Shown here one piece after another: positions 1 through 33,102 of a DNA stretch of 33,102 bases (its first letter is position 1; the number at the start of each line of letters is the position of its first letter). The position numbers were made by a program, and so were the translations under genes. Where the stretch lies: the IMG/VR virus record IMGVR_UViG_3300031612_000035, positions 1 to 33,102 of that record. One strand, written 5' to 3'. The notes beneath the pieces were generated by a model. That model was not told where the DNA came from. It worked only from the letters and a program-made list of their open reading frames with translations, and did not search any database. The stretch is from a virus.

Positions 1-2
1 AA

Positions 3-44
3 ACAGGCGAGAATAGTGACGGCGAACTGGAGTTTGAGAACTAA
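3..44 (+). CDS. 3' end of a truncated small protein gene
   Basis: The frame is open from the window edge and ends at a TAA whose last base is the first base of the next ATG (TAATG), the overlap used repeatedly in this genome. The 13 visible residues are strongly acidic (TGENSDGELEFEN). The upstream part is missing. It would become continuous with the open frame that starts near the right end of the window (32969) if the two ends are joined sharing one A, so it is probably the tail of that secreted small protein. No function can be assigned. Confidence 0.45.
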   Translation, partial: TGENSDGELEFEN

Positions 45-622
45 TGACTGATCTCACTAAAGTTGCTGACAATATTGATGGGCTTGCTGATCGTGAGATC
101 AAGGCTGGAGGGTTTAAATTTACGTTTGCCTCTGTCTTCGCAATCTTAGCTTTCATCAGCACTATTGTCGGTGGCCTCTACGGCGGCTTTGTTTTGTACC
201 AGAAGATTGAAGAGGTCGCTGGCCTTGATATTACTGCGTATCAAAAACAAATGGATATTATGGACGCCCGAATGCAGGGGGTTTCTGAGAAGGTTGAGGA
301 AGGTGTGGAGTATTCTCGGGCGATTAAAAACGGCTTATCGGACGATATTTTACGCATTGAACAACAAGTTGACAGGATGGACGATTTAGTAAGACTAATC
401 GAAGATAGTGTGGATGTTTCAATTCGAGAAAGCGAAGCAGACGTTAGACGGCTAATTAAGGAAGCTGTATCTGACATTCGTATACTTATAGATGCGGCTG
501 AAGTTCGTTTTGAAAACCAGAAAGAACGTGTTAGAAGTAGCCAAGCCGCCGACATGAAAGAATTAGAAGAACGTCTGATGTCAAAACTACAAAGAGCTTT
601 AGACAACCCTTTGTCTGATTAG
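44..622 (+). CDS. Membrane-anchored coiled-coil protein of the lysis region
   Basis: This 192-aa protein has a short polar N-terminus (1-26), one strong transmembrane segment at about 27-53, and then a long charged heptad-like region to the C-terminus (about 60-190) that looks like a continuous coiled coil. I recognise the sequence type as one common in marine phages next to the holin, but I know no proven function. The arrangement (N-terminal membrane anchor plus extended coiled coil, upstream of holin and endolysin) resembles an inner-membrane spanin, which is inference only: there is no homology to Rz that I can see, and no lipobox-bearing partner is visible. The next gene starts 9 bp downstream, so the lysis genes are probably co-transcribed. 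Confidence 0.75.
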   Translation: MTDLTKVADNIDGLADREIKAGGFKFTFASVFAILAFISTIVGGLYGGFVLYQKIEEVAGLDITAYQKQMDIMDARMQGVSEKVEEGVEYSRAIKNGLSDDILRIEQQVDRMDDLVRLIEDSVDVSIRESEADVRRLIKEAVSDIRILIDAAEVRFENQKERVRSSQAADMKELEERLMSKLQRALDNPLSD

Positions 623-631
623 GAGATTTAT

Positions 632-955
632 ATGACTGAATTTAAAGAGGTTGATGCCAACGGTAGCGGGGCCATAGAGAAGTCAGAATGGGACGCGCTA
701 AACAGAACAATAGACTTAGAGGACAGGAGGCGTTTGCTAGATGATGAGGATGCCCAGCGAGATGCCCAACGTAAAATGACTTGGTTCGCGCTAAGTGGCA
801 TGTTGCTGTTTCCATTCGCGATAATCTTGTGCGCTGTTATGGGTTTAGATCAAGCGATGAACTCTCTTTCCAGCATTTCTGGTGTATATTTTATATCTGC
901 ATCCGCCCTCGTGGGGTCGTTTTTTGGATTTTCTAAGATGGGAGGTAAAAAGTAA
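632..955 (+). CDS. EF-hand membrane protein, possible holin or antiholin partner
   Basis: This 107-aa protein has a canonical EF-hand loop near the N-terminus: D8, N10, S12, A14 (backbone position), E16 and E19, with Gly at loop position 6 and Ile at position 8. Only one loop is visible. A charged linker (about 22-48) follows, then two hydrophobic segments at about 51-72 and 80-102 and a basic tail. The start has GGAG at 8-9 bp spacing. The stop TAA shares a base with the ATG of the 3TM holin gene, so the two are probably translationally coupled. Its place between a membrane coiled-coil protein and a holin suggests a lysis-timing role, perhaps with calcium sensing, but that is inferred from context. 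Confidence 0.75.
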   Translation: MTEFKEVDANGSGAIEKSEWDALNRTIDLEDRRRLLDDEDAQRDAQRKMTWFALSGMLLFPFAIILCAVMGLDQAMNSLSSISGVYFISASALVGSFFGFSKMGGKK

Positions 956-1410
956 TGATTGCTTTATTAGGCAGTGCGCTCGGTTTCGGAACGTCCTTTC
1001 TTCCGCAAGTGTTAGGTTTCTTCCAGAAAAAACAAGACCACAAAAACCGTCTTGAAGAACTTAAAATGCGGGGCGAACTCGCGGCCCTTGGCGTCACACA
1101 CGAAATTCAAAAGTTAGACAAGCAAGCTGAGATTGCAGAAACAAAGGCTTTGTATGAATTTGCTAACCCTACTCGCGGCTTTGCCGCAGGACTATCCGCA
1201 TCTGTACGGCCAATTATCACTTACTTGTTTTTTGGCTTATTCCTATCCGTCAAAGCTGTCATCCTTTTGAAAGCGATGGAGGAAGGCGGCAACTGGAAAG
1301 ACGCAGTTCCACTAATGTTTGACAATGAAACCCAAGCACTCTTTTCTGCTATCATCGCATTTTGGTTTGGGCAACGCAGTGTATCTAAATTTATGGGAGC
1401 GAACAAATGA
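955..1410 (+). CDS. 3TM holin (Holin_3TM / GTA-type holin family)
   Basis: This 151-aa protein has a hydrophobic N-terminus (about 1-23), a basic, charged helical stretch (24-70), and two further membrane segments at about 78-105 and 120-140, ending in a short basic tail. This pattern and the RGFAAGLSASVRPI stretch before the second segment match the holin-of-three-transmembrane-segments family found in alphaproteobacterial phages and gene transfer agents. It would form inner-membrane lesions that release the endolysin encoded immediately downstream. The endolysin ATG lies inside its last codon and stop (4-bp ATGA overlap), a typical holin-endolysin coupling. Confidence 0.85.
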   Translation: MIALLGSALGFGTSFLPQVLGFFQKKQDHKNRLEELKMRGELAALGVTHEIQKLDKQAEIAETKALYEFANPTRGFAAGLSASVRPIITYLFFGLFLSVKAVILLKAMEEGGNWKDAVPLMFDNETQALFSAIIAFWFGQRSVSKFMGANK

Positions 1411-1928
1411 AACAGAACTTTGACGCATGTTTAAGTATGCTGCTCAAACACGAAGGTGGTTTTGTAAATCATCCAAAAGACCCGGGCGGAATGACTAACT
1501 TGGGAGTAACCAAGGCTGTCTATGATGAATGGATTGGTGCGGAAAGCACTGAGGATGATATGAGGGCGCTAACTCCTGAAGATGTTGCCCCGATCTACAA
1601 AAAAAATTATTGGGATAAGGTGCGCGGTGACGATTTACCTTCTGGTGTTGATTGGTGCGCTTTTGATTGGGCTGTAAATTCTGGCAGTGGTAGACCAGCC
1701 AAGGCTATTCAACGAGCCGTTGGTGCCACGCAAGATGGAGCCATTGGCCCTATGACTTTGCAGTCTGTTGCTGATTTAGACCCAGACAGAATTATTGAGT
1801 CTGTATACCTCACTCGCCAAAAATTCTATGAAGGTTTGAAAACTTTTGAAACTTTTGGCAAAGGCTGGACTAGAAGAAATAAAGAAACTCTTGATACGGC
1901 TCTTGCTATGGCATCTAGGCCAGTATAA
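1407..1928 (+). CDS. Endolysin, glycoside hydrolase family 108 (N-acetylmuramidase)
   Basis: This 173-aa muramidase carries the GH108 catalytic signature near the N-terminus (KHEGGF, with E16 the expected catalytic acid), followed by DPGGMTNLGVT and then an aromatic-rich middle (about 60-90). The C-terminal half contains WAVNSGSGRPAKAIQ and a DGAIGPMTL segment typical of the peptidoglycan-binding domain that accompanies GH108 (about 80-165). No signal peptide is present, so export would rely on the holin. The length is normal for single-unit phage GH108 enzymes. It is the last gene of the rightward lysis block, and its TAA stop is the first base of the long bidirectional hairpin downstream. 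Confidence 0.93.
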   Translation: MKQNFDACLSMLLKHEGGFVNHPKDPGGMTNLGVTKAVYDEWIGAESTEDDMRALTPEDVAPIYKKNYWDKVRGDDLPSGVDWCAFDWAVNSGSGRPAKAIQRAVGATQDGAIGPMTLQSVADLDPDRIIESVYLTRQKFYEGLKTFETFGKGWTRRNKETLDTALAMASRPV

Positions 1929-2043
1929 AAAATTCGTGTGGGTGGTGTAATCTCAACAGTCTAAACCTTGGGGGTCTGGTTGTTTATTGGTTACGCGCTA
2001 CCAAATGTGCCAACATCGTAAGCTGCCACCCACACAAATTTTT
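1928..2043. terminator. Bidirectional terminator-like long hairpin, possible structured RNA
   Basis: A perfect 10-bp GC-rich stem (1936-1945, GTGTGGGTGG, with 2026-2035) is extended outward by seven A:T pairs after one mismatch (1928-1934 with 2037-2043). The stem is therefore followed by a T-rich tract whichever strand is transcribed. It sits exactly between convergent gene ends: the endolysin stop at 1928 and the leftward gene stop at 2062. The roughly 80-nt inside is not a simple loop. It can form TTGGT/ACCAA (1987-1991/2000-2004), and GTTG (1979-1982) can pair with CAAC at either 1954-1957 or 2011-2014. Termination is the safest reading, and a stable small RNA is possible. Confidence 0.65.
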
Positions 2044-2061
2044 AAAAAATTTAGTTACTAT

Positions 2062-2799
2062 TTATTGTGGTAAAAAATAATACCAGTAATTTTTACCTTT
2101 TTTAGTAAAAGCGTTTCGGTATCTATCAAGCCTCCCCATTTTTGCCATGCCATCCATAAAAGAGCTTATGGTTTGTACAGTTAATTCAATTCCATCTATT
2201 TTTAGTTTTTGAGAAATGTCTGCTGCTGTTAATCTTTCTTTTTCAGAAAAACAGCTTAGAATTATTTTCCGTTTGTTTTCGGCTGCAATTCTAATTTTTT
2301 GCTGTTGGGCTTCTTTTGCGTCATGCGTTATTTCTTGACGCAAATCCATTGGAAGATTTGGACGTTTTCCTAAACGTGCCATTTCTATTTCGTGTTCAAG
2401 AATATTCCAGCCATATGATATTTCTTTTTTTTCTTCAATTGTTGTAGCATTTTCTAAATTTTCTAAAGCTTTTTCTTGTCTAATTCTTTTACGATTAAAC
2501 TGCAAAGTGCTAAGACCGCTTCCACATCCATTGATAGATTGTATCTGCTTTTTTTGCGGCTGTCTTCGAGCATCAACTGCAACAATCGGTGCTGCCTCTT
2601 TGCGGCGATTGACAATAGACTTTCGTTTTCCATCCCGTTCCAATCTATATGTGTAAAATTTTATGCCATATTCAACAGATGCACGGTGTACTGTAGTTTG
2701 TGATAAAGATATTGCTTCTGCTGTTTGTTTTTGATTTAAACCTGCTTCAGCACAACGAACTAAAGCAGCAATTTGTTTATCATTAATATTAACGGCCAT
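2062..2799 (-). CDS. Putative DNA-binding protein with N-terminal HTH and C-terminal winged-helix-like domain
   Basis: This 245-aa protein begins with a helix-turn-helix pattern (about 5-45: QIAALVRCAEAGLNQKQTAE then a SLSQTTVHRA recognition helix). A basic, low-complexity middle follows (about 50-115), then a helical region with the charged stretch LGKRPNLPMD (about 135-155). The C-terminal part (about 170-240) reads as a second winged helix (ERLTAADISQKLKIDGIELTVQTISSFM...). No known family is certain. It is the last gene of the leftward early operon; the start has AAGGTG 5 bp upstream and overlaps the end of the preceding small gene by 11 bp. A regulator or DNA-packaging/replication accessory role is possible. 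Confidence 0.7.
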   Translation of the reverse strand: MAVNINDKQIAALVRCAEAGLNQKQTAEAISLSQTTVHRASVEYGIKFYTYRLERDGKRKSIVNRRKEAAPIVAVDARRQPQKKQIQSINGCGSGLSTLQFNRKRIRQEKALENLENATTIEEKKEISYGWNILEHEIEMARLGKRPNLPMDLRQEITHDAKEAQQQKIRIAAENKRKIILSCFSEKERLTAADISQKLKIDGIELTVQTISSFMDGMAKMGRLDRYRNAFTKKGKNYWYYFLPQ

Positions 2800-2941
2800 T
2801 TGACACCTTATAGTTTTTTAATTGTTTATTAATTCTTTCCGCAGCTTTTGCCGCTTTTAAAAATCTTTGGAAACTAGCTTCTTTTCTATATGCAATAGCT
2901 AATTTTCTTTGATGATTTATTAACGGGTCTAAATTTTTCAT
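2789..2941 (-). CDS. Small basic protein, unknown function
   Basis: This is a 50-aa, Lys/Arg-rich, mostly helical protein (KNLDPLINHQRKLAIAYR...). An in-frame ATG 36 bp further upstream (2977) would lie inside the preceding gene and has no good ribosome binding site. The ATG at 2941 has AAGG seven bases upstream, so I prefer it. It overlaps the following HTH gene by 11 bp. There is no family match that I recognise; a nucleic-acid-associated early protein is plausible from its charge only. Confidence 0.6.
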   Translation of the reverse strand: MKNLDPLINHQRKLAIAYRKEASFQRFLKAAKAAERINKQLKNYKVSNGR

Positions 2942-2963
2942 TACGCTGCCTTCATTGTTAAGA

Positions 2964-3191
2964 TTATTTTTCATCATATAATTTCTTTTTTTCTTTAATT
3001 AAAATATATGATGCAAATCGAGTGCTGCTTTCATCCATAAAAACCATTTCGGTGTGAATTTCGTGGCCTTCTTCTCTTAGTTCTTTAATCCGTGCTGCCA
3101 AGCGAAATGATCCAATAAATTGCAATGCTTCCATAGGCGTAATTGGATTTTTTCTCATCCATTGCAAAATTTGTTTTGTCTGAGTTTCCAT
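2964..3191 (-). CDS. Small helix-turn-helix protein (HTH_39-like)
   Basis: This 75-aa protein matches the short phage HTH family with the pattern QI-L-W-(x)-PITPMEAL-x-x-I-G-S-F-RLAARI-x-ELR-E-G-H-EI. The helix-turn-helix spans about residues 5-50, and RLAARIKELREEGHEI is the recognition-helix segment and its wing. Members are usually encoded in early phage operons and are taken as DNA-binding proteins of unknown target. The ATG has AGGAA six bases upstream. About 30 bp separate it from the upstream gene, and it overlaps the longer alternative start of the next gene. Confidence 0.8.
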   Translation of the reverse strand: METQTKQILQWMRKNPITPMEALQFIGSFRLAARIKELREEGHEIHTEMVFMDESSTRFASYILIKEKKKLYDEK

Positions 3192-3221
3192 GTTTATTTC
3201 CTATTTGGTTGTGGGGGTAGG

Positions 3222-3575
3222 TCAACAAATATTTGTTTTATCGGTTAAATTATACCAATCGGCTATAATCGGTTTAAACCACTCAGGTGCGTTTTCGTCT
3301 TCGTTCTGGCGATCAAATAAATTTAGGGCCACAAATTTTGCCACATCAACTGTAACGTCAGTAAAACTTAGATCTAAAAAATTTAAACGCAGAACCCGGA
3401 TGCTACTGTCTTCAGAGCACTCTGCATAAACCAATTTTGCGGCTTCTGACAGCGTGTTTGGCATGTCTTCGCCTACTGGCAAATGATTAAAGTGGCGCGT
3501 AATGCCAAGGTCTGGGCGAACAATCGTGCCGCTAGACGTAACCAGATATTGATCCATTTGCTGTTTCTTTGTCAT
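3222..3575 (-). CDS. Conserved-looking hypothetical early protein
   Basis: This 117-aa soluble protein has no membrane segment or recognisable motif. It is rich in acidic residues in the middle (VYAECSEDSS, FDRQNEDENAPEW) and ends in a Trp-containing region. It belongs to the leftward early operon. Its ribosome binding site (AAAAAGG, about 7 bp before the ATG) is the third of three near-identical TTAAAAAGG elements in the leader, the other two lying in the 3597-3633 tandem repeat. The unusual leader suggests its translation or expression level is tuned separately from the genes upstream. Function unknown. Confidence 0.65.
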   Translation of the reverse strand: MTKKQQMDQYLVTSSGTIVRPDLGITRHFNHLPVGEDMPNTLSEAAKLVYAECSEDSSIRVLRLNFLDLSFTDVTVDVAKFVALNLFDRQNEDENAPEWFKPIIADWYNLTDKTNIC

Positions 3576-3596
3576 TTTATATTCCTTTTTAAGAGA

Positions 3597-3633
3597 GGGG
3601 GTCCCTTTTTAATTAGGGGGGTCCCTTTTTAAT
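3597..3633. repeat. Tandem 17-nt repeat duplicating a Shine-Dalgarno-like segment
   Basis: Two identical 17-nt copies (plus strand GGGGGTCCCTTTTTAAT, 3597-3613 and 3617-3633) lie with a 20-bp period. On the transcribed minus strand each reads ATTAAAAAGGGACCCCC. A third partial copy (TTAAAAAGG, 3584-3592) is the real ribosome binding site of the gene starting at 3575. The GGG and CCC of neighbouring copies can pair with each other. This is a leader between two genes of the leftward operon, so it may act on mRNA structure or translation. Confidence 0.8.
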
Positions 3634-3637
3634 CGGG

Positions 3638-3654
3638 TGGGGGCCGAAGCCCCT
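3638..3654 (-). terminator. TTCG-tetraloop hairpin after the 3662-3979 gene
   Basis: On the minus strand, GGGGC-TTCG-GCCCC (3640-3653) forms a very stable tetraloop hairpin seven bases past the stop of the upstream gene. In the direction of transcription it is followed by CACCCGATTAAAAA rather than a T-tract, so it is more likely an mRNA 3'-end stabiliser, processing or attenuating element than a full intrinsic terminator. Read on the plus strand, a TTTAGTT tract follows it, but no plus-strand gene precedes it. Confidence 0.5.
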
Positions 3655-3661
3655 TTAGTTA

Positions 3662-3979
3662 TTAAAATTCGCTGTCAAGAACTCTTGCTATTCCACGACC
3701 AGTGCTAATTCTGGCTACAAACCAAGCACCCTTTGCTTTCTGATAAACAACTTTAAGGTCGGAAAGGTCTATTCCTTGGTCAACAGATGCTTCAATCATT
3801 GTTGTATCCATTACAAATTTTTTATCATCAAGTGCCATTTTTTTGCCCTTTTCTTCTTTTACGTATTCGTCAACTCTGCAAGCGGCTTTGGCTTCGCTCT
3901 GTGTTTTATATTTTTCAGGAAGAATATAATCTTCCATCATCATGCGATCATATCCATAAATTTTGTAAAATTTTGCCAT
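3662..3979 (-). CDS. Hypothetical early protein
   Basis: This is a 105-aa charged protein with no family I recognise. The N-terminus is Tyr/Met-rich (YKIYGYDRMMMEDY), the centre is Lys/Glu-rich (about 25-55), and the C-terminus looks beta-rich (about 75-105, with VVYQKAKGAWFVARIS). Its ATG shares a base with the TAA of the preceding gene (TAATG), showing translational coupling. It is probably co-transcribed with the gene at 3979-4167 from the divergent promoter region at 4.2 kb. A stable tetraloop hairpin follows its stop. Confidence 0.65.
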   Translation of the reverse strand: MAKFYKIYGYDRMMMEDYILPEKYKTQSEAKAACRVDEYVKEEKGKKMALDDKKFVMDTTMIEASVDQGIDLSDLKVVYQKAKGAWFVARISTGRGIARVLDSEF

Positions 3980-4167
3980 TATGAAATTCCCTCAATAGTA
4001 CCTACAACCAAATTAGCGCCGCCAGCTTCACTCCATACTTTTCCAGTATTAGGGATGTAATGAAATTTTAAAGTTGGGCTGGATATTCTCAATTGAGACA
4101 TCACCTCTAATAAAGTGTTTTTTTCAATGTTTGAAAAATTACTGTGGCTCGATTTAAACTGTGCCAT
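3979..4167 (-). CDS. Small hypothetical early protein, first gene of the leftward operon
   Basis: This 62-aa protein has no recognised family. Its C-terminal half reads as beta strands with Gly turns (FHYIPNTGKVWSEAGGANLVVG). The start ATG at 4167 has AAAGGA nine bases upstream. As the first gene downstream of the 4168-4274 divergent intergenic region, it probably opens the leftward operon that runs to 2062. Its stop overlaps the next start by one base. Confidence 0.6.
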   Translation of the reverse strand: MAQFKSSHSNFSNIEKNTLLEVMSQLRISSPTLKFHYIPNTGKVWSEAGGANLVVGTIEGIS

Positions 4168-4205
4168 TGGGATAGTCCTTTCTAATGTTTATGTTTCTAT
4201 AACTT

Positions 4206-4246
4206 GTGTAAACTATATTTTACACTATTGCAATGGGGCTTTACAC
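4206..4246. promoter_or_regulatory. Operator-like inverted repeat plus extra half-site
   Basis: GTGTAAA (4206-4212) and TTTACAC (4219-4225) form a perfect inverted repeat with a 6-bp spacer. A third TTTACAC lies at 4240-4246, 21 bp from the second, about two helical turns. The segment lies between divergent genes. TTTACAC and TATTGCAA (here 4226-4233) both recur in the other divergent region near 6.6 kb, which suggests a shared regulator, perhaps the small HTH protein encoded at 6663. Confidence 0.5.
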
Positions 4247-4268
4247 TTTTTTTAAAAAAAACTATTAA
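4240..4268 (+). promoter_or_regulatory. Candidate promoter for rusA, possibly giving a leaderless mRNA
   Basis: TTTACA (4240-4245) and TATTAA (4263-4268) are separated by 17 bp and resemble sigma70 -35 and -10 boxes. The expected start of transcription, about seven bases after the -10 box, falls on or next to the ATG at 4275. No Shine-Dalgarno sequence precedes that ATG, in contrast to nearly all other genes here. The -35 box overlaps one of the TTTACAC half-sites, so a bound regulator would block it. Confidence 0.45.
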
Positions 4269-4274
4269 TAAATT

Positions 4275-4706
4275 ATGTACCATGTTGAGATTGAAGCAGA
4301 GGGACAACCTCAAGGAAAAGCCAGACCTCGTATGAGCCGATTTGGTCACGTCTACACGCCTCAAAAAACAAGAGACTACGAGAACATCATAAAATCCGCT
4401 TGTGCAACACAAATGAAAAGACACAACCTAAGTCCAACAACTTCAGCTGTTAAAGTGTCGATTGTAGCTTTTATGAGTATTCCTAAATCTTGGTCACAAA
4501 AAAAATCCGAAAAAGCCGAATACGGTTTAATTTATCCAATAGCCAAACCGGATATAGATAATATTGTAAAAGCTGCTTTGGATGGTATTTCGGGGCCACA
4601 AGGCGTCATATTGGATGACAAGCAAGTGGTTAGCCTAAAAGCAATTAAAACTTTTTGCCACCCAGACCGAGGTCCAGTGCTTTATATATCAATTTCCTGG
4701 GAATAG
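4275..4706 (+). CDS. rusA: RusA-type Holliday junction resolvase
   Basis: This 143-aa protein has the RusA signature. It has an N-terminal beta strand with GKARPRM and a YTPQKTRDYE segment (14-36), the acidic active site KPDIDNIVKAALDG (91-104; D93, D95, K99, D103), and DDKQV (114-118). Family members are dimeric Mg2+-dependent nucleases that cut four-way junctions, here probably debranching recombination intermediates before packaging. It is the only rightward gene between 2062 and 6571. It runs opposite to the ERF/SSB operon and overlaps the end of the HNH gene tail-to-tail by 25 bp. It has no visible ribosome binding site and lies directly after a promoter-like sequence. Confidence 0.92.
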   Translation: MYHVEIEAEGQPQGKARPRMSRFGHVYTPQKTRDYENIIKSACATQMKRHNLSPTTSAVKVSIVAFMSIPKSWSQKKSEKAEYGLIYPIAKPDIDNIVKAALDGISGPQGVILDDKQVVSLKAIKTFCHPDRGPVLYISISWE

Positions 4707-5020
4707 GACCAATCAGGTCCATATAAATCTCTCCATTCTTTTGGACTTTGATGGATTGCCAATTTACTGCTATCCCACAGCCCTTGATGATGTCCCTCAC
4801 ACAATGGAATAGCTAGGTTGTCTGCTGTTTTCTTTCCACTAAATCTGTCGTGTATAATGTGGTGTGCTTGAGTTGGAGAGGATTGTGGCAAGTTAAAAGC
4901 TTTGCATATGCAGCAATCCATTTCATGCAGTTTTGATAAAAACTTTGGGTCTTTTTTTGCTTTGGGTGTTTTGGGGTTAGACCAATCAATATTTAAATTT
5001 TTATTTTGTAATTGGGTCAT
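4682..5020 (-). CDS. HNH-type nuclease, Ref/DUF968-like
   Basis: This 112-aa protein has a zinc/HNH pattern: a Cys pair (C36/C37, C39), QAHHIIHDRFSGKKTADN (51-68) and PLCEGHH (72-78). This matches the phage recombination-nuclease family related to P1 Ref and DUF968 proteins, which are often encoded beside annealing proteins and RusA. The preferred ATG at 5020 has GAGG nine bases upstream. An in-frame GTG at 5035 is possible but lies within that same ribosome binding site. It is the last gene of the ERF-SSB operon, overlaps the preceding gene by 20 bp, and overlaps rusA convergently by 25 bp. Confidence 0.82.
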   Translation of the reverse strand: MTQLQNKNLNIDWSNPKTPKAKKDPKFLSKLHEMDCCICKAFNLPQSSPTQAHHIIHDRFSGKKTADNLAIPLCEGHHQGLWDSSKLAIHQSPKEWRDLYGPDWSYSQEIDI

Positions 5021-5393
5021 AACCAACCGCCTCACTTAATTTACTCATTGCTAATTCAAAATAGATCATAAACTCTGTTTGAGTCATGGCGCTAAACTCG
5101 GTGCTGTCAACATGGCGAACAATACTATAACTGAGGGGTGATATACTGGTTTTGTAATAGCCGCAAACTAATTTAAGTTCGTGATGTAGGTGTTTTGATG
5201 TTGGCCACATTCCAGTGCTTTCGACTGCCGTTTTAAGGATTGACCAGTACAAATTGTGGTGTGGGTTTGATCTTGTTCCAGTAACTGATAAATTAAAAAG
5301 TTGGTTAGATTTACATTCTTCTAACCTTTCTGCGTCATGTTGAGAGACAGGAATTAATTTCCCATCCCTCAACTCAACTTGAATTTTAGACAT
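5001..5393 (-). CDS. Recombination-module protein, DUF1367/NinB-like (tentative)
   Basis: This 130-aa protein contains a TRSNPHHNLYWSILKTAVE segment (about 39-57) and a C-terminal SAMTQTEFMIYFELAMSKL...GYDP segment. These remind me of DUF1367 and the lambda NinB/Orf group, which assist phage recombination, but the assignment is by pattern memory and not certain. The first ATG is at 5393; a TTG at 5402 would overlap the SSB stop. It lies between SSB and the HNH nuclease in a tightly overlapped leftward operon, which supports a recombination role. Confidence 0.6.
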   Translation of the reverse strand: MSKIQVELRDGKLIPVSQHDAERLEECKSNQLFNLSVTGTRSNPHHNLYWSILKTAVESTGMWPTSKHLHHELKLVCGYYKTSISPLSYSIVRHVDSTEFSAMTQTEFMIYFELAMSKLSEAVGYDPITK

Positions 5394-5398
5394 TTTTG

Positions 5399-5770
5399 TC
5401 AAAACGGTATTTCATCATCTAAATCTGCAAGTTCAACTTGTGTAGATGATGGGGTCTTAGGGGCGCTGGGGGCCACTTTACCGCCTTGTAAGGTTAAATC
5501 ATTAACCCTTACGCCCAAATACGTTTTGCCGTTATAATCACGTTGAGTAAGCTCTCCGCTTACCGTCAAACTTGTACCTTTTTTTAAGTAAGGCTGGACA
5601 CCAACAGCACGTTTGCCAAAATAAGAGCAATCAAAAAACATAGTTGTTTTATTTGGTCCGTAGCCATCATCTACTGCGACTGCGAATGTAACAAACTGAG
5701 TTTGGTCCACACCCCCCTTTTTAATTTCACTTTCTTTGGTAAGACGCCCAGCAATTGTAATTGATTTCAT
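5399..5770 (-). CDS. ssb: Single-stranded DNA-binding protein
   Basis: This 123-aa SSB has an OB-fold domain at about 1-100: an ITIAGRLTKESEIK start, VTFAVAVDDGYG, FFDCSYFGKRA, YLKKGTSLTVSGEL and KTYLGVRVNDLTL. A short Pro/Ser linker follows, and it ends in the acidic tip DLDDEIPF that in bacterial SSBs recruits partner proteins. It should coat ssDNA during replication and annealing. Its ATG overlaps the TGA of the ERF gene (ATGA), so annealing protein and SSB are translationally coupled. Length is typical of phage SSBs. Confidence 0.94.
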   Translation of the reverse strand: MKSITIAGRLTKESEIKKGGVDQTQFVTFAVAVDDGYGPNKTTMFFDCSYFGKRAVGVQPYLKKGTSLTVSGELTQRDYNGKTYLGVRVNDLTLQGGKVAPSAPKTPSSTQVELADLDDEIPF

Positions 5771-6381
5771 ATTTCTAATTCCTTTTTTCGGTCATCATGT
5801 GCTTCAACCATTCTAGTAAAATCCTCTTCAGAAAGACCAATTGTGTTAAGTGTTTTGTTATATTTTGGTTCAAACTTTTGAAAAGATGCTTCACTACATC
5901 CGTTACTGTAAAAATCAACAACTGCTTGAATGCGGTCTTCTGATGTAAGTTGCATTGCTGGCCTTGGCGCTGTTGCAATTGTTTCATTCTTGCGCTCAAC
6001 GCCAACCATTTCATTTGCAGAGGCGTATGTGCCGCCGTGCAAGCCAAGAGAAGCTAAGGCGCGACCGATAGCGGAAGTTTCACACACCTCTAAAGCTGAA
6101 GTCTTAGTAATGTAGGACGAACCGCGAATTTCTTCCGCTAAACCCGACCCAACAATAAAACTGTCTTTGTCTTTGATTATGGCACGAACCACTACAGTTT
6201 CTTGGTCGTTATAAACCAATTCAGTTTCTATTCCGTAAGTGCCGCCAAAAGTGATACGGAACGCTTCAATTCTGGTAGAGACTTCGGTGTAAGACTTTCC
6301 ACCTTTCATGGTAACGCCGTGTGCTTTGTTAAGTTCGCTTACAAGTTCCATTGCATCGTGGAATTTTTTAGTATCAGTCAT
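5767..6381 (-). CDS. erf: ERF-family single-strand annealing protein
   Basis: This 204-aa protein matches the ERF group of annealing recombinases. The core includes YTEVSTRIEAFRITFG (about 31-46), an ETELVYNDQETVVVRAII strand region, and the signature TSALEVCETSAIGRALASLG followed by a GGTYASANEM segment (about 93-124). The C-terminal part is variable and charged. These proteins form rings that anneal complementary ssDNA and work with phage SSB. It is the second gene of the leftward recombination operon, overlapping the upstream 65-aa gene by 8 bp; AAGGA lies 10 bp before its ATG. The operon order erf-ssb-nuclease supports the call. Confidence 0.85.
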   Translation of the reverse strand: MTDTKKFHDAMELVSELNKAHGVTMKGGKSYTEVSTRIEAFRITFGGTYGIETELVYNDQETVVVRAIIKDKDSFIVGSGLAEEIRGSSYITKTSALEVCETSAIGRALASLGLHGGTYASANEMVGVERKNETIATAPRPAMQLTSEDRIQAVVDFYSNGCSEASFQKFEPKYNKTLNTIGLSEEDFTRMVEAHDDRKKELEI

Positions 6382-6571
6382 AATAATTTAATCCTTCAAA
6401 ATTGCGAATAACTGTAGTTAATTTTTGGATTGCGCTGGGAGGAAAACTAGTTTTTTGATATTCTTCATAATTAATAGCTTTAGCTTCAAATTGATTTAAA
6501 TTTTCCATCCAATGTTTATTAAGCATTGAATACATTTCGCTAATTAATTTTTCTTTATCTGAAATAGTCAT
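6374..6571 (-). CDS. Small hypothetical protein opening the recombination operon
   Basis: This 65-aa, mainly helical protein has no recognised family (DKEKLISEMYSMLNKHW, then a region ending in a Tyr-Asp tail). AAAGGA precedes the ATG by about eight bases. It is the first leftward gene after the 6572-6662 divergent intergenic region and overlaps the erf start by 8 bp, so it is probably co-expressed with the annealing protein. Confidence 0.6.
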   Translation of the reverse strand: MTISDKEKLISEMYSMLNKHWMENLNQFEAKAINYEEYQKTSFPPSAIQKLTTVIRNFEGLNYYD

Positions 6572-6584
6572 TTTGCATGTCCTT

Positions 6585-6643
6585 TGTAATCTGCATTACA
6601 GGGTTTACACTTTTTATTAAGAGGCGTAAAGGGTGTATTGCAA
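6585..6643. promoter_or_regulatory. Divergent control region with operator-like palindrome
   Basis: TGTAAT-CTGC-ATTACA (6585-6600) is a perfect palindrome in the space between the leftward recombination operon and the rightward regulator-initiator genes. TTTACAC (6604-6610) and TATTGCAA (6636-6643) follow; both recur in the 4.2-kb divergent region. On the minus strand TTGCAA followed after 18 bp by TAATAA could be a weak promoter for the recombination operon. On the plus strand TTTACA has only a poor -10 partner (TAAAGG at 17 bp), so the rightward promoter is uncertain. Confidence 0.5.
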
Positions 6644-6662
6644 ATAAGTTATGGAGATTAAA

Positions 6663-6833
6663 ATGTTAACCCTAGATGAAATTCGTGAAAAACTTAATGA
6701 TGTAAACATGAGTAAGGTTTCAAGAGATACTGGACTTTCTCGCCCAACCATATATAAGTTCTTGAATAGTATGGCTAAAATGGAATATGATACTGTTAAA
6801 AAGGTGTCTGATTATTTTGAAAAGGAAGCCTGA
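6663..6833 (+). CDS. Small HTH regulator, Cro-like
   Basis: This 56-aa DNA-binding protein consists almost entirely of one helix-turn-helix: TLDEIREKLNDVNMSKVSRDTGLSRPTIYKFLNS, with SRPTIYKFL as the recognition helix. An in-frame ATG lies 12 bp upstream (6651), but GGAG sits six bases before the ATG at 6663, so I choose the shorter form. It is placed exactly where a lambda Cro-type repressor would lie, between a divergent operator region and the replication initiator. It probably binds the palindromes at 6.6 and 4.2 kb, which is inference. Its TGA overlaps the initiator ATG (TGATG). Confidence 0.78.
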   Translation: MLTLDEIREKLNDVNMSKVSRDTGLSRPTIYKFLNSMAKMEYDTVKKVSDYFEKEA

Positions 6834-7543
6834 TGTCTCACTATATGACTGCATTGGCTATGAAACAGAAAGGTCTTCCGCCTGCGGCTAAGATTGTTTT
6901 GTATTGGATTGCCGACCATCACAATGGTGAAACAGGTAAATGCTACCCCAGCATCAACAGGCTTGCTTATGTCTCTGAGATGTCTGCAACTTCAGTCAAA
7001 AATCATCTTCGTTACTTAGAGCAAGTTGGCTTGATAAAGCGCTTTTCTCGAGTTCGTCCAGAGGGGGGGAAGTCATCAAATCAATATTCGCTTTGCCTTA
7101 ATGATGTTGAGTTATTTAACGATGGGCAAAATCCGCCTATGGGTGGGGCAAAATCTGACTGTGGGGATGGGCAAAATCCGCCTATGAACCTTGTAACTAA
7201 TAACCTTGGAACTAAACCAAGTATATTAGCTCAATCAAATAAGGATTTAGATACTAAGTTTGATGATTTTTATGCTTCATATCCAAGAAAGACAGCAAGG
7301 GGTGCTGCAAAGGTATCGTGGAGAAAGGCTTGCAAGGGAGTTGATGCTGACGTTATTATTTCTCAAGCTGCTTTATTTGCGGCTAGTGTAGAGGGTAAAG
7401 AAAAAAAGTTTATTCCACACCCAGCTACATGGTTAAATCAAGAAAGATGGGATGATGAAGTATTCGCACAAGCAGACAGCGAACAAGACCAGAATAATCT
7501 GGTACAAAAAATATTTGCAGAAATGGTGAAACCAAATGCGTGA
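6833..7543 (+). CDS. Replication initiator, lambda O-like, with N-terminal winged helix (HTH_36)
   Basis: This 236-aa protein starts with a winged-helix DNA-binding domain (about 1-90: AKIVLYWIADHHN, CYPSINRLAYVSEMS, NHLRYLEQVGLIKR). A short repetitive linker follows (about 96-120, with the DGQNPPM repeat). The C-terminal domain (about 140-215) carries FDDFYASYPRKTARGAAKVSW and HPATWLNQERW, a module common in phage replisome organisers. Such proteins bind origin iterons and load helicase through a partner. The linker-coding DNA contains three regularly spaced GGGCAAAATC elements followed by AT-rich DNA, as in the lambda O gene. It overlaps the preceding HTH gene by one base and the next gene by 8 bp. 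Confidence 0.8.
   Translation: MSHYMTALAMKQKGLPPAAKIVLYWIADHHNGETGKCYPSINRLAYVSEMSATSVKNHLRYLEQVGLIKRFSRVRPEGGKSSNQYSLCLNDVELFNDGQNPPMGGAKSDCGDGQNPPMNLVTNNLGTKPSILAQSNKDLDTKFDDFYASYPRKTARGAAKVSWRKACKGVDADVIISQAALFAASVEGKEKKFIPHPATWLNQERWDDEVFAQADSEQDQNNLVQKIFAEMVKPNA
7121..7250 (+). other. Candidate replication origin: three iterons plus AT-rich stretch inside the initiator gene
   Basis: GGGCAAAATC occurs at 7124-7133, 7146-7155 and 7169-7178, with spacings of 22 and 23 bp, about two helical turns each. The outer two copies are embedded in an identical 21-bp repeat (7121-7141 and 7167-7187); the middle one is imperfect. AT-rich DNA follows (about 7188-7260), a possible unwinding element. Lambda-type origins have this layout within the O gene, so an origin is a reasonable inference. 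Confidence 0.6.
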
Positions 7544-8009
7544 TGAACAAATTCAACAACTGACACTAAAACTTCTGAGCCGCCTAAACCCGCCTCGTGC
7601 GTTGACAGGACAAGCACAGGCAATCAAGGATGAAGCAACATTCCTAGCTAAGTGCATTAACCGTGTAGCGCCAACTCAAGGTCTAAATGATTGGTTTGAG
7701 AACTTTGAAGAGGCTGTGCTAGGTAATTTAGAGACAAGAACATGGCCGACTGCCAAAGAATTGTCCAAGGCTGCATCACAAATCATAAAGGCTCGGCCAG
7801 TGTTCGCTAACCATATGGGTGAGAGCGAGTGGTCACTTTCACCAGCAAAGATTAATGCAAAACGCATTCAAGGTGGTTTTTCTGTATGTGACACATGGTT
7901 GAGCGGCAATAAATTAAAAGAGATTTTAGCTACTGGTCTGGTAAGCGAAAATGATTTGCATCCTTACCAAAGAACAGCATCCTTGCAAAGAGATGAGCTT
8001 TATGGTTAA
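7536..8009 (+). CDS. Replication-region protein of unknown function (possible helicase-loader analogue)
   Basis: This 157-aa soluble, helical protein has no Walker motif. Recognisable stretches are ALTGQAQAIKDEATFLAKCIN (23-43) and WPTAKELSKAASQIIKARP (about 69-87), but I cannot name the family with confidence. It overlaps the O-like initiator by 8 bp and ends the early rightward operon. That is the position of a lambda P-type helicase loader, which is context inference only. A strong terminator lies about 65 bp downstream. Confidence 0.6.
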   Translation: MRDEQIQQLTLKLLSRLNPPRALTGQAQAIKDEATFLAKCINRVAPTQGLNDWFENFEEAVLGNLETRTWPTAKELSKAASQIIKARPVFANHMGESEWSLSPAKINAKRIQGGFSVCDTWLSGNKLKEILATGLVSENDLHPYQRTASLQRDELYG

Positions 8010-8127
8010 ATTTAATTGCTGCTTTTGCAGTCTGCTCGGTAGACCCCTTCCTGTGGGTCAGCCATTAACTATCTGGCAGAGAGATAAGACGGAGCCTCTT
8101 ATTTTTCTGCCAGCTTTTTTAATTTAG
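8002..8127 (+). CDS. Possible 41-aa Cys-rich small protein
   Basis: An ATG overlapping the stop of the preceding gene (ATGGTTAA) opens a 41-codon frame (MVKFNCCFCSLLGRPLPVGQ...) ending at TAG. The placement would allow translational coupling. Against it, the last third is the stem of a strong terminator (8073-8120), and 8019-8030 and 8042-8059 form short hairpins, so the segment may be noncoding structured RNA instead. Confidence 0.3.
   Translation: MVKFNCCFCSLLGRPLPVGQPLTIWQRDKTEPLIFLPAFLI
8073..8120 (+). terminator. Strong Rho-independent terminator between early and late genes
   Basis: CTGGCAGA at 8073-8080 begins a 17-bp stem (8073-8089 with 8097-8113, two G:T wobbles, no mismatch) closed by a 7-nt loop and followed by TTTTTT (8115-8120). 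Two smaller hairpins precede it: CTGC/GCAG at 8019-8030 and GACCC/GGGTC at 8042-8059. It separates the replication operon from the terminase genes, so late transcription needs its own promoter downstream or antitermination. Confidence 0.9.
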
Positions 8128-8151
8128 ACGCACCCTTTATAGGACGTAACT

Positions 8152-8478
8152 ATGAATGAAGACATAAAATCCCCAAAAGTAGGGACATCTACGGAAAAAA
8201 AATCTGCTGGCAATCGCGGTAAAGGCAGAAAAAAAGGCGTTCCAAACAAAAACACAACACTTCTTAAAGACGCAATACTTTTGGCTGCTGAGAAAGCTGG
8301 CAACTCTATGGGTAATGCTGGAATGGTTTCCTACCTTGAATTTCAAGCAACCGAAAACCCCAACGGGTTTATGACTTTGATGGGCAAAGTTCTTCCAATG
8401 CAAATCAATGGTTCTGGAGATGGTGGCGAACACGTTATTACCTACAAGTGGTTAAGCGATGCCGACCAAGACAATTAA
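8152..8478 (+). CDS. Terminase small subunit (probable)
   Basis: This 108-aa protein has a basic N-terminus (GNRGKGRKKGVPNKNTTLLKDA, about 20-41) and a helical core. It ends its conserved part with NPNGFMTLMGKVLPMQINGSGD (about 69-90), a pattern common in small terminase-like proteins placed before TerL in marine phages. It would recognise packaging-start DNA and feed it to TerL. AGGA lies seven bases before the ATG. It overlaps the large subunit by 20 bp. Position supports the call as much as sequence. Confidence 0.72.
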   Translation: MNEDIKSPKVGTSTEKKSAGNRGKGRKKGVPNKNTTLLKDAILLAAEKAGNSMGNAGMVSYLEFQATENPNGFMTLMGKVLPMQINGSGDGGEHVITYKWLSDADQDN

Positions 8479-9718
8479 GTACAGACCTAGAAAGCATGTA
8501 AAGGCGTATCATGCACGGAAGCAGCGTTGGGCGGTAATTGTGGCTCACAGGCGCTTTGGCAAGACAGTAGCGGCTATTAATGACTTAATCCGCGATGCTT
8601 TAACAATACAGCGCGAAAATGTTCGTTGCGCTTATATTGCCCCGTACTATCGGCAAGCCAAAGCAATCGTTTGGGATTACCTAAAAGAATATACCAAAGA
8701 CATTGAAGGCGTTGAAATTAATATTGCTGAATTGCGTGTAGATTTTGCCAACGGTGCTAGGGTCCGACTGTTTGGTGCGGATAACTATGACGCTATGCGT
8801 GGCCTCTATTTTGACAGCGTTGTTTTGGATGAACCCGCTGACTTTCCAGTATCTGCTTGGCCCACTGTAATACGGCCTGCTTTGGCTGATCGAAAGGGAC
8901 GCGCTACATTTATAGGGACGCCAAAAGGAAAAAATGAGTTTTGGGACACATACCATTACGCAAAATCGCATCCTGATTGGTATTGCGATATTTTTAAATC
9001 ATCTGAAACAGGTATATTAGACGCTGAAGAACTTGAAGAAGCTAAAAGGGCAATGGGGCCAGATAGGTTTGAACAAGAATTTGAGTGCAGTTTTGAGGCC
9101 GCTATTCAAGGTTCTTTTTATGCTCAAGAAATGAAAACGGCAACTTCTGACGAAAGAGTAACTAATGTTCCATATGATCCCGGGGCTAGTGTAATAACCT
9201 CTTGGGATTTGGGCATTGGTGATAGCACTGCCATTTGGTTTGCACAGTTTGTTGGCCAAGAGGTGCGAGTAATAGATTATTACGAAAACAGTGGAGTTGG
9301 CTTAGATCATTATGCAAAAGTTCTAAACGAAAAAGGATATGCTTATTCTGAACATATTTTACCGCATGATGTGAGAGTTAAAGAACTTGGAACGGGTAAA
9401 AGTCGCTTGGAAACCCTAGATGCGCTGGGCATAAAAAACATTACAATTGCACCTATGCTTGCTGTAGAAGATGGCATTCAGTCTGTTAGAACAATGATCT
9501 CTCGATGCTGGTTTGACATTAAAAAATGCGACAGAGGTGTTGAAGCACTTCGCCAATATCGCAGAGAATTTGATGAAAAACTCAAAACATGGCGGGGAAG
9601 GCCGCTTCACGATTGGACTTCACACGCTGCTGACAGTTTTAGGTATATGGCTGTCGGGTATCAAAAACAGACTGATTGGGGTGAACCAATACGCAGAAAC
9701 CTTAAAGGTATCGCATAA
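8459..9718 (+). CDS. terL: Terminase large subunit
   Basis: This 419-aa packaging motor protein has a Walker A-like AHRRFGKT (29-36), Walker B VVLDEPAD (121-128, catalytic E125) and coupling motif GTPKG (153-157). The C-terminal RNase H-like nuclease has acidic residues at SWDLG (D250), VIDYYE (about D273) and HDWTSHAADSFRY (D385/D392). It hydrolyses ATP to pump DNA through the portal into the prohead and cuts concatemers. Length is on the short side but complete for podovirus enzymes. It overlaps the small subunit by 20 bp. Confidence 0.96.
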   Translation: MPTKTIKYRPRKHVKAYHARKQRWAVIVAHRRFGKTVAAINDLIRDALTIQRENVRCAYIAPYYRQAKAIVWDYLKEYTKDIEGVEINIAELRVDFANGARVRLFGADNYDAMRGLYFDSVVLDEPADFPVSAWPTVIRPALADRKGRATFIGTPKGKNEFWDTYHYAKSHPDWYCDIFKSSETGILDAEELEEAKRAMGPDRFEQEFECSFEAAIQGSFYAQEMKTATSDERVTNVPYDPGASVITSWDLGIGDSTAIWFAQFVGQEVRVIDYYENSGVGLDHYAKVLNEKGYAYSEHILPHDVRVKELGTGKSRLETLDALGIKNITIAPMLAVEDGIQSVRTMISRCWFDIKKCDRGVEALRQYRREFDEKLKTWRGRPLHDWTSHAADSFRYMAVGYQKQTDWGEPIRRNLKGIA

Positions 9719-9730
9719 CAATTGAACCTG

Positions 9731-9739
9731 TGTTATATT
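9731..9739 (+). promoter_or_regulatory. Candidate extended -10 promoter upstream of the structural genes
   Basis: TG-T-TATATT (9731-9739) is an extended -10 element in the 43-bp gap after terL, about 23 bp before the next ATG, which has a strong AAGGAG site. No -35 box is visible at the right distance. It could provide extra expression of structural genes. Confidence 0.3.
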
Positions 9740-9761
9740 CTCAATAACCAAGGAGATTTAC

Positions 9762-10124
9762 ATGGGTATTCTTAATGATACTGTAACGAATTTTATGGAA
9801 AAAAGTTTGTTGGGCCAAGTTTATAAAGCGGGTGGCAGAGTAGTAAACGCTTTTGGCGGTAAAGGCGGTGGCAGAGTTGAAAATCCCGCTGATGTTCGTA
9901 AATATGAAGAACAAGTTTATAGCCAGCAATATAAGCCAGACGGAACCCTTGCTGATGACAGCCCTGCAAGTCTATTGCAAATTTGGAACAACATGCCGTA
10001 TTCAACTAAAAGCAACGAAGAAGCTCTTGAAGATAGCATTAGGCCGCGTCTTATAAATGATGGTCGGTTTGGGTACAGAAACTCAGCAGCTCACAAGAAT
10101 GAAATGCGTTTGCGTGGACAATAA
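9762..10124 (+). CDS. Hypothetical virion-region protein
   Basis: This is a 120-aa protein with a helical, Gly-containing N-terminal part (LGQVYKAGGRVVNAFGGKGGGRVEN, about 17-41) and a polar remainder. No family is recognised. It has the strongest ribosome binding site of this area (AAGGAG, seven bases before the ATG). The segment preceding it is a small intergenic gap with a possible promoter. It sits between terL and the ART-like protein, a place where marine podoviruses often encode minor structural or packaged proteins; that role is not shown by the sequence. Confidence 0.65.
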   Translation: MGILNDTVTNFMEKSLLGQVYKAGGRVVNAFGGKGGGRVENPADVRKYEEQVYSQQYKPDGTLADDSPASLLQIWNNMPYSTKSNEEALEDSIRPRLINDGRFGYRNSAAHKNEMRLRGQ

Positions 10125-10136
10125 AGGGATTGTTTG

Positions 10137-11714
10137 ATGGCTGGATTGCTTGATTCACCAAGTCGTGACGAATACCTTTCGCGCCGCGCCTCAGAACGCG
10201 AAGCATATTTTGCTAAACGCGCCGAAATGCGCCGAAATGGCGAACGTGACTTTACTGGTGCGGATGCAGCCCGATTTGCAGCTGAGATGACGCCAATACT
10301 TGGTGACGCAATGGCTGTAAAGGAGCTTTGGGAAGAAGCAACTTCAGATAGCCCTAATTGGGGTTTGGTTGGATTGTTGGGTGGAACGGCTGTTCTTGGT
10401 TTGATACCCGGCGTTGGCGATGCAGCTGCAAAAGCTGTGAAGGCTGGTGCGCAAGGTTTGCTTGATACGGTCAAGCGTGTTGAGGTTGACCCGGATGCTA
10501 TGGGTTCGCTGTTGGGTAATGTGCGGTTCAAGCCGAAAGGTGACTTTGATGTAACCCGAAAAGACGCCTCTGGGATTTTTGGCGAAGGTTCAGAGCGGGT
10601 TCGCTATACTGACCCCAAAAGCAAATCAACGATGGAGGTTGTTGTTCGCCCAGACGGTAGCGCTTCCGTGCTTGATCTTGTGGTCCCAGATGAGTCACGC
10701 GGCAAAGGTTTAGGCCAAAATTTGCAGGCGCAAGTTATGAAAGATTTTCCAATGATGGGGGGTCAGGTTTCATCTAAAGCCGCTGCAACAACTGCATATC
10801 GGCTTGGTCGGCGTCCCGTTGGCCAGCCCAACGCAACGCTTGACGATGTATTTGCGGCGATTGATGATATGTCTTCAGTAAACCTTGTGTCGCCAGATAT
10901 GCAAAAAAAGCTAACCTCAACAACTAGACTTTTGCCCGATGCTAAAAATAACGCGGAACAAATTGCAAAAGATATATTAGAATTACGCGCCGCTGGTAGA
11001 TCAGATGAAGTCACTGAGCAAATGATGGCTGCGGCTGATGATCAGTATATGTTTGCTAATACGCCACTCGATATGAGCCAAGAGGCGCGAATGGCTAGGG
11101 CGTCTGAACAAGAAAATCTTGGAGACTATTTTCACGGGTCAAATCTTGATTTTTCGGGCTTTGACAGAAGCACAAGAGGAGCATTCCTAAGCGACAGCCC
11201 TGCTGTTGCCGACAGTTATGTTGGCAGAGATGGCGGCATTATTTATCCAGTTTTGGTGCGCGGCGGCTCTGACTTCCCCGTGGTGCAGGCAGGTGGAGAA
11301 TTTTACAGTCATATTCCGTTAAGTGGTCTTCCTGATGAACTTGGTTATCTCAAGAATGACGCGCAATCAAACCGAATGAGTACCGATGAGATTGTTTCTC
11401 GTTCTGGAGAGCAGCGTTTGCCCGGTGTAATATTTGAGGACGTTGTTGACCCCGGCCCAAATATTAAACAATATCTTGGTGAAACTAGTGAAATGGCCGA
11501 TGAAAGGCTTGCACAATCTCAATTACCATCAGACGTTATTAACGTGGGTGACCCACGCAAAATTCGCTCTAAATTTGCCCGTTTTGACCCAGAGTTTCGT
11601 CACCTAAAAAACTTATCAGCGGCTGTAGGGATTGCCCCAGCTGGCTTACTAACCTTACAAGAAGTGCAGAAACGTGCTAATGAAGAGCAACAAAGGCAAG
11701 GATTGTTACAGTAA
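10137..11714 (+). CDS. Multidomain protein: pretoxin-like, GNAT-like and ART-like domains
   Basis: This 525-aa protein starts at the ATG at 10137, with AAGGG eight bases upstream; a TTG just before is less likely. Three parts can be seen. Residues about 47-100 (MTPILGDAMAVKELWEEA, then GLVGLLGGTAVLGLIPGVGDAAAKA) resemble the hydrophobic pretoxin segment of polymorphic toxins. About 165-228 has strand VLDLVVPDES, the acetyl-CoA-loop-like SRGKGLG (187-193), and AYRLGRRPVG, as in GNAT acetyltransferases. About 330-490 has YFHGS, AFLSDSPAVADSY, IIYPVLV, RLPGVIFEDV and DPRKIRS...ARFDPE, resembling ADP-ribosyltransferases of phage polyvalent proteins; H333, Y361 and E434 are triad candidates. It may be packaged and injected to modify host proteins. 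Domain names are by pattern, not search. Confidence 0.6.
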   Translation: MAGLLDSPSRDEYLSRRASEREAYFAKRAEMRRNGERDFTGADAARFAAEMTPILGDAMAVKELWEEATSDSPNWGLVGLLGGTAVLGLIPGVGDAAAKAVKAGAQGLLDTVKRVEVDPDAMGSLLGNVRFKPKGDFDVTRKDASGIFGEGSERVRYTDPKSKSTMEVVVRPDGSASVLDLVVPDESRGKGLGQNLQAQVMKDFPMMGGQVSSKAAATTAYRLGRRPVGQPNATLDDVFAAIDDMSSVNLVSPDMQKKLTSTTRLLPDAKNNAEQIAKDILELRAAGRSDEVTEQMMAAADDQYMFANTPLDMSQEARMARASEQENLGDYFHGSNLDFSGFDRSTRGAFLSDSPAVADSYVGRDGGIIYPVLVRGGSDFPVVQAGGEFYSHIPLSGLPDELGYLKNDAQSNRMSTDEIVSRSGEQRLPGVIFEDVVDPGPNIKQYLGETSEMADERLAQSQLPSDVINVGDPRKIRSKFARFDPEFRHLKNLSAAVGIAPAGLLTLQEVQKRANEEQQRQGLLQ

Positions 11715-12337
11715 TGACAATAGCAACATACGCAGAATTGCAATCTACAATCGCTTTGTTTATTAACAGGGACGATAGCGCAGCAATTATACCCACATGG
11801 ATTTCAATGGCGGAAGATAACATGAACCGTGCTGTTCGTCATTGGCGTCAAGAAAAGCGCAGTAGCGCAAATTTAAACTCAAGATATAACGAAGTCCCAG
11901 ATGATTTTTTACAAATTATTAGGTTCGGTATAACTAGTAATAAGACTTCCTCACTTGATCTAATAAGCCAAGGGGAAATTCTTGACCGAAGATCGAAAAG
12001 TGCTAATGTCTCTGGACTTCCATTATTCTATGCACTTACCGCTGGAGAAATAGAACTTTTTCCAACTCCAGCTGAGGCGTACCCTACGGAACTTTATTAC
12101 TATAGCAAAATTGATAGGTTAAGTGATACCAATACATCCAATTGGCTTTTGTCTAATTTTCAAGATGCATATCTTTATGGCTCTTTAATCCATTCTGCAC
12201 CTTATCTTGGGGATGATGGTCGTTTGCCAGTTTGGGCTGCGTTGCACCAAAGTGCAATTGATGCTATAAATGTTGAAAGTGAAGCAGTTAAATCTGGTGG
12301 CTCGGGCCGCCGCTTAAAAATCAGGGGGCTATCGTGA
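11714..12337 (+). CDS. Head-tail adaptor protein, SU10-adaptor-like
   Basis: This 207-aa protein matches the adaptor family of short-tailed phages: an N-terminal helical pattern (TYAELQSTIALFINRDD...IPTWISMAEDNMNRAVRHWRQEKR, about 5-49), EVPDDFLQIIRF, then a C-terminal helical part with DAYLYGSLIHSAPYLGDDGRLPVW. In related podoviruses this protein forms the ring that bridges portal and tail nozzle or fibres. The ATG overlaps the upstream TAA (TAATG). It opens the tail block even though the portal gene lies 16 kb downstream. Confidence 0.82.
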   Translation: MTIATYAELQSTIALFINRDDSAAIIPTWISMAEDNMNRAVRHWRQEKRSSANLNSRYNEVPDDFLQIIRFGITSNKTSSLDLISQGEILDRRSKSANVSGLPLFYALTAGEIELFPTPAEAYPTELYYYSKIDRLSDTNTSNWLLSNFQDAYLYGSLIHSAPYLGDDGRLPVWAALHQSAIDAINVESEAVKSGGSGRRLKIRGLS

Positions 12338-12714
12338 GCTTTTCCAATACATATGAAACACACATTCTGAATTACGCTTTTACTGCTTCTTCAGTTACCC
12401 GCCCCACAGCATGGTATGTTGGATTATTTACATCTAATCCCGGGGAGGGGCAGGGTGGAACAGAAATTTCTGGAAATGGATATGTCAGAAAGTCTGCCAC
12501 ATTCACTGTAAGTGGAAACACTGGAACTACTAGCAATATTATTGAGTTTCCAGCTGCAACAGGCTCTTGGGGTACAATCTCTTACATTGCAATATTTGAT
12601 GCTTCAACCAATGGCACTCAGATTGCTTACGCGGCCTTGGCTACACCTAAAACAATCGACACTGCTGACATTCTTCGTATCCCGGCTGGCGATATTGATA
12701 TAACTTTAGATTAA
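12334..12714 (+). CDS. Tail fibre/structural protein with beta-rich fold
   Basis: This 126-aa protein is of a type frequent in phage tail regions (ILNYAFTASSVTRPTAWYVGLFTSNP, ISGNGYVRKSATF, a SYIAIFDASTNGTQIAYAAL segment, and a DILRIPAGDIDITLD end). It is nearly all beta strand. It starts at GTG (GTGA overlapping the adaptor stop), preceded by a GGGGG ribosome binding site. It probably contributes to the fibre or baseplate region; the precise site in the virion is unknown. Confidence 0.72.
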   Translation: MSFSNTYETHILNYAFTASSVTRPTAWYVGLFTSNPGEGQGGTEISGNGYVRKSATFTVSGNTGTTSNIIEFPAATGSWGTISYIAIFDASTNGTQIAYAALATPKTIDTADILRIPAGDIDITLD

Positions 12715-12722
12715 GGTGACGC

Positions 12723-13148
12723 ATGGCAACCATTGTAACACGATCTGGTAAGGGTTCGTCATTAACCCACAATGAAGTTGATGCCAACTTTAACAATTTA
12801 AATAATGATAAGTTAGAGCTTTCTGGCGGCGCAATGACAGGCGCTATTACAACTAACTCAACATTTGATAGTCGTAATGTTTCGACAGACGGTACTAAAC
12901 TAGATACTATTTCAACAAACGCAGACGTTACTGGATCGGCTAATGTAACCGCCGCTGGCGCTTTGATGGATAGCGAGATTACAAACCTTTCTCAAGTAAA
13001 AGCATTTAATCAGACAGATTACGCAACAGCCGCCCAAGGCACAAACGCAGATACGGCATATGGTTGGGGCGATCATGCCTTAGCGGGTTATACAACAGCA
13101 GCAGCCGCCGAAAGTAATGCTTTGGCCCTCGCAATTGCGTTAGGATAA
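12723..13148 (+). CDS. Tail fibre protein with repeat region
   Basis: This 141-aa protein opens with the tail-fibre start pattern TIVTRSGKGSSLTHNEVDANFNNLNNDK (3-30). Thr/Asn/Asp-rich repeats follow (about 40-100) with fibre-like TKLDTISTNADVTGS and YATAAQGTNADTAYGWGDHALAGY. The C-terminus is Ala-rich. It resembles N-terminal attachment and shaft segments of longer fibres but lacks a receptor-binding tip, so tip functions are probably supplied by the neighbouring proteins. AAGGTG precedes the ATG. Confidence 0.75.
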   Translation: MATIVTRSGKGSSLTHNEVDANFNNLNNDKLELSGGAMTGAITTNSTFDSRNVSTDGTKLDTISTNADVTGSANVTAAGALMDSEITNLSQVKAFNQTDYATAAQGTNADTAYGWGDHALAGYTTAAAAESNALALAIALG

Positions 13149-13151
13149 AAA

Positions 13152-13460
13152 ATGGCAAACACGTTCAAGAACTACACATCATCTTCCGTAGGAACGGGTG
13201 CAACAACGACTTACACAGTACCCGGTTCCACTACTTCGGTAATGATTGGTTGTAACTTAGCAAATAAAACTTCTTCTCAAATTAGGGTAGATGTTCAAAC
13301 AGCTGGCGTTTATCTTGTTAAGAACGTAGCAATCCCAACAGGTTCAGCTTTGTCCGTCCTAGATGGTAAGGTTATTTTGGAAGCAGCTGACACAGTTATT
13401 GTTACTTCGGATACTGCCTCTTCATGCGATGTTATTGTAAGCGTACTGGAGCAGACCTAA
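13152..13460 (+). CDS. Small beta-sandwich virion protein
   Basis: This 102-aa protein is predicted to be all beta strand (NYTSSSVGTGATTTYTVPGSTTSVMIGCNLANKTSS, then repeated V-x-V strands to VIVSVLEQT). It is a type I recall from tail and fibre regions of marine phages, without known function. The next gene starts inside its stop codon (TAATG at 13458-13462), so both are coupled. A fibre-associated or decoration role is likely from context. Confidence 0.7.
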   Translation: MANTFKNYTSSSVGTGATTTYTVPGSTTSVMIGCNLANKTSSQIRVDVQTAGVYLVKNVAIPTGSALSVLDGKVILEAADTVIVTSDTASSCDVIVSVLEQT

Positions 13461-14914
13461 TGAGTAAACAATCAGACTTAGTTGTCATTTCTCAAATTGG
13501 TGTACCTTCACCTTTTAACCCACAAACAACTGCCATAGGTCCGGGCGATGCGGTTACTACAACTTACGCTGTAACCGTTGCATCTTCTGGTGGGGCTAAT
13601 AGGTATTTTATTGACGGGGTAGCATACCCTAAATTAACATTATCTCGAACATACATCTACATCTTTGATCTGTCTAATAGCTCAAACACTGGACACCCAC
13701 TACGTTTTAAAGACGCTGCAGGTAGCTCGTACTCCACAGGGGTTGTGGTTACTGGAACTCCGGGGCAGGCAGGTGCTAAAGTTACACTCACTGTTGCAGC
13801 TAATGCTCCAGTGGCTTTGAGCTATTACTGTACCGTTCATGGGAATGCTATGGGTAATACGATAGCAGTGACTAATTCCGCATCTTTAAATGTAGGCGCA
13901 AATAACTACTTCGATAGTGAGAGCTTAACTGCTAATACTTCGGTTAATTTTACAAGTGTCCCAACAACAGCTAATTGGAGATACAGCTGTGTGACACCTA
14001 ACTTAGATGCTGGGAACGTGACTGCTTCTGTTTACACGAATGGGATTAGCGTTACAGCTAAGGCAACCGCCCCCGAAGAAGTGTTCTTCAAACCAGATGG
14101 CACTAAGATGTACATTGCGGATGATGCGGATGATAAGGTTTTTGAGTATAACCTAATTATAGCTTGGGACGTTACTAGTGCTGTTTTTAGCACCGCCTCG
14201 CCAAACTTTTCCGCTCAAGAGACTAGCGTAAGAGGTTTATTCTTCAAACCAGATGGACTAACGATGTACATCTCAGGTAACTACCTCTCAGGGAGAGTTC
14301 ACCAGTACACCTTAAGCACAGCTTGGGATGTCGCTTCAGCTACTTACACATCACGCTTTACGACAGGGAGTGAAGAAACACGGCCAGAGGGCCTGTTCTT
14401 CAAGCCTGATGGAACTAAGATGTATCTTATGGGGTCTGTCAGTGACAACGTATTAGAGTACAACTTAGGCACAGCTTGGAATGTTACCACAGCGGTCTAC
14501 TCGCAGGCGTTCTCTATATCTGCTCAAGAAGGTGGCCCACACAACGTATCCCTTAACACCACGGGTACTAAGATGTACGTGTTGGGCGACTCTGGTAAAG
14601 CTGTCTTTGAGTACACCCTAAGTACAGCTTGGAATGTTACTACAGCCACTTACGTACATAGCTTCTCTGTGGGTGGTCAAGAAAATTCCCCTTCAGGGAT
14701 GTTCATTAGGGCTGATGGTTGTAGGATGTTCGTTATAGGTAGTGCCAACGACACTGTATTTCAGTACGAAATAGGCGCTGCCACAACCGTAACTATGCCA
14801 GCAGAAGTTTCTGGCACACCTAGCTCTACATCACATAACGATAAAGTGACATACACTTTTGTAACAACAGACAGTGGATCAACAGTAGACTTAATAGCAG
14901 AGGAGATAATCTAA
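13460..14914 (+). CDS. Tail protein with cupredoxin-like domain and beta-propeller-like repeats
   Basis: This 484-aa protein is taken from the ATG at 13460. Residues about 33-137 form a cupredoxin-like domain with all four type-1 copper ligand positions: H79 in NTGHPLRF, then C124, H127 and M131 in YYCTVHGNAMGN. Residues about 205-437 hold five tandem repeats of roughly 50 aa (FFKPDGTKMYI..., VFEYNL.TAWDVT.A.Y), the last one shorter, as in YVTN/SMP-30-type beta-propellers. The C-terminal 40 residues are a separate strand-rich tail. In a fibre cluster, the propeller may bind host surface sugar or protein. Copper binding is suggested by residues only. The domain recurs in the 20442-22259 protein. 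Confidence 0.8.
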   Translation: MSKQSDLVVISQIGVPSPFNPQTTAIGPGDAVTTTYAVTVASSGGANRYFIDGVAYPKLTLSRTYIYIFDLSNSSNTGHPLRFKDAAGSSYSTGVVVTGTPGQAGAKVTLTVAANAPVALSYYCTVHGNAMGNTIAVTNSASLNVGANNYFDSESLTANTSVNFTSVPTTANWRYSCVTPNLDAGNVTASVYTNGISVTAKATAPEEVFFKPDGTKMYIADDADDKVFEYNLIIAWDVTSAVFSTASPNFSAQETSVRGLFFKPDGLTMYISGNYLSGRVHQYTLSTAWDVASATYTSRFTTGSEETRPEGLFFKPDGTKMYLMGSVSDNVLEYNLGTAWNVTTAVYSQAFSISAQEGGPHNVSLNTTGTKMYVLGDSGKAVFEYTLSTAWNVTTATYVHSFSVGGQENSPSGMFIRADGCRMFVIGSANDTVFQYEIGAATTVTMPAEVSGTPSSTSHNDKVTYTFVTTDSGSTVDLIAEEII

Positions 14915-16278
14915 TGGCTGGGTACACTGGACCAGTAAACGCTGGAATAACTGCTCAAGCTCAAAGCAAAGAAGTTTTCGCCGTAACTACAAGCACCACT
15001 GCATTTAGCTTTGCGCATGACCTTCTGTCACTCCAAGTGTTCCACAACGGCATCCGCCTAGTTCAAAATACTGACTACTCAGCAAATGGCGTTGTAGTCA
15101 CCCTTACTAATGCAGCAATAAACGGGGACCAAGTAGTATTAATAAGCAACCCTAGTTTTCAAGTGGCAGACGCTTACACTCGGACAGAGGCAGATGCTGC
15201 GTTTCTAAAACCCGCAAGCAGTCTTAACGCAGCCAAGCTGACAGGGGCTTTACCTGCAATCTCTGGTGCAAATCTTACAGGATTAGTTGCTACTTTTTCT
15301 GGGTTATCAGACACAACTGTCTCAACGTCTGACCCTGCTCTCAACACTAACCCCTCGTCTGGCGTGGGTCACATCTGGGCTAATAAGACTTCTGGTGAAA
15401 TGTATATCCTTAAAACCGCGACCGCTAATTCTAATGTCTGGGTTAACGTAGGTGATGGTAGTGGGGCTATTGAGCCTTTTGAAACCACAGGCGGAACTAA
15501 AACAACTTCTGGTTCTTATACTTATCATACTTTTACGTCTTCTGGAACCTTTGCAGTTGTCGGGCAAAATAGGTCAGCCGATTATCTTATTGTTGCTGGT
15601 GGCGGTGGCGGTGGCGGTAATGGCGGGGGCTATGGCTATTACGGAGGCGGCGGCGGCGCTGGTGGTCTTATACAAGCGTCTACAACAATAAGCACAGGGT
15701 CTTATGCTATAACCGTTGGGGCAGGTGGAGTAACACGAGGGGGTTATAATGGCGGGGGCGGCCTTGGAGTAAACTCTTCTTTTGCAAGTCTTACTGCTGC
15801 CGTAGGCGGCGGAGGGGGAGGATGTTCCTTAAATTCCCAAGCATACGATTTTGATGGTACTAGCGGCGGTTCTGGAGGCGGCGGCGGCGCTGGTGGCGAA
15901 GGAGCCAACGGAACATCAGGTCAAGGTAAAGCGGGTGGTGACAACCCAAATGGAGCTGCTGGCGGTGGTGGTGGCGGCGGTGCTGGAGCAGCTGCCTCAA
16001 ACGGTGGAACTTACGGTGGTGAGGCTGGTAATGGTTTGGACTACTCCGCATGGGCAACCGCAACGTCAACAGGAGACTCAGGGTACTACGCTGGTGGAGG
16101 CGCAGGCGGTCCCGGTGCATCACCCGGAGGCGATGGCGGCGGCGCAAGCTCAATTGCTAGTGGCATTGCTGCTAACGCACAGGTAAATACTGGCGGCGGC
16201 GGCGCAGGCAACAACACCAATGTCAGTGCTGGTTCTAATGGCGCCTCTGGTATCCTAATCATTCGCTATCTAACTTAA
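14914..16278 (+). CDS. Tail adhesin 1 with glycine-rich tip
   Basis: This 454-aa protein has an N-terminal module (about 1-85: AGYTGPVNAGITAQAQSKEVF, FHNGIRLVQNTDYS, a DQVVLISNPSFQV segment). A linker with YTRTEADAAFLKP and LTGALPAISGANLTGL follows, then a segment about 128-183 shared with the next two adhesins (FSGLSDTTVSTSDP...VGHIWANKTSGEMYI). The tip (about 222-454) is very Gly-rich and ends in ILIIRYLT, the glycine-rich domain known from phage receptor-binding adhesins, which can form packed polyglycine II helices. Gly-flanked loops would contact the receptor. The ATG overlaps the upstream stop (TAATG). Confidence 0.82.
   Translation: MAGYTGPVNAGITAQAQSKEVFAVTTSTTAFSFAHDLLSLQVFHNGIRLVQNTDYSANGVVVTLTNAAINGDQVVLISNPSFQVADAYTRTEADAAFLKPASSLNAAKLTGALPAISGANLTGLVATFSGLSDTTVSTSDPALNTNPSSGVGHIWANKTSGEMYILKTATANSNVWVNVGDGSGAIEPFETTGGTKTTSGSYTYHTFTSSGTFAVVGQNRSADYLIVAGGGGGGGNGGGYGYYGGGGGAGGLIQASTTISTGSYAITVGAGGVTRGGYNGGGGLGVNSSFASLTAAVGGGGGGCSLNSQAYDFDGTSGGSGGGGGAGGEGANGTSGQGKAGGDNPNGAAGGGGGGGAGAAASNGGTYGGEAGNGLDYSAWATATSTGDSGYYAGGGAGGPGASPGGDGGGASSIASGIAANAQVNTGGGGAGNNTNVSAGSNGASGILIIRYLT
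15352..15396 (+). repeat. 45-nt direct repeat, copy 1 (shared adhesin segment)
   Basis: This 45-nt stretch encodes the SSGVGHIWANKTSG part of adhesin 1 and is identical to 16735-16779 in adhesin 2. A second identical 29-nt block lies just upstream (15308-15336 and 16691-16719). The third adhesin has the same protein segment (starting near 18060) but a diverged DNA sequence. This is a likely site for homologous exchange of the variable tips. Confidence 0.9.
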
Positions 16279-16292
16279 TAGGAGAATAAAGC

Positions 16293-16643
16293 ATGGCGCA
16301 TTACGCAAAAGTAAATAACGGCTTGGTAGAGCAAGTAATTGTGGCGGAGGCTGATTTCTTTGATACATTCGTGGACAGCAGCGCAGGTCAATGGATACAA
16401 ACATCCTACAACACCTACGGCGGTGTTCATGCAAACGGAGAAACACCTCTTCGCAAGAATTATGCTGGCATTGGCTCAACATACGATGCTGAACGGGATG
16501 CTTTCTATGCACCACAGCCATACCCAAGCTGGACGTTGAATAACGGTAGCTGCATCTGGGAAGCCCCAACTGCGTACCCCGATGACGGTAAGGTTTACAC
16601 TTGGAACGAGGGTACTACATCATGGGACGTAGTAGATGACTAA
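16293..16643 (+). CDS. Conserved marine-phage tail-region protein
   Basis: This 116-aa protein (MAHYAKVNNGLVEQVIVAE..., QWIQTSYNTYGGVHANG, LRKNYAGIGSTYD, DAFYAPQPYPSWTLN, a DDGKVYTWNEGTTSWDVVD end) is a type I recognise as frequent in cyanophage and pelagiphage genomes, always near fibre genes. The Trp/Tyr-rich, beta-strand pattern suggests a small structural or chaperone-like fibre component. Function is unproven. The ribosome binding site is GGAG/AATAAAGC before the ATG, and it overlaps the next adhesin by 8 bp. Confidence 0.78.
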   Translation: MAHYAKVNNGLVEQVIVAEADFFDTFVDSSAGQWIQTSYNTYGGVHANGETPLRKNYAGIGSTYDAERDAFYAPQPYPSWTLNNGSCIWEAPTAYPDDGKVYTWNEGTTSWDVVDD

Positions 16644-17673
16644 GGCAAGAGACAACGCCAATGGAGGCGCAAGTGAGTTCTCTGAACTGACAGACACAAC
16701 TGTCTCAACGTCTGACCCTCTAGGAAACAGCAATCCCTCGTCTGGCGTGGGTCACATCTGGGCTAATAAGACTTCTGGTAACGTGTATGTTTTAACGAAT
16801 GCCACGGCAGGTTCTAATGTTTGGACTAACGTAGGCGATGGGTCTGGCACCAAGCCCGGTCAAATGGAAGCCACTGGAGGTGCAGTTACTACTGTTGGAG
16901 ACTTTAAAGTACATACGTTTAACTCCTCTGGGACTTTTACTGTACTTAATGTAGGGGCTATCGGGACTGTTGAGGTTTTGTTAATTGCAGGCGGCGGCGG
17001 GACGGGCGCCACATCCTCGGGGGACGGCGGGGCAGGCGGCGGCGGTGCAGGCGGTTTATTGTATTATGGCGCAGAAACTCCCAAAACCCCTAATGGAGCT
17101 AGTGTTTCTGTAAGTGAAACGTCTTATAGCATTGTTATTGGCGCTGGCGGCGGTTCTAGCTCGGCCTTGGGCGCACCCGGAGCAAATTCAACAGGCTTTA
17201 GTTTAACATCTAGTGGCGGTGGACGAGGCGGGTCATATCCGGGGACATATGACAATGCCTACAGTTCTCTTTCGGGCGGCTCTGGCGGCGGTGTTTACAC
17301 TGGAACAACAGGCTCTGTTTCTGGGCAAGGTAATGACGGCGGCGCTAGCGGTGGATCGGCTAATTTTCAAGGTGGTGGTGGCGGTGGCGCAGGAGCTGTT
17401 GGGCAAGTTGGCGGTTCGGGTTCAAATGGTGGCGCTGGTGGCGCTGGTCTAGCCTACGTTATCTCAGGTAGTTCTGTAACTAGAGCTGGTGGTGGCGGTG
17501 GATACGGCAGAAACAATTCTGCTGGTGCTGGTGGCGCTGGTGGTGGCGGTGGTGCCGTTAATTATGGTACTGGTGCTGCAGGTGGTGCAAACACGGGCGG
17601 TGGCGCTGGTGCTGGTAATTCAACAGGTGGATCAGGTGTTTGTATTATTAGATACCGATTCCAAGCAGCATAG
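16636..17673 (+). CDS. Tail adhesin 2 with glycine-rich tip
   Basis: This 345-aa protein lacks the N-terminal module of adhesins 1 and 3 and begins almost directly with the shared segment (about 14-70: FSELTDTTVSTSDP, GHIWANKTSGNVYVL). A GGAVTTVGDFKVHTF linker leads to a Gly-rich tip (about 117-330) ending in GVCIIRYRF. It overlaps the upstream gene by 8 bp. The missing N-terminal domain means it either attaches differently or arose by partial duplication; the 45- and 29-nt identical stretches shared with adhesin 1 support recent exchange or duplication. Confidence 0.8.
   Translation: MTKARDNANGGASEFSELTDTTVSTSDPLGNSNPSSGVGHIWANKTSGNVYVLTNATAGSNVWTNVGDGSGTKPGQMEATGGAVTTVGDFKVHTFNSSGTFTVLNVGAIGTVEVLLIAGGGGTGATSSGDGGAGGGGAGGLLYYGAETPKTPNGASVSVSETSYSIVIGAGGGSSSALGAPGANSTGFSLTSSGGGRGGSYPGTYDNAYSSLSGGSGGGVYTGTTGSVSGQGNDGGASGGSANFQGGGGGGAGAVGQVGGSGSNGGAGGAGLAYVISGSSVTRAGGGGGYGRNNSAGAGGAGGGGGAVNYGTGAAGGANTGGGAGAGNSTGGSGVCIIRYRFQAA
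16735..16779 (+). repeat. 45-nt direct repeat, copy 2 (shared adhesin segment)
   Basis: Identical to 15352-15396, in the same reading frame of a different adhesin gene. Neighbouring bases differ except for the 29-nt upstream block, so the identity is local and not simply a recent duplication of the whole gene. Confidence 0.9.
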
Positions 17674-17682
17674 GAGGACATC

Positions 17683-19005
17683 ATGTCCGGATACATAGGC
17701 ACAGTACCAGTACCACAGGCCACCCAAACCCGGGAGGCTTTTACAGCAACGGCGAACCAAACTTCTTTTGCTACAATAGGCTACGAACCGGGTTTTCTTG
17801 ACGTTTTCTTAAATGGCGTCAAGCTAGCCGCCGCAGACTACACGGCAACGAACGCGACGAATGTTGTGCTGGCTACGGGCGCAGCAGTTAATGATATCTT
17901 AGAAATTGTTGCATATAAGACTTTTAATGTAACTAATACGCTAGCACCTAACGGAAGCGCCGCCAATCTGACTAACCTACCAGCAGCACAGCTGACAGGG
18001 GCTTTGCCTGCTATTAGTGGTGCAGCTTTAACTGGTTTAGTTGCTACTTTTTCGGGGTTATCAGACACAACGGTAGCAACATCAAATCCAGCTGCCAACA
18101 CTAACCCTACATCTGGGTTGGGTCACATCTGGGTTAATAAGACCTCTGGTCAAATGTATGTTTGTACTAATGCTACCGCTGGTTCTAACGTGTGGAGCAA
18201 CATAGGTGTAGTTGCAGCGGGTCTTGTTGCAGCCACAGGTGGAACAGTGACCACAGATGGTGATTACAAAGTACACACATTTACCTCAAACGGCACGTTT
18301 AACATTACAGCAGCGGGTTCAGTTGATTACTTGTTCGTTGGTGGAGGAGGTGGCGGGGGCGCAGCAACTGGGACTTATGATGGTTGTGGTGGGGGTGGCG
18401 CAGGTGGGTTTAGACCTTCTCAGTTCACTGTAGCTTCTCCAGTTGCCTGTACAGTCACAATTGGCGCAGGAGGTGGCTCGGCTAATAATGGCGAGGCAAC
18501 TGGCTTACAAACCCCTACTGGTCTTTTGATTACAACCTTAGGGGGCGGCGCTGGGTCTAAACAAGGTGCTCAAGGTGGTTTTGGTGGTTCTGGCGGAGGC
18601 ACTGGTGGCAATAATGGCCAAGGTGGTACCGCAGAAGTATTTATGGGGAATAAGGGTGGAGGACAAACTAGTAACGGTTCTTCGGGAGGAGGCGGCGCTG
18701 GTGCAGTGGGCCAAGACCAACCCTTAGCAGATACAGGTGGTGCGGGTGGCAACGGTTTAGCTAATTCCATAACAGGAGCATCTGTTACCTACGCTGGTGG
18801 CGGCGGTGGCGGTGGTTATCACGACAGGCGGGCAAACGGTCGTGGACTAGGTGGGTCTGGCGGCGGTGGCGCAGGTGGCAACCTTGGCGCAGTACAGGGT
18901 GTTAATGCGACTGGAATTGGGTCTGGCGGTGGCGGTGCTTTTGGCAATAATAGCGGTGGCACTGGGTCAGCTGGTATTGCAATATTCCGCTACAAATTTC
19001 AATAA
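17683..19005 (+). CDS. Tail adhesin 3 with glycine-rich tip
   Basis: This 440-aa protein has an N-terminal module very common in marine phage fibres (SGYIGTVPVPQATQTREAF, then LDVFLNGVKLAAADYTA, about 1-85). It then has LPAAQLTGALPAISGAALTGL and the shared segment (about 127-185: FSGLSDTTVATSNP, GHIWVNKTSGQMYV). The Gly-rich tip (about 223-430) contains loops such as PSQFTVASPVACTV and TLGGGAGSKQGAQ and ends in GIAIFRYKF. GGAGG lies six bases upstream of the ATG. Same architecture as adhesin 1 but a different tip, so the phage carries three alternative or combined receptor-binding tips. Confidence 0.82.
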   Translation: MSGYIGTVPVPQATQTREAFTATANQTSFATIGYEPGFLDVFLNGVKLAAADYTATNATNVVLATGAAVNDILEIVAYKTFNVTNTLAPNGSAANLTNLPAAQLTGALPAISGAALTGLVATFSGLSDTTVATSNPAANTNPTSGLGHIWVNKTSGQMYVCTNATAGSNVWSNIGVVAAGLVAATGGTVTTDGDYKVHTFTSNGTFNITAAGSVDYLFVGGGGGGGAATGTYDGCGGGGAGGFRPSQFTVASPVACTVTIGAGGGSANNGEATGLQTPTGLLITTLGGGAGSKQGAQGGFGGSGGGTGGNNGQGGTAEVFMGNKGGGQTSNGSSGGGGAGAVGQDQPLADTGGAGGNGLANSITGASVTYAGGGGGGGYHDRRANGRGLGGSGGGGAGGNLGAVQGVNATGIGSGGGGAFGNNSGGTGSAGIAIFRYKFQ

Positions 19006-19016
19006 GGGAATAAAAC

Positions 19017-19247
19017 ATGGCGAATAAAGATGAAACCTCATACGCAAGCTATCTGGCTGCACTACCCGCTTTTAATGCTGATAAAGCCCGAAGTGAGCGT
19101 AACTCCCTTTTAGCAAAAACAGATTGGACTTCTGCAAGTGACCTCACAATGTCATCTGATATGACAGCATACCGTCAGGCTCTTAGGGATGTTCCACAGC
19201 AGGCTGGATTTCCTAACACTATTACTTGGCCTGCAACACCGGAGTAG
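19017..19247 (+). CDS. Tail assembly chaperone-like protein (Phage_tail_APC-like)
   Basis: This 76-aa protein matches the short C-terminal module seen in many phages: ARSERNSLLAKTDWT (about 24-38), then MTAYRQALRDVPQQAGFPNTITWPATPE (49-76). In other phages it is fused to or placed next to a tail fibre and is described as a tail assembly chaperone. Here it follows the three adhesins, as expected for a fibre-assembly helper. The start has AAGGGAATAAAAC before the ATG. Confidence 0.75.
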   Translation: MANKDETSYASYLAALPAFNADKARSERNSLLAKTDWTSASDLTMSSDMTAYRQALRDVPQQAGFPNTITWPATPE

Positions 19248-19250
19248 ATC

Positions 19251-19718
19251 ATGCCTCAATCCTACTACGTTGACCCAGACTATTGGATATCTGGATATGC
19301 TCAAGGTGACATATTTGACGATAGCGCATTAATTACAGCGCAACTATCTGTAACCGCAGGGGCTGTGCTTCTTTCGAGTGCATCTAGTTCTATAACCTCT
19401 GCGCTAACTGTTAGTGCGTTAGCTTCAAGTGTTAAGAATATTGCTGCTTCTATTATTGCAACCTTTAATATTTCAGCAGTTGTTCCAGCCATTAAAGAAA
19501 CTTCTGCTCAGATTTTATCAGCGCTATCAGTTTCTGCTCTTTTGATACGACTGCAACATACTAGTGCATCTTTTGCATTTTCTGCTATAGTGACTGCAAA
19601 TGCAAGATTTTTGTGGGAACCAGAACCCATCGCAACAGATATTTGGACTGAACAGGGCGATGCAAGCTCAACGTGGACTAACGATGGTAAAGCGACAACG
19701 ATATGGACGGATGAATAA
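19251..19718 (+). CDS. Repetitive fibre-like protein
   Basis: This 155-aa protein starts with PQSYYVDPDYWISGYAQGD. It then has four loose hydrophobic repeats of about 25-30 aa, each with a small-residue stretch and L-x-V-S-A (about 24-120), and ends in two short WT repeats (DIWTEQGDASSTWTNDGKATTIWTDE region split across 130-155). The C-terminal repeat is a type common in marine phage tail genes. The repeats suggest a shaft or coiled-rod element. TAA overlaps the next ATG region directly (no gap). Confidence 0.68.
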   Translation: MPQSYYVDPDYWISGYAQGDIFDDSALITAQLSVTAGAVLLSSASSSITSALTVSALASSVKNIAASIIATFNISAVVPAIKETSAQILSALSVSALLIRLQHTSASFAFSAIVTANARFLWEPEPIATDIWTEQGDASSTWTNDGKATTIWTDE

Positions 19719-20432
19719 ATGGCAAATACAACAAATCAAGGCTGGGCTAAACCTACAGTTGGCGGCTCGGAAGACACATGGGGAACAACTTGGAATACTG
19801 CATTAGATGCAATTGATACTTTAGTTGGACCAGTTACGGCGGCAGAAATTGCTAAATTAGATGGTCTTACATCGTCTACGGTAGAGTTAAACAAACTTAC
19901 TGGCGCTACTTCGTCAACGGCAGAATTGAATTTTGTAACAGGTGTTACCAGCAACATTCAAACTCAATTAAATACAATACAAGTCATTCCAGCTGGCGTT
20001 ATTATGTTATGGTCTGGCGCTGCAAACGCCATTCCTACTGGATATGTGATTTGTGACGGAAGCAATAGTACGCCTAATCTTCGCAATAATTTTGTAATTG
20101 GTGCAGGGGATACTTACGCAGTTGGCGCATCTGGTGGTTCTGCTGATGCTATTATACCCGCTCACACCCACGCACTTACTGGTGCGACTACAGATACGCA
20201 TAACCTCTCAGGCTCTCTTATGGCTTCAAAGCCTCCAGCAGCCACAGGTGCGTTCTCTGTTGTAGGTGGGCAAGGTGGGGGTGCAGATGGTGGGCAATCT
20301 ACCGCTAGCCTATACACCCTGTCTGACTCACATAATCACGCACTTAGCGGTTCAACTGATAGCACGGGCGCTAGTGCCACTGACGCTAATTTGCCGCCAT
20401 ACTATGCTCTTTGCTATATTATGAAAACGTAA
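19719..20432 (+). CDS. Tail collar / short tail fibre-like protein
   Basis: This 237-aa protein begins with TTNQGWAKPTVGGSEDTWGTTWNTALDAID (about 4-33), a common marine fibre start. Short repeats follow (EIAKLDGLTSST, ELNKLTGATSST, ELNFVTGVTSN, about 43-80), and then a collar domain: IPAGVIMLWSGA, IPTGYVICDGS, PNLRNNFVIGAG (90-130). Metal-site-like H149/H151 and H205/H207 (HTH and HNH) lie in the C-terminal part, ending with LPPYYALCYIMK. T4 short tail fibres use similar HxH pairs to bind metal. It is probably a trimeric fibre or collar component. No overlap with neighbouring genes. Confidence 0.85.
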   Translation: MANTTNQGWAKPTVGGSEDTWGTTWNTALDAIDTLVGPVTAAEIAKLDGLTSSTVELNKLTGATSSTAELNFVTGVTSNIQTQLNTIQVIPAGVIMLWSGAANAIPTGYVICDGSNSTPNLRNNFVIGAGDTYAVGASGGSADAIIPAHTHALTGATTDTHNLSGSLMASKPPAATGAFSVVGGQGGGADGGQSTASLYTLSDSHNHALSGSTDSTGASATDANLPPYYALCYIMKT

Positions 20433-20441
20433 GGAGCCAAA

Positions 20442-22259
20442 ATGGCACTAGTTCCACTTAAAATTCCAGCAGGCTTTTACCGAAACGGCACAGATTACGA
20501 TGCTTCTGGTAGATGGCGCGATGGAAGCCTTGTCCGTTGGCGTGACGGTTCCTTGCGTCCGATTGGTGGCTGGCAAGAACGTAAAGTTAATTTTAGCACA
20601 AATCCAATTAGGGGTATGCATTCATGGGAAGCTAATAATGGAACTGCTTGGCTTGCTGGAGGATCGCACACAGAACTGAACGTAATGACAGGATCAAACA
20701 CTGTCACAGACGTTGCGCCCTCTAATTTAGCTACTGGAAGGGCAGATGCAGAAATTGTAACTGGTTATGGTTACGGTTTTTATGGGACAAGTTATTATGG
20801 TCAACCAAGACCCGATTATGGAAACTATTCTGAAGCTACTACTTGGAGCATAGATAATTGGGGCGAATACCTTGTTGCTTGCAATACGGATGATGGACGC
20901 ATTCTTGAGTGGCGGTTAAATGCTGCTGTAGACGCTGCTGCCATATTAAATGCACCTTTGGGCAACTCAAGTTTAGTTGTAACTGAAGAACGATTTATAT
21001 TTGCACTTGGAAGCGGTGGAAACCCTAGAAAAATTGCGTGGTGTGATAGGGAAAATAACACTATTTGGACTGCTGCTGCTAATAATGAAGCTGGCGATAT
21101 TGAATTGCAAACCTCTGGTCAAATTATGTTGGCAATAAGAACAAAAGGCCAAACTTTGATTATGACTGACGTAGACGCCCACACAGCGCGTTATCAAGGA
21201 CCCCCATATGTTTACGGATTTGAGCGCGTTGGTACTTCGTGTGGGGCTATTTCGAGAACATGCGCGGCTGATGTGGACGCTGGCGTATTCTGGATGGGTC
21301 AGCGTGGGTTTTATATGTTTAATGGTAACTCTGTTCAAGAAGTTCCATGCGAGGTACATGATTATGTCTTTGGGGATATGAACCCAGCGCAACAAAGTAA
21401 GATTTGGGCTTTAAACAATGGGCAGTTTGGTGAGATTTGGTGGTTTTATCCATCTGCTAATAGCGTGGAAATAGACAGATACGTTGCCTTTGATTACAAA
21501 GAACAGCATTGGCTTATAGGTGATTTAAAAAGAACATCTGGGGTTCAGCGAGGCGTTTTTAAATATCCATTCATGGCAAGGTCTGGCGCGAAAGCTACAA
21601 CTACAACATTTGCAATTACAGTTGCTAACGTAGGCGGATCAAATTACTTTCATGTTGACGGTACAAGCCACCCAATTCTAAGCCTTTTAACAGGTAATAC
21701 TTATATTTTTGATGTAAGTGATAGTACCAATAATGGGCATCCTTTAAGATTTAAAAACTCTGACGATAGTAGTTATTCTACTGGCGTTGTAGTCGTTGGA
21801 ACTCAGGGCCAAGCTGGTGCAACTGTAACACTTACTGTGGCTTCCAACGCGCCAACCGCTCTAAAATATTACTGCACGGTGCATGGGAACAACATGGGCA
21901 ACAATATTGCCGTTGCTTCTGATGACGTTGATTTAATAGAGCATGAAGTTGGTTTAAACGTAGATAGTGCAAGCATATTTGCAGAAACTGGCCCGATAAG
22001 TGCTGGTGTTGGCGATAAGGTTTTAAGTGTCACTAAAGTAATTCCCGACGAACTTACTCAAGGAGATGTAGATTTAACTTTTAAAACTCGTTTTTATCCA
22101 AACGATGTTGAGCGCTCATATGGTCCTTTTAATCCATCTAATCCAACTTCTGTAAGATTTAGCGGAAGGCAATTCAGAATGAGAATTGAAGGGGATAAAT
22201 TGGCTGCTTGGAGAGTTGGAACTATGAGGGTCGAAGTGAAACCGATGGGTACGCGCTAA
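20442..22259 (+). CDS. Tail nozzle-like protein with inserted cupredoxin-like domain
   Basis: This 605-aa protein has the pattern of podovirus nozzle/tail-tube proteins: RWRDGSLVRWRDGSLRPIGGW at 24-44, strand-rich repeats to about 360 (EYLVACNTDDGRILEWRL, RFIFALGSGGNPRKIAW), and a C-terminal LTFKTRFYPNDVE segment. Inserted at about 385-492 is a cupredoxin-like domain with H433, C478, H481 and M485, spaced as in the 13460 protein (45 residues from the first His to the Cys). The nozzle closes the DNA channel and carries fibres. The insert is likely surface exposed. It shares one base with the next start (TAATG). Confidence 0.8.
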   Translation: MALVPLKIPAGFYRNGTDYDASGRWRDGSLVRWRDGSLRPIGGWQERKVNFSTNPIRGMHSWEANNGTAWLAGGSHTELNVMTGSNTVTDVAPSNLATGRADAEIVTGYGYGFYGTSYYGQPRPDYGNYSEATTWSIDNWGEYLVACNTDDGRILEWRLNAAVDAAAILNAPLGNSSLVVTEERFIFALGSGGNPRKIAWCDRENNTIWTAAANNEAGDIELQTSGQIMLAIRTKGQTLIMTDVDAHTARYQGPPYVYGFERVGTSCGAISRTCAADVDAGVFWMGQRGFYMFNGNSVQEVPCEVHDYVFGDMNPAQQSKIWALNNGQFGEIWWFYPSANSVEIDRYVAFDYKEQHWLIGDLKRTSGVQRGVFKYPFMARSGAKATTTTFAITVANVGGSNYFHVDGTSHPILSLLTGNTYIFDVSDSTNNGHPLRFKNSDDSSYSTGVVVVGTQGQAGATVTLTVASNAPTALKYYCTVHGNNMGNNIAVASDDVDLIEHEVGLNVDSASIFAETGPISAGVGDKVLSVTKVIPDELTQGDVDLTFKTRFYPNDVERSYGPFNPSNPTSVRFSGRQFRMRIEGDKLAAWRVGTMRVEVKPMGTR

Positions 22260-22615
22260 TGCCTGCCCCGGTCCTCCCGCCACTTGGTCCTGATTGGTCC
22301 CAATGGGGCAGGCAACTTTCGAGTTACCTGTCCCGACAATTGCCTCGCCTGTTTACGAAAAGCACAGGAGACAATCCATCTGAAAATGGAATTATTCTGT
22401 GGGATGAAATAAATGGTTATCCTGTTGTAAGCAGAAGCAATGAGTTTTCTGAAATAGTTTTAAGGGTATCTGCACCATCTAGCAGCCTTGGTGCTTCTGG
22501 TGATAAATCTGGTTTAATAAGCTGGGATAATGCATATTTTTATATTTGTGCTGGGTCTTATGACGGTTCAACAAACATATGGAAAAGAAATGCTCTTACG
22601 GGAGGTTCTTGGTAG
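22259..22615 (+). CDS. Hypothetical virion protein
   Basis: This 118-aa protein uses the ATG at 22259, which overlaps the stop of the nozzle gene (TAATG). A longer frame from 22208 would run through the nozzle gene with no supporting site. It starts with PAPVLPPLGPDWSQWGRQLSSYL (2-24), then beta-strand-rich segments (NGIILWDEINGYPVVSR, then SGLISWDNAYFYICAGS). The pattern suggests a minor tail or internal structural protein. No family recognised. Confidence 0.7.
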   Translation: MPAPVLPPLGPDWSQWGRQLSSYLSRQLPRLFTKSTGDNPSENGIILWDEINGYPVVSRSNEFSEIVLRVSAPSSSLGASGDKSGLISWDNAYFYICAGSYDGSTNIWKRNALTGGSW

Positions 22616-22617
22616 AT

Positions 22618-22977
22618 ATGTCAAACGTAGTGCAAGATTGTAAAAAGTGGATTGAAGATGCTTTGTCTTATTGTGATGGCACTCACACTTGGGAAGACAT
22701 ACTAAAGGGCATCAGTTCTGGTGCAATGCAGCTATGGCCTGCGCCAAGGGGGTGCATAGTTACTGAAATTGTGGTATATCCTAAAAAGAAGGTTATAAAC
22801 ATTTTTCTTGCTGGTGGTGAATTGGATCAGATTTTGGATATGGACAGCGATGTTGAGCGTTGGGCAAAACACCAAGGCTGTACTGGTGCAATAATGACAG
22901 GTCGTGTAGGATGGAAGAAACCGCTTAACCCATTGGGGTGGAAAATCATGCACACCCAATTTGCGAAGGATTTATAA
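22618..22977 (+). CDS. GNAT-like protein of the tail/internal region
   Basis: This 119-aa protein uses the ATG at 22618 (a longer start at 22579 lies inside the previous gene; GGAGG is 12 bases upstream of 22618). It has the pattern WPAPRGCIVTEIVVYPKKKVINIFLAGGELDQ, then VERWAKHQGCTGAIMTGRVGWKKPL. This matches phage proteins annotated as acetyltransferase-like and close in pattern to T7 internal protein gp13. Its function in the phage is not known. It lies between tail and internal virion genes. Confidence 0.68.
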   Translation: MSNVVQDCKKWIEDALSYCDGTHTWEDILKGISSGAMQLWPAPRGCIVTEIVVYPKKKVINIFLAGGELDQILDMDSDVERWAKHQGCTGAIMTGRVGWKKPLNPLGWKIMHTQFAKDL

Positions 22978-22978
22978 A

Positions 22979-23422
22979 ATGGCTAAAGGCCCATCAACCG
23001 TGCAAGAAGTAAATGCACCAGAGTATGCGGAAACCGCTGACCAGCAAAAAATTGGACTTGGAAAAGCTTTGTCTGCAATGGGTTACAATCCTTACATTGG
23101 CCCAGATATTGCCGCAGCGTCTGCGTTGCAAAACGCATCGTATCAAGGAACTGATATGATGGCAGAGGCATTTGGAATGCCCACAACTGGAGGTGCTTCA
23201 TATTTGCCAGCACCCACAACTTTTGCTAATGGGGTTCAAGGATATTCTTCTGCGCCATTGTTTAATGAAGCTAGAAACAATTTAAAAACTTACGCGCCCG
23301 GAAAATATAACTATCTTGAAAGTTTTAGTGTAGACCCATTAACCGGGGAATTAGGCTCTAACACGGCGCAAAATCAACAAGTTGCTCTTGAAATGAGCAA
23401 ACCGTCAAGCGGTGGAAAGTAG
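22979..23422 (+). CDS. Hypothetical internal virion or tail-associated protein
   Basis: This 147-aa protein uses the ATG at 22979, one base after the previous stop; an earlier in-frame start at 22961 lies inside the previous gene. It is Ala/Pro/Gly-rich with aromatic clusters (NAPEYAETADQQKIGLGKALSAMGYNPYIGPDI region) and a repetitive, probably extended C-terminal half. No recognised motif. It precedes two other low-complexity proteins that probably belong to the internal ejection apparatus. Confidence 0.65.
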   Translation: MAKGPSTVQEVNAPEYAETADQQKIGLGKALSAMGYNPYIGPDIAAASALQNASYQGTDMMAEAFGMPTTGGASYLPAPTTFANGVQGYSSAPLFNEARNNLKTYAPGKYNYLESFSVDPLTGELGSNTAQNQQVALEMSKPSSGGK

Positions 23423-23431
23423 GAGATTATT

Positions 23432-24112
23432 ATGGCTGCTGGAGCAAATCCTCAACAAACAGTAACTACTGGTGGCACTAACCCTTACCAACAAGCGGCT
23501 GGCGCTCAAACGGCTGCAATGAACAGAGTTGGTCAGGGGATGTATCAGACAGCGGCTCCAGGAATGGCAAACTATGCTAACCCATATGAAAATCAAGTTG
23601 TGCAAGCTTCATTGCGTGACGTTGGAAATGCTGCCTCTCAAGGTCTAAATCAGTTGGACTACCAAGCAGAGCAAGCTAACGCTTTTGGCGGATCGCGGCA
23701 CGGTGTGGCTCAAGCGCAGACCATGCAGGGCTTTAATCAGCAAGCTCTGGACCAGACTTCGCGTTTACGCGCTCAAGGCTTCAACACGGCTCTCGGAGCT
23801 TCTCAGAATGATATGAATAGCCAAATGAACGCAGCTGGCCAATTGGCTGGAATGGGTCAGCAATCTTTCGGATATGGTCAAGCAATCCAGAACCAACAAA
23901 TGCAGCAAGGTCAACAACAGCAAGCGATGATGCAATCATTAATTGACGCTGCAAAACTTCAATACTCTGGATATACTGGAGCGCCTATGCAGGGTTACGG
24001 GGTTATGTCTGACGCCGCATCTGGAGTTGCCAACACATACGGCACCACTGAAAGTATGAAGCCCGGTTTGCTTAATTACTTGCAATTGGCCGCTGAATTT
24101 GCTCCTAAGTGA
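23432..24112 (+). CDS. Gln/Ala-rich internal virion protein (probable)
   Basis: This 226-aa protein is rich in Gln, Ala, Met and Asn, with long helical segments (YENQVVQASLRDVGNAASQG, AMMQSLIDAAKLQ). Such composition is common in proteins ejected by podoviruses with the DNA. The start has AGGAG eight bases upstream. No catalytic motif is visible. Position just before the peptidase-bearing protein supports an ejection-complex role, which is inference. Confidence 0.65.
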   Translation: MAAGANPQQTVTTGGTNPYQQAAGAQTAAMNRVGQGMYQTAAPGMANYANPYENQVVQASLRDVGNAASQGLNQLDYQAEQANAFGGSRHGVAQAQTMQGFNQQALDQTSRLRAQGFNTALGASQNDMNSQMNAAGQLAGMGQQSFGYGQAIQNQQMQQGQQQQAMMQSLIDAAKLQYSGYTGAPMQGYGVMSDAASGVANTYGTTESMKPGLLNYLQLAAEFAPK

Positions 24113-24120
24113 AAACATAG

Positions 24121-25605
24121 ATGATTGACCGTTCTAAACTTTCCCCATCAAACTTAGAGGCGCTTCAGCGTCTTGAAGAGTTGTACGGTCAAAGTTTAAA
24201 TTTAAGCAGCGGTCATCGCACCCCAGATTATAACAATTCGGTTGGCGGTGCTAAAAAGAGCCAACACATTCACGGCAACGCAATAGACATTGACGTTGCA
24301 AACATGAACGAAAAAGAAAGATTGCGATTTGCAAGCGCTGCAAAAAAATCTGGGTATAAAGGTTTTGGCTTTTATGACAATTCTTTGCACTTTGATGTCG
24401 GCAACCCTCGGATTTGGGGGCCTGATTACACTAAAAATTCAGTGCCAGATTATGCAAATTCATGGTACAATATGAACAATTCAGGAGACTCAAGCATGGC
24501 TTACGGTTTTTTTCCAGAAAAGATAGAACAAAACACCGATAAAAAAACGGGTCTTGGCGGTCTTTTAAGCTCTTTTGTTACGCCAGATGAGACAACTGGT
24601 CTTTCACCACTTAAACGTCTTGGTGCGTCTTTGGACAATTTACTTCCGCCGGGCCAAGGTGGCGGTGATCGTATTCGGGAGACTGGCAAACAGCGTTTGG
24701 CTAAACAAACAAAAAACAGAACAATTGAAGCCTTAACTAAATCGGCAGCAACTGACCCAAGGGCTAAAGTCCTCCTTGATGCCGTACGGTCTGGAGCCTT
24801 AACCCCAGCCGATGCTTACAAAGAATATCTTTCAATTAGATCGGATGGTAGTAAAAACCCAATTCGTGCTACTCAAAAATATTTAAATGGTACACTTTAC
24901 ACCGTAACCGATACGGGACGAACAGTTATCAATCCAGAAGGTAAAGAAGTTGTTGGTGAAGAAGCCGCAGAAGTTTTAGCAGAAGCCAACAGATACGAAA
25001 ACGAAAACAGGGCGATAGGCGAAGGTCTATCAGCAGGCGCAAAATTTCAGCAAGAAGCTGCTAAAGAGATGTATGACAAAGCTGACACGATTAGGGGCAG
25101 CATTACCAATATAGACCAAGCTATTGCTTCAATTGATAATGGAGCGCCACGCGGCATATATTCAAATATGCTCCCAGATATTACTGCCCAAAGTGGGGCG
25201 TTGACTTCGGCTTTGCGCAGAATGGGACTTGATGTTGTTAGTTCTGTAACATTCGGCGCTTTATCTCAATCTGAATTAGACATAGCAATGGCTACTGCTT
25301 ACCCAGAAAACGCAAGTGCACCAGAACTTCGCAAATTTCTGGAAGATCGAAAAGTTGCTTTAAATAAATTGCTAAATTACACTGATGAAGCTGCTGACTT
25401 TATGTCAAATCCAAATAATACACGCGCTCAATGGCGTGAAGTTGTTAATGAAAGGGCAGCAAGCCGCGAATTGGGTGGAACTAATCCATTTGTGGGTCTT
25501 TCTTTAGACCGATTGCAAACAGCATTTGCAAGTGTAATGGATACTGGAACTCCAACTCAAAAAGCTCAATTATTAGAGGCCCTAAAAGCGGCGCGGGGAA
25601 ACTAA
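24121..25605 (+). CDS. Internal virion protein with M15 peptidase domain
   Basis: This 494-aa protein has an N-terminal M15 (D-Ala-D-Ala carboxypeptidase-type) domain at about 1-110. It includes SSGHRTPDYNNSVGG (29-43), a zinc site SQHIHGNAIDID (47-58, with H49 and D56) and LHFDVG (H90). The rest (about 150-494) is helical and charged, with no further domain I recognise. Phages use such virion-associated enzymes to open peptidoglycan cross-links during DNA entry. It lies next to other internal proteins. Catalytic use is supported by the motif; virion location by context. Confidence 0.82.
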   Translation: MIDRSKLSPSNLEALQRLEELYGQSLNLSSGHRTPDYNNSVGGAKKSQHIHGNAIDIDVANMNEKERLRFASAAKKSGYKGFGFYDNSLHFDVGNPRIWGPDYTKNSVPDYANSWYNMNNSGDSSMAYGFFPEKIEQNTDKKTGLGGLLSSFVTPDETTGLSPLKRLGASLDNLLPPGQGGGDRIRETGKQRLAKQTKNRTIEALTKSAATDPRAKVLLDAVRSGALTPADAYKEYLSIRSDGSKNPIRATQKYLNGTLYTVTDTGRTVINPEGKEVVGEEAAEVLAEANRYENENRAIGEGLSAGAKFQQEAAKEMYDKADTIRGSITNIDQAIASIDNGAPRGIYSNMLPDITAQSGALTSALRRMGLDVVSSVTFGALSQSELDIAMATAYPENASAPELRKFLEDRKVALNKLLNYTDEAADFMSNPNNTRAQWREVVNERAASRELGGTNPFVGLSLDRLQTAFASVMDTGTPTQKAQLLEALKAARGN

Positions 25606-25608
25606 ATC

Positions 25609-27531
25609 ATGGCTGGACCAACAATTGAAGAAATGCTTGCTACTTTAGAAGGCGAAGGTGTTTCTGATACTGAGATAGAAGGAATGAGCGTTGAGGAAAT
25701 GCTTTTTCGGTTAGAAAACCCAATGGCCCCGACACCATATGTTGAGGGCGAAGATGTTGTGCCTTTAAAGAACACGTTTGGAGATGTTATTTCTGAAATG
25801 GCTGGGCCATCTTGGAGGGCTGCACAAAGATACATGGAAGGCGCAGGCTCAAGCGTTGGGCAAATGTTAGGTGGTGGAAATCAGGAAGATTTAAGCCCTA
25901 CATATCAAAATCTTCCTGAAACGGTTCCAGACATATTGAGGCGTCCAGCCGCCGCTATAGGCGATTATGGCATGGGCGCTCTTTCTCTTCTTGGCGCTGG
26001 ATATGGCGTTGGCACTGGCCTAATTGGAGAGGTATTTGGCCAAAGCACAACTGGTGAACGACAGCTTGCGCGTGATCTTCAAGCTGGCCTTGAGGTGTCC
26101 GTGCCTCAAATTGCTGGAGTTACATCACAGCTTGCGCGTCTTGGCAGACAGTCAACTCTTGGAAATATTCCCGGTGGGCGAAAATTTGGTGAAATGACGC
26201 CTAGAATGGAAACTGCAAGGGCCGCCGAAGATTTAAATGTTACGCCTGATATGGGAATGCAAAGTCGTCTTGGTTCTATGCTGCAATCTGGACTTGAAGC
26301 CTCACCAATATCTAACCCTTTTATTGCCTCACGCACTGGAAAAGTTGTCGATGAGCTTGAGGAAGCCTCTCGAGAAGCCGCCGCTAAAGCTGGAATTGCT
26401 ACTACAATAGAAGCGGCAGGCGAAGGTTTAACCAAAGGCGCTCAAACTTGGGTTAATAAGTTTCAGAAAAAAGCATCTGATCTTTATGGGCAGCTAGACA
26501 AATATGTCCGACCAGATGATTTACTTGTAGCCCCTAACACCATTGAGGCTTTAGAAGAAATTGTGCGATATGCAGACCTTTACCCAAATATGTCAAAACA
26601 TATTGGTGCAGATAAATACCGTGGTCTTTTGAAAGATTTAAAATCAGGTGGCATAGAAACGGCAATACCTTATGCTCTCTTAAAGGACATTAGGACAACT
26701 TATGGAACATCCATTGGCAACTTAAACGGTCCTTTGGCTGGAATGGACGCAAATAAACTTAACCGCATTTACGGCGCTCTCAGCGATGATATGAGAATGG
26801 CGGCGGAAGCCAGCGGCCCTAGTGCTTTAAAGGCATGGGAAAGAGCAAATAAATTCTATAAAGGCGGCGCTGACAGAATTGAAAATGTTCTAAAGCCATT
26901 GCTTGATGCAAAAACTGGCGTTGACGCATATAAGAAAATGGAAAACATTCTTCTTGAAGGCAATGTAAAGCAAAGCCTTAACAGTTTAATGCGGATTAGA
27001 AGTAGTTTGCCAAAAGACGATTTTGACACGTTTAGAGCAACTTTGATAAAACGGCTTGGTCGCGCTAAAGCTGGCGCTCAAGACGCTGGTGGAGAAGTTT
27101 TCTCACCAAGCACCTTTTTGACAAACTATAGCAGAATGGAAAAAGGCCCAAGACGAATTATTTTTGGTGAATTAAACGAAGAAATGAGCAAATTAGCAAA
27201 AGTTGTTGATCTTGCAAAAGACGCCTCAAAAGATTTGAATAGGTCAAGAACTGCTACTGGCACCATGAGTGCTGGTGCGGTTTTGGCTGGATCGTATGGC
27301 GTAGCTGGGTCTGTGCCTATGCTTAAAGCAATTGCTATTGCTGGAGCCGTAAACGCCGCGTCTGGGTTGGCCCTCACTTCAAAACCCTTTTTAAAAGGCT
27401 TAAACAGAGCGGCAAAAAACGATTTAGGACCATTACGGAAAATAGCACAGGGTGACGGGATGTTCTCTTCGGATGCACAAACTGTACTGCGTATTCTTGC
27501 AGCGCAACAAAACAATGAAGGGGTGCAGTAA
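25609..27531 (+). CDS. Large internal virion protein, probable ejection-complex component
   Basis: This 640-aa protein has two hydrophobic, Gly/Ala-rich stretches: MGALSLLGAGYGVGTGLIGEVFG (about 125-147) and AGAVLAGSYGVAGSVPMLKAIAIAGAVNAASGLALT (about 555-590). Long helical segments lie between and flank them. There is no enzyme motif that I recognise. Size, helical content, membrane-compatible stretches, and position between the M15 protein and the portal resemble podovirus internal core proteins that form a channel across the envelope. The stop shares a base with the portal start (TAATG). Confidence 0.65.
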   Translation: MAGPTIEEMLATLEGEGVSDTEIEGMSVEEMLFRLENPMAPTPYVEGEDVVPLKNTFGDVISEMAGPSWRAAQRYMEGAGSSVGQMLGGGNQEDLSPTYQNLPETVPDILRRPAAAIGDYGMGALSLLGAGYGVGTGLIGEVFGQSTTGERQLARDLQAGLEVSVPQIAGVTSQLARLGRQSTLGNIPGGRKFGEMTPRMETARAAEDLNVTPDMGMQSRLGSMLQSGLEASPISNPFIASRTGKVVDELEEASREAAAKAGIATTIEAAGEGLTKGAQTWVNKFQKKASDLYGQLDKYVRPDDLLVAPNTIEALEEIVRYADLYPNMSKHIGADKYRGLLKDLKSGGIETAIPYALLKDIRTTYGTSIGNLNGPLAGMDANKLNRIYGALSDDMRMAAEASGPSALKAWERANKFYKGGADRIENVLKPLLDAKTGVDAYKKMENILLEGNVKQSLNSLMRIRSSLPKDDFDTFRATLIKRLGRAKAGAQDAGGEVFSPSTFLTNYSRMEKGPRRIIFGELNEEMSKLAKVVDLAKDASKDLNRSRTATGTMSAGAVLAGSYGVAGSVPMLKAIAIAGAVNAASGLALTSKPFLKGLNRAAKNDLGPLRKIAQGDGMFSSDAQTVLRILAAQQNNEGVQ

Positions 27532-29636
27532 TGCGTTTAGAACCGCTCGACAAAACACAGATTGAAGGCATCGTTTCCAAAGCGGTAACGGACGCCAAAG
27601 ATTTTATAGATAGCGAAATTTCTCCACAACGGATTAAGTCTCAGCGTTATTATGACGGAGAGGTTGACATAGGTCACGAAAAGGGTCGCTCAAGGGTAGT
27701 TGCCACTAAATGCAGGGAAGTGGTGCGGGGTATCAAACCATCCATTCAGCGCGTCTTTTTAACTTCAGAAAAACCTGTTGAGTTTGTTCCAAGAGGGCCT
27801 GAAGATGTGGCGGCTGCGGAACAAGCTACTTCATACGTCAATTATAAGTTTCAACAGCATGATGGCTACCGCATCCTCAATGATGTGTTCTCAGACGCTT
27901 TTGTAAAGAAAATGGGCATTGCTTACGTTTTTTATGATGACGCAATGAAAAACGAAATACACACGTTTACAGGTTTAAATGAAGAAGCATTTACAATGAT
28001 CGTTGAAGACGATGATGTTGAAGTTCTTGAGCATACCGCGACTATAAACCTTGAAATTGACCAAATGGGCATGGAAGTTGAAATGCCTTCGCATGACGTT
28101 AAGATTTCGCGAAAAGTTCCTAATGGAGACATATGTATTGAAAGCATTCCTCCTGAGAATTTCTTTGTTGATCGTAATAGCCGTTCAATTGATGATTTTT
28201 ATATCGTTGGACATACTACAGAAATGCTTGTTTCAGACTTGTTGGCGATGGGATTTGACTTAGAAGATTTAACTGATGTTCAAGGCACTCAATATTCTAC
28301 TATGACAGATGAGTCTGAGTTTGCTCGGCGCGGGTTTACTAACGATGAAGACAATGACGAAAATATATCTACAGCATCAAAAAAAATTAGTGTAACAAAT
28401 GCTTATATGCACTTAGATATTGAGGGCAGCGGCGTTGCTAATCTTTATCAATTTATTTGCGCTGGCTCTAGTTTTAAAGTTTTGGACTATTATGAAGCCG
28501 ATGAAGCACCCTATGCCATTTTCGAGTGTGACCCAGAGCCACATGCCTTTTTCGGAACTTCACTTGTCGATCTTGTAATGGACGATCAGGACGCAGCTAC
28601 ATCTATGCTGCGTGGCGTTCTTGATAATGTTGCGCTTACAAATAATCCCGGCCTGCAAATCATGGATGGTCAGGTAAATGTTGACGATTTATTAAATAAT
28701 GAAATTGGTCGAGTTATTCGAGTAAAACAACCGGGCGCTATTATGGAAATGACTGTGCCGTTTACAGCTGGTCAAGTTCTTCCAGCAATGCAGTATTTTG
28801 ACAATTTAGTTGATAATAAAACTGGCGTATCTAAGGCGGCACAAGGACTTGACCCAGATGTTTTAAGCTCTGCCACGGCAACAGCGATTGCGGCTACGCA
28901 AGAAGGCCAAGCTGGTCAAGCAGAAGTGATTGCCCGTAACTTTGCAGAAGGCGGTATGCGCCGTTTGTTCAAATTAATACTTGATCTTTGCGTAAAAAAT
29001 TCTGATGGCGAAGAGATGATGCGCCTCAACGGGTCGTTTACTCCAGTAGACCCTAAATCTTGGAACACTGACATGGACCTTTCGGTAAATGTGGGTCTTG
29101 GAACTGGAAGAGAAAATGAACGCGCAGCAGCCCTTCAGCAAGCCCTAAGTATTCAACAACAAATTTATCAAGGATACGGGCCACAAAACGGTATTGTAAC
29201 CTTGACGCAAATCAGAAACACTCTTGGTGATCTGCTTGCCCTTGGTGGCCTTCGGAATGCTGATCGTTACTTTATGCCAATGACCCAAGAGATCGAACAG
29301 CAAATGATGATGGAAGCGCAACAACAGCAGCAAATGATGGCGCAACAGGGTCAACCTGATCCTAACGCAGCATTCTTGCAAGCAGAGCAAATGAAGGCTC
29401 AGACACGCGCCCAAGTCGATATGAACAAAGCTCAAATGGATTATCAGTTAAAAAATCATGCTATGTCTATGGAAGATGATTTTAAGCGAGATGAAATGGT
29501 TCAAGACCTTGCGGTAAAAGTTGCAGAAATTTTGGGCAAATACGGAACTGCTGTTGATGTTCAAGGAGTTAAGTCTGAACAAGATGCTGTACGCCAGCAC
29601 AATCAGCAAATGATGGGTGGAATGAATGGATACTGA
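27531..29636 (+). CDS. Portal protein (P22-like)
   Basis: This 701-aa protein matches large podovirus portals. An N-terminal helical start and SQRYYDGEVDIGHEKGRSRVVATKCREVVRGIKPSIQRVFLTSEKPVEF (about 37-85) are typical, then the wing and stem region. Further on are an ASPIA-like helical segment and a long Gln/Met-rich C-terminal barrel (about 575-650). The dodecamer is the DNA channel of the head. Its gene is placed just before scaffold and capsid, as expected, while the adaptor gene lies far upstream. It overlaps the next small gene by 11 bp. Confidence 0.88.
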   Translation: MRLEPLDKTQIEGIVSKAVTDAKDFIDSEISPQRIKSQRYYDGEVDIGHEKGRSRVVATKCREVVRGIKPSIQRVFLTSEKPVEFVPRGPEDVAAAEQATSYVNYKFQQHDGYRILNDVFSDAFVKKMGIAYVFYDDAMKNEIHTFTGLNEEAFTMIVEDDDVEVLEHTATINLEIDQMGMEVEMPSHDVKISRKVPNGDICIESIPPENFFVDRNSRSIDDFYIVGHTTEMLVSDLLAMGFDLEDLTDVQGTQYSTMTDESEFARRGFTNDEDNDENISTASKKISVTNAYMHLDIEGSGVANLYQFICAGSSFKVLDYYEADEAPYAIFECDPEPHAFFGTSLVDLVMDDQDAATSMLRGVLDNVALTNNPGLQIMDGQVNVDDLLNNEIGRVIRVKQPGAIMEMTVPFTAGQVLPAMQYFDNLVDNKTGVSKAAQGLDPDVLSSATATAIAATQEGQAGQAEVIARNFAEGGMRRLFKLILDLCVKNSDGEEMMRLNGSFTPVDPKSWNTDMDLSVNVGLGTGRENERAAALQQALSIQQQIYQGYGPQNGIVTLTQIRNTLGDLLALGGLRNADRYFMPMTQEIEQQMMMEAQQQQQMMAQQGQPDPNAAFLQAEQMKAQTRAQVDMNKAQMDYQLKNHAMSMEDDFKRDEMVQDLAVKVAEILGKYGTAVDVQGVKSEQDAVRQHNQQMMGGMNGY

Positions 29637-29874
29637 AAGACAAGCGACAAACGCAAAAGCGCTTTTGAGTAACTATTTTTTTGTTGAAACCATGCAAGAT
29701 TTGCGGGAACGTCAAAAAGATGTTTTTGCAGGGACAGCGGCGCACGAAATAGAGCGCCGTGAAGAAGCTCACGCAATACTGCGAGCGCTTAATCAGATTG
29801 AGTATTCTTTGCAATCCTATGTGGATGCAGTGACGCTTATCAAAGGAAAAGGACAGCACCGTGGAAACGACTGA
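29626..29874 (+). CDS. Small helical protein between portal and scaffold
   Basis: This 82-aa protein is highly charged and helical (TERQATNAKALLSNYFFVETMQDLRERQKD, then an AHEIERREEAHAILRALNQIEYSLQSYVD stretch). No recognised family. It overlaps the portal stop by 11 bp and the scaffold start by 14 bp, so its translation is tied to both. A role in head assembly is a guess from position. Confidence 0.6.
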   Translation: MDTERQATNAKALLSNYFFVETMQDLRERQKDVFAGTAAHEIERREEAHAILRALNQIEYSLQSYVDAVTLIKGKGQHRGND

Positions 29875-30844
29875 ACCGATCAATGGCAATGACTTAGAGG
29901 CAGTTGCCGCAAATTTGATTATGAACACGCCTCAAAATGTTGATGAAACTCTAGTAAAATCTGACGATGTATCTGATGACGGTCAGCCGGAACAGATGGA
30001 AACTGAAGAAGAAGATCAATATGACGCCGATACCGCATCTGGCGAAGATTATAATGCGGGTGAGGAATACGAAGAAACTGAAGAAAGCGAAGTTCAAGAA
30101 GAGCCTGTGTATTCCGTCAAAGTAGACGGTGTTGAAACAGAGGTATCCTTAGACGAACTCAAACGCGGATATTCAGGGCAGAAGTATATCCAAAAGGGAA
30201 TGGCTGAAACTGCGGAAGCAAAGAAGCAAGCTGAAGAAATTAGTAATCAAGTTTCCCAAGAGCGACAAGCACTGATGCAGATGATGCAACAGCTACAAAA
30301 AAGCGGTGTTCCGCAATTGCCAGAGTATCCGCCAGAGGAGCTACGAAATAGCGACCCTCTTGGGTATCTTGAAGCAGAAGCAGAATATCGCCGTGCCGTA
30401 GATAAGAGACAGCAGTTTGAACAACAGGCTGCGTATGTTTCTGAGCAAGAACGGCTTCAGAAAGTCAAAAATAACGATGCAAACAATCAACGTGAAGCTA
30501 TGCGGATCGCTGAATGGTTGCCCGAATTTGCTGACCCTGATAAACGTGGCGAAATTGTTCAAAAAATCACTGCAAAAGCAAAAAAGCATTACAACTTGTC
30601 TGATGAAGCAATTGCTACTGTGACAACGGCGGATGAAGTTTTGATTTTGAATGATGCTTTGAAGTGGCGCGAATTGCAGTCCAACAAATCCAATGCCCAT
30701 AAAAAGGCAGAGGGTGCGCGGCCTGTGCGTCCAACAACTAAACGCAATGCTCAAGCTGGTAAATCATCAAAAGCAGAAAAAGCGGCTCGTGATATGCGTA
30801 AGACAGGCAGCATAGATGATGTTGCTAATTTCTTACTTTCTTAA
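29861..30844 (+). CDS. Scaffolding protein
   Basis: This 327-aa protein has an acidic N-terminus (about 33-83, with ETEEEDQ, DADTASGED, EEYEETEESEVQEE), then PVYSVKVDGVETEVSLDELKRGYSGQKYIQKG (82-113), a common phage scaffold element, a coiled-coil segment (about 115-148), and a basic C-terminal end (KAEGARPVRPTTKR..., KAARDMRKTGSIDDVANFLLS). Basic C-termini of scaffolds bind the capsid protein. It starts at GTG with AAAGG upstream. Position immediately before the capsid gene supports the call. Confidence 0.85.
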   Translation: METTEPINGNDLEAVAANLIMNTPQNVDETLVKSDDVSDDGQPEQMETEEEDQYDADTASGEDYNAGEEYEETEESEVQEEPVYSVKVDGVETEVSLDELKRGYSGQKYIQKGMAETAEAKKQAEEISNQVSQERQALMQMMQQLQKSGVPQLPEYPPEELRNSDPLGYLEAEAEYRRAVDKRQQFEQQAAYVSEQERLQKVKNNDANNQREAMRIAEWLPEFADPDKRGEIVQKITAKAKKHYNLSDEAIATVTTADEVLILNDALKWRELQSNKSNAHKKAEGARPVRPTTKRNAQAGKSSKAEKAARDMRKTGSIDDVANFLLS

Positions 30845-30867
30845 TTTTGCACTGAAAGGACAGCCAA

Positions 30868-31833
30868 ATGGCCGTTACAGCAAACACAAACGAAACATAC
30901 GATGTTTCAACTATTAAAGAAGATTTAGCAGCCGCTATGGCCTCTATTTCTCCAGTTGAAACCATTTTCATGTCCACTATTGGCACACGCAATGTCGATA
31001 ACACATTTTTTGAATGGTCTGAAGTTGATCTAGCTGCCGCTTCTGCGACTAACCGCGCAATAGAGGGCGATGCTTCCCCTGCCAATACAGCACCTACAAA
31101 TGCTGTTCGCAAAGGTAACTACACACAAATTTCTACTAAAGTTGTAGAAGTTTCTGACACTGCTAATGAAGTGTCGGGGGTTGCTGATGCTCAAACTGTT
31201 GCAAAACAAGTTGCTTACAAGTTGAGCGAAATGAAGCGCGACATGGAGAAAATGGTATTAGGTAGCAATGTCGCTGCCTCTGCTGGTGCTTCTGGGACTG
31301 CGCGTCAAACAGCTAGTTTGTCAGCATTTCTTACAACTAATGTATCTCGTGGTGCAGGTGGCGCTAACGGTACAACTTCTGGTACTGGCGAAGCTGGTTT
31401 CCCAAATGCAGCTGCAACCGATGGCACTCCACGGGCAATTACTGAGGCAATGCTAAAAACAGTAATTGCAGCTTGTTGGGAAAGTGGCGCTCAACCAACT
31501 GTTGTGTTGTGTGGTTCTTCACAGAAGCAAACCATTTCAACCTTCACTGGTAACGCTACGCGCTACAAAGAAGCTGAAGACAGCAAGTTAAACGCCGCAA
31601 TTGACGTTTATATTTCTGATTTTGGTGAGCTTCAGATTGCTCCAGCGCGTCAAATTCGTCCACGCGATGTGTTCGTATTAGCTCCAGAATTTGCAAAAAT
31701 TGCGTATCTGCAAACTGCAAAGCAAAAGCCGTTGGCTCGTACAGGTCTTTCTGAACGCCGCCTAATTTCTGCTGAGTATGGTTTGGAAGTTACTTCGCAA
31801 AAAGCACACGGTGTTATTGCTGACGTTTCCTAA
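30868..31833 (+). CDS. Major capsid protein (SU10/DUF5309-like)
   Basis: This 321-aa protein has the N-terminal capsid arm and P-loop-like pattern of the DUF5309/SU10 group: YDVSTIKEDLAAAMASISPVETIF, NTFFEWSEVDLAAASATNRAIEGDASP, KGNYTQISTKVVEVSDTAN, then a C-terminal region with VLCGSSQKQTISTFTGNATRY and ISDFGELQIAPARQIRPRDVFVLAPEFAKIAY. The HK97-type fold is expected. AAAGGA lies about 10 bases before the ATG. The stop is followed within 11 bases by a terminator hairpin, which would limit read-through so that capsid is the most abundant product. Confidence 0.92.
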   Translation: MAVTANTNETYDVSTIKEDLAAAMASISPVETIFMSTIGTRNVDNTFFEWSEVDLAAASATNRAIEGDASPANTAPTNAVRKGNYTQISTKVVEVSDTANEVSGVADAQTVAKQVAYKLSEMKRDMEKMVLGSNVAASAGASGTARQTASLSAFLTTNVSRGAGGANGTTSGTGEAGFPNAAATDGTPRAITEAMLKTVIAACWESGAQPTVVLCGSSQKQTISTFTGNATRYKEAEDSKLNAAIDVYISDFGELQIAPARQIRPRDVFVLAPEFAKIAYLQTAKQKPLARTGLSERRLISAEYGLEVTSQKAHGVIADVS

Positions 31834-31843
31834 ACTACTAAAG

Positions 31844-31876
31844 AGGGAGAGGCCGCTCTGGTTTCTCCCTACTTTT
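31844..31876 (+). terminator. Intrinsic terminator after the major capsid gene
   Basis: An 11-bp stem (AGGGAGA-GGCC 31844-31854, pairing with GGTT-TCTCCCT 31860-31870; two G:T pairs) with a 5-nt loop is followed by ACTTTT. It lies 11 bases after the capsid stop. The T-tract is short, so partial read-through to the genes downstream is likely. Confidence 0.75.
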
Positions 31877-31899
31877 AACAACTTAAAAAGGGGTTAAAT

Positions 31900-31956
31900 A
31901 TGCCAAAAGGTAAAGGTTCATACGGCACTAAAAGAGGCCGTCCACCTAAAAAGTAA
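31900..31956 (+). CDS. Tiny 18-aa basic protein between two terminator hairpins
   Basis: The ATG at 31900 has AAGGGG seven bases upstream, a strong site. The 18 codons read MPKGKGSYGTKRGRPPKK, a very basic, Gly-rich peptide with a GRPPKK tail like an AT-hook, then TAA. It is isolated between the terminator at 31844-31876 and another at 31964-31985. I recall similar tiny peptides (MPxGKGxYGxxxGRPxKK) after the capsid gene in marine phages. Nucleic-acid binding or capsid association is guessed from charge only. Confidence 0.7.
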   Translation: MPKGKGSYGTKRGRPPKK

Positions 31957-31963
31957 TTTAACA

Positions 31964-31989
31964 GGGGGGCTTTGGCTCCCCACTATTTT
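31964..31989 (+). terminator. Second hairpin, following the 18-aa gene
   Basis: GGGGGGC (31964-31970), loop TTTG, GCTCCCC (31975-31981) form a 7-bp stem with one G:T pair, followed by ACTATTTTA. The T-tract is short. It lies eight bases after the 18-aa stop, so the tiny gene is flanked on both sides by terminator-like hairpins. Confidence 0.65.
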
Positions 31990-32002
31990 AAGGAATATAA
32001 AA

Positions 32003-32164
32003 ATGAAAATTGAAATTATTACAGAGCGCAAACCGTTTTTTGATGGCAAAGCCTGTGAAATGGGTCAAATCATTGATTGCAACGCAAAGGAAGGCCGGGA
32101 CTTTATTTCAAAAGGATTTGGTTTTGAAGTTCAATCACCTAAAAAAACGGCTGATAAAAAATGA
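32003..32164 (+). CDS. 53-aa small protein, typical post-capsid head protein
   Basis: This short protein (MKIEIITERKPFFDGKACEMGQIIDCNAKE..., ending SPKKTADKK) has the pattern of small phage proteins following the capsid gene: two strands, a G-x-I-I-D turn, an acidic helix with DFISKGFGFEV, and a basic tail. AAGGA lies eight bases before the ATG. The stop overlaps the next ATG (ATGA). Such proteins are thought to be head-completion or decoration proteins; that role is inference. Confidence 0.65.
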   Translation: MKIEIITERKPFFDGKACEMGQIIDCNAKEGRDFISKGFGFEVQSPKKTADKK

Positions 32165-32445
32165 ACGAAAACATTTTAGATACAAAATACTCTACTGAAG
32201 ATGATAAGCTAATTGTTACGCGCTCTCAAGATGTGCAAGCTATTTTGGATCATGCAAAAGAAAAGCAAATTGGTGGTCATAACCGTAAATCCGATATGCG
32301 GCACGTTATGAGCGTTCCTTTTGTAATTGCGGAATTGTGGATGAAAGAATGCGGTGCAAGTATTGGTTCTCACGAGTTTGCAGCATATGCTAAAACAAAA
32401 CTGTTAAGTGGAGAGTATTCAAAATTAATGGTTCACGGTTACTAA
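32161..32445 (+). CDS. Conserved hypothetical protein of the head region
   Basis: This 94-aa protein has the stretch DDKLIVTRSQDVQAILDHAKEKQ (14-36), then DMRHVMSVPFVIAELWMKECG (45-65) and a C-terminal KLLSGEYSKLMVHGY. I recognise this as a type common after the capsid gene in marine podoviruses, without proven function. It is coupled to the preceding gene by a 4-bp ATGA overlap. Confidence 0.72.
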   Translation: MNENILDTKYSTEDDKLIVTRSQDVQAILDHAKEKQIGGHNRKSDMRHVMSVPFVIAELWMKECGASIGSHEFAAYAKTKLLSGEYSKLMVHGY

Positions 32446-32460
32446 ATTAAAGGCAGTATT

Positions 32461-33039
32461 ATGAATAATAAAACGAAAATGATCCGTTTAATTGTCATAT
32501 TGTTTTTTTTAGTAGGAGGTTCGACTACAGCACAGGCTGCTGACACAGTGTATAGCGATAGCAATGTCACTTCATCAGGCACTATGGATACCACGGTTCG
32601 CAGCCCACCACCTACTGCTATATCTCCACAGATCAGCACGGGGACGGGCGATCTTTGTACCATAGGGGTCTCAGGAGCCGTGCAAACCCAGATTTTGGGC
32701 ATTAGTGTAGGAAAGGTCTACACGGAAGAGAACTGTTTGCGCTTAAAGAATGCTAAAACCATGTACGATATGGGCATGAAAGTGGCGGCTGTGTCTGTAA
32801 TGTGCCAAGATGCAAACGTAAAACTTGCGATGAAAAATGCTGGAACTCCATGCCCTATTAACGGATTGATAGGCGATGCGGCCACTATGGCGTGGGAGGA
32901 ACAAGAACGTATCGAACCAGAAACATATTCTGATGATGGTGAGGGCGCTATAAAAGGTATGATAAAAAATGTGGATAAAGACACAAAGGTTGGGTTGGGC
33001 GCTGTTCTTGGCGCTCTTGGCCTCCTCCTCCTCCTCTGA
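32461..33039 (+). CDS. Secreted or membrane-tethered Cys-rich protein, marine-phage conserved type
   Basis: This 192-aa protein has a clear signal peptide (about 1-26: basic MNNKTKMIR, hydrophobic LIVILFFLVGG, then TTAQA-AD cleavage pattern). The mature part is Ser/Thr/Pro-rich at first (SSGTMDTTVRSPPPTAISPQI), then has a conserved core DLCTIGVSGAVQTQILGISVGK and four Cys residues (in DLC, ENC, VMC, TPC) suited to disulfides. It ends in a hydrophobic VGLGAVLGALGLLLLL tail coded partly by (CTC)5. I recall this type in many marine phages; function is unknown. Its 3' end overlaps an out-of-frame reading frame starting at 32969. Confidence 0.8.
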   Translation: MNNKTKMIRLIVILFFLVGGSTTAQAADTVYSDSNVTSSGTMDTTVRSPPPTAISPQISTGTGDLCTIGVSGAVQTQILGISVGKVYTEENCLRLKNAKTMYDMGMKVAAVSVMCQDANVKLAMKNAGTPCPINGLIGDAATMAWEEQERIEPETYSDDGEGAIKGMIKNVDKDTKVGLGAVLGALGLLLLL

Positions 33040-33102
33040 GCCGTTTACGTACAGCGCAACGGGGAACGCGGCGCACGGGGCGTTGAACTGGTCTATGGGA
33101 AA
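32969..33102 (+). CDS. 5' end of an overlapping small secreted protein gene, truncated by the window edge
   Basis: This frame is in the +1 frame relative to the preceding gene and overlaps its last 71 bp. It starts MWIKTQRLGWALFLALLASSSSS, a basic N-terminus, a hydrophobic core and Ser residues, like a signal peptide. It then has EPFTYSATGNAAHGALNWSM and is still open at the window end. No lipobox Cys is visible. AAAGG lies about 12 bases before the ATG. If the ends join with one A shared, it continues to the acidic frame at 3-44 (about 58 aa in total). Confidence 0.5.
   Translation, partial: MWIKTQRLGWALFLALLASSSSSEPFTYSATGNAAHGALNWSMG
33022..33036 (+). repeat. (CTC)5 microsatellite in overlapping signal-peptide/tail codons
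   Basis: Five CTC repeats encode LLLLL at the end of the 32461-33039 protein and part of the Ser run of the overlapping frame. In-frame slippage by 3 bp would change both proteins at once without changing frame. Confidence 0.85.

Follow-up and report, generated by a model that had tools for sequence, protein, structure and literature searches.

Why should a short-tailed phage carry, in two of its tail proteins, segments that resemble blue-copper proteins? The question is raised by the window, by which we mean the whole analysed stretch of 33,102 bases, an entire IMG/VR virus record. Its genes for terminase, portal, scaffold, major head protein, nozzle, an ejection-type protein and endolysin are those of a short-tailed phage. 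A previous reading made from the sequence only had pointed out one segment in the tail protein P0001 and another in the nozzle-like protein P0002, both with the motif H...C-x2-H-x3-M and with 45 residues between the first His and the Cys. Both segments, the motif, and the distance are found as described.

Two related domains in two tail proteins

P0001 (484 residues) is encoded by an open frame at 13460..14914, on the + strand like all features given below, and its start overlaps the stop of the upstream gene (TAATG). The protein consists of a short N-terminal part, cupredoxin-fold domain 1 (residues 33-138, 13556..13873; delimited by alignment and model), a linker, and a hypervariable beta-propeller-like C-terminal part (residues 191-450, 14030..14809; Pfam SGL, 7e-7). 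The putative metal ligands of domain 1 are His79 within GHPLRF (13694..13696), Cys124 (YYCTVHGNAMGN, 13829..13831), which is the domain's single Cys, and His127 (13838..13840), with Met131 (13850..13852) as putative axial ligand; all four are assigned by family conservation. P0002 (605 residues, 20442..22259) likewise has an open reading frame. Its nozzle-like identity is borne out by the match to phrog_3287 (5e-85) and by its full-length model, which in Foldseek matches the solved nozzles of Pa223, VP1, SU10, P22 (gp10), and T7. Alignment and the full-length model place domain 2 at residues 384-493 (21591..21920), and comparison with empty nozzle alleles places the insert at residues 379-491 (21576..21914), give or take a few residues at the boundaries. 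Here, the putative metal ligands are His433 (21738..21740), Cys478 (21873..21875), and His481 (21882..21884), and the putative axial ligand is Met485 (21894..21896), all four assigned by conservation among nozzle relatives.

The two domains are 67% identical over about 105 residues without gaps (BLASTP, E 1e-50), and blastn finds no match between the two copies at the DNA level. The similarity has thus been conserved at the protein level and does not reflect a recent tandem copy. Each copy is 84-85% identical to copies in other phages and therefore closer to these than to its partner, which together with the blastn result led us to reject a DNA duplication within the window. A chance resemblance of the two segments is excluded by their identity and by the existence of a family.

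Within P0001 the two parts evolve differently. In most relatives the propeller is only 32-48% identical to that of P0001, whereas the cupredoxin domain of the same proteins is 76-97% identical. Two relatives (L006 and L007) share the N-terminus and the cupredoxin domain at 93-100% identity and the propeller at only 43-46%, while a third (L008) has a propeller 92% identical next to a cupredoxin domain 84% identical. These contrasts indicate recombination near the linker. Judging from this pattern, the propeller is the diversifying part of P0001, a candidate receptor-binding region, and the likely adhesin. Downstream of P0001, three adjacent frames (14914-16278, 16636-17673, and 17683-19005) have a common glycine-rich C-terminal half and all match phrog_2295 (E 3e-37 to 4.5e-41); they appear to be tandem paralogous tail proteins resembling Gly-rich adhesins.

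Predicted fold and conservation of the four residues

Domain 1 was modelled with AlphaFold2 from an alignment of 39 relatives (mean pLDDT 97.7, pTM 0.90, nine strands), and domain 2 has pLDDT values of mostly 86-96 within the full-length model of P0002. The best fold matches of domain 1 in the PDB (Foldseek) are three-domain copper nitrite reductase, rusticyanin, CueO and other multicopper oxidases, and plastocyanin, and the small beta protein SO1698 is the sole non-cupredoxin near the top of the list. The TM-scores to the query are mostly 0.53-0.63 (best E 2e-4), and values of about 0.6 mean a moderate similarity. Both window domains are predicted to form a Greek-key beta-sandwich of cupredoxin topology; a cupredoxin fold was what the sequence-only reading had set as a check on its proposal. 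In BFVD, 69 viral models match the domain fold at E <= 1e-3, and cyanophage tail fibre and baseplate proteins are prominent among the named matches. The giant-virus proteins A0A481Z7Q7 and A0A481YXP1 (Pithovirus, Marseillevirus) are also found there.

For a comparison at the profile level, the viral family was aligned by hhalign to a cupredoxin profile of 48 diverse sequences taken from Pfam Copper-bind hits and plastocyanins. All four ligand columns are in register, with probabilities of 93-95% and E-values of 4e-8 to 4e-7, the lowest of which was obtained on columns in which at least half of the rows have a residue. In a shuffle control limited to columns of this kind (gappy columns gave spurious scores of about 133), the best of 200 column shuffles scored 16.9, compared with the real score of 43.7. 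When the ligand columns are masked the match drops to E 1e-3 and a probability of 20%, so the profile homology rests mostly on the ligands. Against four near-identical plastocyanins the probability is only 13%. The sequence evidence for homology is largely the site itself, and the evidence for the fold is the model. Searching PDB sequences gave chance-level matches only (Ig light chains, SUMO). Pfam PF00127 (Copper-bind) has no match in the window proteins at E-values up to 10 and matches 3 of the 39 relatives weakly (best E 0.087, below the curated cut-off); on sequence, the viral domain is not filed as a member of this family. PF25489 (At5g54830-like domain) weakly matches 5 of the 39 domains (best 4e-4) and 2 of 54 carrier proteins (best 9e-7), and the window's own domains give no match to it.

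How well are the four residues conserved? Retrieval by the motif is biased towards ligand conservation, and three other routes were used. On the first, via the nozzle backbone (one of the six search motifs falls inside the domain), H, C, H, and M are intact in all 22 distinct domain-bearing nozzles. On the second, through two ligand-free segments of the domain, all four ligands are kept in 140 of 143 distinct full-length domains. The earlier reading had named free variation of the ligand positions among homologues as evidence against a site, and these counts speak clearly against such variation. The exceptions are one domain cut by a contig end, one lacking all four residues (L436), and one lacking C, H, and M (L434). 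The third route, tblastn in annotated phages, of which 15 records were read, revealed that baseplate-type proteins of T4-like cyanophages contain four divergent second copies that have lost C, H, and M together, two of them also the first His. A partial loss of C-H-M is found in none of 225 distinct domains, and of the 76 clusters formed at 70% identity, 70 have the site intact and the other six are without the whole C-H-M set. Six copies have lost these residues and are still retained, which suggests that some proteins make use of the fold in a metal-free state. In four T4-like cyanophage baseplate-type proteins (L250, L251, L252, and L254), an intact and a metal-site-less copy are present within one protein.

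At the two His and the Cys positions, both possible codons occur in quantity (116/100, 129/87, and 122/94), meaning that synonymous change is saturated and that the DNA has drifted where the protein has not. Near-universal retention, absence of partial loss, and synonymous drift together argue that the His, Cys, His, Met site is under strong joint selection. Exactly one Cys is present in 218 of the 225 domains, so that there is no intradomain disulfide, and a disulfide site was therefore rejected. The order of the residues is that of blue-copper proteins, as had been claimed. The spacing is not plastocyanin's own C-x2-H-x4-M, since the second His and the Met are separated by three residues in 155 domains and by two in 63; nevertheless, x2 and x3 variants are also known among sequences that pass the Pfam Copper-bind cut-off, and among bacterial Copper-bind hits x2, x3, and x4 all occur.

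Spread among marine phage proteins

The history of the domain can be followed best in the nozzle, where 22 of 73 distinct proteins have it and 51 do not. In most carriers including the window, the domain takes the place of a short turn that joins ...GVFKYPFM to the strand ...DLIEHEVG and that, according to the model, belongs to a hairpin loop of the nozzle fold. In a second nozzle clade it sits after the DLIEHEVG strand, giving two insertion points in total. Four nozzles (L171, L023, L172, and L205) use this second, independent point, beyond the HEVG strand. On a nozzle tree built on the backbone with the insert taken out, presence and absence change through at least five to seven gains or losses, and five of the at least seven changes are forced by well-supported branches. 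The most direct cases are pairs of close relatives. L169 and L206 have flanks that are 96% and 99% identical and only one of them has the domain, and L165 and L197 form a similar pair. The closest empty relative of the window nozzle (L184) is 89% and 81% identical in the flanks, and the closest relative of the window nozzle domain (84%) belongs to a tail fibre protein that another phage encodes (L022/L377). The nozzle domain is an optional insert, present or absent in close relatives.

Beyond the nozzle, the carrier proteins fall into 55 clusters at 35% identity, of which 54 were aligned and scanned. These 54 carriers are otherwise unrelated (mean column identity 8%), and conserved columns were found only in this domain, including all four ligands. 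The carriers comprise tail fibre, baseplate wedge, neck, head closure, minor tail protein L, and adaptor proteins, and thus span more than one tail type. Of 236 carrier reading frames, 26 contain the domain twice, mostly as neighbouring copies.

In INPHARED, 329 of 50,697 phage records match by tblastn, and all except two unplaced records are named as Synechococcus, Prochlorococcus, Pelagibacter, Methylophilales, or marine phages; one of the two is the seawater phage 023Pt_psg01. Cultured carriers include the Pelagibacter phages Baldr and HTVC028P and the cyanophage S-TIM5. The restriction to marine phages rests on this tblastn search against 50,697 records, by which more distant relatives elsewhere may be missed. 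A cellular origin was considered and rejected, since the search of 84,980 genomes gave three hits and each of their contigs also carries phage tail genes; plasmids gave no match to the domain. A contig of a Neomarinimicrobiota genome bin (L239) encodes a divergent cupredoxin-like copy (SHPFQI...YYQCTVHSNM) with a weak match to Pfam PF25489. By these comparisons, the domain family is large, almost purely viral, and essentially all marine, and the domain is a mobile module that has been inserted into and lost from many unrelated tail proteins of marine phages. Of the suggested recombination-spread surface domain, the spread is directly supported for the nozzle with its empty and filled alleles. 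Of the other two roles suggested, a metal-stabilised fold is plausible, and host recognition linked to copper or oxygen is doubtful. A search of open-access papers found none describing such a domain in phage tails.

Proposed role and known systems compared

The joint conservation and loss of C, H, and M, the single Cys, and the predicted fold are best read as a type-1-like metal site. We consider it likely that this site binds a soft metal, most probably copper. Somewhat less firmly, but still as the probable explanation of the whole, we propose a metal-stapled cupredoxin decoration or spacer domain with a type-1-like His-Cys-His-Met site, which is used as a module on tail proteins of marine tailed phages. 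A role as decoration or spacer, the metal being a staple that replaces a disulfide, would be preferred over a receptor-specific or redox role based on the optional, recombining distribution and the conserved place beside a variable propeller. Free copper is scarce in the cytoplasm, in which virion proteins fold, and this counts against a copper site. Binding of a metal, its identity, the time of its loading, and the function as staple or spacer are what we infer, and the steps would be as follows. The domain would be made metal-free in the host cytoplasm and would be loaded after lysis. One soft metal ion, probably copper, would then tie the His-bearing loop to the Cys-His-Met loop at one pole of a disulfide-free beta sandwich, resulting in a rigid and stable extracellular domain. 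A hexameric nozzle would bear six inserted domains, and in P0001 the conserved N-proximal cupredoxin would present the fast-changing propeller.

One alternative is an adhesive Ig-like beta-sandwich without metal, in which packing or other chemistry maintains the four residues and an ancestral ability to bind copper has disappeared. Phage virions are well known to bear Ig-like decoration domains, the modular behaviour is the same, and the few copies lacking C, H, and M are still retained. However, all-or-none loss of C-H-M and near-invariance (218/225) are hard to explain by packing, and one Cys does not allow a disulfide, so that we regard a metal-free domain as unlikely. The full type-1 ligand set and the predicted cupredoxin fold would also suit a centre of the blue-copper type that is redox-active and hands on electrons while the phage enters, at the cell surface or in the periplasm. 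The carriers show no partner redox protein or domain, though, the copies are single or paired in structural proteins, and we know of no established redox step in phage entry; electron transfer therefore seems highly improbable.

The metal could instead serve recognition, if copper-loaded nozzle or fibre domains engaged copper-uptake or redox proteins on the host surface like a Trojan horse, or sensed the metal or redox state before ejection. The location on tail proteins and the restriction of the family to marine phages would fit, and there is a precedent with iron in the HxH sites of phage tail fibres (T4 gp37, alterophage R22Y), which have been proposed to exploit siderophore receptors in the 'Ferrojan Horse' hypothesis (PMC11705849). 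Such a role is nevertheless doubtful, given that P0001 combines a conserved cupredoxin with a variable propeller, the reverse of a usual receptor-binding tip, that most close nozzle relatives are without the domain, and that it is also found in baseplate wedge, neck, and head-closure proteins. About equally speculative is a further extension, by which the domains on nozzles and fibres would bind copper from seawater or lysate, the presence or redox state of the metal would control tail stability, attachment, or ejection, and the abundant cyanophages and pelagiphages would both depend on and sequester a part of the copper in the ocean.

Metal-stapled decoration, the reading that we prefer, combines traits of several known systems. 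With the cupredoxin superfamily (the plastocyanin/azurin family PF00127, rusticyanin, nitrite reductase, type-1 domains of multicopper oxidases) the viral domain shares the predicted fold, the order His...Cys-His-Met, and an aromatic residue before the Cys. The distance from His to Cys is 45 residues compared with 47 in poplar plastocyanin, and the first His is followed by Pro where cupredoxins usually have Asn; multicopper oxidases likewise have His-Pro at the first ligand of their type-1 site. Known cupredoxins are exported electron carriers or oxidases, whereas the viral domain is part of virion proteins. Ig-like and other phage decoration domains are beta sandwiches of about 100 residues that are optional, occur in unrelated head and tail proteins, sometimes in tandem, and spread by recombination. 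The viral domain resembles them in all these respects but differs in its cupredoxin fold and its conserved single-Cys metal-type site. What it has in common with the HxH fibre sites is the presence of metal-type ligands on marine phage tails. Fold, ligands, and probable metal are different, and its ligands are not an HxH motif but a single His, Cys-x2-His, and Met inside one domain instead of a fibre trimer.

To our knowledge, the sites of metal type described from phage tails mainly concern iron or structural ions. In phages that infect Synechococcus, Prochlorococcus, Pelagibacter, and marine methylotrophs, a blue-copper-type site in tail proteins that is widespread and maintained by selection would be unexpected. 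The putative site is easily testable because it resides in a single small soluble domain, and the carrier and empty nozzle alleles, which otherwise differ little, offer a natural experiment on the function of decoration domains.
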